Positions 1-64,000 of a DNA stretch of 64,000 bases are shown here, piece after piece (within the stretch, counting starts at the first letter, position 1; each line of letters begins with the position of its first letter). The stretch spans positions 62,001 to 126,000 of the forward strand of contig NZ_FZOB01000005.1 of assembly GCF_900188395.1 (NCBI RefSeq), given 5' to 3'. Both the position numbers and the translations under genes were made by a program. Under the pieces are notes generated by a model. The model was not told the origin of the DNA. It saw only the letters and a list, made by a program, of their open reading frames with translations, and ran no database searches. The stretch comes from Desulfurobacterium atlanticum. Lineage in GTDB: Bacteria; Aquificota; Aquificia; Desulfurobacteriales; Desulfurobacteriaceae.

Positions 1-1
1 T

Positions 2-547
2 AAAAATAGAATAGTGATAAAGGCAAAAAAGTATAGAGATATTGTTCATAGGTATTCTAAGAGATACCGGATAGATGTTCCTTTGATCTTCTCCATTATA
101 CATACAGAAAGCAGCTTTAACCCTATGGCAGTCTCCCACATTCCAGCTTACGGACTGATGCAGATTGTTCCTCAAACTGCCGGCAGGGATGTCACTAAGA
201 ATATTTTTGGAAAACCTATGCTTCTTACACCTTCCTACCTTTTCAACAGTGAAAATAATATAAATATAGGAAGTGGTTATCTTTACCTGCTGTATTACAA
301 ATATTTTGCTGGAGTGAAAAATCCTAAAAGCAGGCTTTTCTGTTCTATCGCTGCTTACAATGGAGGACCAGGAGGGGTTGCAAGAGCGTTTACAGGGACA
401 ACAAATTTGAGAAGAGCTATAAAGGTTATAAACAGAATGTCACCCGAGCAGGTTTATGAAACTTTACGTAAACGTTTACCTATGAGAGAGACAAGAGAGT
501 ATCTTAGAAAAGTTTATAGTAAAATATATTTATATAAAAACTTTTAG
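2..547 (+). CDS. MltC-like membrane-associated lytic transglycosylase, 5'-partial
   Basis: A soluble lytic transglycosylase (SLT/GH23) domain that cleaves peptidoglycan glycan strands in the periplasm. The motif HTESSFNP carries the catalytic Glu, followed by AYGLMQ, QTAGRDV, SYLFN.ENNI and AYNGGPGG; this combination is typical of the MltC subgroup. A GTG lies at 14, but the frame is open to the left edge and the residues before it (KNRI) continue the expected MltC domain boundary. The gene is therefore probably cut by the window and its signal peptide and N-terminal domain lie outside. It ends 12 bases before the first lipoprotein gene, so it likely belongs to the same envelope operon, where it could open the cell wall for an assembled structure (inference). 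Confidence 0.85.
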   Translation, partial: KNRIVIKAKKYRDIVHRYSKRYRIDVPLIFSIIHTESSFNPMAVSHIPAYGLMQIVPQTAGRDVTKNIFGKPMLLTPSYLFNSENNINIGSGYLYLLYYKYFAGVKNPKSRLFCSIAAYNGGPGGVARAFTGTTNLRRAIKVINRMSPEQVYETLRKRLPMRETREYLRKVYSKIYLYKNF

Positions 548-559
548 AGGGAGGATATT

Positions 560-1150
560 ATGAAAGTAAGAAAGGTTTTAGCTGCTGCTATGGTTGGTCT
601 TATTGCTGTTGTTGCAGGATGTGGAGGGGGGAAGCCTACTCCTAAAACAACAGTGGAAGTTTCTTTCCCGTGGGATGATTACTGCAATAAGTATTCTAAC
701 ATTGAAGGAGGACTTGCGGTTTGTAAATGTAACTTTGCCATGGATATAGAAGAAGCACAGATAGCAAGAGAAGAATCTGTAGCTGATGCAAGGAGCGAAC
801 TTGCAAGGTTACTTGAAGTGAAAGTTATGACTATGGTTAAAAGGTATAAAAACAGAACTGTAGCTGGTAAAAAACGTTATATGGGAAGCACATTTGAAGA
901 AGTGGCCAAGCAGGTTGCCAAACAGTACTTAAGAGGAACAAGGGTAATCAACTCCAAAACGTTCAGGGCTGATGATGGAAGATATGTTGTTTGTGCGGTT
1001 GTAGCTCTTCAACCTCATACCGTTAAACAGATGATTAAGGAGATGGCTCAGAAAATGGAGCTTTCACCAAGAGATGAGGATATTCTCTATCAGGAGTTTA
1101 AAGCTTATAAGGCTCAGCAGGAGCTTGAAAAGGAGATGCAGAAGTATTAA
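560..1150 (+). CDS. LPP20-like lipoprotein
   Basis: Predicted lipoprotein of 196 residues. The N-terminus has a basic start, a hydrophobic core and a lipobox VVAGC with Cys21 as the lipidated residue. The mature part has an alanine-rich helix (around residues 70-90, REESVADARSELARLL) like those of the LPP20/FlgP group, then a short beta-rich part (RYVVCAVVAL) and a charged C-terminal helix. Four more Cys occur in the mature chain (DDYC, VCKC, VVCAV). A good ribosome site (gagggaggat) precedes the ATG. It is the second gene of a tightly spaced envelope operon. The exact function is unknown; LPP20-type lipoproteins sit at the outer membrane in flagellar and secretion-related complexes. Confidence 0.7.
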   Translation: MKVRKVLAAAMVGLIAVVAGCGGGKPTPKTTVEVSFPWDDYCNKYSNIEGGLAVCKCNFAMDIEEAQIAREESVADARSELARLLEVKVMTMVKRYKNRTVAGKKRYMGSTFEEVAKQVAKQYLRGTRVINSKTFRADDGRYVVCAVVALQPHTVKQMIKEMAQKMELSPRDEDILYQEFKAYKAQQELEKEMQKY

Positions 1151-1161
1151 GGAAATAGTTA

Positions 1162-2244
1162 ATGGAAAGATTGTGGGTAATGTTTCTGATTGTGGGTTTA
1201 ATTTCAGGGTGTTCGTCTCATAAAAGGGGGGCTGTAGAAGCAGTTCCCCCCTGGTTTTTTGAACCGGCTGATTTAAGAAATAAAGGGGGAGTTGGATTTT
1301 CAAATCCTGCTATAAAAGAGGAGAAGGCTTATCTTATAGCGAAAGAGAGAGCTATGAAAAGCCTGTGTAATATTACTGATGAAGATTGTACAGAGGAGAT
1401 TAAAGAACTTAAACAGGGAAAGGATGTTTATCTGAGAGGCAGAAAGGTTAAATTTCTAACTAAAAAAATAGTTGATGATAGATTTGTTTCAAAGGAAATT
1501 TATGCTGCTTATGCTGGATTTAAAAAACCGTTATCTTTCAAATATTATAAAGACTGTCTTTCTCCTGACCTTTCAAAGTGTAAGCCGGAGTGGGTTTGCG
1601 ATTATTTTGCCGAAGGTGTTGCAGGCGCTGTAGGTATTTCAAATATAGCTCCAAACTTTTTTGACGAGTATATAACTGCTTTAAAAGATGGAGTGGAAAA
1701 GCTTTCTTTGATGTATGGAGTGGATATAAGCGGTTTTGAAATCAGAAAAACGTTTAAAGAGCCTCTTTCAACATTTAAGTTAAAGGTGAGAGAAATTCAT
1801 CTGGGAAAGGTAAAAAGCAGGAGTATTAGAATTGTTGTTAGGTCGTTATTTGTTGATAGGAACGGCAAACTATTTATGTATTTAATTTCTCCTGACTTAA
1901 AAACAAATAGACCTGATATGTTTAAAAATAAAAAGTTAAAGCCCTGCTGGATAGATGATCCTTTCTGTTTAGGTGGAGAGTATGTTTATGTCGGTGTTTG
2001 TGGCAACCACATAGGAGGGGTAAAAGAACAGGTTAACACTGCAATAAAAAGGGCGCTATTTCAGCTTGCAAAAGATGAAGGACTTTTAGTTGACTATGAA
2101 AGGATATCTGTTAAAATTGATAAAAATAAATGGATATTAAAAGTTTTGAAAGAAGGGGTAAAACAGGAAGTTAAGGGAAGGGTTATAGGTATCTACTTTT
2201 CACCTTCTGGGAAGGTTTTTGCTGGGGTTGTAAAAGCAGATTAA
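1162..2244 (+). CDS. Hypothetical lipoprotein, LPP20-like
   Basis: Predicted lipoprotein of 360 residues with lipobox LISGC (Cys17). The mature part begins with PPWFFEP, a pattern seen in LPP20-type lipoproteins (a PxW stretch soon after the lipidated Cys), followed by GVGFSNPAIKEEKAYLIAKERA, which has the same alanine-bearing helix as the upstream protein. A second similar unit appears near the C-terminus (DDPFCLGGEYVYVGVCGNHIGG then EQVNTAIKRALFQLAKDEG), so the protein may contain two related domains. It has several Cys (C134-C144 region) that could form disulfides. It starts 11 bases after the previous stop. I do not recognise a specific family. Confidence 0.65.
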   Translation: MERLWVMFLIVGLISGCSSHKRGAVEAVPPWFFEPADLRNKGGVGFSNPAIKEEKAYLIAKERAMKSLCNITDEDCTEEIKELKQGKDVYLRGRKVKFLTKKIVDDRFVSKEIYAAYAGFKKPLSFKYYKDCLSPDLSKCKPEWVCDYFAEGVAGAVGISNIAPNFFDEYITALKDGVEKLSLMYGVDISGFEIRKTFKEPLSTFKLKVREIHLGKVKSRSIRIVVRSLFVDRNGKLFMYLISPDLKTNRPDMFKNKKLKPCWIDDPFCLGGEYVYVGVCGNHIGGVKEQVNTAIKRALFQLAKDEGLLVDYERISVKIDKNKWILKVLKEGVKQEVKGRVIGIYFSPSGKVFAGVVKAD

Positions 2245-2266
2245 TTATAAAGTTCTCGGGGGTAAT

Positions 2267-3571
2267 ATGAGGGCGTATTTTTTAGCTATCTTGAGCTTAT
2301 TATTATCACTGTTTTCCTGTGTTTCTGCAAATCAAAATGTATCTGCAAAAACAAATACAAGTGTTAAGGACCCTGAAATCAGGGCTGTAGAAGAGAAAGC
2401 AGAGAAAGCTTTTAATGAGCTTGAGGGAGAATTTAAGTCTGAAGAAAAAGAGTATCAGTATCCTGTAGATTCTGAAAAAACAGAATCCAGGCAAAATAAT
2501 GAGTCTCAAAATAACACTCCTGCTGTTAAAAAAGAAAAACCTGTTACTTTAAAAGGCAGGGTTATTTTTAAAGAGTGTGCTTTCGGCAAAAATAAAACTG
2601 AGGCAAGGGCTACAGCTTTAAAGAGAATCTCTCAGGATATCATTTCAAATGTAAGTGCTGTGGAAGTTGTGAAAAAACAGCTTAAAAACAGGAAGATTAC
2701 AAGGGAGTATTTTTCTTCCACTTTAATAGGAACAGAAACTCTTTTAAAGGGGGTTTTCTTTGAAGATAGAGGAAGGAAAAAGGAAGGGTATGAAGTTTGT
2801 GCTGTTTTAACAGATGAAGGAGTAAGGCAGACGGTAGATTATCTCAAGTCCTTTTTAAAAAGAGACCTTTCAGCACTGTCAAAAGATGAGCTTAGAGAGC
2901 TAAAAAAGAAAGCATTTCTTCTTATATCTATAGCTGAAGCAGTAAACGATAAAAAGAATGTAAACTTTGCACTTAAAAAAATTGGAGAGATAGATAAATA
3001 CTTAAACTACGGAAGACTTGTGGTCATCACTGTTCCTGAGGACGCGGTTGTTAAAGTGGATGGTAAAGTTTACAGAGCCGGTAAAACAATTCTCTTAAAG
3101 CCTGATAGAGAGTATTTTGTTGAGATAGCCAGAAAGGGTTATAAGTCTGTTAGAGAGAAAATATACCTGTCCAGAGGGGAGAAAAAAACAATTTCCCTTG
3201 AACTTCCAAAGAAAATTTCATTCTCGGTGCCTGTTGTGTTGAAAATAGATTTTGATTACGCAAGGCCGATAGTTGAAAAGCTGCTTATTGATAGTGGATT
3301 TATAGTTACAAACAGTGCTCCAAATGTTCTTGATATAAAAATAAGAGATTTTAAAACCAAAGTTAAAGGTTATGAAAAACATGAACTTGAAGTTGTTGCA
3401 ACCCTTCTTTCAAACGGTAAACCTGTTGTTATGAAAAGAGGAAAGATGAAGCCGTTTTTCACAACCGATCAAACTCACGATACGATTTTGAAAGAGAAAG
3501 CTGAAAAGCTTGTTAAAGCTGTGATTAACAGCCTTTTAAACAGTGTTGATACTGAAAAGCTTTCAAAATAA
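2267..3571 (+). CDS. Lipoprotein with PEGA domain
   Basis: Protein of 434 residues. The signal sequence ends in LLSLFSC (Cys18), a slightly atypical lipobox with Phe at -2. Residues 20-90 are a charged, low-complexity linker (Glu/Lys/Asn/Gln rich). Residues about 95-195 resemble an LPP20-like unit (FGKNKTEARATALKRISQDI, then EGYEVCAVLTDEGV). Residues about 251-314 are a PEGA domain, recognisable from VVITVPEDAVVKVDG, the spaced Gly-Tyr of RKGYKSV and the closing ISLELPK. PEGA domains are small beta-folds of envelope proteins. The C-terminal 110 residues are unassigned. It sits in the same operon as the lipoproteins before it. Confidence 0.65.
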   Translation: MRAYFLAILSLLLSLFSCVSANQNVSAKTNTSVKDPEIRAVEEKAEKAFNELEGEFKSEEKEYQYPVDSEKTESRQNNESQNNTPAVKKEKPVTLKGRVIFKECAFGKNKTEARATALKRISQDIISNVSAVEVVKKQLKNRKITREYFSSTLIGTETLLKGVFFEDRGRKKEGYEVCAVLTDEGVRQTVDYLKSFLKRDLSALSKDELRELKKKAFLLISIAEAVNDKKNVNFALKKIGEIDKYLNYGRLVVITVPEDAVVKVDGKVYRAGKTILLKPDREYFVEIARKGYKSVREKIYLSRGEKKTISLELPKKISFSVPVVLKIDFDYARPIVEKLLIDSGFIVTNSAPNVLDIKIRDFKTKVKGYEKHELEVVATLLSNGKPVVMKRGKMKPFFTTDQTHDTILKEKAEKLVKAVINSLLNSVDTEKLSK

Positions 3572-3585
3572 TCAGGAGGTGAGGG

Positions 3586-5448
3586 ATGGGAATTCGCGCA
3601 GGAGTGGCATTTTTAACACTTTCCCTGCTCTTTTCAGGTGTAGCTTACGGTGTGGAAAACACTCAGGCTATCTATTCTGATGTTACTCAGAAACGGTATG
3701 AGAGGAAAGCTGCCCTTTCTGTTGGAGAGCTTGTTTTCTCTTCAACCACAGTTACCGTTCCTGTGGTGGATAATACAAAGAAAGGAACGGCTTCTTTCAT
3801 TGCCGGTTTGGTTCGTGCTGCGACAGGTCAAAATGCTTACACTTATAAGGTTTCTAAAAACCAGATTGATGACCTTACGAAACTGTTTTATAAATATGTT
3901 ATTACTCAAAGATTTGACAAAATTCTTCTCTTACCGGATAAAGCTGTAATAATAACCAAAACTGGAGAGATGGTGGCAGATACTGGACTTCCATCTCCGG
4001 GAATTCCTCAGGAGATAAGCTATTCCGATTTTAAAAACAGGGTGGAAAGTTACCTTAATTCTAAGGTGGCTCCTGTTGTTGGTCAGCTTCTTTCAGCAAG
4101 TATGGATCAGCGTTATAAAGAACTGCCTGAAAAGGAGCAGATGACATTTATTACTCAAAAAGCTAAAGAGCTTGGAATAACAGCGGATGTGGCTGATAAA
4201 CTTATGAACTCAGGATTTGCCTTTGCTACTTACATTCCGTCTGTTTCTGGTGTATTAACACTAAATGTATCGTCAGGTCTTGACAAAATTCTTGTAGCAG
4301 GTGCTCCTTATAACGCCAAGATGACACTGGAAATGAAACCTAAAGTGATTATTTACAAGTTTAATCCTGGTACTGGAAAGTTTGAGTTTTACAAGGAGAT
4401 AAAGGCTGAGTCTGGTAAAACTACTGAAATTATGCCTTTAACATCAATCGTTTACGGTGCCCAGTATTATAAAAATCTTTTTGATAAGGCTATTTCTACT
4501 ACCGCTAAAGCGGCTGCACTAAATGCTGGAATGAAGCTTAAAGAGGATGATAACTTTGCTGTTTTTGCTCCGGCTGAAGAGGTTTCAGGATCAACATTTA
4601 AGGCGGCTGTAGGAGTTGCTGAGGCTATAAGAGTTGACGCTCCGTTTGATGTTTACGAGTTTAAAGATGGGGAGAAAGTTTATAAAGGATTTGGTAAAAC
4701 AAGAAAAGTTGCGGCAAACTGTGATGAAAATTCTATTGATAAGACAGAACTTACCCTTATAAAAGGGAATGTTGAGGAATATGACCTTTTAAGGGAGCAT
4801 CCGTGGTCTGGAGTTTTAATAGGATTACAGGCAGGTTTTACTCCGTTTACCGTTTCTGAAGTTGCAGGATATCCTGCTGATGGTGGAGGAACGTGGTCCA
4901 CTATTCGTTTGAGATTTGATGCTGACCTTGGATATATAAGAAATTCAAAGGCACTTTCAGAGTGGTGGTTAAAGGTTTATACAGGAATTGGTTTTGGAGC
5001 GGATGATGTGACCGTGGATATGGGATGGCTTGGGACTCTTCAGCTTTCTCCTGATGCTTACTATGAGGGAGGCTTTGGAGTTTATAAAAGATTTTATTTG
5101 GGAACAACGGGTTTATCAATTGCTCCAGGTGCTGATATTTCCGGAAGATATTTGAAATTTACAGGGACATGGGGAGATGAATTAACTATAAGCGCTCTTA
5201 CTCTTACTCCTAACATAGGGTTTGTTTACAGTTTCTCTCCTAACTTTGAAATAAATGGTGAAGTTGGATACGCTTTAGATGTTTATTCCAGCACTACTCT
5301 TACAGATATATGGGGAAATCAATATACTGGAAGTGCAACAACAGAAGGTGGAGTTAATGGATTTATTGGATTTTCCTTCCATTTTGGAGCTGTTGGTAGC
5401 TTTGCAAAGCTATATTCTGAGCCGCCAAAGTGTGAGAAAGCAAAATGA
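3586..5448 (+). CDS. Large outer-membrane beta-barrel-like protein
   Basis: Protein of 620 residues with a cleavable signal peptide (about residues 1-22, ending SGVAYG) and no lipobox. Residues about 25-395 are mixed, without recognised domains. Residues about 400-605 alternate polar and aromatic/glycine positions in strand-like runs (SGVLIGLQAGFTPF, IRLRFDADLGYIR, GGFGVYKRFYLG, NGFIGFSFHFG), as in small outer-membrane beta-barrels. The tail EPPKCEKAK after the last strand is unusual, since barrels normally end on the last strand. A strong ribosome site (aggaggtgaggg) precedes the ATG. The context suggests it is the outer-membrane part of the lipoprotein complex encoded around it; this is inference. 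Confidence 0.6.
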   Translation: MGIRAGVAFLTLSLLFSGVAYGVENTQAIYSDVTQKRYERKAALSVGELVFSSTTVTVPVVDNTKKGTASFIAGLVRAATGQNAYTYKVSKNQIDDLTKLFYKYVITQRFDKILLLPDKAVIITKTGEMVADTGLPSPGIPQEISYSDFKNRVESYLNSKVAPVVGQLLSASMDQRYKELPEKEQMTFITQKAKELGITADVADKLMNSGFAFATYIPSVSGVLTLNVSSGLDKILVAGAPYNAKMTLEMKPKVIIYKFNPGTGKFEFYKEIKAESGKTTEIMPLTSIVYGAQYYKNLFDKAISTTAKAAALNAGMKLKEDDNFAVFAPAEEVSGSTFKAAVGVAEAIRVDAPFDVYEFKDGEKVYKGFGKTRKVAANCDENSIDKTELTLIKGNVEEYDLLREHPWSGVLIGLQAGFTPFTVSEVAGYPADGGGTWSTIRLRFDADLGYIRNSKALSEWWLKVYTGIGFGADDVTVDMGWLGTLQLSPDAYYEGGFGVYKRFYLGTTGLSIAPGADISGRYLKFTGTWGDELTISALTLTPNIGFVYSFSPNFEINGEVGYALDVYSSTTLTDIWGNQYTGSATTEGGVNGFIGFSFHFGAVGSFAKLYSEPPKCEKAK

Positions 5449-6167
5449 TAAGGAAAATTTTTTTAGTTCTTTTACTTTTTACACTTCCTGCCGGTGCGGT
5501 AACCGCCGGCAGGATTACTGATTTTGAAGGAAAAGTTAAGATTTTTGAAGATACTTTTTTAGGCAAAAAAGTTACGAATGTTCCGTTTAAGTTTGGTTTT
5601 AACTCAAAAATTAAAACCTATTCATCGTCAAGAGCTTTCATAGATTTTGGCTTTTCAAAACTGCTGCTTCTTGAAAAAAGCGTCTTAACAGTGAAGAATA
5701 GAGGTGATGTTTATCAGGAAGAAGGAGAGGTAATTTATTCTGTTAAAAGGTACGGGAATGTAAAAGGGTTTTTCGTAAAAACTCCTGTTTCTATAATAGG
5801 GGTTAAGGGAACAGAATTTATAATAGCTGTGGGCTCTGTTGATAGTGTTAAGGTTGGGTTGAAAAAAGGATTTCTCTCTATACGCTCTGTGGAAGAACCT
5901 TTTAAAGTTTACAAGGCTGTAGTAGAAGATGAGTTTTCCAAATTTAAAAAAGAGTTTGAAAATTATAAAAAAAAGCAGGTAGATGAGTTTGAAGCTTACA
6001 AAAGGAAGTTAAAAGAAGAGTTTCTGTTTTATGCAAAGGAGTTTACAATTTCAGCTGGTAAGTCTCTTGTGATAAAAGGAAACAAAGTGGTTATTCAGGA
6101 CACTATTCCTTTAAAAATGAAAGAAAAATTTAAGCTTTTTGAAAAGTTTTTCAGGAGGGGAGAATGA
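5445..6167 (+). CDS. FecR-domain-like exported protein with coiled coil
   Basis: Protein of 240 residues with a signal peptide (MIRKIFLVLLLFTLPAGAVTAG). Residues about 23-150 look like a stand-alone FecR-type beta-sandwich: GRITDFEGKVKIFE, then KTPVSIIGVKGTEFIIAVG, which matches the typical FecR core TP.aviGVRGTeF. The second half contains a predicted coiled coil (about residues 160-195, EDEFSKFKKEFENYKKKQ and following). It has no cytoplasmic anti-sigma part, so it is not a classical sigma regulator. Such FecR proteins occur in envelope and polysaccharide clusters. The start overlaps the preceding stop by four bases (ATGA), which implies translational coupling. Confidence 0.65.
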   Translation: MIRKIFLVLLLFTLPAGAVTAGRITDFEGKVKIFEDTFLGKKVTNVPFKFGFNSKIKTYSSSRAFIDFGFSKLLLLEKSVLTVKNRGDVYQEEGEVIYSVKRYGNVKGFFVKTPVSIIGVKGTEFIIAVGSVDSVKVGLKKGFLSIRSVEEPFKVYKAVVEDEFSKFKKEFENYKKKQVDEFEAYKRKLKEEFLFYAKEFTISAGKSLVIKGNKVVIQDTIPLKMKEKFKLFEKFFRRGE

Positions 6168-7387
6168 GAAAGTTTATTCTTTTTTCTTTGCTGGGTCTTA
6201 TTGTAACTTCCTGTGCCTCTTCAGGCGGACAGAAACAGGTTTGCACGATACCTTCTTCAGTAGAACCTCTTTCCAGAGAAGCTCAGTTTGTTGAGTCCAC
6301 AAGCACTGCTGAGTATGTGATTCTTGCTTCTGGAAAAGGGTGTAACGTTTCACAGGCAAAACAGGATGCAAAAAAAGCAGCTATATGGTTTGTTCTTTAT
6401 GCAGGTGATAGACCGCTGCTTCAAACTTCAAAGGAGAAAAGAAGAGCTAAGGGAGTTGTTGCTGAAATACTTTCAAATCCTGATAGATATATAAGGTGGA
6501 GTAGTGCTCCAAAGTCAAAAAGGAAAGAGGGCCCTTACGTTGTTATGAGTTATCTTTTCAAGGTTGATGTTGCTTCCATTAAAAACACTTTACTTGATGC
6601 CGGGGTTATCGCTTCAACAGAAGAGATTTCTGAAGAAGTTGGGTTGCCGTTTATAGCCGTTCTTCCCGAATCTGATGATGAGTTTTCAAAATTTGCGGTG
6701 ACAGTTATAGAAGAATATCTGCAGGATAGGGATTATGAGGTTTATGTGCCAGAAGATGAAACTCAGGTAAGTAACATTATTAAAACAGTGGCAGCACTTG
6801 AAGGTAAAACAGACCCTTACTATATGGAAGCATTGCAGGTGGGTAGTGATATTTTTGTAAAGGTTAAGACCAATGTCTGGAAGGTAAATAAGTATGGAAG
6901 AACTTTTCTGAAAGCTTCTGCAAAGGCAAAAGCTTACGAAACAGCAACCGGAAAACTTCTTGGTGCTTCAACAGGATTTTCACCAGAGAGAAACGTAACA
7001 TCTCCTGAGGCGGTTGTTCAGGAGGCAACAAATGACCTTGCTGATAAAATTACCCGTCAGATAAGAAAAGCCTGGATAAAGGAAGCGAAAAAAGGAAAAC
7101 CGTTTAAAGTTGTTGTATTCTCTAATGAGAGTGAATTCAGAAATGTTGATAAGGCACTTTACAGACTTTTCAGAAAACTTTCTAAAAGACCTGTTAAAAG
7201 GCTTGCAGCTGGAAAGTCGGCCGCTACATACGTGGTATATGTTAAGGGAGTGCCGAACGCTTATGAGCTGTTTTTAACCCTTGAAGAGTCTTACTCTGGA
7301 CCGGGAAAAATTGAAAAGGTTCTTGATACAGGTTCTTTACTGATTATTAAGGCTGGTTCTTCAACTGAAGATATTGTTATAGAATAA
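6164..7387 (+). CDS. Lipoprotein, possibly DUF6175-like
   Basis: Protein of 407 residues with a clear lipobox (IVTSC, Cys17). An alanine-rich helix follows (CNVSQAKQDAKKAAIWFVLY), then a central alpha/beta part (PFIAVLPESDD, then GSDIFVKVKTNVWKV, then KAYETATGKLLGASTG, then a helix ending in LADKITRQIRKAW). From memory this layout resembles DUF6175 proteins and the middle domain of FlgT-type proteins; I am not certain. It is the last gene of the operon; the ATG overlaps the previous stop by four bases, and a hairpin follows the stop. It probably acts at the periplasmic face of the outer membrane with its neighbours. Confidence 0.55.
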   Translation: MRKFILFSLLGLIVTSCASSGGQKQVCTIPSSVEPLSREAQFVESTSTAEYVILASGKGCNVSQAKQDAKKAAIWFVLYAGDRPLLQTSKEKRRAKGVVAEILSNPDRYIRWSSAPKSKRKEGPYVVMSYLFKVDVASIKNTLLDAGVIASTEEISEEVGLPFIAVLPESDDEFSKFAVTVIEEYLQDRDYEVYVPEDETQVSNIIKTVAALEGKTDPYYMEALQVGSDIFVKVKTNVWKVNKYGRTFLKASAKAKAYETATGKLLGASTGFSPERNVTSPEAVVQEATNDLADKITRQIRKAWIKEAKKGKPFKVVVFSNESEFRNVDKALYRLFRKLSKRPVKRLAAGKSAATYVVYVKGVPNAYELFLTLEESYSGPGKIEKVLDTGSLLIIKAGSSTEDIVIE

Positions 7388-7394
7388 TTTTAAA

Positions 7395-7414
7395 GGGGAG
7401 GATTAATCCTCCCC
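7395..7414. terminator. Bidirectional terminator between convergent operons
   Basis: A perfect 20-base palindrome (ggggaggatt/aatcctcccc) lies between the stop of the envelope operon and the end of tonB, overlapping the last tonB codons. It is followed by a T-rich stretch on the + strand (atttatttta) and a weaker one on the - strand (tttaaaatta). It can serve both directions. Confidence 0.65.
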
Positions 7415-8215
7415 ATTTATTTTATACGTGATGTAAATATTTATTTTCATCTTTTCCTTTTTCACTTCAGGCGGAAATGGAGGAAACTTACTCTTTTTTA
7501 CCGTTTTAACAGCGTTTTTATCAAGAATAGGAAAACCTGAAGATTCTGCTACTTCTATTTTTTCCACATTTCCGTTTCTATCTATTGTAAGAACAAGTTT
7601 TACAGTTCCTTGAATGCCCATCTCTTTTGCTAATTCTGGATACTGTTTGTTTTTATCAAGTGAGTTAATTACCTCTTTTATATACATGTTTTTCCAGTTT
7701 AAAAAGGAAAAAAGAGAGCCGCCTTTGGTAGTTTTTCTATTTTCTTCTTTTTTAGATTCTACTGATAAATTATTTTTCTCTCTGTTTATAGCTTCCATCT
7801 TTTGTTCTTTTTTTTCTTCTTTATGATTTGTTTCTTTCTCTGGTTTTCTTATCTGCTTTTTTACATTTGATATTTGAGTTTTCTTTTGAGGTTTTTGATG
7901 AGTCTTGTTTTTGTCTTTTTTATCAGACGTTTTTCTCTTGATTTTTGCTTTCTTTACTTTACTTTTCTTTTTTATAGGTTTAGTTTGATGTTTTTTTTCT
8001 ATTCCTTGCTTATTGTCTGTTTGCTTTTCTGTATTGCTGATAGCTTTCTGTTTTATCTTTACAGCTATTTTAGTTTTATCTCCATTTAAAGTGATAAGTT
8101 TTCCTGCTGGATTTCTATTAGCATCTATAAACTTTAAAATTAAAAAGTGAATTAATAAGGATAGTATTAATGTGAAGAGTAAGAGTCTATTTTTTGATTG
8201 TAAGAAGGTTGACAT
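7403..8215 (-). CDS. tonB: TonB energy-transducing protein
   Basis: TonB couples the ExbBD proton channel to outer-membrane transporters. The protein (270 residues) has one N-terminal membrane segment (about residues 10-30), a long periplasmic spacer (about 35-165), and a TonB C-terminal domain (about 175-268) with YPELAKEMGIQGTVKL and GFPILDKNAVKTVKKSKFPPFP. The spacer is dominated by Lys and Glu with few Pro, unlike the Pro-rich spacer of E. coli TonB. The gene starts inside exbD (29-base overlap) and is last in an exbB-exbD-tonB unit. No TonB-dependent receptor is nearby. Confidence 0.88.
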   Translation of the reverse strand: MSTFLQSKNRLLLFTLILSLLIHFLILKFIDANRNPAGKLITLNGDKTKIAVKIKQKAISNTEKQTDNKQGIEKKHQTKPIKKKSKVKKAKIKRKTSDKKDKNKTHQKPQKKTQISNVKKQIRKPEKETNHKEEKKEQKMEAINREKNNLSVESKKEENRKTTKGGSLFSFLNWKNMYIKEVINSLDKNKQYPELAKEMGIQGTVKLVLTIDRNGNVEKIEVAESSGFPILDKNAVKTVKKSKFPPFPPEVKKEKMKINIYITYKINGED

Positions 8216-8570
8216 TGTTTATGCCTGCCTCTTTTAGTCTGTCAAGAACTTCCATAAACGTTTCGTAGTTTACTTTTCTATCCCCTGCTATATCCACTTC
8301 TGCTGTTTTTGGCAGTTTTTTAAGCTGGTTGATGGAAACTTTTTTTCCGTTTAGAAGTATTGTTCCGTCAGGTTTAATCTCTATTAAATATGTTTTCTTT
8401 TCTACTTTTGCTTCATTTCCTGTTTCTGTTACAGGAAGGGAAACACCTATCTGGTGTTTCTGGTAGGTGTTGGTTAGAAGAAAGAAGATGAGAAGCAGAA
8501 ACACCATATCCACAAGAGGTGCTATATCAAGTATTGATTCATCATCTTTCTTTTTTCTGAACTCTATCAC
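8187..8570 (-). CDS. exbD: ExbD-type proton channel subunit
   Basis: ExbD/TolR family, 127 residues, with a single membrane segment. The essential acid is Asp21 in IAPLVDMVFLLLIFF, followed by a periplasmic domain (VEIKPDG-type strand and the VNYETFMEVLDRLKEAG helix). ExbD with ExbB forms the proton-driven motor for TonB. The start codon is GTG at 8570 (ATA GAG follows), preceded by GAGG six bases upstream, and lies 29 bases inside exbB. Since tonB directly follows, ExbD is a better name than TolR. Confidence 0.9.
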   Translation of the reverse strand: MIEFRKKKDDESILDIAPLVDMVFLLLIFFLLTNTYQKHQIGVSLPVTETGNEAKVEKKTYLIEIKPDGTILLNGKKVSINQLKKLPKTAEVDIAGDRKVNYETFMEVLDRLKEAGINNVNLLTIKK

Positions 8571-9093
8571 CGTAAACCTCTATAAGTACCTCTTCCATAT
8601 CCTCTTTAAGGGCAAGCTCTATTTTGTCAATTATTCCTGTTAGATAAAAATATCCAAAATAGGCAGGAATCGCTACACATAGTCCTTCTGCAGTGGTTAA
8701 AAGAGCTGTCCATATCCCATCAGCAAGCTGAGCGGGATTGACACTGTATCCACTTCCAGCTACATTGTGAAAAGCCTCTATCATTCCTATGACAGTTCCA
8801 AGAAGTCCAAGGAGGGGAGCTATGGATGATGCTAATTTTATAAAACTCACCCTCCTTTCACATTCGGCTATTATTTTGGCACCTTTAAGTGATAAAAGAT
8901 TTTCTATTACTTCAGGAGTTTTATTTTCTATATCCTTAATGGTTTGCATCAGCTCTTTTTTAAATCCCTGCTTTTTTACCTGTTTGTAAAATCTGTTTAA
9001 AACAAATACCCTTTCAAGAAAAACTGCAAATGTAGTTATTGAAAGAAGCAGTAAAACGTATCCTATAAATCCACTTTTTGCAAGTAGTTCCAT
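8542..9093 (-). CDS. exbB: ExbB-type (MotA/TolQ/ExbB) proton channel subunit
   Basis: Protein of 183 residues with three membrane segments. The conserved MotA/TolQ/ExbB core is visible: SIAPLLGLLGTVIGMIEAF followed by GIWTALLTTAEGLCVAIPAY. It forms the pentameric channel that with ExbD uses the proton gradient to energise TonB. It is shorter than E. coli ExbB (244) because it lacks the longer N-terminal periplasmic part. The ATG directly follows the TAG stop of the upstream stress protein, so the two are probably cotranscribed. Confidence 0.9.
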   Translation of the reverse strand: MELLAKSGFIGYVLLLLSITTFAVFLERVFVLNRFYKQVKKQGFKKELMQTIKDIENKTPEVIENLLSLKGAKIIAECERRVSFIKLASSIAPLLGLLGTVIGMIEAFHNVAGSGYSVNPAQLADGIWTALLTTAEGLCVAIPAYFGYFYLTGIIDKIELALKEDMEEVLIEVYGDRVQKKER

Positions 9094-9996
9094 CTACTCT
9101 CCGTTTTTCAGCATCTCTTTGATCTTTTCTGTCTCCCTTTCTGGTGGCACAAGAAGAACCGGAATGTCAGCGTCATCGGTTACTTTTTGAGCTACACTTC
9201 CAAACCAGAAAAGGTTATATTTCATTCTTTCCTCTTCGTGGGTTCCGATAATTCCCATTGCTATAAGATTTACATTCTCTTCCTGAGCAGATTCAAGAAT
9301 GGCATCTGCAGGGTCTGTATGCTCTATAAGCTTATAAGAAACATCTTTTATGCCTTCTGCCTTAAGATGTTCTACAATTTCCTTTAGTTTATTTTCTACT
9401 TCTTCTATATTATCTCTTCTCTTAAGAACATGGGTAACAACGACTTTTTCAATTAAAGGTTTAAATTTAAGTATATATTCCACCGTTCTGTAAGCGTTTT
9501 TTGATAAATCTGTTGCTATCTCTATTTTCTCAAAAATGGAAACTTTCTCGTGCTCTTTAAAGGTTGAGGGGAATACAAGAACTGGAAAAGCGGTAACTTT
9601 TATGAATGTTAGGGCTGTTGAGCCGAGACTGCTAAATAGTATTCCTAAGAAGCTTCTTCTTTTTCTGTGTCCTAAAATGACAAGATCAACATTTTCATCA
9701 AGTGCTGTTTCAAGAATTTTCTCAACAGCTTTTCCAAGTTTTACATAATATTTTGCTTTAATTCCATATTCCTCAAGAAGCAGCTGCCACTTTCTAAAAC
9801 CTTCTGCAGCTTTCTTCTTCTCCTTTTCAAGTTCACCTTTTAGAAGTTCCCCTGTTTTTGGAACAATAACTTTTTCAAGTTCTACAACGTATAAAAAAAC
9901 AACTTCTTCAAGTCCTGCTTCTTTTAGTTTGATTATCTCTTTTAAAATTCCAAATGAAAACTTTTCAAAGATTGTAGGAAACAGCACTTTCATCAT
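9094..9996 (-). CDS. Tandem-domain universal stress protein
   Basis: Two UspA-type domains in one chain (about 300 residues): residues 1-155 and 165-295. Each has the alpha/beta hydrophobic fold; the second has the usual end (FGSVAQKVTDDADIPVLLVPP), the first a less regular loop (LGHRKRRSFLGILFSSLGSTA). Usp proteins bind nucleotides or act in stress responses; partners are unknown. The first possible ATG is at 10005, but the stretch GGGGG lies just before the ATGs at 9996 and 9993, so one of these is more likely. The gene sits between a DUF39 protein and exbB, on the same strand. Confidence 0.8.
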   Translation of the reverse strand: MMKVLFPTIFEKFSFGILKEIIKLKEAGLEEVVFLYVVELEKVIVPKTGELLKGELEKEKKKAAEGFRKWQLLLEEYGIKAKYYVKLGKAVEKILETALDENVDLVILGHRKRRSFLGILFSSLGSTALTFIKVTAFPVLVFPSTFKEHEKVSIFEKIEIATDLSKNAYRTVEYILKFKPLIEKVVVTHVLKRRDNIEEVENKLKEIVEHLKAEGIKDVSYKLIEHTDPADAILESAQEENVNLIAMGIIGTHEEERMKYNLFWFGSVAQKVTDDADIPVLLVPPERETEKIKEMLKNGE

Positions 9997-10012
9997 AGCC
10001 CCCATAGAACTT

Positions 10013-11128
10013 TTAAGTTAAACCTATTTTATCAAAAGTTTTAAGCATTGTTGCTATCTCTCTTGCTCTTTTAAGAGAGGATTGTCTGAATGCTATACTA
10101 TATGATCTTCCATTGATATCAACTGTTCCTGTATTTCCTTCTACAGCTTTATGAGGACATTTTAAGAGGCATCTTCCACAGAACATGCAATGAGAGAGAA
10201 AACCCTCTTCTTTTCTGAATGCGTCTGCCGGGCAGAACTCTTCCACAAAACACGGGCTGCAGTTTTTACATTTTTCTTTACTGAAAGAAAAACTTTCGTC
10301 AAATTTCCATACATCCTGGTACGATTTTTTACAGATAACATCTCTTCCAACTACATTTGCTACAGGGAGTGTGATTTTATCAGGCGTTTTCTTTACTATT
10401 TTTTTGTATTCCTCTTTCGTTATTTTTCTTTTTATCCCAAGGCCAAGATAGTACTCTACACCTCCGCCTGTTTTAAATATTCCAAAATATTCCTTTTTAA
10501 CCTCTCTTAAATCACATAAAACAGCTATGTTCGGCTTTTCAGGTTTACTTCTCGTTCCTTCTCCTGTTACTACTCCTGTTGTTCCGGCTATGAATATTTT
10601 TTCTCCCGGTTTTATGGTGAAGTGTTCATGAGGATTTAGTGCTCCGCACCCTGAAAATGTAAACTCCCCGGGATTTAATGTATCTGCTGCAAATATTGTT
10701 TTTACAGGCTCATAACTTATGAATCCCATGTAGTTTTTTACACATACCCTTGTAAAGAAAAGTTTAGCGTAGTCAAAATCTTTTAAAGATAGATTAATTT
10801 CTAAAACATCTTTTTTTCCGTTTAACTTTTCAGCTGTTACAATTGCTTTTACCTTTCTGCCTTCAATCAACTTCTGTATAAAAGCAGGTCTGCTAACTAT
10901 ACCATCAACAAGTCCAAGTGTTTCGTTGGGTGCAGGACCAACAGAAGTATCTTCACCATCTATTGAAACTTTTACTGCTTTACGGTATTTTCCACTTTCT
11001 GCAAACCGAAATTCGTAGATGAGAGCCGGTGTTGAAATTACAGCAAAAGTTGCACAGGTAACACCATCTATCTGATTAAAAGGTATGGCTCTGGTTTGAA
11101 TCTCTTCAACGGTATATATTCCTTCCAT
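10013..11128 (-). CDS. DUF39 (HcyBio) protein fused to a 2[4Fe-4S] ferredoxin domain
   Basis: Residues about 1-262 match the DUF39/homocysteine-biosynthesis fold by eye: YTVEEIQ, DGVTCATFAV, the motif SVGPAPNETLGLVDG, the Cys161 region (FTFSGCGALNPHEHF), and the GTTGVVTGEGT glycine loop. Residues about 284-330 are a bacterial-type ferredoxin domain with Cys287/290/293/299 and Cys314/317/320/324. In methanogens, DUF39 proteins with ferredoxin partners convert aspartate semialdehyde to homocysteine using sulfide. The fused form also resembles the family called methanogenesis marker 16. Which reaction this protein catalyses cannot be told from sequence alone. A good ribosome site (gaggagaacgt) precedes the ATG. 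Confidence 0.72.
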   Translation of the reverse strand: MEGIYTVEEIQTRAIPFNQIDGVTCATFAVISTPALIYEFRFAESGKYRKAVKVSIDGEDTSVGPAPNETLGLVDGIVSRPAFIQKLIEGRKVKAIVTAEKLNGKKDVLEINLSLKDFDYAKLFFTRVCVKNYMGFISYEPVKTIFAADTLNPGEFTFSGCGALNPHEHFTIKPGEKIFIAGTTGVVTGEGTRSKPEKPNIAVLCDLREVKKEYFGIFKTGGGVEYYLGLGIKRKITKEEYKKIVKKTPDKITLPVANVVGRDVICKKSYQDVWKFDESFSFSKEKCKNCSPCFVEEFCPADAFRKEEGFLSHCMFCGRCLLKCPHKAVEGNTGTVDINGRSYSIAFRQSSLKRAREIATMLKTFDKIGLT

Positions 11129-11151
11129 ACGTTCTCCTCAATAGGAATAGG

Positions 11152-11180
11152 TTTAATCTTCTCCCTGAAATACTTATAAT
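11152..11180 (+). promoter_or_regulatory. Possible sigma70-type promoter for the UbiA gene
   Basis: A perfect -10 box TATAAT at 11175-11180 with a weak -35 (tttaat, 11152-11157) 17 bases upstream, in the divergent gap before the prenyltransferase gene. The spacing to the ATG at 11212 is suitable. Confidence 0.35.
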
Positions 11181-11211
11181 TTATGTTGATTTCTTTCTTG
11201 TGGAGAGTGTT

Positions 11212-12162
11212 ATGGTAAGTTACGAGAAAATAAAAGCTTTTATAAGGCTTTCAAAGCCGTTTAAGTTTCTTACTATGATTTATCCGTTTCTCCTTGGAAC
11301 GGTGATTGCCATATGGGATACAGGAAAGGTGGATGTTGGACTTTTTCTTATCAGTCTTGGAATACTGATTTTAGCTGTTGAATGTGTTTATGTTCAGAAT
11401 GATGTTGCCGATTTAAAAACTGACAGTGAAAATCCTTCTGCTTTCACTGGTGGGTCAAAAGTTCTTGTGGAAGGGCTTATGAAGCCTAAAGAAGCCCTTT
11501 TTATTGCCTATCTTTCTGGTATTCTTGCTGTTTTGCTCGGACTTATTTTTGTTTTTAAATACCGTTTTTCATGGAATTTTTACCTTTTATGTTTTGTTCT
11601 TTTTATTCTGGCTTACGGTTATACCGGCTGGCCGTTTAAATTTGCTTATAGGGGACTTGGAGAAATTGTTCTTGCATTTACAAATGCCGTTGCTCCTACT
11701 CTTATAGCGTATATGTTTCAGGCAAGACATTTTTCATGGTTGCCTGTAGTTTTATCTGTTCCTTACATGGTTTCAGTGTTTGCTCAAAAAGTTTTGAGAG
11801 AATTTCCAGATTATGGACCGGATAGGAAAGCCGGGAAAAGGAATCTGGTTGTTAGATTTGGAAAAGAAAGAATGGCTCCTGTTTATTTTTTCTCCCTTTA
11901 TGTTTATATTTTCTCTCTGATTTTTGCTGTTTTCTTTCTGATTCATAAGAGATTATATCTTATATCGGTTTTACCCGTAGCTTATCTGTTTGTTCTCTGT
12001 TATAAAATTATATCTATCGTGAAGTGGCGTCCTGATTTTTATAACGATTACGAAGTGTTAAAAGTTTTAAATGGTAAAGGTTTTAAGTTGATGTTTGACA
12101 CAAATATTGTGTTTATCTTTATTCTTTTTCTGGATTTGTTTATAAAGAAGGTGAGAGGATAA
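11212..12162 (+). CDS. UbiA-family prenyltransferase (MenA/UbiA-like)
   Basis: Integral membrane protein of about 316 residues with 8-9 membrane segments. The two Asp-rich motifs of UbiA prenyltransferases are present: NDVADLKTDSEN (first) and DYGPDRKAGKRNL (second). These bind the polyprenyl diphosphate and attach it to an aromatic acceptor. Menaquinone formation is the most likely role in this kind of organism, but heme O or (bacterio)chlorophyll-type relatives cannot be excluded. I chose the ATG at 11212 because GGAGAG lies five bases upstream; an in-frame GTG at 11200 is possible. It converges on the radical SAM gene, with an inverted repeat between them. Confidence 0.75.
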   Translation: MVSYEKIKAFIRLSKPFKFLTMIYPFLLGTVIAIWDTGKVDVGLFLISLGILILAVECVYVQNDVADLKTDSENPSAFTGGSKVLVEGLMKPKEALFIAYLSGILAVLLGLIFVFKYRFSWNFYLLCFVLFILAYGYTGWPFKFAYRGLGEIVLAFTNAVAPTLIAYMFQARHFSWLPVVLSVPYMVSVFAQKVLREFPDYGPDRKAGKRNLVVRFGKERMAPVYFFSLYVYIFSLIFAVFFLIHKRLYLISVLPVAYLFVLCYKIISIVKWRPDFYNDYEVLKVLNGKGFKLMFDTNIVFIFILFLDLFIKKVRG

Positions 12163-12173
12163 TTTCCTCTCAC
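12151..12173. terminator. Inverted repeat between convergent genes
   Basis: A 9-base-pair stem (gtgagagga / tcctctcac) with a five-base loop spans the end of the UbiA gene and the 3' end of the radical SAM gene. Flanking T-tracts are weak, so termination is likely but not certain. Confidence 0.45.
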
Positions 12174-13507
12174 TCATTTACAGCAAACGCTCTATCGGAA
12201 TCATTAATAAGTTTTTTAAGTTCACTTTCAACTTCAACAGAACCCTTCTTTCCTATATACCTTAATCTGTTGGCATAAACGAAGAACTGTCTGAGCATTA
12301 TCAGGAAGGCATACATCCCTTTTTTTGTTGTATAAACATTGCCCCTTTCTTCAGTTGCCATTCCCATGAGCTTAACAAACCGTGATTCCCACCACAGCCC
12401 CCTTTCATAAGGCACACCGAATCTTTCTTCAAATTTCTCTTTGTTTAATCTTCTTCCAAAAAGACTCATCATCATGTAGTATCTCATGTGATCTTTCTTC
12501 GCAAGTTTATATGAACGCATAATGGTTGGAAACTTACCTTCCTTTATAAGTGTTATGTAGAGAGGAATTGTGTAGGCGTTCATATTCACATACCCGTTGG
12601 AAAAAGAGAAAGAACCACATCCAACTCCGATATAGTCCTGATAATCTACGATGTATTCATCTATCATATCTATCTTTTTATCTTCCCTTTTTCTTGAGAA
12701 GCACCAGGAAGAAGCTGGAATATACTTTTCTCTCATTGTAGGAAGTATTGTATTGAAATACATGTTTTTTTCTTTATCATAATCAACTTTTCCCATCTGT
12801 TTGATGTTGTGAACATTTTGCTCTGCAACCATAAGAGGATAGCAGGTTATCTGGTCAGCTCCAAGCTCTATTGCCGTTTCAAGGTCTGATTTAAGAATCT
12901 CTTTTGTTTGCGTCGGCAGATTAAATATGAAATCAAGATTTACTATTCTAAATTTTCCAATTAACTCTTTAACCCTTTCTTTTATCTCTTCTCCACTTCC
13001 ATACTTTTCATATCTTCCTATCTCTTTTAAAAGGGTATCATTAAAGCTCTGTATTCCCACAGAAAGCCTGTCAAGCCCTGCTTCCTGAAATATTTTCACC
13101 GTTTCATCGGAAATTCTTGGATTTGCTTCTATGGAGATTTCTGTGATGTTAAACTCTTTTCTTATAAGTTGAAGAATTTCGGCTAGTTCATCTGGAACTG
13201 TTGTTGGAGTACCTCCGCCAACGTATGCAGAGTTAAAGTCATAACCTAAATCTTTATACATCTCTATCTCTTTCTTTACCGCCTGGAAGTACTCTTTTAT
13301 AGTATTTTTATACTTGTAAAGGTCGTAGCTGTTAAAGCAACAGAATGGACATACTTCTTCACAGTAAGGCACATGGATATAGAGAAGCTTCTTTCCTTTA
13401 CTGTTCATATCATCAGCCGGTGCTTCTCCTACGGCTTTCCTGAAAACAAGTGTTTTAGAAAGTTTATATCTCATTGCTGGAACAAGGGCTGAATTGATTA
13501 AGTTCAT
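12170..13507 (-). CDS. HemN/HemW-like radical SAM protein
   Basis: Radical SAM protein of 445 residues. The [4Fe-4S] cluster motif is Cys49-x3-Cys53-x2-Cys56, followed at once by Cys57. The barrel has the family marks GGGTPT (SAM binding), SIEANP, RLSVGIQSF and FIFNLPTQT, typical of the coproporphyrinogen III oxidase-like group. Classical HemN has CX3CX2CXC; here it is CX2CC. The N-terminal 40 residues and the C-terminal winged-helix-like part are longer than in HemW. It may be a heme chaperone, a methyltransferase or another radical SAM enzyme. The neighbouring UbiA and SurE genes do not settle the question. Confidence 0.7.
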   Translation of the reverse strand: MNLINSALVPAMRYKLSKTLVFRKAVGEAPADDMNSKGKKLLYIHVPYCEEVCPFCCFNSYDLYKYKNTIKEYFQAVKKEIEMYKDLGYDFNSAYVGGGTPTTVPDELAEILQLIRKEFNITEISIEANPRISDETVKIFQEAGLDRLSVGIQSFNDTLLKEIGRYEKYGSGEEIKERVKELIGKFRIVNLDFIFNLPTQTKEILKSDLETAIELGADQITCYPLMVAEQNVHNIKQMGKVDYDKEKNMYFNTILPTMREKYIPASSWCFSRKREDKKIDMIDEYIVDYQDYIGVGCGSFSFSNGYVNMNAYTIPLYITLIKEGKFPTIMRSYKLAKKDHMRYYMMMSLFGRRLNKEKFEERFGVPYERGLWWESRFVKLMGMATEERGNVYTTKKGMYAFLIMLRQFFVYANRLRYIGKKGSVEVESELKKLINDSDRAFAVNE

Positions 13508-13591
13508 TTAAATCCTCCGTATAAGCTTCCTCCAATTAACAATTATAGTTTATAAACTTCTGAATAAACAAATCTTTCTGTTTTAAAATTT

Positions 13592-14191
13592 TTATTTAAG
13601 AATATTGAGCAATTCAATAAAGTTGATTGAAAATTTTTCTTGAGGTTTCTCTTTTAACGGTTGCAGTTCTGTTGATTTTATCTGCTCCCTGTTTTCTACC
13701 AATCTTTCAAAAGCTTCTTTTCCTGTTAGAGTTTTCTTTGATATTTTGTCAACAAAGTATGCATCAACATATTTCCTGTTATAAAGATACAGTTTCCCTT
13801 TAAATGTCGTTCCGTGAAGGTTAACTATCCAGTTGGTATCAAGTGATAGAAGGTTTAAAAGGAATTCCTCTATCCAGCTTTTCTCTTTTGGTTTGCTTAT
13901 TTCAGCTTCTTCAAGGATTTTCATTACACAGTGAACATCACAAGACATTCTGTTTTCCACAGATTTACTTAAAGGGATTATGTCAAGTTTCTCAATCTCC
14001 ATTCTTTTCTCTACTATTTTTTTAAATGCTTCAAAATCTTTTAGGCTGGTTTCATTTTCTTTATATTCTGCAGCGATAACCATTTTGTTTTCTATGTAAA
14101 GAGTGGCTTCCGCATCGGAAAATTTGATAATAATTTCCCACGGATGGAAAGCTTTTAATGCTAAAAAAAGCACTTTTTCAAGTATAAGCAT
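13592..14191 (-). CDS. DUF4388-like (PatA-type) protein
   Basis: Protein of 199 residues with two similar halves. Each half has the pattern of a short beta-hairpin followed by a GKEAF/DFEAF-type helix: WEIIIKFSDAEATLYIENKMVIAAEY near the start, and FKGKLYLYNRKYVDAYFVD then LTGKEAFERLVENREQ in the second half. From memory this resembles DUF4388/PatA N-terminal domains, which accompany response regulators in signalling. The gene lies nine bases downstream of a single-domain response regulator, which fits. Cys84 and Cys88 (SCDVHCVM) might bind a metal; this is only a guess. A function cannot be assigned. Confidence 0.5.
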   Translation of the reverse strand: MLILEKVLFLALKAFHPWEIIIKFSDAEATLYIENKMVIAAEYKENETSLKDFEAFKKIVEKRMEIEKLDIIPLSKSVENRMSCDVHCVMKILEEAEISKPKEKSWIEEFLLNLLSLDTNWIVNLHGTTFKGKLYLYNRKYVDAYFVDKISKKTLTGKEAFERLVENREQIKSTELQPLKEKPQEKFSINFIELLNILK

Positions 14192-14200
14192 CTTATTTCC

Positions 14201-14566
14201 TCATTTAATTATTTTTTCTATTTTTTCTTCAAGTTCTTCTGATGATATAGGTTTTTTTATAAATTCATCAAAAACATCTTTGTACTTCTCAAACTCTTCG
14301 GGATACATTGTAAGAGCTATAACTTTACTTTCAGGGTATTTTCTTTTAACAAATTTCGCCAGTTCTGTTCCTAAACCGTCTTTTAAGTTTATATCAGTAA
14401 TTACCAGGTTAAACTGTTCTTTTTGCAGTTTCTTTACAGCTTCTTTATAACTTTCAGCCTGCTCTATATGGGAAAGGTTTAGTTTTCCCTTGCTTTGAGC
14501 AATTTTTAGAGCTTCTTCCATTATAAGTCTTGTGAATAGAACATCATCAACGATTAAAGCTTTCAA
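14201..14566 (-). CDS. CheY-like single-domain response regulator
   Basis: Receiver domain only (121 residues): acidic pair Asp7-Asp8, phosphoacceptor Asp58 (VITDINLKDG), Thr86 (ALTM) and Lys105 followed by Pro (FIKKP). I chose the TTG at 14566 because AAAGGAGG lies six bases upstream and the chain then starts directly with the first strand (MKALIVDD). The longer form from ATG 14596 adds ten residues that are not part of a receiver. It has no output domain; the DUF4388-like protein encoded just downstream is the likely partner. No histidine kinase is in the window. Confidence 0.88.
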   Translation of the reverse strand: MKALIVDDVLFTRLIMEEALKIAQSKGKLNLSHIEQAESYKEAVKKLQKEQFNLVITDINLKDGLGTELAKFVKRKYPESKVIALTMYPEEFEKYKDVFDEFIKKPISSEELEEKIEKIIK

Positions 14567-14674
14567 AATGTGCCTCCTTTTCCCATTAGCAATCAATATT
14601 ATCTCAAAAATAATTTTCTTGTAAAATAACGCATATATTACTGTTTGTGCAGTTGAGCAAAAAGGAGAAAATTT

Positions 14675-15421
14675 ATGAACATTTTACTTTCAAACGATGA
14701 TGGTATAAGGTCTGAAGGTTTAAAAGCTCTTTACGATGTTCTATGTGAGTTTGGCAATGTTGTTGTAGTAGCCCCTGATAGGGAAAGAAGTGCAGTTGGC
14801 AGGGCTTTAACATTACATAGACCTATAAGATGTGAAAAAGTGGCTGAAAACTGGTATGCTGTTGATGGAACACCTACAAGCTGTGTTTATATAGGTGTTC
14901 ATGCTGTTATGAACGGTAAAAGACCGGACATGATAATCGGAGGGATAAATAGAGGACCAAATCTTGGTGAAGATATTACATACTCCGGGACTGTTTCCAT
15001 AGCGATGGAAGGTGCTCTATTAGGAATTCCGTCTATAGCTTTTTCCCTTGCTGCTTTTAAAGACTTTCATTGGGAATCAGCTGCGAAATGGGCAAAAAAA
15101 GTTGTAAAAACAGTAATAGAAGAAGGGTTACCGGACGGTTGCTGTTTGAATGTTAATATTCCAAATCTGCCTTTTGAGAGTATAAAAGGTATAAAAATTA
15201 CAAGACAGGGAAAAAAAGCTTACAGTGAAAAAGTGGAGGAACGTAAAGATCCCTGGGGTAGAAGCTATTTCTGGATAGGTGGTGAGGAGCCGAACTGGAA
15301 AGCAGAACCTGGTACAGATTACTGGGCTATAAAAAAAGATTTTGTTTCAATAACACCTATTCAGCTTGACCTTACAGATTATAAAGCTCTTGCAGTACTT
15401 GAAAACTACAATTGGAAGTAA
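14675..15421 (+). CDS. surE: 5'/3'-nucleotidase SurE
   Basis: SurE survival protein, 248 residues, a metal-dependent phosphatase acting on nucleoside monophosphates. The metal site residues are Asp8-Asp9 (LLSNDDG), Ser39 (RERSAVG) and Asn92 (GGINRGPNLGED). The Tyr/Ser motif ITYSGTVSIAMEG is typical. Length matches the family. A ribosome site (aaaggagaaaattt) precedes the ATG. It is transcribed away from the response regulator gene and ends at a hairpin facing nuoN. Confidence 0.95.
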   Translation: MNILLSNDDGIRSEGLKALYDVLCEFGNVVVVAPDRERSAVGRALTLHRPIRCEKVAENWYAVDGTPTSCVYIGVHAVMNGKRPDMIIGGINRGPNLGEDITYSGTVSIAMEGALLGIPSIAFSLAAFKDFHWESAAKWAKKVVKTVIEEGLPDGCCLNVNIPNLPFESIKGIKITRQGKKAYSEKVEERKDPWGRSYFWIGGEEPNWKAEPGTDYWAIKKDFVSITPIQLDLTDYKALAVLENYNWK

Positions 15422-15444
15422 GGGGAAATTTGTTCTCCCCTTAC
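15418..15444. terminator. Bidirectional terminator between surE and nuoN
   Basis: Stem gtaagggga (15418-15426) pairs with tccccttac (15436-15444) around a nine-base loop, followed by ctttatc on the + strand. It lies exactly between the convergent ends of surE and the complex I operon. Confidence 0.6.
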
Positions 15445-16847
15445 TTTATCATATTTGTTGCTTTTATTGCTAACTGATAAATTGGGCTTGGTATGATACC
15501 TATTAAGAATACTATCGCTGATAGTATAAGTGCAACAGAAGAATCAAACAGCGAGATGGAAATATCTTTTTCTTCATTTCCTTCTTCAGCATAGGAGAAT
15601 CTTACAAGTTTTAGATAGTAATAAGCTGAAATGGCGGTATTAAGCGCTGCCACCACAATTAACCAATCAAATCCTTTCCCCCAGGCACCTGTTAAAAGGA
15701 AAAATTTGCCTATAAATCCACATGTTGGCGGTAAGCCTGTAAGTGCCATAGCTGCTACTGTGATTGCAAATGCCAGTACAGGAGCTTTTCTATACAGTCC
15801 TTTAAGGTTTTCAAAAGTAATGTTTTCTCCACTTTTTGAAATCTTACAGATAACCCAGAATGCTAAAAAGTTCATAAAAATGTATCCTACTGCGTAAAAT
15901 ACCACATTTGCAAGGGAATCTTTTGATTGAACAAGAAGTGCTACTGTCATATAACCTGCATGGGCTACACTTGAGTATCCAAGAACTCTTTTGATGTCGT
16001 TTTGAACAAGGGCTGTAATATTTCCGACCGTCATTGCAATGGCTGCAAATACAGCAAGGGTTGAAGCAACAGCAGCTGAAGGATATACAGCTTCAAGTAT
16101 TCTTATTAAAACGATTATTGAGCCAAGTTTTGGAATTGTAGCTGAATATGCGGCTGTTTCATTTGACATTCCCTGATACGCATCAGGAGCCCAGAAATGG
16201 AAGGGGAACAGGGCAATTTTAAAGAGAAATCCAACTATAAATAGTGTAAGTCCGACAGTAGCCATAGGATGGGTATTTAAGTTCCATGCTATACTTTTAA
16301 ATTGTGAAAGAAATGTTGTGTGAGCATCAGCGTATATAAAGGATAATCCGTAAAGAGATATTGCCGTCATAACAGCACTGAACATTATGTATTTAATACC
16401 TGCTTCAGCAGCCTCTTTACTCTTTGCTCTTAAAGGAACAACAGCATAAAACGCGTAGGATGCTATCTCAAGAGCTATGTATATCGTTATAAGTTCTACA
16501 GCAGAAGAGATTAGCATTAATCCAAGAGCACTAAGTGACAAAAGTAAAAGATAGTCAGGTTTTTTTTCATCTTCAACAGTTTTGTTCTTTACCGCAAGAA
16601 GTGAAAAAAGGAAGAACCCGATAGATATTGTTGCTTTAAAAATTTGAGAGAGAAGGTCAATTTTATACGTCCCGTAAAATAAAGTGCCTGAATTAAATAA
16701 AGAAAGAACAGAAACAACCACTCCTATTGCTGTAAGATAAGGAAACCAGGAAACATTTTTTTCCCATCTACTTACTGCAAGTATGAAAAGCACCACTACT
16801 ATAAAAAGTTGAAACAGTTCCGGAATTACAAGGGCAAATCCGTTCAT
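15441..16847 (-). CDS. nuoN: Complex I subunit NuoN
   Basis: Antiporter-like membrane subunit of proton-pumping complex I, 468 residues, about 14 membrane segments. Conserved charged residues of the proton path are present: Glu127 in TM5 (IALEIASYAFY) and Lys210 in TM7 (FLFKIALFPFHFWAPDAY). It is the last gene of the 13-gene operon and its start overlaps the end of nuoM by four bases. Length and order (M before N) are as in other complex I operons. Confidence 0.93.
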   Translation of the reverse strand: MNGFALVIPELFQLFIVVVLFILAVSRWEKNVSWFPYLTAIGVVVSVLSLFNSGTLFYGTYKIDLLSQIFKATISIGFFLFSLLAVKNKTVEDEKKPDYLLLLSLSALGLMLISSAVELITIYIALEIASYAFYAVVPLRAKSKEAAEAGIKYIMFSAVMTAISLYGLSFIYADAHTTFLSQFKSIAWNLNTHPMATVGLTLFIVGFLFKIALFPFHFWAPDAYQGMSNETAAYSATIPKLGSIIVLIRILEAVYPSAAVASTLAVFAAIAMTVGNITALVQNDIKRVLGYSSVAHAGYMTVALLVQSKDSLANVVFYAVGYIFMNFLAFWVICKISKSGENITFENLKGLYRKAPVLAFAITVAAMALTGLPPTCGFIGKFFLLTGAWGKGFDWLIVVAALNTAISAYYYLKLVRFSYAEEGNEEKDISISLFDSSVALILSAIVFLIGIIPSPIYQLAIKATNMIK

Positions 16848-18337
16848 CTTCTCTCTCCATGCCAGATATTAGGTGATTTTTTAAGTTTTCCAGACGAGTT
16901 TTTCTCCACATGGATTATTAAATCTTTGACAGATGGTTCTATGGTTTTTATAAACAGTTTTGGAGCAACTCCTATATAAACTACAAGTAGAGCAAGTGGA
17001 ATCAACATCGCCATTTCTCTGATATTAAGGTCCTTCCAGTTTTTAGCTTTTGACGGTTCTCCCCATGCAAGCTTTATGGTTAACCTTAGCATATATGCAG
17101 CTGCAAGCATTGCTCCAGGAATCACTGCAAGCCCTGTCGGTACGTCTTTAGCAAAAGTTCCTATAAGAACCATAGCTTCACCCACAAAACTGTTTGTTCC
17201 AGGAAATCCAAAAGATGCAAGAGAAAAGAGAAGAAAAAAACCTGTAAATATGGGCAGATATTTTGAAAGACCTAAATTGTCAACTATCTCTCTGCTGTGG
17301 CTTCTTTCATATAAAGCACCAACCATTATAAAAAGGGCACCTGTAACAATTCCGTGGTTTAACATCTGCATTATGGCGCCTTCTATACCAAACAGATTAA
17401 ACATAAAGATACCCAGAGTTACAAACCCCATATGAGCTACAGATGAATAAGCTATAAGCTTTTTAATATCTGTCTGTCCAAGGGCAACAAATCCACCATA
17501 AATGATTGAAATTACAGAAAGGACAATCATTAAAGGGGCAAGCGTTAGACTTCCTTCAGGAGTAAGGGGAAGACATAACCTTAAAAATCCGTAAGTTCCC
17601 ATTTTAAGGAGTATTGAAGCAAGAATTACACTACCGGCTGTTGGAGCTTCAACGTGAGCTGCAGGTAGCCATGTGTGAAGCGGAAACGTTGGAACTTTAA
17701 TAGCAAAGGCGATTGCCATAGCGATAAACGTAAGAATCTGGAATGTGAGAGAAAATTTACGATTCATAAGCTCAGGAATTGAGAAAGTGCCTCCTGCTTT
17801 GTAAAAGGCGATAATGGAAACAAGCAACAGCACGCTTCCTGCAAGTGTGTAAAGGAAAAATTTAATAGAAGCGTATTTTTTTCGTGGTCCTCCCCAGATG
17901 GCTATGATCAGATACATCGGTATAAGTATCGCTTCCCAGAAAATGTAAAACAGGACGAGGTTTAAAGAAGAAAATAGTCCTACACATGCTGCAGTTGTAA
18001 GAAGTATTGCTATGTGAAACTCTTTTACTCTTTTCTTTATGTAAGTCCAGGAACATAGGACGGTAATTGGAAGAAGAAAAGTTGTCAAAAGCACCATCAA
18101 AATACTTATTCCATCAACACCAAGATAATAGTTAAGTCCCAGGGAAGGTATCCATGGTATCTTTTCTACAAACTGAAAACCACCATCCGGCTTAAAGCCG
18201 GTAATTAAAGGTATAGAAAGTAAAATCTCTCCAAATCCAACGATGAGGGAATAAATCCTCACAGCCTTCTCATCCTTTATAAAAGGAACCACCAAAGCCG
18301 CCACTATCGGAAGAAGTATCAATCCGGTTAAAACCAT
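16844..18337 (-). CDS. nuoM: Complex I subunit NuoM
   Basis: Antiporter-like proton-pumping subunit, 497 residues. Key residues are Glu135 (FYIFWEAILIPMY), Lys214 (AFAIKVPTFPLHTWLP) and Lys245 (ILLKMGTYGFLR), as in canonical NuoM. The C-terminus ends in a short charged cytoplasmic tail (LKKSPNIWHGERR). It lies between the second extra NuoL-like gene and nuoN. Confidence 0.93.
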   Translation of the reverse strand: MVLTGLILLPIVAALVVPFIKDEKAVRIYSLIVGFGEILLSIPLITGFKPDGGFQFVEKIPWIPSLGLNYYLGVDGISILMVLLTTFLLPITVLCSWTYIKKRVKEFHIAILLTTAACVGLFSSLNLVLFYIFWEAILIPMYLIIAIWGGPRKKYASIKFFLYTLAGSVLLLVSIIAFYKAGGTFSIPELMNRKFSLTFQILTFIAMAIAFAIKVPTFPLHTWLPAAHVEAPTAGSVILASILLKMGTYGFLRLCLPLTPEGSLTLAPLMIVLSVISIIYGGFVALGQTDIKKLIAYSSVAHMGFVTLGIFMFNLFGIEGAIMQMLNHGIVTGALFIMVGALYERSHSREIVDNLGLSKYLPIFTGFFLLFSLASFGFPGTNSFVGEAMVLIGTFAKDVPTGLAVIPGAMLAAAYMLRLTIKLAWGEPSKAKNWKDLNIREMAMLIPLALLVVYIGVAPKLFIKTIEPSVKDLIIHVEKNSSGKLKKSPNIWHGERR

Positions 18338-18351
18338 GGAACCACTCCGTT

Positions 18352-20136
18352 TTAATGTAGTATAAAGTAAAGAATAAGGATAATTGCAAACCCAAAAGCA
18401 AGGGCGTATTCTATGTAATCGTTAAGCTTTCCTGTCTGTAATCTGCTTAAAATAGTGCCTCCATTTTCAATAGATCTGGCACTTCCATCAACAATACCAT
18501 CTATAATTCCTCTATCAAATATGGATGTAAAGTTTGCTGCCCAGACAAGAAATGCAACTCCAACCTTTTTGTAAACTGTTGACCAGAAGCTATCTACAGC
18601 TGCCACAATATTGGCAAACACCATCACAAGCCATTTTGTAAAATCGTAGTAAAGATATTGCAGGTCAAGGATAATTTTGTCGTGAGGCTTAACAATTTTT
18701 CTTAGAAGGTAAAATCCAAGCCCCGTAAATCCAAGAAGCTGTAGGGTTGAAAGTATATGAGATGCGGTATAAGGATGATATTCTACAGGCTGAATCGGTA
18801 GCATTTTATACAGGAAATGTGGATATGAACCAACAAGAACACACATAAAAGCAGCCATCGCCATTCCGACATACATATTTTTTGGAATAGGCTTTTTCAC
18901 TTCTCCATCAAATTCCTTCTTGTGGAAAAAGGCAAAATAGGGAAGTTTTAATCCAACAGAAAGGAAAGTTCCAACAGCCGCAACTTCAAGTCCAAGAGCA
19001 AGAAGTTTCATGTGCTCTTCAGCTGCTCCTGCTATAACCATGGTTTTAGTTACATAAGCAGCAAAAAGAGGTGCTCCAGAGATTGAAAGTGCTCCCACCA
19101 TATAGAAAATCATAACCCACGGAAGTTTGTATGCAAGTCCTCCCATTTCTGTGAGTTTTCTTCTTCCGGTTGAGTAGATAATCACACCTACGGCCATAAA
19201 AAGAAGTCCTTTAAACAGGATATCAGCATAGGCGTGAGCTATACCGCCGTTTAGCCCTAAAGCTCCACCAATACCGATACCTGCAACCATGTAACCTACC
19301 TGAGAGATGATATGGTATGTAAGTATTTTCCTTGCATTGTTTTCAATAAGTGCCATTGCAGCACCAAATATTGTCATTATTGTTCCTGCTACAGCTAAAA
19401 GGTGCATTCCAGTAAACACTGTAGCAAGGGCAAAAACGGCTGTTTTTGTTGTATAAGCGTTCATAAACACTATACCCGGCACTGTGGAGCGAGGATAAGC
19501 ATCATGAATCCACGCATGAAATGGAACAACTGCAGCGTTAATGGCAAAACTTATGAGTATAAGCCAGTCGTAAAAGTTTAAATGATGAACATCTGCTGAT
19601 ATAAAAGCAAAGGTTCCTTCATATTTATATCTTAAAAAGATACCTGCAAGGAGAAAAAGTCCACTGACTATGTGGAATAGCAAATATCTGAATGCTACAA
19701 CAGGGGCACAGTCAAGGTCTTCATTGAGCCAGATTAAAAACGCTGAAGCTACCGCTATAAGCTCCCAGAATATATAAAGAGTAAGGTAATCTCCAGAAAG
19801 TACACATGCAATAGCACCGCCAACATAAGTTGCAGCAGCAACGTGGTGCCACGGGTTTTTAACATGCATGGAAAAAATCATTGCAATTATTGCTTCTATG
19901 GCGAATATATTCAAGAAGATTAATGATAAACTTGATACATGGGCGGTTAAAGTGTATCCAAGATAATGTCCAAGGGTGTATGTCCCAGGCTTTACTGTAA
20001 GTGCTACAAGCAACGCAAGTATCCCAGGGACAGGCAACAGCCACTTCCAGAAATCATACCTTTTCCTGCCAAGAACAGGAACAACTATAGCCAGTATAAA
20101 GAAAAACAGTGATGGATGGATAAAATTAACACTCAT
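18352..20136 (-). CDS. NuoL/MrpD-like complex I subunit lacking the TM7 lysine
   Basis: Antiporter-like subunit of 594 residues. The C-terminus has the NuoL-type tail (DRGIIDGIVDGSARSIENG then LQTGKLNDYIEYALA), so it probably takes the distal NuoL position with the long lateral helix. Glu125 (YIFWELIAVAS) and Lys231 (NAYTTKTAVFAL) are kept, but the TM7 Lys of NuoM and NuoN aligns by eye with Asn200 (SFAINAAVVPFHAWI). It is often annotated as a Na+/H+ antiporter D subunit. The start overlaps the end of the small membrane protein gene by 11 bases, so translation is likely coupled. Confidence 0.8.
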   Translation of the reverse strand: MSVNFIHPSLFFFILAIVVPVLGRKRYDFWKWLLPVPGILALLVALTVKPGTYTLGHYLGYTLTAHVSSLSLIFLNIFAIEAIIAMIFSMHVKNPWHHVAAATYVGGAIACVLSGDYLTLYIFWELIAVASAFLIWLNEDLDCAPVVAFRYLLFHIVSGLFLLAGIFLRYKYEGTFAFISADVHHLNFYDWLILISFAINAAVVPFHAWIHDAYPRSTVPGIVFMNAYTTKTAVFALATVFTGMHLLAVAGTIMTIFGAAMALIENNARKILTYHIISQVGYMVAGIGIGGALGLNGGIAHAYADILFKGLLFMAVGVIIYSTGRRKLTEMGGLAYKLPWVMIFYMVGALSISGAPLFAAYVTKTMVIAGAAEEHMKLLALGLEVAAVGTFLSVGLKLPYFAFFHKKEFDGEVKKPIPKNMYVGMAMAAFMCVLVGSYPHFLYKMLPIQPVEYHPYTASHILSTLQLLGFTGLGFYLLRKIVKPHDKIILDLQYLYYDFTKWLVMVFANIVAAVDSFWSTVYKKVGVAFLVWAANFTSIFDRGIIDGIVDGSARSIENGGTILSRLQTGKLNDYIEYALAFGFAIILILYFILH

Positions 20137-20377
20137 AGTACCCCTCTGGACGGCTTATTAAAGGATATACAACTTTCTTCATAAACAGTATAAGAACTAC
20201 AGAGCAAACAAGGCCAAATATTCCCCAGGCTCCGGGTATCTTTTCCCACTCAAAGTGTGGATGATGTGGGTGGATAAAAAAGTTAAGCACAACAGTTAGA
20301 GCCAGAAAACCCCACCATAAAAGTTTCAGTTTATCGCTATTATCTCTTAATGTTTCAAGCAGTTTAACAATATCCAT
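20126..20377 (-). CDS. Small two-TM membrane protein of the complex I operon
   Basis: Protein of 83 residues with two predicted membrane segments (LWWGFLALTVVLNFFI and GIFGLVCSVVLILFM) and a histidine-rich connection (IHPHHPHFEWEKIPG). Similar small proteins lie next to extra MrpD/NuoL-like genes in other anaerobes (from memory). A role in stabilising or connecting the extra antiporter-like subunits is inferred from position between the two of them. No named family. Confidence 0.7.
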   Translation of the reverse strand: MDIVKLLETLRDNSDKLKLLWWGFLALTVVLNFFIHPHHPHFEWEKIPGAWGIFGLVCSVVLILFMKKVVYPLISRPEGYYEC

Positions 20378-20379
20378 TT

Positions 20380-21861
20380 TTACCTCCAGAGTGTCTGGAT
20401 AAGATGGAAGAAAAAGTAAGGGTATATTCCAAGCAACAACGAAAATATGGCAGTTACAGATAAAGGAATCACCATTGTTAAAGGAGCTTCTTTTATATGG
20501 TCTATGTCTATATCAGGTTTTGGCTTTTCAAAGAAACCCTTATAGACAATAGGCACAAAATAAGCAGCGTTGAACAGTGCACTTATGAGAAGAACCACCA
20601 TGAAAATAGTTTGATGAACGTTTAATGCACCTTCAATCAGATACCATTTACTTACAAATCCAACAGCAGGCGGAAGCCCTATCATACTCAGTGTTGCAAG
20701 GCCAAACATTCCAAATGTTATTGGCATCTTCCTGCCGACACCGGATATCTGGCTTACCTTTTTAAGGTGAGCTGCTACATAAATTGCTCCTGCTGCAAAA
20801 AACAGTGTTATTTTTGAAAAAGCGTGGGCAGCAATGTGGAAAAGTCCTCCCTGAATGGCTGCAGGTGCAAGCAATACAACTCCGAGAATAATATAGGAAA
20901 GCTGACTTATTGTGGAATAAGCAATTCTTGCTTTCAAGTCATCTTTCGTAAGGGCAATTATGGAAGCAAAAATTATTGTAAAAGATGCAAGATAAGCGGT
21001 TGGTATATCAAGGTGAAGCCTTCTCATTAAATCTACACCCATTACACAAAGAACAATTCTTGCTATTGAAAACACACCCGCTTTAACAACTGCAACAGCG
21101 TGAAGGAGAGCTGATACAGGTGTTGGTGCAACCATGGCTGATGGAAGCCAGTTGTGAAGAGGCATAATGGCTGCTTTTGCTATACCGGCTATGTAAAGTG
21201 CATATGTAAGAATAACAACCCAGTGGGGAGTGGTTGTCGGGAATATTCCTTTTGTAATGTCCATCAAATTAAAGTCAAGCGTTCCGGCATACACATAGGT
21301 GAGAATCATCGCAGGTAAAAGGAACAGTTTTGATGTTCCCATAAGGTAAATAAGATATTTTTTTGCACCTTCAAGTGCTGTTTCAGTCTGTTCATGTCCA
21401 ACAAGGGGGAATGTAGCTATTGTGATAATTTCGTAGAAAAAGTACATTGTGAAAATATTACCGCTGAAAGCAAGACCTAAAGCACCAAATATTGCAAATG
21501 CAAAACATGCAAAAAACCTTGTCTGAGCATGCTCCTTTAAAGAGCGCATATATCCTATATTGTAGCTTGTTGCAAATATCCATAAGAACGAAGATACTAT
21601 CGCAAACAGCAGACTCATTCCGTCAACTGCAAACTTAAAGGAAATTCCCGGTAAAAGTTCTGAAAGCTTATAAATGAGAACTTTATTTTTTAACACTGGA
21701 GGGACAAGAGATATAACCGATATAAACGTTAAAATGGCAACTGCAAACGATACAGCTTCCTTTTTATTAGGCTCTTTTCTCAGTAAAACTATAAGTATAG
21801 GAGCTATACCTGTAAGTATTAATGGTATTATCATTTGTGAGCTTAAAATAAACTCCTTCAT
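20380..21861 (-). CDS. Additional MrpD/NuoM-like antiporter subunit
   Basis: Antiporter-like subunit of 493 residues. It has the charged residues expected for ion translocation: Glu144 (YFFYEIITIATF), Lys229 (AGIAKAAIMPLHNWLPSA) and Lys260 (HAVAVVKAGVF). The sequence is closer to MrpD/HyfB-type subunits than to NuoL. It follows nuoK by four bases and begins the group of four large antiporter-like genes. Its presence means complex I here has more antiporter-like subunits than the usual three. Confidence 0.85.
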   Translation of the reverse strand: MKEFILSSQMIIPLILTGIAPILIVLLRKEPNKKEAVSFAVAILTFISVISLVPPVLKNKVLIYKLSELLPGISFKFAVDGMSLLFAIVSSFLWIFATSYNIGYMRSLKEHAQTRFFACFAFAIFGALGLAFSGNIFTMYFFYEIITIATFPLVGHEQTETALEGAKKYLIYLMGTSKLFLLPAMILTYVYAGTLDFNLMDITKGIFPTTTPHWVVILTYALYIAGIAKAAIMPLHNWLPSAMVAPTPVSALLHAVAVVKAGVFSIARIVLCVMGVDLMRRLHLDIPTAYLASFTIIFASIIALTKDDLKARIAYSTISQLSYIILGVVLLAPAAIQGGLFHIAAHAFSKITLFFAAGAIYVAAHLKKVSQISGVGRKMPITFGMFGLATLSMIGLPPAVGFVSKWYLIEGALNVHQTIFMVVLLISALFNAAYFVPIVYKGFFEKPKPDIDIDHIKEAPLTMVIPLSVTAIFSLLLGIYPYFFFHLIQTLWR

Positions 21862-21865
21862 TCTT

Positions 21866-22180
21866 TTAACCTCTCAGTGTGGCAACTTTTTCAGATTCTA
21901 TTGTCTTGAATCTCCTATATACAACAAGAACTATTGCCAGTATCAGTGTAGCTTCTGCTGCTGCAAGTCCCATTATCAAAAGTGCTCCTATCTGTCCTGT
22001 AGCACTATCTGCCGTTGTTAATTGAGACGCTGCCACAAGATTCATTCCAGCACCGTTAAGCATTATCTCAACACCGATGAGCATTCCTATAAAAGTTCTT
22101 TTATAAATCATGCAGGTAACACCCATAAAAAAGAGAACAACACCAACTATTTGGAAAAGTGTAAGGGGTGAAAGTATCAT
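21866..22180 (-). CDS. nuoK: Complex I subunit NuoK
   Basis: Small membrane subunit, 104 residues, three membrane segments. The two conserved membrane glutamates of NuoK are seen in GVEIMLNGAGMNL (TM2) and AAAEATLILAIVL (TM3). It couples quinone reduction to the antiporter-like subunits. The start overlaps nuoJ by four bases. Confidence 0.95.
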   Translation of the reverse strand: MILSPLTLFQIVGVVLFFMGVTCMIYKRTFIGMLIGVEIMLNGAGMNLVAASQLTTADSATGQIGALLIMGLAAAEATLILAIVLVVYRRFKTIESEKVATLRG

Positions 22181-22677
22181 TCCTTCTCCCTCCTTCTTTC
22201 AAAACCTAAAACAACAGCTCCTGCCATCGCTACAAAAAGAACTATTGAGATAAGTTCAAAGGGAAGCATATAGGTAGAAAGTAAAATCTTTCCTATCTCT
22301 TTAAGAGTTAGTTCTTCAGGAACTGTAAAGTTTATACGGCTCTGTGTTATTGTTAAAATCATTACACAGGATGCAATACCAGCAGGAATTAAACTTTTTA
22401 TAAGTCTCTTACAGTCTATTCCGGTTTCCGCATCACTTTTAGTAAGCATTATCGCAAAAAATATAAGTACACTGACCGCCCCAACATATATCATAATCTG
22501 CATAAGCGCCATAAATGGTGCTGCCATGAGGAAGTACATACCTGCCACACCAAAAAGAACAACTATAAGTCCTACTAAAGAACGAATTATGTTTTTACTT
22601 ACAATTGCCAGAACACCTCCAGCAATTATTATCAATGTGTATATAGCAAAAGCTATATATCCAGCGTTAAGTTCCAT
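22177..22677 (-). CDS. nuoJ: Complex I subunit NuoJ
   Basis: Membrane subunit of 166 residues with five membrane segments; the conserved TM3 stretch LMQIMIYVGAVSVLIFFAIML is visible (pi-bulge helix region). I chose the ATG at 22677 (MELNAGYIAFAIYTL), which has AAGGAG eight bases upstream and overlaps nuoI by only 11 bases. A longer form from 22752 would overlap nuoI by 86 bases and adds a non-membrane N-terminus, so it is unlikely. Confidence 0.92.
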   Translation of the reverse strand: MELNAGYIAFAIYTLIIIAGGVLAIVSKNIIRSLVGLIVVLFGVAGMYFLMAAPFMALMQIMIYVGAVSVLIFFAIMLTKSDAETGIDCKRLIKSLIPAGIASCVMILTITQSRINFTVPEELTLKEIGKILLSTYMLPFELISIVLFVAMAGAVVLGFERRREKE

Positions 22678-23179
22678 TTTTTTGCTCCTTACCGTATCTC
22701 TGGTTAAATTCTTTAAGGATATCGTAAACAAATTCGTTCCTTTCAGTTCCAACTATGTAAGGATAATTTGAGAAAGTCAGTGTCTTTGTAGGACAAACCT
22801 CTACACAGAGACCACATACACTACACAGAGAAAAGTCCACATAAAATCCCTGTAGTTCTCTATTAACTTTCTTTTTTTTCTTTCCATCTGGAAGTTCTAT
22901 CTCTTCAACAGTTTGCTTAACATCAAGCTTTATACAGTTTGAAGGGCAGCTTCTTGCACACATCCCACATCCCACACACTTGTGGGAAGTCCCGTTTGCA
23001 GGCACAGGAACAAGCTGTATAACCATCCTGAAGCCTTCAAGAGCATCCTTCCCTACCGTTTCCCACGGATAGTTAACTGTTAACTTTGGAGCTACCATAT
23101 ATTTTCCCGTAATCTTCATACCTACAAACAGACTTTTAATGCCTTTTAAAATCTCTTTAGCCTCCTTTATAAAAGCCAC
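22667..23179 (-). CDS. nuoI: Complex I iron-sulfur subunit NuoI
   Basis: Protein of 170 residues with two [4Fe-4S] binding motifs: CVGCGMCARSCP and CSVCGLCVEVCP (clusters N6a and N6b). In complex I it passes electrons to NuoB. Since NuoE, F and G are absent, NuoI is the likely entry point for the outside donor. Confidence 0.95.
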   Translation of the reverse strand: MAFIKEAKEILKGIKSLFVGMKITGKYMVAPKLTVNYPWETVGKDALEGFRMVIQLVPVPANGTSHKCVGCGMCARSCPSNCIKLDVKQTVEEIELPDGKKKKKVNRELQGFYVDFSLCSVCGLCVEVCPTKTLTFSNYPYIVGTERNEFVYDILKEFNQRYGKEQKNGT

Positions 23180-23193
23180 TTTTCGCTCCCTGA

Positions 23194-24165
23194 TTAGAAT
23201 AGTTTTACAAACAATGCAGTAATCAGAAGGTTAACTATTCCTGCCGGTATGAGATATTTCCAGCTCAAGTTTAAAAGCTGATCAAATCTTACCCTTGGAA
23301 AAGCCCATCTTATCCACAGAATAATAAAGCAGAGAAGATACATCTTTAATAAAAACCACCAAACACCTGAGAAAACAGGTCCTTTCCACCCGCCGAGAAA
23401 CAGGGCAGTCATTACAGATGAAGCAACAACTATGTGGGTATATTCAGCAAGGACAAAAAGACCAAATCCCATTCCGCCATACTCTGTGTTGTATCCGGCT
23501 GTCAGTTCACTTTCACCTTCTGGAAGGTCAAAAGGTACACGGTTCATCTCTGCAAGGGATGCTACAAATAGAATTACAAACGCTAAAGGTTGCAAAACTA
23601 TATTCCACTGCCAGGGGAAACCTCCCTGCTGATTTACTATTTCTGAAAGATTTAGCGTTCCTGTCATAAGGGCAATTGATAGAACTACAAGAAGTATCGG
23701 AACTTCAAACGCAATAAACTGAGAAACTGCCCTTGCAGCTCCAAGCAATGACCATTTGTTGTTGGAACCCCAGCCGCCTATACATAAGGCAAGGACGTTT
23801 AATCCTGAAAATGCGAGGATAAGTACAATGCCAAGGTTTGAATTGATAACGGTAAAAGTAGGGCTGAAAGGTATAACCATAAAAAGCACAGGAACAGACA
23901 TAAAAGCAATAAGTGGCGCGGCCCAGAAAAGGTATTTGTCAGCTTTTTTAGGAGTTATTAACTGCTTTGTCATAAGTTTTACCATATCAACCATCATCTG
24001 AAGCGAGCCGTGAGGACCGACAGCATAAGGCCCAAGTCTTCTTTGAATAAATCCGGAAATCTTTCTTTCTCCGTATCCAAGTAAAATAGCGTTAAATCCT
24101 ATAAAACCGAGAATCAGAAGCAAACCAACGACTATTTTTATAAGTGTTCCTTCTGTTCCACTCAT
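23194..24165 (-). CDS. nuoH: Complex I subunit NuoH
   Basis: Membrane subunit of 323 residues forming the quinone chamber with NuoB and NuoD. The loops GYGERKISGFIQRRLGP, GPHGSLQMMVDMVKL and EMNRVPFDLPEGESELTAGY are diagnostic (the last is the conserved acidic loop near the quinone site). Its start overlaps the end of nuoD by four bases. Confidence 0.96.
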   Translation of the reverse strand: MSGTEGTLIKIVVGLLLILGFIGFNAILLGYGERKISGFIQRRLGPYAVGPHGSLQMMVDMVKLMTKQLITPKKADKYLFWAAPLIAFMSVPVLFMVIPFSPTFTVINSNLGIVLILAFSGLNVLALCIGGWGSNNKWSLLGAARAVSQFIAFEVPILLVVLSIALMTGTLNLSEIVNQQGGFPWQWNIVLQPLAFVILFVASLAEMNRVPFDLPEGESELTAGYNTEYGGMGFGLFVLAEYTHIVVASSVMTALFLGGWKGPVFSGVWWFLLKMYLLCFIILWIRWAFPRVRFDQLLNLSWKYLIPAGIVNLLITALFVKLF

Positions 24166-25307
24166 TTGTCTATCTCCGGAATAACGAGGTCTAAACTTCC
24201 AAGGGTTGCAACGTAATCTGCAAGCATCATTCCTTCAGATGCTTCATCAAGTAAGCTTAAATTTGAGTAGGTTGGCGACCTAAGTTTAACTCTATATGGA
24301 TTCATTCCTCCGTCACTTGCTACGTATATTCCAACCTTTCCCCTTGCACTTTCAACAGAAAAGTAAACTTCACCTGCTGGGGGTTTTATCACTTTTGGGG
24401 CTTTTTTATTTTTAAAATCACCTTCAGGCAGTCCTTCTATCGCCTGTTCTATTATGTTTAAACTCTGTTCAATCTCTCTCATTCTTACCATGTACCTTGC
24501 AAGACAGTCGCATCCATTCTCAACAGGTATTTCAAAGTCAAAGTGGTTGTAGACACCATAAGGTTCGGCTTTCCTTACATCGTAATTGATTCCTGAACCT
24601 CTTGCTACAGGACCTGTTGCTCCGTACCTTGTTATAAGGTCTTTTGTGAATATTCCAACACCTTCAACCCTTTTCCTGAATATCATGTTTTCTGTAACAA
24701 ATTCATGATAAAGGTTTAATCTGGAACGCATTCTTTTACAGAAGTTCTTTGTCTGCTCGATGAATTTAGAGTCTATATCCTGGAATACGCCGCCGAATCT
24801 GAAGTATGTATAGGTTAATCTTGAGCCTGTTATTCTCTGCAGTATATCAAGAATTATTTCTCTGTCTTCAAATGCATACATAACAGGGGTAAATGCTCCA
24901 AGGTCAAGGATATAAACACCCCACCAGAGAAGATGAGAAGCTATCCTGTTAAGTTCTGTTGTTATAACCCTTATGTACTCCGCCCTTTCTGGAACCTCTA
25001 TCCCAACGAGTTTTTCTATCGCACCAACATAAGCCCAGTTCCAGGCAAGGGCATGGCCGTAATCAAGTCTTCCAGTATTTGGATAAAATTGGGGATAAGT
25101 TTTAACTTCCCCCATCTTCTCCTGCATTCTGTGGAGATACCCTAAAACACATTCGCTTCTTACGATATATTCACCGTAGAGTTCAGCGATTACTCTTAAT
25201 ACACCGTGAGTTGCGGGGTGTTGAGGACCTATGTTAACAATTATTGTATCGTCCCTCTTTTTCTCTGCAAATCTTTTTGAGTAAAAATCCTCTTTCCAGA
25301 ATTCCAT
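24162..25307 (-). CDS. nuoD: Complex I subunit NuoD
   Basis: The 49-kDa subunit, 381 residues, which with NuoB and NuoH forms the quinone reduction site. The N-terminal GPQHPATHGVLRV and C-terminal TLGSLDLVIPEIDK are characteristic. The two C-x2-C pairs that bind Ni in related [NiFe] hydrogenases are missing (first site reads SECVLGYLHRMQEKM), so this is true complex I rather than a group 4 hydrogenase. nuoC and nuoD are separate genes joined by a one-base overlap (TGATG). Confidence 0.96.
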   Translation of the reverse strand: MEFWKEDFYSKRFAEKKRDDTIIVNIGPQHPATHGVLRVIAELYGEYIVRSECVLGYLHRMQEKMGEVKTYPQFYPNTGRLDYGHALAWNWAYVGAIEKLVGIEVPERAEYIRVITTELNRIASHLLWWGVYILDLGAFTPVMYAFEDREIILDILQRITGSRLTYTYFRFGGVFQDIDSKFIEQTKNFCKRMRSRLNLYHEFVTENMIFRKRVEGVGIFTKDLITRYGATGPVARGSGINYDVRKAEPYGVYNHFDFEIPVENGCDCLARYMVRMREIEQSLNIIEQAIEGLPEGDFKNKKAPKVIKPPAGEVYFSVESARGKVGIYVASDGGMNPYRVKLRSPTYSNLSLLDEASEGMMLADYVATLGSLDLVIPEIDK

Positions 25308-25786
25308 CAGGATTGCTCCTCTTCTTGGTCGGTTTCGTCAAACAGCATTGGAAACACATCTTTTATAGATTTGACGGTTTTTTCGCTCTTTCTTAACGGA
25401 TATCCTTCAAAATCTTCAGCGGGAAGTAATAAAGGTTTTAAATCAGGATGGTTTTTAAAAGTAATCCCGAAAAACTCAAAAACTTCTCTTTCGTGCCACA
25501 GAGCACCCTGGTAGATGTCAGAAATTGTTTCAATTTCTGCTGGATCCTTTTCAATTGACACTCTTACAGTTATTGTTCCTGGAGTTTTAAAATGGTTGAA
25601 TCTATAAAGAAGATGAAAACATTCTTTAAATTCCATTGCCATTATATCTTCAAGGAAATAATCGTTTTCCTTAAATCTTACTGCAATTTCCCTTATGATT
25701 TCAGGTGACGCTACTATTTGGTGCTTACTGCCCTTCAATTTTTCATCTTCTATAACTTTTATATCAAGACCTTTGAAAAGTTCCAT
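25307..25786 (-). CDS. nuoC: Complex I subunit NuoC
   Basis: The 30-kDa subunit, 159 residues, with the signature WHEREVFEFFGITFKNHPDL and the C-terminal ED FEGYPLRKS motif. It is a structural peripheral-arm subunit next to NuoD. It starts two bases after nuoB ends. Confidence 0.95.
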   Translation of the reverse strand: MELFKGLDIKVIEDEKLKGSKHQIVASPEIIREIAVRFKENDYFLEDIMAMEFKECFHLLYRFNHFKTPGTITVRVSIEKDPAEIETISDIYQGALWHEREVFEFFGITFKNHPDLKPLLLPAEDFEGYPLRKSEKTVKSIKDVFPMLFDETDQEEEQS

Positions 25787-25787
25787 A

Positions 25788-26324
25788 CTATTTTGCCTCC
25801 TTGGGAGGATGAGGCCACCAACGTTTCCCGCCTATCAGCTCTTGAAGCTTAAATATAGCTTCAAACAGTGCTTCCGGCCTTGGAGGACAACCTGGAACAT
25901 AAACATCTACAGGAATAAGCTTATCTATTCCTTCTATTATTCCGTACTGTTCTTTAAATACGAACGGTCCACCTGATATTGCACAGCTTCCGAAGGCTAT
26001 AACCCATTTCGGATGAGGCATCTGCTCATACAACCTTACAATTGCAGGTGCCATCTTTTTTGAAATTGCTCCAGGAACTATCATTAAATCTGCCTGTCTT
26101 GGTGACGGCCTGAAAACTTCTGAGCCAAACCGTGCAAGGTCAAAGCGGCTCATTCCAGCTGCCATCATTTCAAGAGAACAGCAGGCAAGACCAAAAGCCA
26201 TGGGCCAGATAGATAGAGAGCGGCACATCTCTATAAATTTTTCGGCTACTGCAAATCTTACAACCGGAGGAACAACTTCCGGTTTAATAAGCGGCTCTAC
26301 TGTATGTGAATTTTCCTTGGCCAT
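25788..26324 (-). CDS. nuoB: Complex I iron-sulfur subunit NuoB
   Basis: Protein of 178 residues carrying cluster N2, the final electron donor to quinone. The four ligands are the adjacent pair in [10 protein letters not shown], the Cys in [10 protein letters not shown] and the Cys in VPGCPPRPE. The start at 26324 overlaps nuoA by 28 bases and has GGGG eight bases upstream. Confidence 0.96.
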
Positions 26325-26680
26325 GTGAATACCCCTTTTCTAAGGAAGTAGATAACAGCTGCTCCGAGAATTCCTACAAAAATTAAAACGTCTATGAACG
26401 GCACTATTCCTGGAGCTTGCGGGTAAAAAACTGCTACCGGAAAAAGGTATAAAACATCAACATCAAAAGCGAGAAATATAAGGGCATAGAAGTAATAGTT
26501 TATTCCAAACTTGCCCCACGCATCGCCGTGAGGCACCATCCCACACTCATAAGAAGTGTATAAAAGTTCATCTTTGATTTTATGTGAAAGCATCTTTGAA
26601 GCCATTAAAGGACCGACAGCAAAACCGAGCCCACCAAGTAGAAATAGTATAATAGCCAAATGCAACCATGAAAATACCAT
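26297..26680 (-). CDS. nuoA: Complex I subunit NuoA
   Basis: Membrane subunit of 127 residues with three membrane segments. The loop [20 protein letters not shown] with its conserved Cys, and [13 protein letters not shown] in TM2-TM3, are diagnostic. It is the first gene of the operon, with a good ribosome site (aagggagataggt) and a promoter-like sequence upstream. Confidence 0.95.
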
Positions 26681-26717
26681 ACCTATCTCCCTTAAAAATT
26701 AGCATGTCTGAACATAA

Positions 26718-26745
26718 TTTTTACAAAAATTTTACACCAAGTCAA
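26718..26745 (-). promoter_or_regulatory. Possible promoter of the complex I operon
   Basis: Read on the minus strand: -35 box TTGACT (26745-26740), a 16-base spacer, and -10-like TAAAAA (26723-26718), about 38 bases before the nuoA ATG. The -35 is good and the -10 is weak. Confidence 0.4.
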
Positions 26746-26782
26746 TAGTTGTAATTAATATTATTTTTTCTGCATATGGAAT

Positions 26783-27820
26783 TTATTTAACGTGTATTTT
26801 TCCTTTTCCCTCTTTTACTACACCAACTTCTGAAAATTCTATTTGGTTATTTTTAAGTTCTCTTTCAAATTTTTCTGCGTGTTCTGGAGGAACAGAAATT
26901 AAAAGTCCCCCTGACGTTTGCGGGTCAAACAGAAGAAGTTTTAGCTCTTCTGAAATATGAGATGCGAAAGATACGTTGTCCCCCACATACTCAATATTTT
27001 CATACGTTGCTGCCGGCAGAAGCCCCATTTGAGCAAACTCAAAAGATTGAGGGAGAAAAGAGAAATTTTCACTAAAAATCTCCATATCAACATGGGAAAA
27101 TTTTGCCATTTCAAAAGTGTGCCCTAAAAAGCCAAAACCTGTTATATCGGTGCAGGCGTTTGCACCGATTTTAGTCATAATTTCTGAAGCTTTTTTGTTT
27201 AGTGTTGACATTACTTTTGTCGCTTTTTCAACGGTTGTATCTTTAGCCATGTCAGCTTTTATTGCTGTTGTTATTACTCCTATACCAAGGGGTTTTGTGT
27301 AGTAAAGAATATCTCCCGGTCTGGCAGTTGAGTTTCTGATTATTTTTTCCGGGTGTGCTATTCCCGTTACAGATAGTCCATATTTTGTTTCAAGATCGTC
27401 AACGGTGTGTCCACCAATAAGGGATACTTCAGCTTCTTTTAGTTTATCAGCTCCACCCTGTAATATTTTGGGAAGAAGATTTTCTGGCACTTTACAGGAG
27501 GCAAACATTAGAAGGTTTATTGCGGTAATCGGCGTTCCTCCCATTGCGTATATATCTGATAGGGCGTTGGCAACGGCAATCTGCCCAAACATATAAGGGT
27601 CATCAACAACCGGAGTGATAAAATCGGCCGTTTGAATAAGAGCAATTCTGTCTGTCAATTTATAAACTCCGGCGTCTTCTGCCGTTTCAATACCTACAAT
27701 AACGTCTTTATCCCTATAAATGCTCAGGTTGCTGAGCAGTTTCTCAAGCCCGACCGGGCTAAGCTTTGCTCCTCAGCCTGAAGCTCTTACAGTAGTTGTG
27801 AGCTTAAATTTTTCTTTCAT
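26783..27820 (-). CDS. selD: Selenophosphate synthetase SelD, selenocysteine-containing (in-frame UGA)
   Basis: SelD makes selenophosphate from selenide and ATP for selenoprotein and selenouridine synthesis. The ATG at 27820 opens a 345-residue frame with one in-frame TGA at 27775-27773 (codon 16). The context SGUGAKLSP matches the catalytic loop of SelD (GCGCK in E. coli, Cys17), so UGA is selenocysteine rather than a stop. A bSECIS hairpin follows at once. The remaining marks are normal: DDPYMFGQIAVANALSD, GGHTVDD, CTDITGFGFLGH and FDPQTSGGLLI. Any caller that treats UGA as stop begins the gene at 27658 and loses the active site. The start overlaps the NERD gene stop by four bases. Confidence 0.93.
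27734..27771 (-). promoter_or_regulatory. bSECIS element for UGA-selenocysteine insertion in selD
   Basis: Directly after the UGA the transcript can fold into an outer stem GAGCA/UGCUC (27771-27767 with 27738-27734), an inner CUU/GAG pairing, a bulged U (27746), and an apical stem AGCCC/GGGCU closed by the tetraloop GGUC (27755-27752). The GU in the apical loop and the bulged U just below it are the features SelB recognises in the E. coli fdhF element. The loop lies 17 bases after the UGA, which is within the known range. Confidence 0.88.
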
Positions 27821-28710
27821 ACCTGACTTTTTCCTTTTCTTATGATTTGTTGGCATTTATAACAATAAGCTTTTCCACCAAAAATTTTCTTCCTATCCCA
27901 GCAGTAGAGAGCTTCCTTTTCAGAAATAGTTGCTTTACATTTTGCACAAAAATATTGACGTGGGGGTTTATAATCTGTGATTTTTTCTTTTATATTAAAA
28001 TATTTATACCAGTTTACCTCGCTTTTCCTATGAAAACGAAGAAGTTTTCTTGCGAAGGTTTTTACAGTTTCTTCTGAGGAAAGTTTTACAATGTCCAGAA
28101 TGATTCCTAAGTTTTCAGCATTTTTCTGTGTAATATTGTATATCTGATCTGCTTTAATTATAGAACTTGTATCAAATTTATCTTTTTGAGGTCTTTTAAT
28201 GATTGTATTTGGATGAACAAGCACGTAAGAGAAATATCTTGGTTTGATTCTTATTCCGAAACTTACAGGAAGCAACTTTTCATTTTCTATTATCTCTTTT
28301 AAGAGAGCCTGATGGCGTAAATTCTGTTCTATAGGAGAAGGTATTCCAAATCTGCTTTTTTTATAGTGAATGATAAATTCACCTGTTTCTGTAATTTCTA
28401 TTTTTTGTCCCATATTTTTTGTTTCAAGGATGTAAATGTGGAAAAGTCGGTTTATTAACAGATGGTCTATTTGAGCCACTCGCCCCTTGTATTCAAGTCT
28501 AAGGTCATGTAGGACAAACCAGTTTTTGGAATCTTTGAAGTAGAAGTTTATGAAGTAAGCAGCGTCTTTTTCTCCTTTTATTCCTTTTCTTATTCTGTAA
28601 AGCTCTCTTTCTATGAGAAAAATCTGTCGTTTTGTTAGGTCTTCCCTTTTCAAGAGTTTTTCCAGTTCTTCTATTTCTTTTTTTCTATAAGTGGCTTCTT
28701 TTATAATCAT
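27817..28710 (-). CDS. NERD-domain protein with C-terminal zinc ribbon
   Basis: Protein of 297 residues. Residues about 40-130 form a NERD (nuclease-related) domain: GIKGEKDAAYFI, then VLHDLRLEYKGRVAQIDHLLI, then IYILETKNMG, which has the D...E-x-K pattern of restriction-like nucleases. The C-terminus holds two CxxC pairs (CAKCK and CYKCQ) with a Cys between, typical of a zinc ribbon. The function is unknown; NERD proteins are often linked to DNA processing or stress. It is encoded between rlmH and selD, and its stop overlaps the selD start. Confidence 0.75.
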   Translation of the reverse strand: MIIKEATYRKKEIEELEKLLKREDLTKRQIFLIERELYRIRKGIKGEKDAAYFINFYFKDSKNWFVLHDLRLEYKGRVAQIDHLLINRLFHIYILETKNMGQKIEITETGEFIIHYKKSRFGIPSPIEQNLRHQALLKEIIENEKLLPVSFGIRIKPRYFSYVLVHPNTIIKRPQKDKFDTSSIIKADQIYNITQKNAENLGIILDIVKLSSEETVKTFARKLLRFHRKSEVNWYKYFNIKEKITDYKPPRQYFCAKCKATISEKEALYCWDRKKIFGGKAYCYKCQQIIRKGKSQV

Positions 28711-28716
28711 TCTTAT

Positions 28717-29136
28717 CTACTCCCTGTGGTATGGAGTGTTTCTGATTATCTGAAATCCCCTATATATCTGTTCAAGTAGCACAATCCTTGCAATGTCGTG
28801 CTGCATTGTGAGTTTTGAAAGGGATAAAATCATATCGGAATTCTGCTTTACGGTTTCTGATAAACCATCAGCTCCACCTATTATAAAAGAAATATTAGGG
28901 TGCTTCTCTATAAGCTTTGAAAACTGTACAGAGTCCAACTCTTTTCCCCGTTCATCAAGTGCTATAGTAAATCCTTTTCGTTTTTTCAGTAAGAGATTTC
29001 CTTCTTCATCTTTTGTTCTCTGCTTTTTAATTTCAACAATTTCAAAATTGGTTAGTTTTTCTATCTTTGAACGGTAAAATTCCTGAACCTCTTTTAAGTG
29101 GTGCGGGATCTTCCCCACAGCTATCACTTTTAGCAT
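28717..29136 (-). CDS. rlmH: 23S rRNA pseudouridine(1915) N3-methyltransferase RlmH
   Basis: SPOUT-class methyltransferase, 139 residues, that modifies helix 69 of 23S rRNA. The SAM-binding knot is visible: FTIALDERGKELDS, FIIGGADGLS and MQHDIARIVLLEQIYRGFQIIRNTPYH, a typical RlmH C-terminus. It overlaps the end of rsfS by seven bases, the usual pairing of these two genes. Confidence 0.95.
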   Translation of the reverse strand: MLKVIAVGKIPHHLKEVQEFYRSKIEKLTNFEIVEIKKQRTKDEEGNLLLKKRKGFTIALDERGKELDSVQFSKLIEKHPNISFIIGGADGLSETVKQNSDMILSLSKLTMQHDIARIVLLEQIYRGFQIIRNTPYHRE

Positions 29137-29486
29137 GTTATAAGTTCTTCAACAGATATTTGAGGTGCATCTATCCATAGGTTTTCAAGACTGTAAAGTT
29201 CTCTTATTTCCGGTTTAAAGATATGAATTATTACATCTCCGTAATCTATAAGTATCCAGTTTGCAAGGTCATATCCTTCAATACTAACGGGAGTTATTCC
29301 TTCTTCTTTTAGCTTTTTTGTTATTTCGTCTGCAAGTGTTTTGCCGTGGGTATCTGATAAAGCGGAAACTATCAAAAAATAATCGGCAAGCGCCCCAAGC
29401 CCTGTAAGGTCAAGAATAACAGGCTCTTCAGCTTTTTTGTCAAGTGCCGTTTGAAGTGCAACTTTAAGTTTTTCAAAGGTATCCAA
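29130..29486 (-). CDS. rsfS: Ribosomal silencing factor RsfS
   Basis: RsfS (YbeB/Iojap) binds ribosomal protein uL14 and blocks subunit joining under starvation. The protein (118 residues) has DLTGLGALADYFLIVSA, TVEGYD-like SIEGYDLANWILIDYGDVIIHIF and the acidic C-terminus typical of the family. A ribosome site (ttggaggag) precedes the ATG. It starts a unit with rlmH, the NERD gene and selD. Confidence 0.95.
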   Translation of the reverse strand: MDTFEKLKVALQTALDKKAEEPVILDLTGLGALADYFLIVSALSDTHGKTLADEITKKLKEEGITPVSIEGYDLANWILIDYGDVIIHIFKPEIRELYSLENLWIDAPQISVEELITC

Positions 29487-29564
29487 ACTTTCTCCTCCAA
29501 AAAGATTTTCTCTTTTAATATATTACCAAATTCGGAGATTTATGAAATCAGCGGTGAAATGGCA

Positions 29565-29590
29565 GAGAAGAAAAGGGGGGAACTCCCCCT
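29565..29590 (-). terminator. Intrinsic terminator after thiC
   Basis: On the minus strand, AGGGGG/CCCCCT form a six-pair GC stem with a five-base loop directly after the thiC stop, followed by uuuucuucuc. It separates the thi4-thiC unit from rsfS. Confidence 0.7.
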
Positions 29591-29592
29591 GT

Positions 29593-30897
29593 TTATTTTG
29601 ACTTTTTAACTCTTTCGTTGAATGTTTTTACCGCACATAGGTTTCCACACATACTACAGGTTTCCTCATCTTTTTTAGGTGCTCTTTTTTCCCTGTATTC
29701 TCTTGCTTTATCAGGGTCTATGGCAAGTTCAAACTGTTTTTCCCAGTCAAGTTCATCCCTTGCTTTTGCCATCGCTACGTCCCAATCAATTGCCCCGGGA
29801 ACACCTTTTACTATATCTGCTGCATGCCCTGCGATTTTTGAAGCTATGAGCCCTTCTCTAACGTCGTTTACATCAGGGAGAGCAAGATGTTCAGCTGGAG
29901 TAACATAGCAGAGGAAATCAGCACCGGCTTTTGCAGCTATTGCTCCACCTATTGCTGCAGTTATATGGTCGTATCCGGGAGCTATATCTGTAACAATTGG
30001 ACCTAAAACATAAAACGGTGCTTCGTGACAGAGTCTTTTCTGAAGGATGATATTTGCCTCTACCTGATTTAAAGGAACATGGCCAGGACCCTCCACCATC
30101 ACTTGAACATCGGCTTTCCTTGCTCTATCAACCAGTTCTCCGAGAGTTATAAGCTCCTCTATCTGGCACCTGTCTGTCGCATCAGCAAGACAACCAGGTC
30201 TCATTCCATCACCTAAAGAAAGGGTTACATCATATTTTTTTGCTATCTCAAGAAGTCTGTCATACTGCTCATATAGCGGATTTTCTTTCTCGTTGTAAAC
30301 CATCCATTCTGCGATTAAAGAACCTCCCCTTGAAACGATGTTCATGATTCTTCCTTCTTTCTGAAGCCTTTCAAGGGAGGAAAGGGTCACACCACAGTGA
30401 ACGGTTATAAAATCAACACCGTCCTTACAGTGCCTTTCTATTACATCAAACAGTTCGTCAGGTGTCATTTTCCCGATAAATTCATGTTTCTCTACAGCTT
30501 CAACAACAGCTTCATATATCGGAACAGTTCCCACCATTACCGGTGAATTTGCCACTATAACTTTTCTTGTTGTTTCAATATCTTTCCCTGTTGAAAGGTC
30601 CATAACAGCGTCTGTTCCATACTTAAGTGCAACTTTCAACTTTTCAAGTTCAAGTTGAAGATCCTCAATATCAGCAGAGGTTCCAAGATTAACATTAACC
30701 TTCGTTTTAAGCCCTTTTCCTATACCTTTAGGAATGAAATTTTTATCTTCTCTGTGGTAAATATTTGCAGGAATTACTATAGTTCCATCAATCAACCCCT
30801 GCACTATATAATCAACATCCCTTTTTTCATCTTCTGCTACTTTTTTAACTTCTATAGGAATATCACCCTTTTTAACAAGTTCAACGATAGTAGCCAT
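29593..30897 (-). CDS. thiC: Phosphomethylpyrimidine synthase ThiC
   Basis: Radical SAM enzyme that converts aminoimidazole ribotide to the HMP-P pyrimidine of thiamine. The protein is 434 residues, the short form of ThiC. Typical stretches are VNVNLGTSAD, DAVMDLSTG, DGVDFITVHCGV, LGDGMRPGCLADATD and EGPGHVPL. The C-terminal cluster motif is Cys414-x2-Cys417-x3-Cys421, one residue shorter between the last two than the CX2CX4C of E. coli ThiC; I recall this spacing from archaeal and anaerobe ThiC. The start overlaps the thi4 stop by one base. Confidence 0.95.
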   Translation of the reverse strand: MATIVELVKKGDIPIEVKKVAEDEKRDVDYIVQGLIDGTIVIPANIYHREDKNFIPKGIGKGLKTKVNVNLGTSADIEDLQLELEKLKVALKYGTDAVMDLSTGKDIETTRKVIVANSPVMVGTVPIYEAVVEAVEKHEFIGKMTPDELFDVIERHCKDGVDFITVHCGVTLSSLERLQKEGRIMNIVSRGGSLIAEWMVYNEKENPLYEQYDRLLEIAKKYDVTLSLGDGMRPGCLADATDRCQIEELITLGELVDRARKADVQVMVEGPGHVPLNQVEANIILQKRLCHEAPFYVLGPIVTDIAPGYDHITAAIGGAIAAKAGADFLCYVTPAEHLALPDVNDVREGLIASKIAGHAADIVKGVPGAIDWDVAMAKARDELDWEKQFELAIDPDKAREYREKRAPKKDEETCSMCGNLCAVKTFNERVKKSK

Positions 30898-31700
30898 TAT
30901 TCCTCCACATTATGCTTTAACCTTTCAGCTATCTCTTTGGCTATTTTCTTACCTGACATAAGCATTCCACCAAACACCGGTCCCATTCTGTGAGAACCGC
31001 AAACGGCATTTGCCGCCATCCCGCTTACATAGATTCCAGGATACACTTCCCGACTGTTTTTGACGGTATCTTCTTCACCAACACTTGCCCAGAGCGGCTT
31101 TTCTCCAACCACGCATCCTGTTTTTGTGTCAAGTCTTATGCCAGCCTTTTTCTGAAGTGTGGAAACCACATACGCATCATGCCCTGTAGCATCTATCACA
31201 AATTTTGATTCTATTGTTAGAGGATCAACATGCATACCTGTTATCTCTACAGGAGTCCAGTTGATAACAAGACCGCAAACTCTGTAATCTCCATTCTCTT
31301 TTTTAAGAACAACATCTTCTACGGTTACTCCATTAAATACTTTCGCTCCTGCCTTTACAGCTTTTGAAGCTATTGTTGTTACAGCTTCTACTGAATCTGT
31401 CGTATAGTATCCTTCCTGAAATTTCTCATATCCAACATCAAACTCATCAAGGATTTCTCTTCCCATCTCCTGAACAACGATTTCGTTAAAGAGCATTGCA
31501 CCGCCCCACATTCCGCCGCCGATAGAGAGCTTTCTTTCAAAAAGGGAAACTTTAAAGCCTTCTTTGGCAAGATAATATGCTGCTACAAGTCCAGATGGTC
31601 CACCACCAACAATTGCAACATCCACTTTTAGGTTTGAGAGGAGTTTGTTCATGAACCTTTCTACGATTGCCCTTGAAATTACTACTTCACTTAGTTCCAT
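30897..31700 (-). CDS. thi4: Thiazole synthase Thi4 family, His-type (sulfide-dependent)
   Basis: FAD/NAD-binding protein of 267 residues, Thi4/archaeal ribulose-bisphosphate-like thiazole synthase family. The GxGxxG motif ([19 protein letters not shown]), [11 protein letters not shown] and the end motif [16 protein letters not shown] are characteristic. In yeast Thi4, Cys205 gives up its sulfur; here the same place reads GMHVDP with His157, as in methanogen enzymes that use free sulfide catalytically with iron. The gene is under a TPP riboswitch and overlaps thiC. Confidence 0.92.
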
Positions 31701-31727
31701 GCTTTTTTCCTCCTTTTTGTTTTAAAA

Positions 31728-31760
31728 TAAAAAAGCCGCTAACAGTTAACTGTTAGCGGC
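31728..31760 (-). terminator. Riboswitch-controlled intrinsic terminator before thi4
   Basis: A perfect 11-pair stem (gccgctaacag / ctgttagcggc) with loop ttaa is followed in the transcript by UUUUUUAUUUU. It lies about 28 bases before the thi4 start. Its upstream arm overlaps the antiterminator, so only one of the two can form. Confidence 0.9.
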
Positions 31761-31796
31761 TAAAATCTTTGCTTAAACCTCAAGATTTTAGCCGCT
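31755..31796 (-). promoter_or_regulatory. Antiterminator of the TPP riboswitch
   Basis: A perfect 15-pair inverted repeat (agcggctaaaatctt / aagattttagccgct, 31782-31796 and 31755-31769). One arm includes the 3' strand of aptamer stem P1 and the other overlaps the terminator stem, so TPP binding (P1 closed) prevents the antiterminator and allows termination. Confidence 0.85.
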
Positions 31797-31883
31797 CCCT
31801 ACGCCGGTATTACCCGGATCAGGTTCCAAGGGTTGCCTGCACTATGCAGGCTCTCAGGGACTCTTGTCCCACCCCTGCGGCTA
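31789..31883 (-). ncRNA. TPP riboswitch aptamer (THI element)
   Basis: The minus strand carries the conserved THI-box parts in order: GGGGTGGGA, CTGAGA, a variable P3 arm (CCTGCATAGTGCAGG), then AACCTGATC, GGGTAATACC and GGCGTAGGGA. P1 is formed by uagccgc and gcggcua at the two ends (31883-31877 and 31795-31789). It lies upstream of thi4-thiC and lowers their expression when TPP is plentiful. Confidence 0.96.
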
Positions 31884-31921
31884 CAATTTTAATTTATCGG
31901 TAATTTAAAAATTTGCAACTT

Positions 31922-32476
31922 TTATACACACGGAGGAATTTCTATAAGTCCCAAGTTGCCGTCTTTACGTTTATAAAGCACTGCTGCTTTTTTTGTTTTT
32001 GCGTTACAGAAAACAACAAATTCTCTATTTGAACTTAAAAGCTTAACGGCAGCATCTTCAACGGTAATAGGTTTATAGAGCTCGGGCTCTACTTCTACAA
32101 TTCTAATAGGTTTTTCAGTTGTTTCCTCTTCTATGAGAGAAAACTCTTTTATACCTTCTCTGTTGTGTCTTTTATTTTGAACTTTATCTTTCAATCTTCT
32201 TAACTGTTTTTCTGCTGCGTCAACTACTTCGTCTATGGATGTGTAAAGGTCATCTGTTTCTTTCTTTATCCTGATTGTATGGTCAAAAATGTTATAGATT
32301 ACTATTTCTACAGAAGCTCTGTATTTTTCTTTAGATACGATTACATCTGCAAAAACTTCTTCTTTTGCACTTCCAAGATACTTTTCAAGTTTCCCGAATT
32401 TCTCGTTGATTATGGATTTTAGAGCATCTGTCAGGTCAAGGTCTTTTCCGATAATATTAAGCTTTAAGGTAGCCAT
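31922..32476 (-). CDS. hpf: Ribosome hibernation promoting factor, long form
   Basis: Protein of 184 residues with an N-terminal HPF/YfiA domain (MATLKLNIIGKDLDLTDALK, then EYRASVEIVIYNIF-like strand, DDLYTSIDEVVDAAEKQLRR) and the C-terminal dimerisation domain of long HPF (RIVEVEPELYKPITVEDAAVKLLSS). Long HPF joins ribosomes into 100S dimers in resting cells. A good ribosome site (aaaggaggatgggg) precedes the ATG. Confidence 0.93.
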   Translation of the reverse strand: MATLKLNIIGKDLDLTDALKSIINEKFGKLEKYLGSAKEEVFADVIVSKEKYRASVEIVIYNIFDHTIRIKKETDDLYTSIDEVVDAAEKQLRRLKDKVQNKRHNREGIKEFSLIEEETTEKPIRIVEVEPELYKPITVEDAAVKLLSSNREFVVFCNAKTKKAAVLYKRKDGNLGLIEIPPCV

Positions 32477-32546
32477 ACCCCATCCTCCTTTTTCTGGTCT
32501 TATATTTAAAGTATTACTAAATAAATGGTTTGGGAAGAGAGGATTT

Positions 32547-33515
32547 ATGAAAAAAGCTTATTTGCTGTTTTCTGGAGGTCTCGATAGCATTATTGCAGCT
32601 AAACTTTTAAGGAATGCTGGATTTTCTGTCATAGGAGTTCATTTTAAAACACCGTTTTTTGGTAAAAGCGAAAAGGAGTTGAAAAAAGTTGCTGAAACTC
32701 TTAATATAGACCTTGAAATTATTGATATTACCGAAGAATTTTTCCCTGTTCTAAAGAACCCTCCTCACGGATACGGTAAGAATGTAAATCCTTGTATTGA
32801 TTGTAAAGTACTTATGCTGAGAAAACTTAAAGAGATTGCTGGTGATGGGATTATCGCTACAGGAGAGGTTTTAGGCCAGAGACCTATGTCTCAAAGAGGC
32901 GATTCCTTAAAAAGAATAGAACGGATTGCAGGTCTTAAAGGAAGAGTTTTCAGACCCCTTTCAGCCAGGTTGCTTCCAGAGACAGTTTATGAAAAGGAAG
33001 GAATTATTAAAAGAGAGTATTTTCTTGATATTAAAGGTCGTTCAAGAAAACGTTATCCTGAGATAATAGAAAAGATAGGACTTAATATGGAGAATCTTCC
33101 AACGCCTGCAGGGGGGTGCCTTTTAACTGAACCTTCATTTGCTGGAAAGGTAAAAGATTTGATTACACATGACCAGCTAACTGTAAAAGATGCAGAGCTT
33201 TTAAAGATAGGAAGACATTTTCGTATAGGTAAAGGAAAGCTTGTTGTTGGAAGAAATAGGGAAGAGAACCCTAGATTAAAAGAGATATTTGAGGATGGAG
33301 AGATTTTATTATATACTGAAAGTGTACCAGGACCTACAGGTTTACTCAGGTGGGATAGTTCCGATTCAACTGTTGAGCAAGCTGCGATGATTGTTGCAAG
33401 ATATTCTGACGGAAAGGACAGTGATAAAGTTTCTGTAATTGTTAAACAGAATGGGAAAGAGAAAAAGATGGAGGTTTCTCCAGGAATAGATGTTGCACCT
33501 TTCAGGGTAAATTGA
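32547..33515 (+). CDS. PP-loop ATPase (MnmA/ThiI-like) fused to NFACT-R-like domain
   Basis: Protein of 322 residues. The N-terminal half is a PP-loop ATPase: SGGLDS at residues 9-14, a possible catalytic or zinc pair Cys83/Cys86 (NPCIDCK), TGEVLGQRPMSQ and Cys191 (AGGCLLTEP), as in tRNA thiolation enzymes related to MnmA and ThiI. The C-terminal part (about 225-270, LVVGRNREENPRL then ESVPGPTGLLR) resembles the NFACT-R (DUF814) domain. Together they suggest an enzyme that thiolates RNA with sulfide or a persulfide. The ATG at 32547 follows AGAGG; the longer frame from 32406 would run into hpf. The gene is divergent from hpf. Confidence 0.72.
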   Translation: MKKAYLLFSGGLDSIIAAKLLRNAGFSVIGVHFKTPFFGKSEKELKKVAETLNIDLEIIDITEEFFPVLKNPPHGYGKNVNPCIDCKVLMLRKLKEIAGDGIIATGEVLGQRPMSQRGDSLKRIERIAGLKGRVFRPLSARLLPETVYEKEGIIKREYFLDIKGRSRKRYPEIIEKIGLNMENLPTPAGGCLLTEPSFAGKVKDLITHDQLTVKDAELLKIGRHFRIGKGKLVVGRNREENPRLKEIFEDGEILLYTESVPGPTGLLRWDSSDSTVEQAAMIVARYSDGKDSDKVSVIVKQNGKEKKMEVSPGIDVAPFRVN

Positions 33516-33530
33516 ATGTAGGGGGAAAAG

Positions 33531-34001
33531 ATGCCGTTTTTTAAAAAAGTTCTTTATTCTACCGATTTTTCGCCGCTTGCCGGGTATGCTTTTGATTATG
33601 TTAAAAAGTTAAAAAGTGCGGGAATGGAAGAAGTTGTAGTTGTTCATGTGGTCAATGAACTTACCGTTGCACTTCCTGAAGGTGCTGACCTTTTAAAAGA
33701 AAAGGAGATAGTTGAAGTTCTTGATAAGGCAGACCGGGAATACCTGTTGAATGTTATTGAAAGAGCGAGTGTTATTAAAAATGAGCTTGAAAAAGCAGGT
33801 ATTTCTGTGATTCTTAAAATAGTTGCTGGCTCAAATGCTGCTGAAATGATAGTCAGGATTGCTGAAGAGGAAAATGTTAATATGATTGTTATAGGGGCTC
33901 ACGGAAAAGGATTTCTGAAGGAGCTTATACTCGGAAGTGTTTCTCTTGATGTTGTAAGGAAATCTAAATGTCCTGTTTTGCTTATTAAAAAGGGAGACTG
34001 A
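33531..34001 (+). CDS. Universal stress protein (UspA family)
   Basis: Single Usp domain, 156 residues. The family marks are FKKVLYSTDFSPLA at the start, VVVHVV, and the ATP-binding loop GAHGKGFLKELILGSVS. It likely binds nucleotide. It is followed 26 bases on by a second Usp gene of similar sequence, a probable local duplication. The start follows GGGGGAAAAG. Confidence 0.9.
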   Translation: MPFFKKVLYSTDFSPLAGYAFDYVKKLKSAGMEEVVVVHVVNELTVALPEGADLLKEKEIVEVLDKADREYLLNVIERASVIKNELEKAGISVILKIVAGSNAAEMIVRIAEEENVNMIVIGAHGKGFLKELILGSVSLDVVRKSKCPVLLIKKGD

Positions 34002-34027
34002 TTAAAAACAGTTTGGTGGAGTGGGCT

Positions 34028-34501
34028 ATGCCGATGTTTAAAAAGATTTTATACGCCACAGATTTTTCACCACTTGCAAGAGCGGCTATTGAGTATGTGA
34101 AAGGGCTTAAAGATGCCGGGGCGGAAGAGGTGGTGGTTGTTCATGTTATTGATGCAAAAACAACAGGTTTCCCTCAAGGTGTAAACTTGATGGAGAAAAA
34201 AACAGAGTTGATGTTTGAACTTCCTGAAAATGAAGCAAGACAGTTTCGTGAACTTATAGAGATGGCTTATAAGGTAAAAGAAGAAATTGAGGAGGAAGGA
34301 TTGAAAGTAAAGATTTACTTAACAGCTGCTGCTGATTTTTCAGATAGAATTGTTGAAGTAGCACAGGATGAAGAGGCTAAAGTTATAGTTTTAGGTGCAC
34401 ATGGAAAAAGTTTTATTGAGGAGCTTGTTGTTGGAAGTGTTTCTCACGGTGTTATTGAAAAGTCAAAAGTGCCTGTGCTTGTTGTTAAAAAGGGAGAGTG
34501 A
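34028..34501 (+). CDS. Universal stress protein (UspA family), second copy
   Basis: Usp domain of 157 residues, clearly related to the gene just upstream (FKKILYATDFSPLA at the start and GAHGKSFIEELVVGSVSHGV at the nucleotide loop). The ATG at 34028 has GGAG six bases upstream; a TTG at 34013 is less likely. Its stop overlaps the start of the following epimerase gene. Confidence 0.88.
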   Translation: MPMFKKILYATDFSPLARAAIEYVKGLKDAGAEEVVVVHVIDAKTTGFPQGVNLMEKKTELMFELPENEARQFRELIEMAYKVKEEIEEEGLKVKIYLTAAADFSDRIVEVAQDEEAKVIVLGAHGKSFIEELVVGSVSHGVIEKSKVPVLVVKKGE

Positions 34502-35448
34502 TGGGGAAGGTTCTTGTTACAGGCGGAGCCGGATTTATAGGTTCTCATCTTGTAGAATCGCTTCTTGAAGAAGGAAGGGAAGTTGTTGTTTTTGATGATT
34601 TTTCCACCGGTAAAATGGAAAATCTTCCTGAAAATAGCAGATTAACAGTTTTAAAAGGGAATGTCGGGGAAAAAGAAAGGGTTGTTAATCTGTTTGATTC
34701 CTTCAAGTTTGACACGGTTTTTCATCTTGCCGCTGTCGCTTCTGTTGCAAAAAGTGTTGAAAATCCTGAAGAAACTCACAGAACAAACTTTGATGGAACG
34801 ATGTATCTTCTTGACTGTTGTTTAAAGTTTTTCGTTTCCCGCTTTATATTTGCTTCCTCTGCAGCTGTTTACGGAGATTTACCCGGGCTTCCTAAAAAGG
34901 AAGATGACCCTGTTAAGCCTCAAACTCCTTATGCTGTTGATAAATATGCTTCTGAAAGGTATGTCCTAAATGCTTTTAACCTTTACGGATTAAAGACAAG
35001 TGCTCTCAGATTTTTCAATGTTTTTGGGCCGAGACAGGATCCTTTTTCTCCCTATTCGGGAGTGGTTTCAATTTTTGTGGATAGGGTTTTACGGTTTTTA
35101 AATGGAGAAAACGTTGAGATAACAATCTTTGGAGACGGAAAGCAGACAAGAGATTTTATATACGTGAAAGATGTTGTAAAGGCACTTTTACTTGTTGAGA
35201 AAAGTGAAGCTGCCTACGGAAAAGTTTTTAACACAGGGACAGGGAAAGAAACATCCCTCCTTGACCTTTTAAAATATATTGAAAATATAGCGGGGAAAAT
35301 TCCACCTGTTAAATTTGCACCTGCGAGGAAAGGGGATATAAAACATTCCTGTGCAGATATATCCAATCTGAAAAAAATCGGTTTTTCACCTTCTTTTACT
35401 GTTCAGGAGGGGTTGAAACTGCTTTTTGAGTGTGAGATGGAAAAGTAA
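34501..35448 (+). CDS. NAD-dependent nucleotide-sugar epimerase (GalE-like)
   Basis: Extended SDR enzyme, 315 residues, that probably interconverts UDP-hexoses. It has the NAD-binding GGAGFIGSHLVE, the catalytic YxxxK (Tyr in TPYAVDKYASE), SSAAVYGDLPG and RFFNVFGPRQDP, as in UDP-glucose 4-epimerases. ATG 34501 overlaps the previous stop (TGATG), and GGGAG lies a few bases before it. The precise sugar cannot be told from sequence. It may serve lipopolysaccharide or glycoprotein sugars. Confidence 0.85.
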   Translation: MGKVLVTGGAGFIGSHLVESLLEEGREVVVFDDFSTGKMENLPENSRLTVLKGNVGEKERVVNLFDSFKFDTVFHLAAVASVAKSVENPEETHRTNFDGTMYLLDCCLKFFVSRFIFASSAAVYGDLPGLPKKEDDPVKPQTPYAVDKYASERYVLNAFNLYGLKTSALRFFNVFGPRQDPFSPYSGVVSIFVDRVLRFLNGENVEITIFGDGKQTRDFIYVKDVVKALLLVEKSEAAYGKVFNTGTGKETSLLDLLKYIENIAGKIPPVKFAPARKGDIKHSCADISNLKKIGFSPSFTVQEGLKLLFECEMEK

Positions 35449-35473
35449 TTTTTACCCACTTCAAAAATTACTT
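35443..35473. terminator. Inverted repeat between epimerase and mnmE genes
   Basis: An 11-pair stem (aagtaattttt / aaaaattactt) with a nine-base loop spans the ends of the two convergent genes. The A/T-rich arms give T-runs in both directions, so it could act as a weak bidirectional terminator. Confidence 0.45.
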
Positions 35474-36856
35474 TCCGATGCAAAATGTTGAAAATATAAT
35501 ATCCAGCATATCTTCAACGGTTCTTTTCCCTGTTATTTCACCTATTACGTCTATTGCGTCGTCAAGGTCTATTGAGAGGAATTCTGGAGATTGAAAGCCC
35601 TTTTCAAGACTTTCAAGAACCTTTTTTAAGCTTTTAAGAGCTTTTTCTAAAAGTTTTTTGTGCCGTTCGCTTGTTATCATCGTTTCACTTTCTTTGAAAA
35701 GTGTTTCAGGTTCAAGAAGGAGTTTGTTCATTATTTTTTCTGTAAGTTTGTCTATGCCTTCTCCGGTCTTGGCGCTTATGGTGATACATTCTTTCTTAAA
35801 CTCTTTACAGGAGACTTTCAAAGGCATGTCTGCTTTGTTGATTACAACGATTGTGTTGGGATTATCTTTTACAAGACTGTAAATTTTCCGGTCTTCTTCT
35901 GTAAATCCTTGAGCTCCGTCAATTAAAAACAGAACAATATCTGCCTCTTTAAGTTTTTCAATGGAGCGGGCGATTCCTATCTGTTCAACTTTATCTTTTG
36001 CATCTCTTATACCTGCTGTGTCTATGAGCCTTACAGGAATGCCTTTAAGTGTTATGGATTCTTCTATAATATCCCTTGTTGTTCCTGGAATGTCGGTTAC
36101 TATTGCTCTTTCATCTCTTAAAAGAGCATTTAAAAGGGAAGATTTCCCAACGTTTGGTTTTCCGACGATGGCTATTTTTATCCCTTCTCTTACAATTTTT
36201 CCCTCATCATAAGTTTTAAGGAGATTTTCAATCTCTTTTATAGATTTTTCTATCTCTTCTTTTACTTTTGCCGATTCTATTATTTCAATGTCTTCTTCTG
36301 GGAAATCAACGGCTGCTTCTATCAGGGCTTTTAAGTTGAAGAGATTGTCCATTATCTCTTTAATTTTTTTGCTAAGCGTTCCTTTGAGATGATTTACCGC
36401 TACTTTAAGCGAGAGTTCACTGTTTGCATTTATTATTTCGTTTATCGCTTCAGCCTGAACAAGGTCTATCCTTCCGTGGATAAATGCTCGTTTTGTAAAC
36501 TCTCCCGGTTCTGCAAGGCGGGCACCGAGAGAAAGGACGGTCCTTAAAATTTTTCTGACAACATATATCCCGCCGTGGGAGTGGATTTCAACAACATCTT
36601 CTCCGGTGAAAGTTTTAGGAGCTTTCATATAAACTGCTAATATTTCGTCTATTGTTTCCCCTTTAGTGTCAACTGCGATTCCGTAGTGCATTTTTCTATC
36701 TTCAAATGTTTCTTTCTTTTTTCCGCTTTTCATTCTGAATATTTTTTTAAGTATCGGTAAGGCTTCTTTTCCCGAAATTCTAACGATTCCTATGGCTCCT
36801 TTTCCTATCGGGGTGCTTATTGCTGCTATTGTGTCTTCACAGAGATAATCTTTCAT
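35468..36856 (-). CDS. mnmE: tRNA modification GTPase MnmE
   Basis: Protein of 462 residues that with MnmG modifies uridine 34 of tRNA. It has the N-terminal folate-binding domain (DTIAAISTPIGKGAIGIVRISG), a central G domain (GKPNVGKSSLLN, IPGTTRD, DTAGIRD, NKAD) and the C-terminal CIGK end that carries the catalytic cysteine. The start overlaps the end of ligA by four bases. Confidence 0.97.
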   Translation of the reverse strand: MKDYLCEDTIAAISTPIGKGAIGIVRISGKEALPILKKIFRMKSGKKKETFEDRKMHYGIAVDTKGETIDEILAVYMKAPKTFTGEDVVEIHSHGGIYVVRKILRTVLSLGARLAEPGEFTKRAFIHGRIDLVQAEAINEIINANSELSLKVAVNHLKGTLSKKIKEIMDNLFNLKALIEAAVDFPEEDIEIIESAKVKEEIEKSIKEIENLLKTYDEGKIVREGIKIAIVGKPNVGKSSLLNALLRDERAIVTDIPGTTRDIIEESITLKGIPVRLIDTAGIRDAKDKVEQIGIARSIEKLKEADIVLFLIDGAQGFTEEDRKIYSLVKDNPNTIVVINKADMPLKVSCKEFKKECITISAKTGEGIDKLTEKIMNKLLLEPETLFKESETMITSERHKKLLEKALKSLKKVLESLEKGFQSPEFLSIDLDDAIDVIGEITGKRTVEDMLDIIFSTFCIGK

Positions 36857-39024
36857 GCTTTTATCCCTTTTTCTTCAAGTATTTTCTTTACTTCAGGATT
36901 TTGCTCTGCAAACTGTTTTATGAAGTCTATAAACTCCTGTTCATTCATCCGCTTTATTCCAAGCTTTTCTGCTCTGGCAAGTTTTGAACCGGGATTTTCT
37001 CCTACAACGACAAAAGATGTTCTTTTTGTGACAGAATTTGTAGGGTTTCCTCCTAAAAGTTCAATAATCTTCTGGGCTTCTTTTCTTGTAAAGTGTTCAA
37101 GTTCTCCTGTAAATACAACATTCTGGCCTTCAAGTGGTTTTGGTAGTTCCTCTTCTTTCTCTTCCTCTTCTGTTCTTTCAAATTTAAATCCGACCTCTTT
37201 TAGTTTATTTATCATTTCCACATTTTTTTCAGCTTTGAAAAAGTTTTTTATACTTGTTGCTGTGATTGGTCCTATGCCGGGAATGTTTGCAAGTTCTTCA
37301 AACGGTGCGTTCATCAGTTCGTCAAGGTTTTTAAATTTCTTTGCAAGTAGCATTGCTGTTTTTTCCCCAACGTGTCTTATTCCAAGGGCTGTTAGCTTTT
37401 TGTAAAATTCAGCATTTTTTGATTTTTCTATCTGGGATAGGAGATTTTCCACTTTTTTAGTTCCCCATCCCGGGAGCTTTAGCAGTTCATTTTTATCAAT
37501 TGTGTAAAGGTCGGCAATGTTTTTTACAAATCCTTTTTTTGTAAGTAGATTTGCCGTTGACTCACCAAGTCCTTTTATATCAAGCACCTTTCCCCAGTAG
37601 ATAAGGTGTTCTTTTAGTTGTGCCGGGCAGTTTATGTTGGGACATCTCGGGACGGCTTCGTCAAGCTCGTGAACAACAGGAGAGCCGCATTCAGGGCATG
37701 TTTTTGGTAATTCTACAGGCTTTTCATTGCCAGTTCTTCTCTCTTTTACCGGTGCCACTATGTAGGGAATAGTTTCTCCTGCTCTTTCAACAAGAACGTA
37801 ATCACCTATTCTTATATCTTTTCTTTTTATCTCATCTGGATTAAAAAGGGAAGCTCTTGATACAACTACTCCACCCACTTCAACAGGTTCAAGTACGGCA
37901 ACAGGTGTAAGGGCTCCCGTTCTTCCTACCTGCCATATCACATCTAAAAGTTTTGTTACAGCCTGCTTTGCCGGAAATTTATATGCAACTGCCCATCTTG
38001 GATGGTGAAGGGTTTCGCCAAGCTTTTCCCATGCACAGGTGTCGTTAACCTTCACCACCATTCCATCAGCTTCAAAATCCCAGGATTCCCTTTCCTCCTG
38101 ACACTTCATTATGTAGTCAATTACCTCTTCTATTCCGTTGCAAAGCTTACTTAATGGAGATACTTTAAAGCCACAATCTCTTAAAATGTTCAAAGCATCC
38201 CAGTGGGTTTTTATGTCTTTGCATAGTTTCTTCGGTTCACTGTAAAGAATAAAATAGGTGTAGCAGTCAAGGTTCCTTTTTGCAACTTCCTGGGGGTCTT
38301 TTAGTCTCATCGTGCCGGCTGCTGCGTTTCTTGGGTTTGCAAAGAGCGGAAGTCCCGCTTTTTCTCGCTCCTTATTAAGCTTTTCAAAAACACTTCTTGG
38401 CATGATTATTTCACCGCGGATGGAGATAAGTTTGATGCCGTATTTTGAAAAAGGTGCTTTCAATGGGATTGATTTTATGGTTTTTACATTTAAAGTAACA
38501 TCTTCACCGACAATTCCGTCTCCCCTTGTTACACCTCTTACGAAGGTGTCATTTTCATACACAAGTTCAATACTTGCTCCGTCAAATTTTGGTTCTACTA
38601 CATATTCAACCTTATCAACCCCAAGGGTGGTTCTTACTTTTCTGTCCCACTCTTTCAGATCTTCTGGAGAGTAGGTGTTTTCAAGAGATGTCATTTCGGC
38701 AAGATGTTTAACTTTTTGAAACTCTCCGGTAAATGCCGGTGCTATTCTCTGAGTTGGAGAGTCGGGTGTTATAAGTTCGGGAAATTTCCTCTCTATGGAT
38801 TCAAGAGCGTGGAACAGCTTATCATACTGGTAGTCTGATATTACAGGATTTGCTTCCACATAGTATTTATAATCGTGGTAACGTATAACTTTTCTTAAAT
38901 CTTCCGCAAATTTTTCGGCTTCCTCTCTGGTGATTTTATCTATGAAATTTTTTCTGTCTATTTTCTTTAGAAGCTGGTCTGTAAGTTTTTGCATCTCCAG
39001 CTCTTCTGATACTGTGTATCTCAT
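36853..39024 (-). CDS. ligA: NAD-dependent DNA ligase LigA
   Basis: Protein of 723 residues. The adenylation motif has Lys146 (EPKFDGAS), the N-terminal Ia domain (YHDYKYYVEANPVISDYQYD) binds NMN, and later come the OB-fold, a Cys4 zinc finger (CPECGSP ... CPNINCP), helix-hairpin-helix units and a C-terminal BRCT domain (GQNVVFTGELEHFTRKEAQ). The N-terminus is about 25 residues longer than in E. coli, but the ATG at 39024 has AAGGAG upstream. It is divergent from panE. Confidence 0.97.
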   Translation of the reverse strand: MRYTVSEELEMQKLTDQLLKKIDRKNFIDKITREEAEKFAEDLRKVIRYHDYKYYVEANPVISDYQYDKLFHALESIERKFPELITPDSPTQRIAPAFTGEFQKVKHLAEMTSLENTYSPEDLKEWDRKVRTTLGVDKVEYVVEPKFDGASIELVYENDTFVRGVTRGDGIVGEDVTLNVKTIKSIPLKAPFSKYGIKLISIRGEIIMPRSVFEKLNKEREKAGLPLFANPRNAAAGTMRLKDPQEVAKRNLDCYTYFILYSEPKKLCKDIKTHWDALNILRDCGFKVSPLSKLCNGIEEVIDYIMKCQEERESWDFEADGMVVKVNDTCAWEKLGETLHHPRWAVAYKFPAKQAVTKLLDVIWQVGRTGALTPVAVLEPVEVGGVVVSRASLFNPDEIKRKDIRIGDYVLVERAGETIPYIVAPVKERRTGNEKPVELPKTCPECGSPVVHELDEAVPRCPNINCPAQLKEHLIYWGKVLDIKGLGESTANLLTKKGFVKNIADLYTIDKNELLKLPGWGTKKVENLLSQIEKSKNAEFYKKLTALGIRHVGEKTAMLLAKKFKNLDELMNAPFEELANIPGIGPITATSIKNFFKAEKNVEMINKLKEVGFKFERTEEEEKEEELPKPLEGQNVVFTGELEHFTRKEAQKIIELLGGNPTNSVTKRTSFVVVGENPGSKLARAEKLGIKRMNEQEFIDFIKQFAEQNPEVKKILEEKGIKA

Positions 39025-39120
39025 GGCTATCTCTCCTTCCTGATGACTTAAAACCTATAAAAATAATAGCCTCTTTTGGTAAGATTTGAAAGTGTAAATC
39101 GGGAAGTAGGAGAGTTTATT

Positions 39121-40047
39121 ATGAGATACGGTGTAGTTGGAGTTGGTGGTGTAGGCGGTTTTTATGGTGGAATGCTGGCAAAGGGAGGATTTGAAACGGT
39201 TTTTGTTACAAAACAAAGATATCTATCGGTTTTTAAAGATAAAGGACTTACTGTGGAAAGTTATAAACACGGGAAATTTACTGTAAAGGAATCTGGAAAA
39301 GTTGTTTTTACAGATTCTTATGATGTGCTTAAAGATTGTGATGTGGTGCTTTTGTGTGTAAAGTCTTATGATACTGAAAGTGTTGTGCAAGAACTTTCAA
39401 AGGTTAACGGTGATTTTGCAGTTGTTTCTGTTCAAAACGGAATAGAGAATGAGGAGATAATAGGCAGGTATCTTGGTGATGATAGAGTTATAGGTGCAAC
39501 GGCTTTTATCGGTTCTTATCTTAAAGAGCCTGGTGTTATAGTTCATGAGGCGGCGGGGCTTCTTGAGATAGGTGAGATTGATGGGAAAATTTCTGACAGG
39601 ATAAAGCATATTGCAGCGGACATGGAAAAGGCCGGGATAGATGTAAGGATATCAAAAGATATTAATTACACTCTGTGGAAAAAGTTGTTGTGGAACGTTG
39701 CATTTAATCCATATTCTGTTGTTACCGGAGTGACGGTTGGTCAGATGCTTGAGTTTGAATATACCCGTTCTATTTTAAAGAACCTGATGCTTGAGTGTAA
39801 AAAGGTAGCTGCTGCTTATGGAATATCGCTTAAGGATTCCACCATTGAAGGGTATCTTAAATCTTCTTCTGACCTTAGAGAATATAAAACTTCAATGCTT
39901 CTTGATTTTGAAAGAGGGAAACCTATAGAGATAGAAGGGATAACAGGAGCATTGATAAGGAAGGCAAAGAGAAAAGGAATGAAAATTCCTTATAATGAAT
40001 GTGTTTATGGGACTGTGAAGTTTTTTGATTTACAGAGAAAAATCTAA
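39121..40047 (+). CDS. panE: 2-dehydropantoate 2-reductase
   Basis: Ketopantoate reductase (PanE/ApbA) family, 308 residues, an NADPH-dependent step of pantothenate and CoA formation. The N-terminus has the GVGGVGGFYGG nucleotide motif; later CVKSYDT, SVQNGIENEE, the catalytic-Lys region WKKLLWNVAFNP and the C-terminal SSMLLDFERG-like TSMLLDFERGKPIEIEGI. The ATG at 39121 has AGGAG eight bases upstream. The longer frame from 39076 adds a non-conserved lead. Confidence 0.9.
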   Translation: MRYGVVGVGGVGGFYGGMLAKGGFETVFVTKQRYLSVFKDKGLTVESYKHGKFTVKESGKVVFTDSYDVLKDCDVVLLCVKSYDTESVVQELSKVNGDFAVVSVQNGIENEEIIGRYLGDDRVIGATAFIGSYLKEPGVIVHEAAGLLEIGEIDGKISDRIKHIAADMEKAGIDVRISKDINYTLWKKLLWNVAFNPYSVVTGVTVGQMLEFEYTRSILKNLMLECKKVAAAYGISLKDSTIEGYLKSSSDLREYKTSMLLDFERGKPIEIEGITGALIRKAKRKGMKIPYNECVYGTVKFFDLQRKI

Positions 40048-40092
40048 ATACTGTTATGATAGAATTTCTGAAATTTTAAAGAGGGTATAGGT

Positions 40093-40962
40093 TTGGCAAA
40101 GGATAGAGTGCAGATAATAGTTATAGAGGATGAGTTAGGGGAGTATAAAACTTATACCATTTCTCCGAAAAAAATTAAAAGAGTCATTTTTCTGTTTTTC
40201 TGCTTTTTCCTTTTTGTAGGTTATGTTGCAATTACTTCAACTTTAAAGCTTAAAAATGTTGCCAGAGAGAATATGAAACTTAAAGAGCATCTTGCCGCTG
40301 TTTCTTCTCAAAATGAGAAGTTAGAAGAAGAGGTGGTGAAGTTAACAGAGGAAAGAGATAAAGTTGTTAAGGCACTTTCACAGCGGGTTAAGATGATAGA
40401 TACGATTATGAAAACTGCCGGAATTAAGAAAAGTTTAAAATCCGGTAACGGTGGAGAAGGGGGAGTTTATATTCCGATTGAAAAGATGGATGTGGAGCAG
40501 TTTTATCAGTCCCTTGATACTGTTGATGAGATGATAGATACTTTGAGAATATATCCCTTTGGAGTCCCAGCTTACGGAAAAATATCGTCAAAATTTGGTA
40601 TGCGAGTTGATCCTTTTACTCATCTTCTTGCGTTTCATCCTGGAGTTGATATTTCCAATAAACCTGGAACTCCTGTTCGTGTAACTGCGGATGGAAAAGT
40701 GGTTCAGGTCGGCAGATGGGCAGGTTGGGGTAAAATAGTGGTTGTCAGACACCCTTCAGGTTATAAAACTGTTTATGCTCATTTAAGGAAGATTTATGTT
40801 AAAAAAGGTCAGAAAGTGAAGCTTGGACAGGTTATAGGAGAGATGGGTAATACTGGAAGAAGTACAGGTCCGCATCTACATTATGGAGTAATGAAAGATA
40901 ATAGATGGATTAATCCGATGAAATTTCTGGAGGTTGCAGGGAATGTTTGGAAAAGGAGATAA
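40093..40962 (+). CDS. M23 (LytM) family peptidoglycan endopeptidase
   Basis: Protein of 289 residues. A cytoplasmic N-terminus, one membrane segment (about 31-50), a periplasmic coiled coil (about 55-100), and an M23 domain with zinc ligands His182, Asp186 (FHPGVDIS) and His263 (GPHLHYG), with YKTVYAHL between them. It likely cuts peptide cross-links. The start is TTG at 40093. The bactofilin gene overlaps its end, a pairing known in cell-shape systems (for example Csd-type peptidases with the bactofilin CcmA). Confidence 0.87.
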   Translation: MAKDRVQIIVIEDELGEYKTYTISPKKIKRVIFLFFCFFLFVGYVAITSTLKLKNVARENMKLKEHLAAVSSQNEKLEEEVVKLTEERDKVVKALSQRVKMIDTIMKTAGIKKSLKSGNGGEGGVYIPIEKMDVEQFYQSLDTVDEMIDTLRIYPFGVPAYGKISSKFGMRVDPFTHLLAFHPGVDISNKPGTPVRVTADGKVVQVGRWAGWGKIVVVRHPSGYKTVYAHLRKIYVKKGQKVKLGQVIGEMGNTGRSTGPHLHYGVMKDNRWINPMKFLEVAGNVWKRR

Positions 40963-41362
40963 GAAAGAGATTAAACCAAAAAAAGACTACAGCTCTTCGG
41001 AGATAAAAAGTATTCTTTCAAAAGAACTGAAAGTGTCAGGAAATATAAAGGCTGAAGGCAAGGTAAGAATTGACGGTCAGATAGAAGGGGATATTGAAGG
41101 TGATTTTGTGATACTTGGTGCTTCTGCTGTTGTAAACGGAAATGTTAATGCTGATGTTCTTATTCTTCAGGGGACGGTAAAAGGTAATATTTACGCTCAA
41201 ACACTTGAGCTTAAATCAACTGCTGTTGTTGAGGGGGAGATTTTTGCTAAAGATTTTGTTGTAGAGAAAGGGGCAAGTGTTTCTGGAAAGGTTTCTTCAG
41301 GTAAATTTGCAGAAAAGTCGTTTAATCAGGCTTCCAGTATTTCAGAGAGCGGTAAACAGTAA
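40943..41362 (+). CDS. Bactofilin (polymer-forming cytoskeletal protein)
   Basis: Protein of 139 residues with the beta-helical bactofilin core (about 35-115): GKVRIDGQIEGDIEGDFVILGASAVVNGNV and following repeats of the i-G-x-v-x-G type, flanked by disordered ends rich in Lys and Ser. Bactofilins polymerise without nucleotide and often recruit a wall enzyme. ATG 40943 has GGAGG upstream and lies inside the M23 gene. Its 3' end overlaps bioW on the other strand by 37 bases. Confidence 0.9.
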   Translation: MFGKGDKKEIKPKKDYSSSEIKSILSKELKVSGNIKAEGKVRIDGQIEGDIEGDFVILGASAVVNGNVNADVLILQGTVKGNIYAQTLELKSTAVVEGEIFAKDFVVEKGASVSGKVSSGKFAEKSFNQASSISESGKQ

Positions 41363-42126
41363 TATTTATCGGTATCAACCATAAGCACCGGAGTTGACTC
41401 CATATATTCTATAAACTCTTTTAATTTAACAGTTCCTTTTACAAAAAAAGCCCTTCCGCCTTTTGGAAGTCCGTAAGGTTTAATGTCCTTTATTCTTATG
41501 TATCCTACTCCTTTTATTGAAAAGTATCCGGTTGTGTAATCCGGGTCGTCGGATATGCACAGTTCTGCTATTACGTTTTTGTGGTGGAGAACCTTTGTTG
41601 AAAGAATCACCGCATCTTTCATGTTCGGTGTGAATCTGTCTCCCGTTATTTTTTTAAGTTTTTCAAAAGCTTCTTGAGTTATGTCCATGTAGGAAGCCCT
41701 TATCCCTCTGAACTTATCAGGTTCAAGTCTCACTCCTGTTAGTATATCTACTACCATAGCTCCTCTCATCACTCTGCCAGATGGAGAAGCACCACTTATT
41801 AGTGCTTTATAGACAGAAAATCCTACACTTTCGTCAATATTTGCTTTCTGGAAAAGTTTTGACAGAATCTCTTTTAAAGTATAATTCCTTTGGTCTTCTA
41901 TTTCATAAATGGAAAGAAGTTTAAGAGGGATGGGTTCCTTTTCAAGCAGCTCTATTTTGATGTTTATCAGGTCAGGTTTACCTTTTGAATGATTTAACGC
42001 TCTCTGGGACAGCTGCTTTGTAATTTCTGGAATCTGTTGCTCCTGTGCTATTCTTTCAGCTCCTGAGATGTGCTCTCCGCTTCTACATGCCCGCATTTTT
42101 ATACTGAAAAGCTTTTTACCTTTCAA
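41326..42126 (-). CDS. bioW: 6-carboxyhexanoate-CoA ligase BioW
   Basis: Pimeloyl-CoA synthetase, 266 residues, which activates pimelate for biotin synthesis. The start (FSIKMRACRSGEHISGAERI), SVGFSVYKALISGASPSGRVMRGAM and VRLEPDKFRGIRASYMDIT match BioW. The rest of the biotin pathway is not in the window. The gene overlaps bactofilin at its 3' end and its start overlaps mscS by 11 bases. Confidence 0.88.
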   Translation of the reverse strand: MKGKKLFSIKMRACRSGEHISGAERIAQEQQIPEITKQLSQRALNHSKGKPDLINIKIELLEKEPIPLKLLSIYEIEDQRNYTLKEILSKLFQKANIDESVGFSVYKALISGASPSGRVMRGAMVVDILTGVRLEPDKFRGIRASYMDITQEAFEKLKKITGDRFTPNMKDAVILSTKVLHHKNVIAELCISDDPDYTTGYFSIKGVGYIRIKDIKPYGLPKGGRAFFVKGTVKLKEFIEYMESTPVLMVDTDKYYCLPLSEILEA

Positions 42127-43198
42127 TTTTCACCCTTACTCCTTCAGGGAAGTAGTTTGTTCTGCATGGGAATGGAATTTCTATATTGTGTTCTTTAAAC
42201 AGTTTATCAATCTTTTCATTTATCTGCGATTTTACTCTGTAGGCTATGTCTTTCTTTTTAACATAGTAAAATGCCTGAAATATTAGTGCAGAATCACCAA
42301 AATCTATGAAAAACACTGAAGGAGGAGGATTTTGAAGAACATCCGGGGTGGATGTTATAGCTTCTATAATGAGTTTTTTAACAAGTTCAACATCACTGCC
42401 GTAAGCTACTCCGATTTTTATAGAATCTTTAAATTTTGCATCGGGATAAAGGGCGTTTTCTATAACACCTTCTGTAAGTTTTGAGTTTGGAACTATTATG
42501 AGATTGTTCCCTGCAATTGTGATGATTCTTGTTGTTCTAAGTCCTATGTCGTAAACGTAGCCGTCAACGTCAATGTCTTTTATGTAAACTCTATCCCCTA
42601 TTCTGAATTGTCTGTCTGTAACAAGAAGAATACCTGATATAAAGTTTTTTATTGTGTCTTGAGCAGCAAGACCAACAGCAAGAGAACCAACACCAAGGGA
42701 TGTTATTAAAGAGGTAACATTAAATCCGAGTTTATCAAGAAGTATTATGAAAGCTACAAAAACTATAAATATTTTGGTTACTTTTGAAATCATTGAAAAA
42801 TATGTTTCTACAAGCGGTTCTTCTGAAATGGGAACGGTTTTTTTTGTTTTTTCACTCATGTAGTTGATAACCATGTCAACCAGCTTTAAAATTCCAAAAG
42901 TTGCAAGACCTATGTAAAGGCAGTAAGCTGTTATGTCTATAGCCTTTCTCCAGAAAGGTGGCAGATTAAACTGAAGCACCCCCATATGAAACAGAAAGGT
43001 TGCCAGTATGTAGGTAATAATTGTTGAAAACTCAAGGGTTAATTTTTCTCCCTTCGTTATCTTTTTATCTTTTGCAAACTGTTTTAAAAGGATTTTATTT
43101 ATTGTCGGACGAAGTTTTATGATAATAACAGAAGAGATTATGAAAATCAGTGGAGGAAGATATTTTAAAACTTTTTCTGCTTCAAAATAAAAGTTCAT
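42116..43198 (-). CDS. MscS-family mechanosensitive channel
   Basis: Protein of 360 residues with about four membrane segments, then the MscS pore helix and beta domain: LGVGSLAVGLAAQDTIKNFISGILLVTDRQFRIGDRV is the conserved TM3/beta entry (quoted here only as motif; key parts are SLAVGLAAQDTIKN and FRIGDRV). A carboxyl alpha/beta domain follows (VEVYGSDVELVKKLI-like). It releases solutes on osmotic down-shock. It is upstream of bioW. Confidence 0.9.
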   Translation of the reverse strand: MNFYFEAEKVLKYLPPLIFIISSVIIIKLRPTINKILLKQFAKDKKITKGEKLTLEFSTIITYILATFLFHMGVLQFNLPPFWRKAIDITAYCLYIGLATFGILKLVDMVINYMSEKTKKTVPISEEPLVETYFSMISKVTKIFIVFVAFIILLDKLGFNVTSLITSLGVGSLAVGLAAQDTIKNFISGILLVTDRQFRIGDRVYIKDIDVDGYVYDIGLRTTRIITIAGNNLIIVPNSKLTEGVIENALYPDAKFKDSIKIGVAYGSDVELVKKLIIEAITSTPDVLQNPPPSVFFIDFGDSALIFQAFYYVKKKDIAYRVKSQINEKIDKLFKEHNIEIPFPCRTNYFPEGVRVKIER

Positions 43199-43208
43199 TC
43201 TTCCTCCT

Positions 43209-43655
43209 TTAGAAAATTTCTTTTGAGTTTAAAATCAAAGTTACAGGGCCGTCATTTAAAATATAAACTTTCATATCAGCACCGAACACTCCTGTTTTAA
43301 CAGGAACCTCTTTTTCACAGACTTTGACAAATGTTTCAAACATCTCTTTTGCCTTTTCAGGTAATTCTGATGATTGGAAACTCGGTCTTCTGCCTTTTTT
43401 ACAGTCTGCAGCAAGGGTGAAGTTTGGGACAAGGAGAAGTTCTCCTTTTATATCTTTTAACGAAAGATTCATTTTTCCGTTTTCATCTTCAAAGATTCTA
43501 AGGTTTACTATTTTATCCGCCATCTTTTCCAGAAATGAAGGTAAATCTCCCTTTTCAAATCCTACAAGAGCTACGATTCCCCTCTTTATTGCACCTGTAA
43601 CTTCTCCATTTACACTTACCTTTCCTTCACTTACTCTCTGTATAACAACTTTCAT
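43209..43655 (-). CDS. dtd: D-aminoacyl-tRNA deacylase
   Basis: DTD, 148 residues, removes D-amino acids and glycine from mischarged tRNA. It begins MKVVIQRVSEGKVSVNGEVTG and has FTLAADCKKGRRPSF and the cross-subunit motif NDGPVTL near its end, both diagnostic. It lies between yedF and mscS on the minus strand. Confidence 0.95.
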   Translation of the reverse strand: MKVVIQRVSEGKVSVNGEVTGAIKRGIVALVGFEKGDLPSFLEKMADKIVNLRIFEDENGKMNLSLKDIKGELLLVPNFTLAADCKKGRRPSFQSSELPEKAKEMFETFVKVCEKEVPVKTGVFGADMKVYILNDGPVTLILNSKEIF

Positions 43656-43665
43656 GCTTTCTCCA

Positions 43666-44259
43666 CTAAAGCCTTACAACGCTTTTTGCGTTTGATAAAA
43701 ACTGAACCACATCGTAAGCGTTTGATGCCTCTCCAACTTCAAGAGAGTCAAGGAGGTTAAAGTAGTTAAGACATGTTCCGCAACAGATAATTTTTGCACC
43801 TTTCCCTTCAAGTTCTTTCAGTGCTTCTACGATTTCCTTATCTGCGCCTTTACACGCAAGCTTAACGGCGGTATTTATAAGGACGATACCTTTCGGCAGA
43901 GGTTCTGCATTTATAAAGGTTTTAATAAATCCTTTTATAAGGATTTCTCCCAACTCTTTATCTTCACCGACGTAAGTGGAGGCTATTAAAACGGCATAAT
44001 CTCCTGTTTTCTTTTCCGAATTTTCTTCAGGAAGAGTGCATGTAAATCCTTTTGCTATGGTGATGTAGAACAATCCCTCTTTTTCCTTAACATCAATAGT
44101 GCAGCCTTTATTTTTGGCAAACCGACTTACGTTCTCTTTTGCCGCTTTATTATCAACTATTACCGTTATAATACCTTCTTCAATCTCTTCAAGAGCCTGT
44201 TTGGTTTTTAATACAGGTTCTGGGCAGGGTAGCCCTTTGCAATCAATTACTTTTTCCAC
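43666..44259 (-). CDS. yedF: YedF-like selenium metabolism protein (TusA-DsrE fold)
   Basis: Protein of 197 residues made of an N-terminal TusA/SirA-like domain ([18 protein letters not shown], with the CPxP motif at Cys12) and a C-terminal DsrE-like domain that ends in ICCGTCLNYFNLLD. This architecture matches the sulfurtransferase-like selenium metabolism protein family (TIGR03527) found in selenium-using bacteria. It may carry selenium or sulfur for SelD. Its start overlaps lptE by 17 bases. Confidence 0.85.
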   Translation of the reverse strand: MEKVIDCKGLPCPEPVLKTKQALEEIEEGIITVIVDNKAAKENVSRFAKNKGCTIDVKEKEGLFYITIAKGFTCTLPEENSEKKTGDYAVLIASTYVGEDKELGEILIKGFIKTFINAEPLPKGIVLINTAVKLACKGADKEIVEALKELEGKGAKIICCGTCLNYFNLLDSLEVGEASNAYDVVQFLSNAKSVVRL

Positions 44260-44776
44260 TTTCTTCCTCCAGTAGTTTTTCTCCCAATTCCCTGAAGATT
44301 TTTTTAGCTGCTGCTTCTATTGCTTCCTTTTTTCGCTGTTCCACCTCAGATGGAGAACCAACTGCACTGTAAAATTCATAAGCACTTATTGTAAATGTTT
44401 TAAATGGATGTTTGTAACCGTATTTTATAAGTTTTATTGTTGCAGTTACGTTAATCTTATACTCTATTGCCTGGTCGTAAATATTATATCCTACGGAATA
44501 GCTGGAAATGTTTTTAACAGTTGGTTTTATGATAATAGTTTCGTCAGGAATAGGTTGCATGTCAACCATAAATCTTGAATCTGTGTAAAACGCTTCATCT
44601 GCCGCTTTTGAGAAAAATATATCCGCTCCCTCTTCTGGTGTTCTGTTTGTAACGGGGGCTATGTAAACGTGTTTTATCGCTTCTTTTTTTGTTGCATATT
44701 TTAAGGTGCTGCAGCCTGAAGATACTGCAACACCTGTTAAGAGAGCAATTACCAATATTCTATTTAACAACCACAT
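44243..44776 (-). CDS. lptE: LptE-like lipopolysaccharide assembly lipoprotein
   Basis: Predicted lipoprotein of 177 residues with lipobox VSSGC (Cys22). It has the LptE pattern: [19 protein letters not shown], a helix with [10 protein letters not shown], long strands ([13 protein letters not shown]-like) and a C-terminal helix with [17 protein letters not shown]. LptE plugs the LptD translocon. leuS followed by lptE is a conserved order in Gram-negatives, which supports the call. Confidence 0.78.
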
Positions 44777-47507
44777 TTACAAGCCTTCCCTTTACATAAA
44801 TAAACTTTTTAATCTCCTTACCTTCTGTGTACTTTTTAATTTTTTCAAGGCTCAGGACAACTTCCTTAAGTTTCTCCTCATCAATATCTGCCGGGACAGT
44901 TACTTTTTCTCTTACCTTTCCGTTTATCTGGACAGGAAGTTCTATTTCTTCTTTTATAAGGGCTTCTTCGTCAACTTTCGGCCATCTGTGTGTTGAAACC
45001 AGAGTTTTATGTCCGGTTATTTTCCACATCTCTTCTGCGATGTGCGGAGTAACAGGAGAAAGCATAATTATCATCAACTCAATGGCTTCTTTTAGAGCGG
45101 CTTTATCTCCGCCCGTTTCAGGTTTAAACCTTGAAATCAGATTGAAAAGCTCCATGATTGCTGCTATGGCTGTGTTGAATTTGAATCTTTCATTAAATTC
45201 CTCTGTTACCTTTTTAAGGGTTTCGTGAGTTTTTCTTCTGAGTTCTTTTCCCGCTTTTGATAGAGTTGAAGGTGGTGTATCTTCTCTGAAGATTGAAGCG
45301 TTTTCCTCAACAAAGTTGAAAACCCGTTTTAAAAATCTGAAAGCACCTTCAATATCTTCCATTTTCCATTCAAATTCTGTTTCTGGTGGAGCGGCAAATA
45401 GAATGTAAAGTCTTGTTGCATCGGCGCCATAGCGGTTTATCATATCTTCAGGACTTACGGTGTTTAGTTTAGATTTGCTCATCTTTGATAATTCACCGTG
45501 AGTTTTTACAAGTTCTTCAAGTTTCTCCTTCCAGTTTTCTATCTGCTTTGCTATCTCTTCATTTGAGATTACAAGCAGGAAGTTATCACCGTTTCCTATT
45601 CTGTTTTCAGAGAGAAACTCTTTTACCGTTTTACCTTTGTTTTCGCTTTTGCCACCAAGGGCGTTTATGAGTTTTGAAATATCATCTTCCTCTTTTATGC
45701 CTAAAACGGAAAGTGCTGTTTTAACTTTTATCCACCTTTTACAAACCATTCCCTGAGTTAGAAGGTTTTCAAAAGGTTCTCCTGCCTTGAAGAATTTATA
45801 CTGTTTATGGGTTTCATCAGCTTTAAAAAGCCCAAGGTCTCTTAAAACCTTTGTAAAGAATCTTGAGTATAGAAGATGTAGAACGGCGTGTTCTATTCCG
45901 CCTATATACTGGTCAACAACCATCCAATAGGAAGCTTCTTCAGGTTTAAACGGAAGAGTTTCACATTCAGGTGAGCAGTATCTTAAGAAATACCATGATG
46001 AATCAAAAAATGTATCCATTGTATCAGTTTCTCTTCTGGCAGAGTTTCCGCACTTTGGACATGTTGTGTTAACAAATTCTTCAACCTTTTCAAGAGGATT
46101 TCCCTCTCCTGTAAATTGAACGTTTTCAGGAAGTTTTACAGGAAGCTCGGTTTCAGGTACAGGAACTATTCCGCACTTTTCACAGTAGATTACGGGAATG
46201 GGTGTCCCCCAGTATCTCTGTCTTGAGATGTTCCAGTCTCTTAATCTATACTGGATAGCTTTCTCACCTAACCCTTTCTTTTCAAGCTCTTCTGTGATTG
46301 CAATTTTTGCATCGGTGCTTTTCATTCCTGTGAACTTTTCAGAATTAACAACTACTCCGGGTTTTTCATAGGCTTCTTCAAGTTTTTCTGCATCTATGTT
46401 TTCGTTTTCAGGAGTAATAACGATTTTTATCGGAAGGTTGTATTTTTTTGCAAACTCAAAATCTCTCTGGTCATGGGCAGGGACAGACATTACAGCTCCT
46501 GTTCCGTAATCCATAAGAACAAAGTTTGCGATATAAACAGGTATCTTTTCATTTGTTAATGGATGGATAACGTAAGAGCCTGTGAAAACTCCTTCTTTCT
46601 CAAGCTCTCCCGTTGTTCTTTTTCTTTTTTCGGTTTTTCTCATTTTTTCAACAAATACTTTTACTTTTCCTCTCTGTTCCTCTTTCGTAAGCTTTTCTAC
46701 AAGCGGGTGTTCTGGGGCAAGGACAAGATAGGTTACACCAAAAAGGGTATCCGGTCTTGTGGTAAAAACCTCAATATGTTCTACATCTTCTATCTTTTCC
46801 TCAAGGGGAAATTTTACTTTTGCTCCAATACTTTTACCTATCCAGTTTTTCTGCATCTCTATAACAGGGTCTGGCCAGTGTCCTTTAAGAAGTTCAAGAT
46901 CCTGTAGCAGTTCTTCTGCATAGTCGGTAATTTTGAGATACCAGCTGTCTATCTCTTTCTGTTCAACTGTTGTTCCGCATCTCCAGCATCCACCGTCGTC
47001 TTCAACCTGCTCATTTGCTAAAACAGTTTGGCATGTGGGACACCAGTTTACGGTGGTTTTTGCCCTGTATGCAATGCCTTTTTCAAGCATTTTTGTAAAT
47101 ATCCATTGGTTCCACCTGTAATATTCTGGAAGGCAGGTTGCCACTTCCCTGTCCCAATCGTAAGAGAATCCAAGTCTTTTTAGCTGGTTTTTCATGTATT
47201 TTATGTTGCTTAAAGTCCATTTTTTCGGGTGGATTCCCCGGTTTATTGCTGCATTTTCGGCGGGAAGGCCAAAAGCGTCCCATCCCATCGGATGGATTAC
47301 GTTGTAACCAAACATCCTTTTAAAACGTGCCACTACATCACCGATGGAGTAGTTCCTCACATGGCCCATGTGAATCTTTCCAGAAGGGTAGGGAAACATT
47401 TCAAGAACGTAATATTTCTCTTTGTTTTCATCTATATCAGCTTTAAAGAGTTTCTCTTTTTCCCAGATTTCTTGCCATCTATTTTCTATTTCTTTGAACT
47501 TATACAT
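44760..47507 (-). CDS. leuS: Leucyl-tRNA synthetase
   Basis: Class I synthetase, 915 residues, in one chain. It has the HIGH motif ([12 protein letters not shown]), a zinc-binding Cys cluster (NWCPTCQ ... CWRCG), the CP1 editing domain, a leucine-specific insert of about 90 residues before the KMSKS signature ([12 protein letters not shown]), and the C-terminal anticodon-binding parts. In Aquifex aeolicus the enzyme is split into two chains near this region; here it is intact. Confidence 0.97.
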
Positions 47508-47636
47508 TTGGGTCCTCCGTGTAACTGAAAGTATTTATGCAGAAAAAATAATAGCACACAGGAGAAAACTTATAATTTAAAATCGGTTATAATACAACTT
47601 GTATCTGAAATCGTTTTTCAAGGAGATAAGGGAGGA

Positions 47637-48809
47637 ATGTCTGTTAAAATTCTTGAAGGAGATAATCTTGAAGCACTTATAGAGAGAGCCAAAGCCATAT
47701 ACGGTGGCGATATAGAGATTCTTTACTATCAGGTTGAGACAAAATCGGGTTTGTTGCCTTTTACAAAAAAGAAGTTTTACAGGTTGTTTTTTAAAGAGAA
47801 GGATAAAAATAGTGGAGAAACAGAAGCTCTTAAAGAGGAGCTTGACAGTTTAAAAAGCTTGATTAATGAGCTTAAGAAGGAGATAAAAACAGCTCCTGTA
47901 AATCACCAACCAGAAGAAGTATATGTGCCTCCTCTACCGGAAGCCCCGTCCCATATATCTCAATCACTTTCCTCTTCTTTATCTCCCGCAAGTGGTGCTG
48001 TTTATCAGGATTTTACAGGGGATGCTATTGAGTTGTTAAAACTTCTTGAGTCAAAAGGGGTTTTCCCCGAAGTTGCCAGAGAGATTGTGGAGCCTGCATG
48101 CGGCCTTGACCTTGAAACCAATAAACTTGATTTGAGTACGCCTACTTTTAGAGAGGCCCTGGAGAAAGGGATTTCTGTAAAGGTAAGATTTACAGGTAGG
48201 ATTAAGGTTGATAATCCTCCAAAAATAATAGCGTTTGTCGGCCCCACAGGTGTTGGAAAAACGACAAATCTTTTTAAAATAGCATCTGACCTTGTTATAA
48301 ACCAGCAGCTTAAGGTTGGGGTTATAAGTATTGATACTTTTAAGGTTGGTGCTATTCAGCAGGCAAGAATGTATGCAAATATTTTGAACATTCCATTTTT
48401 TACTGTGTCTGAAGGGAAAAGGCTGAGAGAGACCATCAGTAATCTTTCTGAAATGGATGTTATTTTGATAGATACAGTTGGAAGAAGTCATTATGATTAC
48501 TGGCGTTTAGGAGAGATAAAGGCGATACTTTATAGCTCTGACAGGGGAATGGATGTGCATCTTGTTATCAGTTGTAATTATAGCAATGATGAAGCGATAG
48601 AAGTTGTTAACAGGTATAGAGCTATTTTTCCTGTAACCTCTTTGCTTTTAACAAAAGTAGATGAAACGAGGAAACCTGGGATTTTACTTAATCTGCCTGT
48701 TAAAACAGAGCTTTCGCTATCCTATTTAAGTGTAGGACAGAGAGTTCCTGAAGATATAAAACTTTTAACACCTAAGAAAGTGGCAGATTATATTCTGGGA
48801 GATCTATGA
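47637..48809 (+). CDS. flhF: Flagellar biosynthesis GTPase FlhF
   Basis: SRP-type GTPase of 390 residues that sets flagellum position and number. Walker A (GPTGVGKTTN), ISIDTFKVGAIQQAR, DTVGRSHYD and TKVDET are visible in the C-terminal NG domain. The N-terminus has the basic B domain (DIEILYYQVETKSG). The ATG follows AAGGAG and GGAGG. It opens the long flagellar operon; a TATAAT at 47588-47593 lies upstream, without a clear -35. Confidence 0.95.
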   Translation: MSVKILEGDNLEALIERAKAIYGGDIEILYYQVETKSGLLPFTKKKFYRLFFKEKDKNSGETEALKEELDSLKSLINELKKEIKTAPVNHQPEEVYVPPLPEAPSHISQSLSSSLSPASGAVYQDFTGDAIELLKLLESKGVFPEVAREIVEPACGLDLETNKLDLSTPTFREALEKGISVKVRFTGRIKVDNPPKIIAFVGPTGVGKTTNLFKIASDLVINQQLKVGVISIDTFKVGAIQQARMYANILNIPFFTVSEGKRLRETISNLSEMDVILIDTVGRSHYDYWRLGEIKAILYSSDRGMDVHLVISCNYSNDEAIEVVNRYRAIFPVTSLLLTKVDETRKPGILLNLPVKTELSLSYLSVGQRVPEDIKLLTPKKVADYILGDL

Positions 48810-49669
48810 ACATACAGGCAGAAAAGCTTATAGAGCTTGTTAAGGAAAGGCATCATCAGAGTAAAAGCAGAAAGGCCAAATTTATCTGCGTTTCCAGCGG
48901 TAAAGGTGGAGTTGGAAAAACAAATTTCTCCGTTAATTTTTCATGGCTTCTGGCTAACAGATTTGATAAGAAAGTTTTGCTTATTGATGCAGATATAGGG
49001 CTTGGTAATGTGCATGTAATTCTTGGGGTTTCTCCTGAGAAAAATTTAAAGCTTCTTATGAAAGGAGCAGATATAAGAGATTTGATTCAAACTTACGAAA
49101 ATATTGATATACTTCTTGGATTTTCAGGTATTGATTCTTTTCAGGAACTTGAAAGTATAGATACCATTACAGTGATAAATAAACTTGAAAAGATAGCAGA
49201 TATCTATGACTATGTTATTCTTGATGCTCCTGCCGGGATAAATGAGAATGTTTTGAAATTTGCCGTTTCTTCAGATGTTACCTATGTAATTACTACACCT
49301 GAACCTACAGCGATAACCGATGCTTATGCTTTGATAAAAACTTTATATAAGCTTTATAACTATGATTGTATAAAAATTGTTGCAAATATGTGTAGAAATA
49401 AAAATGAAGGATTTTCAATTCTTGAAAGAATGAGAGCATCGTGTGAGAATTTTTTGTCTTTTAGACCAAAAGTGGCTGGAGTTTTGCCAGAATCCTTTAA
49501 TTTAAAGGTTGCTGTTAGGAAAAGAGAGCCTGTTGCCATTTCAAATCCGCAGGATCAGTATGTTTTGGCTCTTATGGAAATTGCAGCAAGAGAAACAGGA
49601 GAAATTCTGAAAGAGGAAAATAGCGGTTTTTTTGAAAAGTTGAAGAAATTTTTGGGCATTAAGAGTTAA
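48806..49669 (+). CDS. flhG: MinD-like ATPase FlhG (FleN)
   Basis: MinD/ParA ATPase, 287 residues, that works with FlhF to control flagellum number. The deviant Walker A SSGKGGVGKTNFSVN, LLIDADIGLGNVHV and VILDAPAGI are present. Its start overlaps the flhF stop by four bases. FlhG is followed directly by fliA. Confidence 0.95.
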   Translation: MNIQAEKLIELVKERHHQSKSRKAKFICVSSGKGGVGKTNFSVNFSWLLANRFDKKVLLIDADIGLGNVHVILGVSPEKNLKLLMKGADIRDLIQTYENIDILLGFSGIDSFQELESIDTITVINKLEKIADIYDYVILDAPAGINENVLKFAVSSDVTYVITTPEPTAITDAYALIKTLYKLYNYDCIKIVANMCRNKNEGFSILERMRASCENFLSFRPKVAGVLPESFNLKVAVRKREPVAISNPQDQYVLALMEIAARETGEILKEENSGFFEKLKKFLGIKS

Positions 49670-49672
49670 TTT

Positions 49673-50284
49673 ATGTATGGAAAAAGCAGGAAAGAGCTTG
49701 TAGTAGAACATTTACCCCTTGTGAAAAAGGTTGCTAATAAGATTTATAGAAGAATTCCTGAAGGTATTATTGATTTTGATGATCTTGTTAATACAGGTGT
49801 TATAGGATTAATGAAGGCAATTGATAACTTTGACAATTCAAAGGCAAATTTTTCTACGTATGCCTATATAAGAATTAGGGGAGAGATTCTTGATTATTTA
49901 AGAACTCTTGATTTTATGTCAAGGGGAGCAAGAGAAAAAGTAAAAAATGGAGAAGTGGAAAATTTAAAGGCTGAAATAATGTATATGGTTAGTATTGAAG
50001 AGCTTCTTTTTCAGGGAGCTGATAAATTGACAATTGCTGATACTTTGAAGTCTGAAGAGGTTTCCCCTGAGGAGAATGTTATTCTAAAAGAGATGAAGTT
50101 TCGTCTCGCAAGGGCTCTTGATAATCTTTCTGAAAGAGAGAAGCTGATTTTACAGCTTCTTTTTGTTGAGGAGCTTGATTTAAAGTCTATTTCAAAGATT
50201 CTTAATATTTCTGTTTCAAGGATTTCTCAGATAAAAAAGCGTGCCATGGAGAAGCTATATAAGATTCTGGAAAAAGATGTATAA
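49673..50284 (+). CDS. fliA: Flagellar sigma factor FliA (sigma-28), short form
   Basis: Sigma-70-family factor, 203 residues. Region 2 (DFDDLVNTGVIGLMKAIDNFD then FSTYAYIRIRGEILDYLR) and region 4 (LSEREKLILQLLFVEELDLKSISKILNISVSRISQIKKRA) are clear. The linker between them is short, with no recognisable full region 3; typical FliA is about 240 residues. It should transcribe late flagellar genes. It lies three bases after flhG ends. Confidence 0.9.
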   Translation: MYGKSRKELVVEHLPLVKKVANKIYRRIPEGIIDFDDLVNTGVIGLMKAIDNFDNSKANFSTYAYIRIRGEILDYLRTLDFMSRGAREKVKNGEVENLKAEIMYMVSIEELLFQGADKLTIADTLKSEEVSPEENVILKEMKFRLARALDNLSEREKLILQLLFVEELDLKSISKILNISVSRISQIKKRAMEKLYKILEKDV

Positions 50285-50314
50285 TAGAAAATACCTGGAA
50301 TACTTACAGGGGTT

Positions 50315-52456
50315 ATGATGTTAAAGACAGTTTTGGATATAGCCGGCAGTAATATTTCTGTGGGAAGAGGGAAAGAGAAGGCTAATAAGAGAGGGGTGTT
50401 TGATTCTCTGTTTGCCAGTATTTTAGATGGCAACTTAGATATAACCAACAGCAATGTATTTGTAGGAAAGGGAAGAGAGAAATTTAATAAGAAAGGGGTT
50501 TTTGATTTCCTGTTTGTAAACATTTTAAATGATAAATTTGAGACTAAAAAGCAACTTTTTTCTGGGAAAACAGCTGTTAGTTCTGGTATAAATTTTGATA
50601 AAAAAATAAAGGAAGGAACTGGTAATAGTATTGGAATCAAAAATAATGTTAGATTTATTGATGAAAGTAAATCTAAAAAAGCAAAACTTAGAAAAGCAAA
50701 GATTTCTTATAAAGAGTTGATCGGTCCTGCTGGAAGAAGTCCTTTCTTTAAATTTAATACTCCTGTTAATCCTAAGCTTAAAATAGACGATATTCCTGAA
50801 AAGATTTCAAGAAAAAAACAACAAGACAGTGCTTCTCTAGAGAATAAGAGTTTGAATAAGGAATTTTATCTCTCAGAAGTCAATAGTGATTTAAAAGAGG
50901 ATGAAGTTTTAGCAGAAAACAGTAAAATTTTTTCCTTTGTCTTATCTAAGGCTGCAAAGAGAAAAGATGGAAATTTTGTAAATTTTGAACAGAGTAAAAC
51001 AGAAGATTCTTTTTTTAAGATTGAAAGAAAAGCTTTTTCTGTTTCTGGCGGAGATAAAAGTGAAATTAAATATCCTGATAACAGAGGGAAAAAGATTATA
51101 GAAGATGAAAAAAGAAATTTTAAGGGTATGAAATCAGAAATAAGAAAAAAGAAAATGGATAGCAGTTTTTTGGGAATAGCTGAAAGAAATGAGCAGGTTT
51201 CCGTTGGTGCTAAGTTTATGCCTGTGGATAAAGGTTTTTATAGTGGTAACGATACCCGTAAAAATAAACTTACTATTAATGTTTCTGCTGAAACACGAGC
51301 AAAGAAGTTAGAGGAAAATGATTATAGAAAAATTGTTCATTCCAAGAGATACGGCAATGTGGATTTTGTAGAAACATTTGGTAAAAATACCGTAAGTAAT
51401 ACAAAAACAAAAGTTAAAGATAGCCAGATTGTAATTTCAGGAAAAGAGGGAAGTGAACGTGAAGTTTTTGCTGAAGATAAAAATTTGATGGAGAATTTAG
51501 TCGATAAACGGGTGGTTAGTGATAAATTTGCAAGTTTTGATGATTCTAAGAAAACTTCGAAAAAAAATTTAATTGAGAAAGCTATTGATAAATTAGAGCT
51601 TGAAGGAAAAAAGAAAGATATAAAAGTTGTGGAATTGAAAACTAAAAGTTTGCAGATTGAGAGTGGTCTTGAAAAGATTTCTTCAAGAAGACCTGAAATT
51701 AGAGCTTTGCAAAACACAGGGATTGACATTCAATCTCAAGAGTTGCAGGTGTATTCTAATATGAAAAACAACTTAAATGAAAAGTTTAAAAGAGTACAGA
51801 TTGTAGGGAGTGAAAAAAGCATAGAATCTAAAGAAAAAAATACAGAAAAAGGTATTTTTAGTGCAGATAGAAAAGGAAAGATTAAGAATTTTTCAGAAGA
51901 AAACTATAGAAGAAAAGTTATGAAGTTTGGTGCAGATGTGGAAAATAGGAGTTTTAGACCGGTAGAGCATAAGTTTGAATCGTTTATAACAAATAGGTTA
52001 ACCGATAGACACTTTGACATAGATAGGCGTAGTTTAAGCCATGAAACACATTTTACAGATGTTTCCTTTCAAAGGCAAAATTTTCATAGTGTAGCTACTG
52101 CCGGCTCTTCAAGTAGTTACTCTGATAATGGTGGAGCAAACTACAATAACCATGGTGGTAGTTTTCAAGGTAACAGTTCAAGTAATCCTGTTTCAGAAAG
52201 GTTTGTTCTTTCAGCCCAGTTTGAAGATTTAAGAGTTAAAGCGAAGATGATAAAAAGATTTATAAATGTTACGATAGAGATACCCCATGTTACCTTTAGT
52301 TTTGCTGATTTGAAAGATGAGATAAGAGAGATACTGAGAAATTCAAATCTTTCCGGTCTTAAAGTTAAAATAAAGAATAAAGGTAAAGAGATTTATTCAG
52401 AAACTGTGTTTTCCGATGAAGTTAGAGAGTCATCTTCTTTAGAATTAAGGGTTTGA
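50315..52456 (+). CDS. fliK: FliK-like flagellar hook-length control protein
   Basis: Protein of 713 residues, Lys/Ser/Asn-rich and low in hydrophobic order over most of its length. The last about 85 residues (FVLSAQFEDLRVKAKMIKRFINVTIEIP then DEIREILRNSNLSGLKVKI) resemble the FliK C-terminal domain that switches the export gate. The N-terminus has two 34-residue repeats (residues 13-46 and 47-79). Context between fliA and rod genes supports FliK. The start could also be the ATG at 50318. Confidence 0.65.
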   Translation: MMLKTVLDIAGSNISVGRGKEKANKRGVFDSLFASILDGNLDITNSNVFVGKGREKFNKKGVFDFLFVNILNDKFETKKQLFSGKTAVSSGINFDKKIKEGTGNSIGIKNNVRFIDESKSKKAKLRKAKISYKELIGPAGRSPFFKFNTPVNPKLKIDDIPEKISRKKQQDSASLENKSLNKEFYLSEVNSDLKEDEVLAENSKIFSFVLSKAAKRKDGNFVNFEQSKTEDSFFKIERKAFSVSGGDKSEIKYPDNRGKKIIEDEKRNFKGMKSEIRKKKMDSSFLGIAERNEQVSVGAKFMPVDKGFYSGNDTRKNKLTINVSAETRAKKLEENDYRKIVHSKRYGNVDFVETFGKNTVSNTKTKVKDSQIVISGKEGSEREVFAEDKNLMENLVDKRVVSDKFASFDDSKKTSKKNLIEKAIDKLELEGKKKDIKVVELKTKSLQIESGLEKISSRRPEIRALQNTGIDIQSQELQVYSNMKNNLNEKFKRVQIVGSEKSIESKEKNTEKGIFSADRKGKIKNFSEENYRRKVMKFGADVENRSFRPVEHKFESFITNRLTDRHFDIDRRSLSHETHFTDVSFQRQNFHSVATAGSSSSYSDNGGANYNNHGGSFQGNSSSNPVSERFVLSAQFEDLRVKAKMIKRFINVTIEIPHVTFSFADLKDEIREILRNSNLSGLKVKIKNKGKEIYSETVFSDEVRESSSLELRV

Positions 52457-54411
52457 AGGTGAGGTTTTTTATATCGCTGTTGCTGTTTTTAGGTTTTCTT
52501 CTTCCTTCTTATGGGAAAACAGTAGATAATAACACTCAAATCTTAATTAATAAACCTAAAATACTCCTTGAAAGAGGAATTAAGCAATACAAAATAGGTT
52601 CTTATAACACTGCTCTTGAATATTTTTTAAAACTTCTGGCCAGGGATAAAAAGAGAGGGGAATACTATAGAAAAGCTCTCTTCATGCTTGCGAAGACTTA
52701 TATGAAAATAGGAATCAAAACCGGGAATAAACAGTATTTATGGCAAGCACTTGATTTTCTACAGCTTTATTTTAACTCTGTAAAGCAGCCATCGTGGGAT
52801 TACTACTACACAAAAGCTCATATATATGAAAATTTAGGATTTTACGATAAAGGGCTTGATATTTATAGGGTTGCTTTTCTTAAAGCGAAAAACGATAGGC
52901 AGCAGGTTAGAACTGTAATGGGAATTTTAAGGTGTGCCGTTTTTCTGAAAAGACCGGATATTATTGATGAGTACTATATTCTCCTTTCAACATCACCTTT
53001 AACAGAAAAGGATAAAGATGAGTTACGATTTTTAAGAGGATTGATACTTTTTAGCAAAGGTAAGTATGATGAAGCTTTTAAGTACTTTTTTGAGACATAC
53101 AGAAGAAATGAAGCTTACTTAATAGAAAATCCTGAATACTATTACATTGTTGCAGAAAATATTTATAGGCAGGGAAACTATAAGCTTGCTGAACAGCTTT
53201 TTAAAAGAATAATAAGTTTTACCAGAGATAAAGCAGTTATAAGAAAAGCTATTTTAAGATTAGGGGATGCAGAATTAAGAAAAGGTGAAAGGAAACTTGC
53301 AAGTGCCACCTATTACGACCTGGTGACTTCTTATCCAGATTCTAAAGAGGCTGTGATTGCAAAATTAAAATTGATAGCGATGATGGATAAAGATAAAGTT
53401 TTAAAGTATCATCTTCAAAGCACTCAAGTAGAAGATTTTAAAAATCCGCTGAAATTTGTGATAAAAACTCTTATTCATTCAAGAGATACCTATCTTGGTG
53501 CCTTTGCTCTTGCTGATTTTGGGAGTTTTGTTTTAAAGAGTAAGAGTAGAAAGTTGTTTAAACAGCTTAAATGGGAGCTTTCTTTAATTTTTCCTGGTCA
53601 GCTTAAATATGAGCAGAAGGAGTTTATCTTTTCTCAATGGAAACCGTTAATTTTAAGATTGGATGATGAAAAAATGTGTTCTTTATACAAGGCGAACCCA
53701 GAATTTTTTAAGGAAGTTTTTGATAAGGAAACACTTATTCATATAGCATATGCTCTTGGCAGATGTAATGAAAGAGATTTGAAGCTTTCCCTTATCAGGT
53801 ATATTGCGAAAAAATGGCAGAATGATAAAGACCTTCTTCTCCTTGCAGAAGCACTTATGGAAAGTAAAGATTTTGAAGAATCTATCGAAATACTTCAAAA
53901 AGTGAGAGAAAAGAATTGTATGTACTATAAGCTTTTGATAAAAAACAAACTCTTCTTGAAAGAACCTATTAAGCAGGTAAAGCCTCTTCTTTTAAAATTA
54001 TCAAAAAAATGTCCATCTAACGATGTGGATGTTGTTGCCTTTAAGATTATTGTAAATCTTGAAGATGGGAAACTTAACAGAGCGGTTTCTTTGTTTGAAA
54101 GTAATAGCGCTCTTGTTAAAGCCTACTATAAAAAAGATCCGATATTAAAATTGGCGGTATATAAGCTTATTTCTCAATTGCTAATGCATAATAGATATAA
54201 CACTTGTTTAAGTGTAATTGATATGATAAAAGAAACAGGGAACAACTGTTTTTTAAGTGCTGCTCAGCTTATATCTTTTTCAAGACTTGATAAAATAGAG
54301 CCTGCAAAGGCTATTTTACCGAAGGTGAAAATGTGCAAGGATACTTTAAGTGAGATTGCCCGAGTGATTTATGGGGATCAGATTCTTATGAAGAATCTGG
54401 GGAGAGAGTGA
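52453..54411 (+). CDS. Exported TPR protein in the flagellar operon
   Basis: Protein of 652 residues with a signal peptide (about 1-22, LLFLGFLLPSYG). Most of the chain is helical repeats: LLERGIKQYKIGSYNTALEYF, YYYIVAENIYRQGNYKLAEQLF and FLRGLILFSKGKYDEAFKYF have the TPR spacing (W/L/G/Y/A). The start TTG at 52453 overlaps the fliK-like stop; a GTG at 52459 is an alternative. No known flagellar gene matches, so a periplasmic scaffold for motor or rod assembly is inferred only from location. Confidence 0.75.
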   Translation: MKVRFFISLLLFLGFLLPSYGKTVDNNTQILINKPKILLERGIKQYKIGSYNTALEYFLKLLARDKKRGEYYRKALFMLAKTYMKIGIKTGNKQYLWQALDFLQLYFNSVKQPSWDYYYTKAHIYENLGFYDKGLDIYRVAFLKAKNDRQQVRTVMGILRCAVFLKRPDIIDEYYILLSTSPLTEKDKDELRFLRGLILFSKGKYDEAFKYFFETYRRNEAYLIENPEYYYIVAENIYRQGNYKLAEQLFKRIISFTRDKAVIRKAILRLGDAELRKGERKLASATYYDLVTSYPDSKEAVIAKLKLIAMMDKDKVLKYHLQSTQVEDFKNPLKFVIKTLIHSRDTYLGAFALADFGSFVLKSKSRKLFKQLKWELSLIFPGQLKYEQKEFIFSQWKPLILRLDDEKMCSLYKANPEFFKEVFDKETLIHIAYALGRCNERDLKLSLIRYIAKKWQNDKDLLLLAEALMESKDFEESIEILQKVREKNCMYYKLLIKNKLFLKEPIKQVKPLLLKLSKKCPSNDVDVVAFKIIVNLEDGKLNRAVSLFESNSALVKAYYKKDPILKLAVYKLISQLLMHNRYNTCLSVIDMIKETGNNCFLSAAQLISFSRLDKIEPAKAILPKVKMCKDTLSEIARVIYGDQILMKNLGRE

Positions 54412-54412
54412 T

Positions 54413-54784
54413 ATGTGGAAAAAGCTTGACAGTATTTCAGAAATGGCTTCCTTTTACCTTGAACGCTCGAAAGTGATACAGGGTAATATAGCTAATGCTG
54501 ATACACCAAACTATGTTCCAAAAGATCTTGTATTTGAAAAGCATTTAACGGAGCAAACGTTAAAACTTAAAAAGACAGATCAAAAACATATAGATCCTTT
54601 TCCTGAAGAGGAAAAGAAATTTAAAATTGAGGAGTTAAATAAATATTCAGGTTATGATAAGAATAAGGTTAATGTTGATGAAGAACTTGGGAAGCTGGCT
54701 GAATCTGCTATCATGTATAGAACGCTTGTTCAGGCACTTAAGAAAGAGCTTACCAAAATGAAAGTTAGTATTACAGGGAGGTAG
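54413..54784 (+). CDS. flgB: Flagellar proximal rod protein FlgB
   Basis: Rod protein of 123 residues. The N-terminal ERSKVIQGNIANADTPNYVPKDLVFE is the conserved FlgB start, and the C-terminal AESAIMYRTLVQALKKELTKMK helix is typical. It begins two bases after the TPR gene and is followed by flgC. Confidence 0.95.
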   Translation: MWKKLDSISEMASFYLERSKVIQGNIANADTPNYVPKDLVFEKHLTEQTLKLKKTDQKHIDPFPEEEKKFKIEELNKYSGYDKNKVNVDEELGKLAESAIMYRTLVQALKKELTKMKVSITGR

Positions 54785-54789
54785 CGGGG

Positions 54790-55200
54790 ATGCTTTTTAA
54801 GGGACTTGAAATCTCTTTGACAGGGATGAGTGCTCAAAGAATCAGGATAGATGTGGCTTCAAGTAATCTTGCCAATGCAAATGCTATCAATCCTGTAACA
54901 GGAGAGCCTTATAGGAGGAAAGTACCTGTTTTTGAATCAGTGCTTGTTAAAGAAGGAAATATCCCTTTAAATGAGGTAAGGGTCAAAGAGATTGCCTATG
55001 ATGAATCTCCTTTTAAGATGAAATATGATCCTAATAATCCTCTTGCTGATAAAGATGGTTATGTTACACTTCCAAATGTTGATCCTTTAAAAGAGATGGT
55101 GGATATGGTTTCTGCTATGAGAAGTTATGAGGCAAATCTTACTGCATTTAATACTCATAAAAATATGTTAACTTCAAGCCTTGAGATTTTAAGAGCGTAA
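54790..55200 (+). CDS. flgC: Flagellar proximal rod protein FlgC
   Basis: Rod protein of 136 residues. It has SGMSAQRIRID VASSNLANANA-like start (LTGMSAQRIRIDVASSNLAN), PYRRKVPVFE and the C-terminal DMVSAMRSYEANLTAFNTHKNM, all diagnostic of FlgC. The ribosome site is agggaggtag. Confidence 0.95.
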   Translation: MLFKGLEISLTGMSAQRIRIDVASSNLANANAINPVTGEPYRRKVPVFESVLVKEGNIPLNEVRVKEIAYDESPFKMKYDPNNPLADKDGYVTLPNVDPLKEMVDMVSAMRSYEANLTAFNTHKNMLTSSLEILRA

Positions 55201-55215
55201 TTTAAGGGGAAAGAG

Positions 55216-55512
55216 ATGAAAATTAACGGTTTAGGTTCTATAAAGGGAAGTCTTTTATCAGGCGTTTCAGAAACTTCTTCCAATAGAAGTAAAACATCTT
55301 TTACGGAGTTACTTGAGGATTTTATAAAAGATGTGAATAACGATTTGAATGCCGCTTCACAGGCGGAAGAGAAGATTATGAACGGTAATGTTGAGAATTT
55401 TGAAGAGTTGCTCTATACAATTTCAAAGTCAGAAATTTCTTTAAGGCTTCTTGTTGAAATAAGAAACAAAGCTCTTGAAAGCTATCAGGAAATAATGAGA
55501 ATGCAGGTTTAA
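55216..55512 (+). CDS. fliE: Flagellar hook-basal body protein FliE
   Basis: Protein of 98 residues that joins the MS ring to the rod. The pattern FTELLEDFIKDVNNDLNAASQAEE and SEISLRLLVEIRNKALESYQEIMRMQV is typical. A good ribosome site (aaggggaaagag) precedes the ATG. Confidence 0.93.
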   Translation: MKINGLGSIKGSLLSGVSETSSNRSKTSFTELLEDFIKDVNNDLNAASQAEEKIMNGNVENFEELLYTISKSEISLRLLVEIRNKALESYQEIMRMQV

Positions 55513-55539
55513 TTTAGCTAAAGGATAGGGGTTATTTTA

Positions 55540-57153
55540 GTGGAATCAAAAAATTTAGTAGATAGATTTCAGGAGATTTTCAATAAGTATTTTTCCATTA
55601 GGAATGTTGCTATTTTGATTGGTATTCTTGCTGTTTTATCCTTTTTAACAGTTTCTCTGGTTAAAATGACATCCACTACTGACTATGCTGTTCTGTATTC
55701 CCATTTAAGTCCGGATGATGCTGGAAGTATTCTTACTGTTCTTCAGGAAGAGAAGGTGCCGTATAAAGTGGAGGGGAACGGAAGTATAATTATGGTTCCG
55801 AAAGACAAGGTTTATGATATCAGGTTAAAACTTGCTGCTAAAGGACTTCCTTCTGGAAAGATTGTAGGATTTGAGATATTTGATGAACCAAAGCTTGGAA
55901 TTACCCAGTTTCAAGAGCACATAGAATATATAAGGGCTCTTGAAGGAGAGCTTCAAAGAACTATCAATAGAATTGACGCTGTCTGGAGTAGTAAGGTTAA
56001 TATAGCTTTACCGAAAGATTCTGTTTTTGTCAGAGATACTGATGAGCCGAAAGCTTCTGTTATTCTAAAGCTGTGGCCTGGTAAAGATTTAACAAAAGAG
56101 CAGGTAAAAGCTATAGTTTTCCTTGTTTCTCATGCTGTTCCCGGGCTGAAGCCTGAAAATGTTACGGTTGCAGATAATAGGGGACGTGTTCTTTCAGACC
56201 TTATTCAGGAAGACGATGTTGTAGGAGATACAAATAAAGAGATACAGATAAAAAGGCAACTTGAGAGAGAGATTGAAAGGAAAGTAGAAAGTATGCTTTC
56301 AAAGGCTCTTGGCTCAAACAAAGTTATTGCCAGAGCTACCGTTGAGATAGAGACAGGTAAGCTTGAAAAGCAGTCGGAAATCTACGATCCTGATATGACT
56401 GCGGTGGTAAGTGAAAGAAAAATTCAGGAAAAAGAGCTTGGTGTTGAAAACAAAACAGCTGGAGTTCCTGGAACAGGGACAAATGTTCCTCCTGTAATTT
56501 CCAATCAGGGAAATGGTCAGATAAGAAATAGCAGAGAGAAAAAAGATGTAACTACAAATTATGATGTGTCAAAGACGGTTGAGAAAAAAGTAGCACCGAT
56601 TTTTATCATAAAAAAGATAAGTGTTGGTGTTTTAATAGATGGAAGGTATAAAAAGGGAGCTAATGGGACTGAAGAGTTTATTCCCCGCTCTCCGGAAGAG
56701 CTTAAAACTTATGAAAATCTGATAAAGAGTGTTGTCGGTTTTGACCAGAAGAGAGGGGATAAGGTTACAGTTGTAAGTGTTCCTTTTGAAGCTCCTAAAT
56801 CTCAGATTCAGGTTGTGAAAGCGGAAACTTTTCCAATAATTTATCTTGTTATTGGGGGAGTTGTTTTTATAATTTTCGCAGGTATTGTGATTTTCTTGAT
56901 TTTAAGAAAAAGAAAAAAGCAGGCTGAGATTCAACCTTTAGGAATCTCTACTGCTGAAGCTGTGAAAGCTTATGGAGTTGCATCTGAAACAGCTGAAGAA
57001 AAAATGGAAAAAGAGCGAAAAGAGATAGAAAGTCTTGATATAAAATCTGACCCATCGTATATTAAAATTCTTGATATAGCTAAAGATCATCCAGAGCTTA
57101 TTGTTCAACTTGTTAAAGAATGGTTAGGGGAAAAGGTAGATGTTAAATCTTGA
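55540..57153 (+). CDS. fliF: Flagellar MS-ring protein FliF
   Basis: Protein of 537 residues with two membrane segments (about 22-44 and 437-460). RBM domains contain ATTDYAVLYSHLSPDDAG-like TSTTDYAVLYSHL, GIFDEPKLGI-like FEIFDEPKLGITQFQEHIEYIRALEGEL and the NVTVADNRG loop. The C-terminal tail (PSYIKILDIAKDHPELIVQLVKEWLG) is the FliG-binding part. The start is GTG at 55540. fliG does not follow. Confidence 0.95.
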   Translation: MESKNLVDRFQEIFNKYFSIRNVAILIGILAVLSFLTVSLVKMTSTTDYAVLYSHLSPDDAGSILTVLQEEKVPYKVEGNGSIIMVPKDKVYDIRLKLAAKGLPSGKIVGFEIFDEPKLGITQFQEHIEYIRALEGELQRTINRIDAVWSSKVNIALPKDSVFVRDTDEPKASVILKLWPGKDLTKEQVKAIVFLVSHAVPGLKPENVTVADNRGRVLSDLIQEDDVVGDTNKEIQIKRQLEREIERKVESMLSKALGSNKVIARATVEIETGKLEKQSEIYDPDMTAVVSERKIQEKELGVENKTAGVPGTGTNVPPVISNQGNGQIRNSREKKDVTTNYDVSKTVEKKVAPIFIIKKISVGVLIDGRYKKGANGTEEFIPRSPEELKTYENLIKSVVGFDQKRGDKVTVVSVPFEAPKSQIQVVKAETFPIIYLVIGGVVFIIFAGIVIFLILRKRKKQAEIQPLGISTAEAVKAYGVASETAEEKMEKERKEIESLDIKSDPSYIKILDIAKDHPELIVQLVKEWLGEKVDVKS

Positions 57154-57799
57154 TGATTTTTCCACGTTGTTTATTTCAAATTTTGATGATAAAACGAGAC
57201 AGAGTGAGGATGTAGAAAAGCTTTACGAGAAGAAGCTTGAGGAGTTGAAAAAATATTATGAGAGCCGTTTGAAGGAGGAAAGGGAAAAAGCGTTTAAGCA
57301 TGGGTATGAGTCTGGCAGAAGGGAAGCAGAAGAGTTTTATAAAAAGGTTTTGCAAAGTGAGAAAAGAAATTATGAAGATAACTTAAAAAAAGAGATAGAT
57401 CTTCTAAAAAGAGAGTTTAAGCAATTGGCTTTTTCTCTTAAGGAAGAAAATATAAAACTTGGAAGAAGGATACTTGAGGCGGTTTCAGAGTCACTTGAAG
57501 AGATATTTGAATTTTTATTTATTCAGGATTCAAATCTTTCTTATTTAAAGGAAAAATTGCAGGAAGTTATAGATGATTTTAAAATGGAATCAGAGCCTGT
57601 ATCAATAGAGGTTTCAGAGAAGTTTGCAGAGATTTTAAAGGATGTAGAAGGCTTAACAGTTAAAGTTAATGAAAATATCAAAGATGGTGATTTTGTTGTA
57701 AGGTTTAAAGATTTTTCGGTTGTTCATGATTTGAGAGAAAAACTTGCTCTTTTGAGAGAAGAAATTGAAAGAGAGATTAAAAAATCTTCCCAGGTATAA
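57140..57799 (+). CDS. fliH: Flagellar export apparatus protein FliH
   Basis: Protein of 219 residues with a long N-terminal coiled coil (YEKKLEELKKYYESRLKEERE and GRREAEEFYKKV) and a C-terminal V-ATPase E-subunit-like region. It holds the FliI ATPase at the export gate. It overlaps fliF by 14 bases and fliI by 35 bases. Confidence 0.85.
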   Translation: MLNLDDFSTLFISNFDDKTRQSEDVEKLYEKKLEELKKYYESRLKEEREKAFKHGYESGRREAEEFYKKVLQSEKRNYEDNLKKEIDLLKREFKQLAFSLKEENIKLGRRILEAVSESLEEIFEFLFIQDSNLSYLKEKLQEVIDDFKMESEPVSIEVSEKFAEILKDVEGLTVKVNENIKDGDFVVRFKDFSVVHDLREKLALLREEIEREIKKSSQV

Positions 57800-59090
57800 G
57801 ATAAAAGGAAAAGTTGTAGGGGTTAAAGGGCCTCTTATAGAAAGTGTTTTGCCTAAGGTTTGTCTTGGAGATTTTTGTAAGATAGATGGTAGAGTTGAGA
57901 CGGAAGTTGTTGGTTTCAAAAATGGAAAAACTCTTCTTATGGCTTATTCTGATACTACCGGTATAAGTGTTGGAAGTGAGATAGAACCAAAACCTGGTTC
58001 TGTAAGAATAGGAGTTTCTCGGGAACTTCTTGGTACAGTTATAGATCCTTTTGGTAATCCTCTGAACAAAGAAAAGATCACCTATACCGACTTTACCTAT
58101 CTTCAGGGGGAGACCGTTAATCCTCTTAGAAGAGATAGGATAAGAGAGCCTCTTGACCTTGGAATAAGAAGTATAAATGGACTTTTAACGGTAGGCAAGG
58201 GACAGCGTATCGGTATTTTTTCTGGTGCTGGGGTTGGGAAAAGTACACTTCTTGGAATGATAGCAAGATATACCGAAGCTGATGTGAATGTTATTGTGCT
58301 TGTTGGTGAAAGGGGCAGGGAAGTAAGAGAGTTTATAGAGGATAATCTTGGTGAAGATGGCCTTAGAAAATCTGTTGTAGTGGTTGCAACTTCAGATCAG
58401 CCACCTCTTGCAAAGATTCGTGCTGTTCTTGCAGGGTGTGCGATTGCTGAATATTTCTGTTCGCAGGGAAGTAATGTTTTGCTGCTTGTAGATTCTCTTA
58501 CAAGGCTTGCTATGGCTCAAAGGGAGATAGGGCTTACCGTTGGAGAACCGCCTACAACGAAAGGTTATGTTCCATCTGTTTTCTCTCTTCTTGCAAAGGT
58601 GATAGAGAGAGCCGGAAACTTTGCAGGTCAGGGCAGTATAACAGGAATTTATACTGTTCTTGTGGAAGGGGATGAAATAGCCCTTGACCCTGTTGCAGAT
58701 GCAGCTGTTGGTTATCTTGATGGCCATATAGTCCTTTCAAGAGCTTTTGCAAATAGAAGAATATTCCCTGCTATAGATGTTTTAAAAAGTATAAGCAGAT
58801 TAACACCTCAACTTGTTGATGAACAGGTTTTAAGGTGGCAATCTCTTTTTATAGATCTTGAATCAACGTACAGAGAAAGTCTTGATATGGTAAATCTTGG
58901 TCTTTACAAGAAAGGAACAAATCCAAAAATTGACCTTGCTATAGCTGTTCATGATAAAATGGAAGAGTTTTTAAAACAGGGGGTGAACTGTAAGGTTTCT
59001 CTTGATGAAAGTTTTTCCTCTTTGAAAAGTTTGATAGAATATATAGCAAGTGAGGGAGGAAAGTATGGATATACCTGGAGTAACCTATAA
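57765..59090 (+). CDS. fliI: Flagellum-specific ATPase FliI
   Basis: F1-type ATPase of 441 residues that energises export. Walker A (IFSGAGVGKSTLLGMIARY), VLVGERGREVREFIE, DSLTRLAMAQREIGL and GEPPTTKGYVPSVFSLL are diagnostic. The start is TTG at 57765, well inside fliH, so translation is probably coupled. The first residues differ from those of other FliI proteins, so the exact start is less sure. Confidence 0.95.
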   Translation: MKERLKNLPRYKIKGKVVGVKGPLIESVLPKVCLGDFCKIDGRVETEVVGFKNGKTLLMAYSDTTGISVGSEIEPKPGSVRIGVSRELLGTVIDPFGNPLNKEKITYTDFTYLQGETVNPLRRDRIREPLDLGIRSINGLLTVGKGQRIGIFSGAGVGKSTLLGMIARYTEADVNVIVLVGERGREVREFIEDNLGEDGLRKSVVVVATSDQPPLAKIRAVLAGCAIAEYFCSQGSNVLLLVDSLTRLAMAQREIGLTVGEPPTTKGYVPSVFSLLAKVIERAGNFAGQGSITGIYTVLVEGDEIALDPVADAAVGYLDGHIVLSRAFANRRIFPAIDVLKSISRLTPQLVDEQVLRWQSLFIDLESTYRESLDMVNLGLYKKGTNPKIDLAIAVHDKMEEFLKQGVNCKVSLDESFSSLKSLIEYIASEGGKYGYTWSNL

Positions 59091-59715
59091 TCCTGATAGT
59101 CAGGTTAAAGTTGTAGATGCAAATTATGACAATGCAAAAATGTCTCAGGAAGATTTTTTGAAGGTTCTTCTTGCAGATCTCCAGTGGCAGGATCCCCTTG
59201 AGGCAAAGGATATCTCTGAGTTTATTGATAATACGGTAAAACTTAAGGAGCTTGAATCTTATAATACTTTTCAGCAGAGTGTTGAACAACTTCTTGCTGC
59301 AAATCAGGCGAACGCTCTTTTAACAGCTTCTTCTTTGATAGGTAAGCTGGTTAAATATGAGGGAAATCAGACATACGTTCAAAACGGCGTTGGATATGCT
59401 GATATAAAACTTGCTTCATCTGCTGATACTGTTAAGATAACTATTCTTGACAGTACAGGCAGTGTGGTTGAAACAAAGACCCTCTACAATCTTCAGGGAG
59501 GGGTTGATTATCCTATCTCTATTGAAAATCCTGACCTTCCTGATGGTTATTACACTGTTAGTATTGAAGCAACTTTAAATGGAAATCCTGTTGATGCTAC
59601 TGTTATAAGTCAGGCACTTATAATAGGTGTAGAGAAGGATACACAAGGGAATATTGTTCTTAACACTTCAAGCTTTACAATAGAAAACTCTAACCTTATT
59701 GGTATAGGAGGATAA
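59065..59715 (+). CDS. flgD: Flagellar hook capping protein FlgD
   Basis: Hook scaffold of 216 residues. The start MDIPGVTYNPDS leads to SQEDFLKVLLADLQWQDPLEAKDISEFIDN, the conserved FlgD N-terminus, then a FlgD Ig-like part (STGSVVETKTL, PDGYYTVSIEATLNGNP). I chose ATG 59065 because GAGGGAGG lies upstream; a longer frame starts at 59050. It overlaps fliI by 26 bases. Confidence 0.92.
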   Translation: MDIPGVTYNPDSQVKVVDANYDNAKMSQEDFLKVLLADLQWQDPLEAKDISEFIDNTVKLKELESYNTFQQSVEQLLAANQANALLTASSLIGKLVKYEGNQTYVQNGVGYADIKLASSADTVKITILDSTGSVVETKTLYNLQGGVDYPISIENPDLPDGYYTVSIEATLNGNPVDATVISQALIIGVEKDTQGNIVLNTSSFTIENSNLIGIGG

Positions 59716-59716
59716 G

Positions 59717-61291
59717 ATGCTACAGTCATTTTATACGGCATTTACAGGGCTTAATGCAGAAAAGAACTGGTTGTCTGTGATTTCAGATAATATTGCCAAT
59801 GTTAATACTATCGGTTTTAAAGCTGAAAGAGCAGTTTTTGAAGACCTTCTTGCAAGCAGTGTTACAACTTATAATAACAATTCGCCTAAAAATAAAGAGA
59901 TTGGTGGTGGTGTTTTTGTAAGTTCTACTGTGAAAGACTTTTCTCAAGGTACATTTATGAACACAAATAATCCCCTTGATATGGCTCTTGATGGAGAAGG
60001 GTTCTTTATGGTTAAAAGTAATGATGGGCTAACTTACTATACAAGAAATGGTCAATTTAGACTTGATGCCAATGGTGATATTATCAATATGCTTGGTATG
60101 AAAATCCAAGGATGGATGCTTGATGATAAGGGGAATATGGCAGGTGCTATAAGCAATATTAATGTTGCAATGAGTATGGATCCAAAGATTACCAAAGAGG
60201 TAGCTTTTAAAGAACCTTCAAACCTTGATTCGCGTGTTGATGTTATTACTTCCGCTTTTGATCCAGCTGATTCAACAACCTTTAACTATGTTAATTCTCA
60301 AACTGTTTATGATTCTTTAGGTAATCCGCATACTCTTTCCTACTTTTTCCAGAAGATAGATACAGGTACGTGGAAAGTTTATACGATGATGGATGGTTCC
60401 TTAATTCCCGTTATGGATGGTGCTACCGGTCAGTATTACAAAGACATAATTTTGAAATTTGATGATACTGGTATGCCAACTTCAGCAACTCTTGATACTC
60501 AAGTAACATTAACGCAGAATGAGTCTCTTACAGCGGCTACACCCGGGATATTTACTCTTACAAATTTACCTGTAATAGGAAGTATTCACATAAAATCTGT
60601 AGATGGTGTAACTATGAATATTCATGATTTAGGTGATGGTGATGGTGATGGCAAAGGGGATCTTGTTGATGATAATGGTAATGTAGTTGGAACTGTGGAT
60701 TATACTACCGGAACTATTACGTTGACAGGAGATTTGTCTAACTCTACCAATTTAACTGTAGATTACCTGAATTCTGAAGTTGCAGGAACGGTAGCTGGTG
60801 ATTTTAAAGATATTTTGGTGTCAGGATATGACCCAAATACAGGTGCAACTTCTCCATTTCAGTTTACTGTTAACTATAACGGTATGAGACAGCTTGCGTC
60901 CGATTTTATATTCTATGCTGAGCAGGATGGTAACAGTAAGGGTGACTTAATGTCGGTATCTGTCAGTGAAGATGGTGTTGTTAAAGCTTCCTATTCTAAC
61001 GGAAAGGTTAGAGATGTTGCTCGCCTTGCAATTGCCACTTTCAAAGATAAAGAGATACTTGTAAGGAAAGGAAGCTGGCTTTACCTTCCAAATCAACAGA
61101 CATTTACACCTGTAATAATGCCAGGTGGTGTTATTTCAAAAGTTAGAAGCGGTATGCTTGAGATGTCAAATGTTGATATAGCTTCTGAGTTTATAAATCT
61201 TATTACTGCTCAAAGAGCCTATCAGGCTAATGCAAGGGTTATTACAACTGACGACCAGATACTTCAGGAAACAATGAACATTAAGAGATAA
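59717..61291 (+). CDS. flgE: Flagellar hook protein FlgE
   Basis: Hook protein of 524 residues. N-terminal AFTGLNAEKNWLSVISDNIANVNTIGFKAERAVFEDL and C-terminal SNVDIASEFINLITAQRAYQANARVITTDDQIL are typical of FlgE/FlgG. The central domain carries an insert of about 70 residues (about 285-355) with an acidic loop (DGDGDGKGD, 307-315). The middle is otherwise D1/D2-like. Confidence 0.93.
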   Translation: MLQSFYTAFTGLNAEKNWLSVISDNIANVNTIGFKAERAVFEDLLASSVTTYNNNSPKNKEIGGGVFVSSTVKDFSQGTFMNTNNPLDMALDGEGFFMVKSNDGLTYYTRNGQFRLDANGDIINMLGMKIQGWMLDDKGNMAGAISNINVAMSMDPKITKEVAFKEPSNLDSRVDVITSAFDPADSTTFNYVNSQTVYDSLGNPHTLSYFFQKIDTGTWKVYTMMDGSLIPVMDGATGQYYKDIILKFDDTGMPTSATLDTQVTLTQNESLTAATPGIFTLTNLPVIGSIHIKSVDGVTMNIHDLGDGDGDGKGDLVDDNGNVVGTVDYTTGTITLTGDLSNSTNLTVDYLNSEVAGTVAGDFKDILVSGYDPNTGATSPFQFTVNYNGMRQLASDFIFYAEQDGNSKGDLMSVSVSEDGVVKASYSNGKVRDVARLAIATFKDKEILVRKGSWLYLPNQQTFTPVIMPGGVISKVRSGMLEMSNVDIASEFINLITAQRAYQANARVITTDDQILQETMNIKR

Positions 61292-61331
61292 TTGACTTTT
61301 AGAATTTCACTTCATAAGTAACGAGGTTTAT

Positions 61332-61850
61332 ATGGCTGAAGAGGAAAAGCAGGAGCAGGTTGCAGAAGGGGAAGAGCAGAAAGGTGGCGGAAAAAAGAAG
61401 TTAATTTTACTGGTTGTTTTGCTTCTTGTTTTAGGTGGTGGCGGTTTTGCTGCCTATAAATTTATGTTTGCCAAAAAGGAAAAGGTTACAGAGGAGCAAA
61501 AGGCTCAGAAGATTATTGAAGAGATAAAGGCAACTGAAAATGTAGGTATAATGTATGATCTTGGCACTTTTACTGTTAACCTTGCTGATAAAGATATAGA
61601 GAGATATTTAAGGATTTCAATAATCCTTGAACTTAAAGATCAGAAAGTTCAGCAGGAAGTTGAAAAAAGGCTTCCTGAAATAAAAGATGCAATTATAAGC
61701 CTTCTTTTAACGAAGCGTTCTACGGATCTTAGGACTCCAGAGGGAATAGAGTTTTTAAAGGAAGAGATCGCTAAGCGGGTAAATGCTATTTTGCCTCTTG
61801 GCGGTGTTAAAAACGTTTACTTTACTGACTTTATAATTCAGACAGGATAG
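61332..61850 (+). CDS. fliL: Flagellar basal body protein FliL
   Basis: Protein of 172 residues with a Glu/Gln/Lys-rich cytoplasmic start, one membrane segment (about 25-45, LILLVVLLLVLGGGGFAAYKF) and a periplasmic FliL domain (DLGTFTVNLADKDIERYLRISIILEL). FliL supports the stator. The C-terminal VKNVYFTDFIIQTG matches the family end. Confidence 0.92.
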   Translation: MAEEEKQEQVAEGEEQKGGGKKKLILLVVLLLVLGGGGFAAYKFMFAKKEKVTEEQKAQKIIEEIKATENVGIMYDLGTFTVNLADKDIERYLRISIILELKDQKVQQEVEKRLPEIKDAIISLLLTKRSTDLRTPEGIEFLKEEIAKRVNAILPLGGVKNVYFTDFIIQTG

Positions 61851-61857
61851 ATTTAGT

Positions 61858-62088
61858 ATGCTGAAGTTGGATGATTTAAAAGATATTACACTTACTTTAA
61901 GCCTTGAGGTTGGAAAGACAGTTAAACCTTTCGGTTATCTTTTAAAGCTTAAAGAGGGAGATGTTCTCCCTCTTGATAAAAATCTTGAGGAGTTTTTGTC
62001 AATAAAGATAAATGGGCAACAGTTTGCAGTTGGAGAGCTTATTGTGGTTAATGATAAGTTCGGTGTAAAGGTTATAGACCTTGAGTGA
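61858..62088 (+). CDS. fliN: FliN-like flagellar switch protein (SpoA domain)
   Basis: Protein of 76 residues, basically one SpoA domain: LKDITLTLSLEVGKTVKPFGYLLKLKEGDVLPLDK then KINGQQFAVGELIVVNDKFGVKVIDLE. FliN forms the cytoplasmic switch ring with FliM. This copy lacks the usual N-terminal extension, and fliM is not next to it. Confidence 0.85.
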   Translation: MLKLDDLKDITLTLSLEVGKTVKPFGYLLKLKEGDVLPLDKNLEEFLSIKINGQQFAVGELIVVNDKFGVKVIDLE

Positions 62089-62359
62089 GGTTTACTATAT
62101 TAAAACTGCTTTTGTTTTTTTTCTAATAGTTGCTTTTCTGCTTGTCATCTATTTTCTTCTTTCAAAGTTTTCTTTTCCGATTAAAATGAATGGGAAGGGG
62201 GAAATTGTTATAAAAGAGGTAAAATATCTGGGGAAAAATAGGCTGTTGGTTCTTTTGAATGTGAAAGACACTGAGTTTTTGTTGTCTTTTGATGAAAAGG
62301 GAGTAACAAAGATTAAAGAGTGGAAAGATGAAAAAAATATTGGTTCCGATAGCTTTTAG
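62081..62359 (+). CDS. fliO: Flagellar export protein FliO
   Basis: Protein of 92 residues with one N-terminal membrane segment (TAFVFFLIVAFLLVIYFLL) and a short cytoplasmic part (IVIKEVKYLGKNRLLVLLNVKDTEFLLSF), the FliO pattern. It helps assemble FliP. The start is TTG at 62081, overlapping fliN by eight bases. Position before fliP supports the call. Confidence 0.8.
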   Translation: MSEVYYIKTAFVFFLIVAFLLVIYFLLSKFSFPIKMNGKGEIVIKEVKYLGKNRLLVLLNVKDTEFLLSFDEKGVTKIKEWKDEKNIGSDSF

Positions 62360-63044
62360 TTTTCTACTTCCTGTTGCTGCTCATGGTGAAACTCTGCAGA
62401 ATTTTGTTTCAGGAATAGGGAACCTTGATGTAAATTTAAAAATTGTTTTACTAATTACTATAATTTCTCTTGCTCCAGCTATTTTAATCACGTTAACAGC
62501 TTTTACCCGGATAGTTATCATTCTTTCCCTTTTAAGGAATGCTCTTGGAACCCCTCAAACGCCTCCAAACCAGGTAATAATAGCTCTTTCTTTGTTTTTA
62601 ACAGTTTTTGTTATGAGACCTGTTTTTACGAAGATAGATCAGGTTGCGATAAAACCCTATATGGAGAAAGAGATAACAGATGTTGAAGCTATAAATAGGG
62701 CTATTGTTCCGATAAAAGAGTTTCTCATAAAAAATACGCGGAAAGAGGATATGAAGCTTTTTATGGATCTTTCTGGTGAAAAAGTGAAATCCCCGCAGGA
62801 ACTTTCAATGGTTACATTGATTCCAGCTTTTATAATAAGTGAGATAAAGACCGCTTTTATTGTGGTGTTTGTTATCTATTTACCGTTTATTGTGATAGAT
62901 ATGCTTGTAGCAAGTATTCTGATGTCTATGGGGATGATGATGATTCCGCCTATGATGCTTTCTCTGCCCTTTAAGCTTATTCTGTTCGTTCTTTCCGATG
63001 GCTGGGAGCTGCTTATAAAAGCGATTGTTGGGAGCTATAGATGA
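62328..63044 (+). CDS. fliP: Flagellar export gate protein FliP
   Basis: Export gate subunit of 238 residues with a signal peptide (MKKILVPIAFSFLLPVAAHG) and four membrane segments. FTRIVIILSLLRNALGTPQTPPNQV, the VIYLPFIVIDMLVASILMSMGMMMIPP region and SLPFKLILFVLSDGW are diagnostic. It overlaps fliO by 32 bases. Confidence 0.96.
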   Translation: MKKILVPIAFSFLLPVAAHGETLQNFVSGIGNLDVNLKIVLLITIISLAPAILITLTAFTRIVIILSLLRNALGTPQTPPNQVIIALSLFLTVFVMRPVFTKIDQVAIKPYMEKEITDVEAINRAIVPIKEFLIKNTRKEDMKLFMDLSGEKVKSPQELSMVTLIPAFIISEIKTAFIVVFVIYLPFIVIDMLVASILMSMGMMMIPPMMLSLPFKLILFVLSDGWELLIKAIVGSYR

Positions 63045-63310
63045 CTATAGATCAGGTTATCACTATAGGTCAACAGATGTTTAAAGTGACTTTGCTTGTC
63101 GGTGCTCCTGTGCTTCTTATAACGTTTCTTGTAGGGCTTATAATAAGTGTTTTTCAGGCTGCAACTCAGATTCATGAGATGACTTTAACTTTTATTCCTA
63201 AAATACTGGCAGCACTTGTTGCTCTTTTTATTTTTGGAAGCTGGATGTTGGTTAAGCTTGTTGATTACACTAAAGAAAACTTTAACATGATTGTTACACT
63301 GCTAAAATGA
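63041..63310 (+). CDS. fliQ: Flagellar export gate protein FliQ
   Basis: Two-TM export gate subunit of 89 residues: GAPVLLITFLVGLIISVFQAATQI and LTFIPKILAALVALFIFGSWML match FliQ. The ATG overlaps the fliP stop by four bases, and fliR starts within its stop. Confidence 0.95.
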   Translation: MTIDQVITIGQQMFKVTLLVGAPVLLITFLVGLIISVFQAATQIHEMTLTFIPKILAALVALFIFGSWMLVKLVDYTKENFNMIVTLLK

Positions 63311-64000
63311 ATGTACCTGTTATAACACCTTCAGATATCGGTGGATTTTTTGCAGTCCTTTCCCGATTGGGGGCTTTTCTCATGGCTTTTCCTTTTATAA
63401 ACTCCGGGATGATTCCGCTTAATGTGAGAGTTTTTCTACTTATTTCTCTCTCTTTTTTTGTTTCTTCAATTCTTCATATAAAAATTCCTATTGATACTTA
63501 TTCTCTTTTTGATATTTCTCTTATGGTTGGTAAAGAAATTTTCATAGGTTTATCCATGGCGCTTTTAACTGCCATCTTTTTAGGTATAGTTTCTTATGCG
63601 GCTGAGCTTATAAGCTATTCAATGGGTTTAACTGTTGCCAATATGTTTGACCCGACATTTGGTGTTATTTCTGTCCTTGATAGATTTTACATTTTGCTTT
63701 TCTATCTTGTTTTCTTTTTATCTGGGGCGTATCAGCTTCTGATAGGTTCTGCTATTTTGAGTTTTAAGGTTATCCCTGTTGGAAAAGTTTTATCTTTCAA
63801 TTTCTTATCGCTATTTAATTTTATGATAGATAATGCAAATCTGCTGTTTTTCCTTGCTTTTAAATTGGCTTTTCCGATAATGCTTACTCTATTTGTGGTT
63901 AATCTTGCCCTTGCTCTTATAAACAGGCTTATTCCACAGATAAATGTTTTTATAGTGGGCCTTCCTCTTCAGATAACTGTTGGATTTATCTCTCTTATTA
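63307..64000 (+). CDS. fliR: Flagellar export gate protein FliR, 3'-partial
   Basis: ATG 63307 overlaps the fliQ stop (ATGA) and opens a frame that runs past the right edge, about 231 residues visible. The sequence LSRLGAFLMAFPFINSGMIPLNVRVFLLISLS, the VGKEIFIGLSMALLTAIFLG segment and DPTFGVISVLDRFYILLFYLVFFLSGAYQ are typical of FliR. The last about 25 residues are outside the window. Confidence 0.95.
   Translation, partial: MNVPVITPSDIGGFFAVLSRLGAFLMAFPFINSGMIPLNVRVFLLISLSFFVSSILHIKIPIDTYSLFDISLMVGKEIFIGLSMALLTAIFLGIVSYAAELISYSMGLTVANMFDPTFGVISVLDRFYILLFYLVFFLSGAYQLLIGSAILSFKVIPVGKVLSFNFLSLFNFMIDNANLLFFLAFKLAFPIMLTLFVVNLALALINRLIPQINVFIVGLPLQITVGFISLI

Follow-up and report, generated by a model that had tools for sequence, protein, structure and literature searches.

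The question raised by this locus, which lies within a 64,000 nucleotide window (the whole stretch of DNA analysed here), is whether a selD gene with a UGA codon in its active-site motif is translated through that codon with insertion of selenocysteine (Sec). The first-pass annotation had proposed that it is, on the basis of a UGA at codon 16 within SGUGAK and of a following stem-loop with an apical GGUC, and both features were found as described (Table 1). In our view the locus encodes a Sec-containing SelD of the ordinary bacterial kind, from a Desulfurobacterium-like organism within the Aquificota, and its UGA is decoded by means of the GGUC hairpin; we assign to this reading a probability of about 0.97. 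Sec-SelD is a textbook selenoprotein, and the gene described here is a clean example of a well-known arrangement; the accompanying remark, that the gene depends on the very selenium donor which it serves to make, is right, and has long been known for Sec-SelD.

Table 1. Features of the selD locus, in window coordinates.
Feature	Position	Strand	Basis
selD, selenide, water dikinase (selenophosphate synthetase), 345 residues, predicted Sec at residue 16	26783..27820	(-)	Translation; TIGR00476; Pfam AIRS and AIRS_C
In-frame UGA, codon 16, predicted to be read as selenocysteine	27773..27775	(-)	Translation; structure-chain alignment; 21/21 full-length family members
ATGA overlap of the selD start codon with the stop of the upstream NERD-domain gene (28710..27817)	27817..27820	(-)	ORF list; domain search
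bSECIS core: stem AGCCC/GGGCU, apical loop GGUC (27755-27752) 17 nt after the UGA	27747..27760	(-)	Folding, alignments, recoding
Extended hairpin including the outer GAGCA/UGCUC helix	27734..27771	(-)	Folding; relatives compared

Reading Frame and Protein

The selD frame opens with an ATG at 27820, its stop codon ends at 26783 on the minus strand, and it contains exactly one in-frame UGA, which lies inside the motif SG-U-GAK; with this codon read as Sec the N-terminus of the protein is MKEKFKLTTTVRASG-U-GAKLSPVGL. The full reading matches TIGR00476 with 371.5 bits (cut-off 125) over positions 1-310 of the 311 in the profile. Residue 16 aligns with Cys in 2yye and 3u0o, the two closest solved full-length SelD chains, and the catalytic Sec/Cys-x-x-Lys pattern of the SelD N-terminal loop is present as U16-G-A-K19. 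The overlap of the start codon with the NERD-domain gene is of the ATGA type, a common layout among coupled genes, and fits both a coupling of translation between the two genes and a selD start at an ATG ahead of the UGA. A plain ORF caller takes as its first start the TTG at 27658, 54 codons late, and returns an ORF of 291 aa. The warning that standard annotation would lose the first 54 residues is therefore justified for naive ORF callers, but not for RefSeq, which annotates Sec-SelD through the UGA in the two records checked. No second full-length SelD was found in the genome, in which the remaining matches to the SelD model were weak, well below the cut-off, and probably represent the same-fold families ThiL, HypE, PurM, and PurL. 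Among the best 80 loci listed, the closest named relative was a Desulfurobacterium sp. MAG (L051), with 78% identity.

Selenocysteine Machinery and Proposed Mechanism

A search of the genome for selA, selB, and selC, on the last two of which the first-pass annotation had made its proposal depend, found all of them, and the genome thus carries the complete Sec-decoding trait. SelA was matched with 621 bits and SelB with 392 bits over its length, including winged-helix domains, which in known SelB proteins bind the hairpin. The tRNA-Sec scored 81.8 bits (cut-off 47) and has the anticodon UCA (read as TCA by ARAGORN). A tRNA 2-selenouridine synthase, SelU/MnmH, is also encoded (G000:C1:248253-249149, L166; 301 bits), and selenophosphate therefore has another use in this organism. 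According to a survey of 2006, Aquificae were not known to have the selenouridine trait (PMC1794560).

Under the mechanism that we propose, translation would start at the ATG at 27820. SelB, attached to the GGUC hairpin that lies 17 nt downstream of the UGA, would bring Sec-tRNA(Sec) to codon 16; SelA would have formed this Sec-tRNA(Sec) out of Ser-tRNA(Sec) and selenophosphate, which SelD itself makes. The resulting full-length SelD would carry Sec in its N-terminal selenium-binding loop; its selenophosphate would return to SelA and would very probably also be used by the SelU/MnmH of the same genome. We infer the insertion of Sec into SelD, the binding of SelB to the hairpin, and the enzyme activity of SelD from the sequence features described here.

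The Hairpin Downstream of the UGA

The first base of the hairpin AGCCC-GGUC-GGGCU lies 12 bases downstream of the UGA. The consensus bSECIS model, as summarised in PMC13188914, has a loop of 3-9 nt with an early G, a stem of 4-16 bp, and a distance of 16-37 nt; the selD hairpin, with its GGUC loop, contiguous 5-bp stem, and spacing of 17 nt, fits this model. Folding of 27771-27734, a check put forward together with the original proposal, gave -16.0 kcal/mol and a z of -2.56, with five of 200 shuffles equally stable. When codons 17-30 were recoded synonymously at random, with local codon usage, an equally stable fold arose in 0.15% of cases, and 0.15% of cases likewise gave a GGUC loop at the spacing found here, closed by 5 bp or more of stem. 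The outer GAGCA/UGCUC helix was not conserved among the relatives compared.

One structural detail of the first-pass annotation, a bulged U, did not stand as a feature of the element. A bulged U is predicted on the 3' side of the hairpin, where it arises from the encoding of Leu20 by CUU; the base at this position varies among the 19 distinct family sequences (A in nine, C in five, U in three, and G in two), so that the U is a third-codon-position variant, and with an A in its place the stem simply closes. It is neither a conserved feature nor a demonstrated homologue of the bulged U of E. coli fdhF, a type of bulge which is absent from the bSECIS constraints quoted from the summary in PMC13188914.

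Conservation and Selection

All 21 full-length SelD sequences of the family, from 21 genomes, have exactly one TGA, at codon 16, and protein conservation extends to either side of it. Upstream of the UGA the stretch FKLTxTVRASG is conserved as protein with synonymous codon change; no variation is seen in T8, T10, V11, R12, A13, S14, and G15, although synonymous differences are found in most of the codons for these residues, and it follows that the part of the frame ahead of the UGA is translated. For codons 21-24 (AGC CCG GTC GGG, for Ser21-Pro22-Val23-Gly24) the synonymous entropy is 0.28 bits each, compared with 1.0-1.9 bits for the other invariant Pro, Val, and Ser columns of SelD and 1.1-2.0 bits for most other Gly columns; set against residues of their own type, the codons of the hairpin are by a wide margin those with the least synonymous change in the gene. 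Selection thus acts on the frame through the UGA and also on the RNA beyond the protein, as seen from the synonymous conservation of codons 21-24 together with the absence of the hairpin in two relatives with Cys. These two relatives (L038 and L039, in G059 and G061) read Cys from TGT and have no such hairpin at this place; a further, partial sequence (G062) also has no stop. L038 and L039 belong to one Aquificota genus outside the family of the genome studied here, and represent a Sec-to-Cys change within the phylum.

It is the synonymous conservation, and not covariation statistics, that carries the argument for selection at the RNA level. A paired change from C-G to U-A is present in the selD stem of G126, and in the selD of G128 (L024) the loop ends G..C have changed to A..U, with AGUU replacing GGUC. 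Covariation is sparse: the helix shows so little variation within the family that one compensated stem pair was seen among 23 sequences, and the shuffle control on pair changes was not significant. A TGA is present also in most full-length SelD of the Aquificaceae, in which selD has a hairpin of different sequence (GGUCC-GGN-GGACC), yet at the same place. Among the best 80 SelD loci in the named genome collection, a sample in which relatives of a Sec query are over-represented, all 78 readable at the motif have TGA.

These data bear on two other ways of reading the UGA. Its decoding as an ordinary amino acid (Cys, Trp, or other) instead of Sec is very improbable: the alignment of the position with the Cys of 3u0o and 2yye means that a Cys there would probably be functional, but the genome has tRNA-Sec, SelA, and SelB, the hairpin stands at the spacing of the bSECIS model, and the relatives with a true Cys encode it by TGT without the hairpin. 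Even harder to credit is a UGA that acts as a real stop, with a SelD that starts downstream (at TTG 27658 or later) and works without the N-terminal selenium-binding loop, for although the 291-aa ORF that is mechanically called from this TTG is still recognised as SelD by TIGR00476 (321.5 bits), the part lost would contain the catalytic Sec/Cys position, the UGA is invariant in the family, the residues on both sides of it are conserved with synonymous change, and the Sec machinery is complete.

Loss of Formate Dehydrogenase

Formate dehydrogenase is the usual client of Sec. Fdh-alpha was not found in the genome that contains the window, and no molybdopterin-domain (PF00384) protein was found in any of the four genomes of the genus (G000, G124, G125, and G126); such proteins are present in all 18 other genomes of the family, several of them with one TGA. 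With no detectable molybdopterin oxidoreductase, the four genomes of the genus hence have no formate dehydrogenase. In a paper on Thermovibrio ammonificans, formate dehydrogenase is marked as absent from Desulfurobacterium sp. TC5-1 (PMC5441870).

A search of the genome with a bSECIS search model gave selD as the sole match, the model being one which scores FdhA-type hairpins weakly (12.6-13.9 bits) and whose result does not exclude other hairpin types. A scan of ~194 kb (~11% of the genome), covering the window and the surroundings of selA, selB, selC, selU, and three hydrogenases, returned selD and four short noise frames, with no other candidate. The three hydrogenase large subunits were rejected as selenoproteins, being Cys proteins with no in-frame stop, and two weak matches to this bSECIS search model in sister genomes (L171 and L172) were rejected as lying in no qualifying open frame.

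Since there is no Fdh in the genus and SelU is present, SelA, SelB, and SelC may now serve SelD alone. We tentatively suggest, at somewhat less than even odds, that SelD is the only selenoprotein in the whole genus, that formate dehydrogenase has been lost, that SelA, SelB, and tRNA-Sec serve SelD only, and that the remaining output is tRNA selenouridine. If this is true, the Sec machinery would be a closed loop which is kept for its own donor enzyme. According to a published suggestion, the Sec trait can be maintained by SelD after the loss of FdhA (PMC1794560); should SelD be the last selenoprotein here, this suggestion would become testable in the thermophilic autotrophs of this genus. The genus would then join Helicobacter mustelae as a lineage in which it can be asked why a cell retains a whole translation system for a single residue that in relatives can be replaced by Cys.

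Comparison with Known Systems

Sec-containing SelD/SPS2 has been described in bacteria (TIGR00476; PMC4561486, PMC1794560), and is among the most widespread selenoproteins (PMC1794560, PMC13188914). The selD of the window has in common with these genes the Sec codon in the N-terminal active-site motif, a bSECIS directly downstream, and the full set of SelA, SelB, and tRNA-Sec. It differs in that SGUGAKLSPVGL is combined with AGCCC-GGUC-GGGCU, whereas most of the other sampled proteins, which are from other phyla, have GUAAKxGP or GUASKxGP and their genes often a hairpin of the GGUCC..GGACC type; this difference is one of variation only.

In Helicobacter mustelae SelD is the sole selenoprotein after the loss of Fdh (PMC4607533). 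As in that species, Sec-SelD and the Sec machinery have here been kept although FdhA is lost. Unlike in H. mustelae, the loss of FdhA spans all four sampled genomes of the genus and SelU is also present, and the status of SelD as sole selenoprotein is hypothetical.

In the same family, molybdopterin-enzyme (FdhA-like) genes with a TGA (G128, G123, and G120) have a GGUCU or AGUUU loop 18 nt after the UGA. Their bSECIS elements share a CC-RGUY-loop-GG core with the selD hairpin, and differ from it in having a loop of five bases instead of four. The AGUUU loop was seen in the gene of G120 (L152), and the first and last bases of the loop have changed together, from G..C to A..U, in two different genes (L024 and L152).

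Elsewhere in the window, a protein encoded at 32406-33515 (+), for which no NCBIfam model scored above its cut-off, has a ThiI/MnmA-like HUP domain in fusion with an RNA-binding domain of the NFACT-R_2 type.
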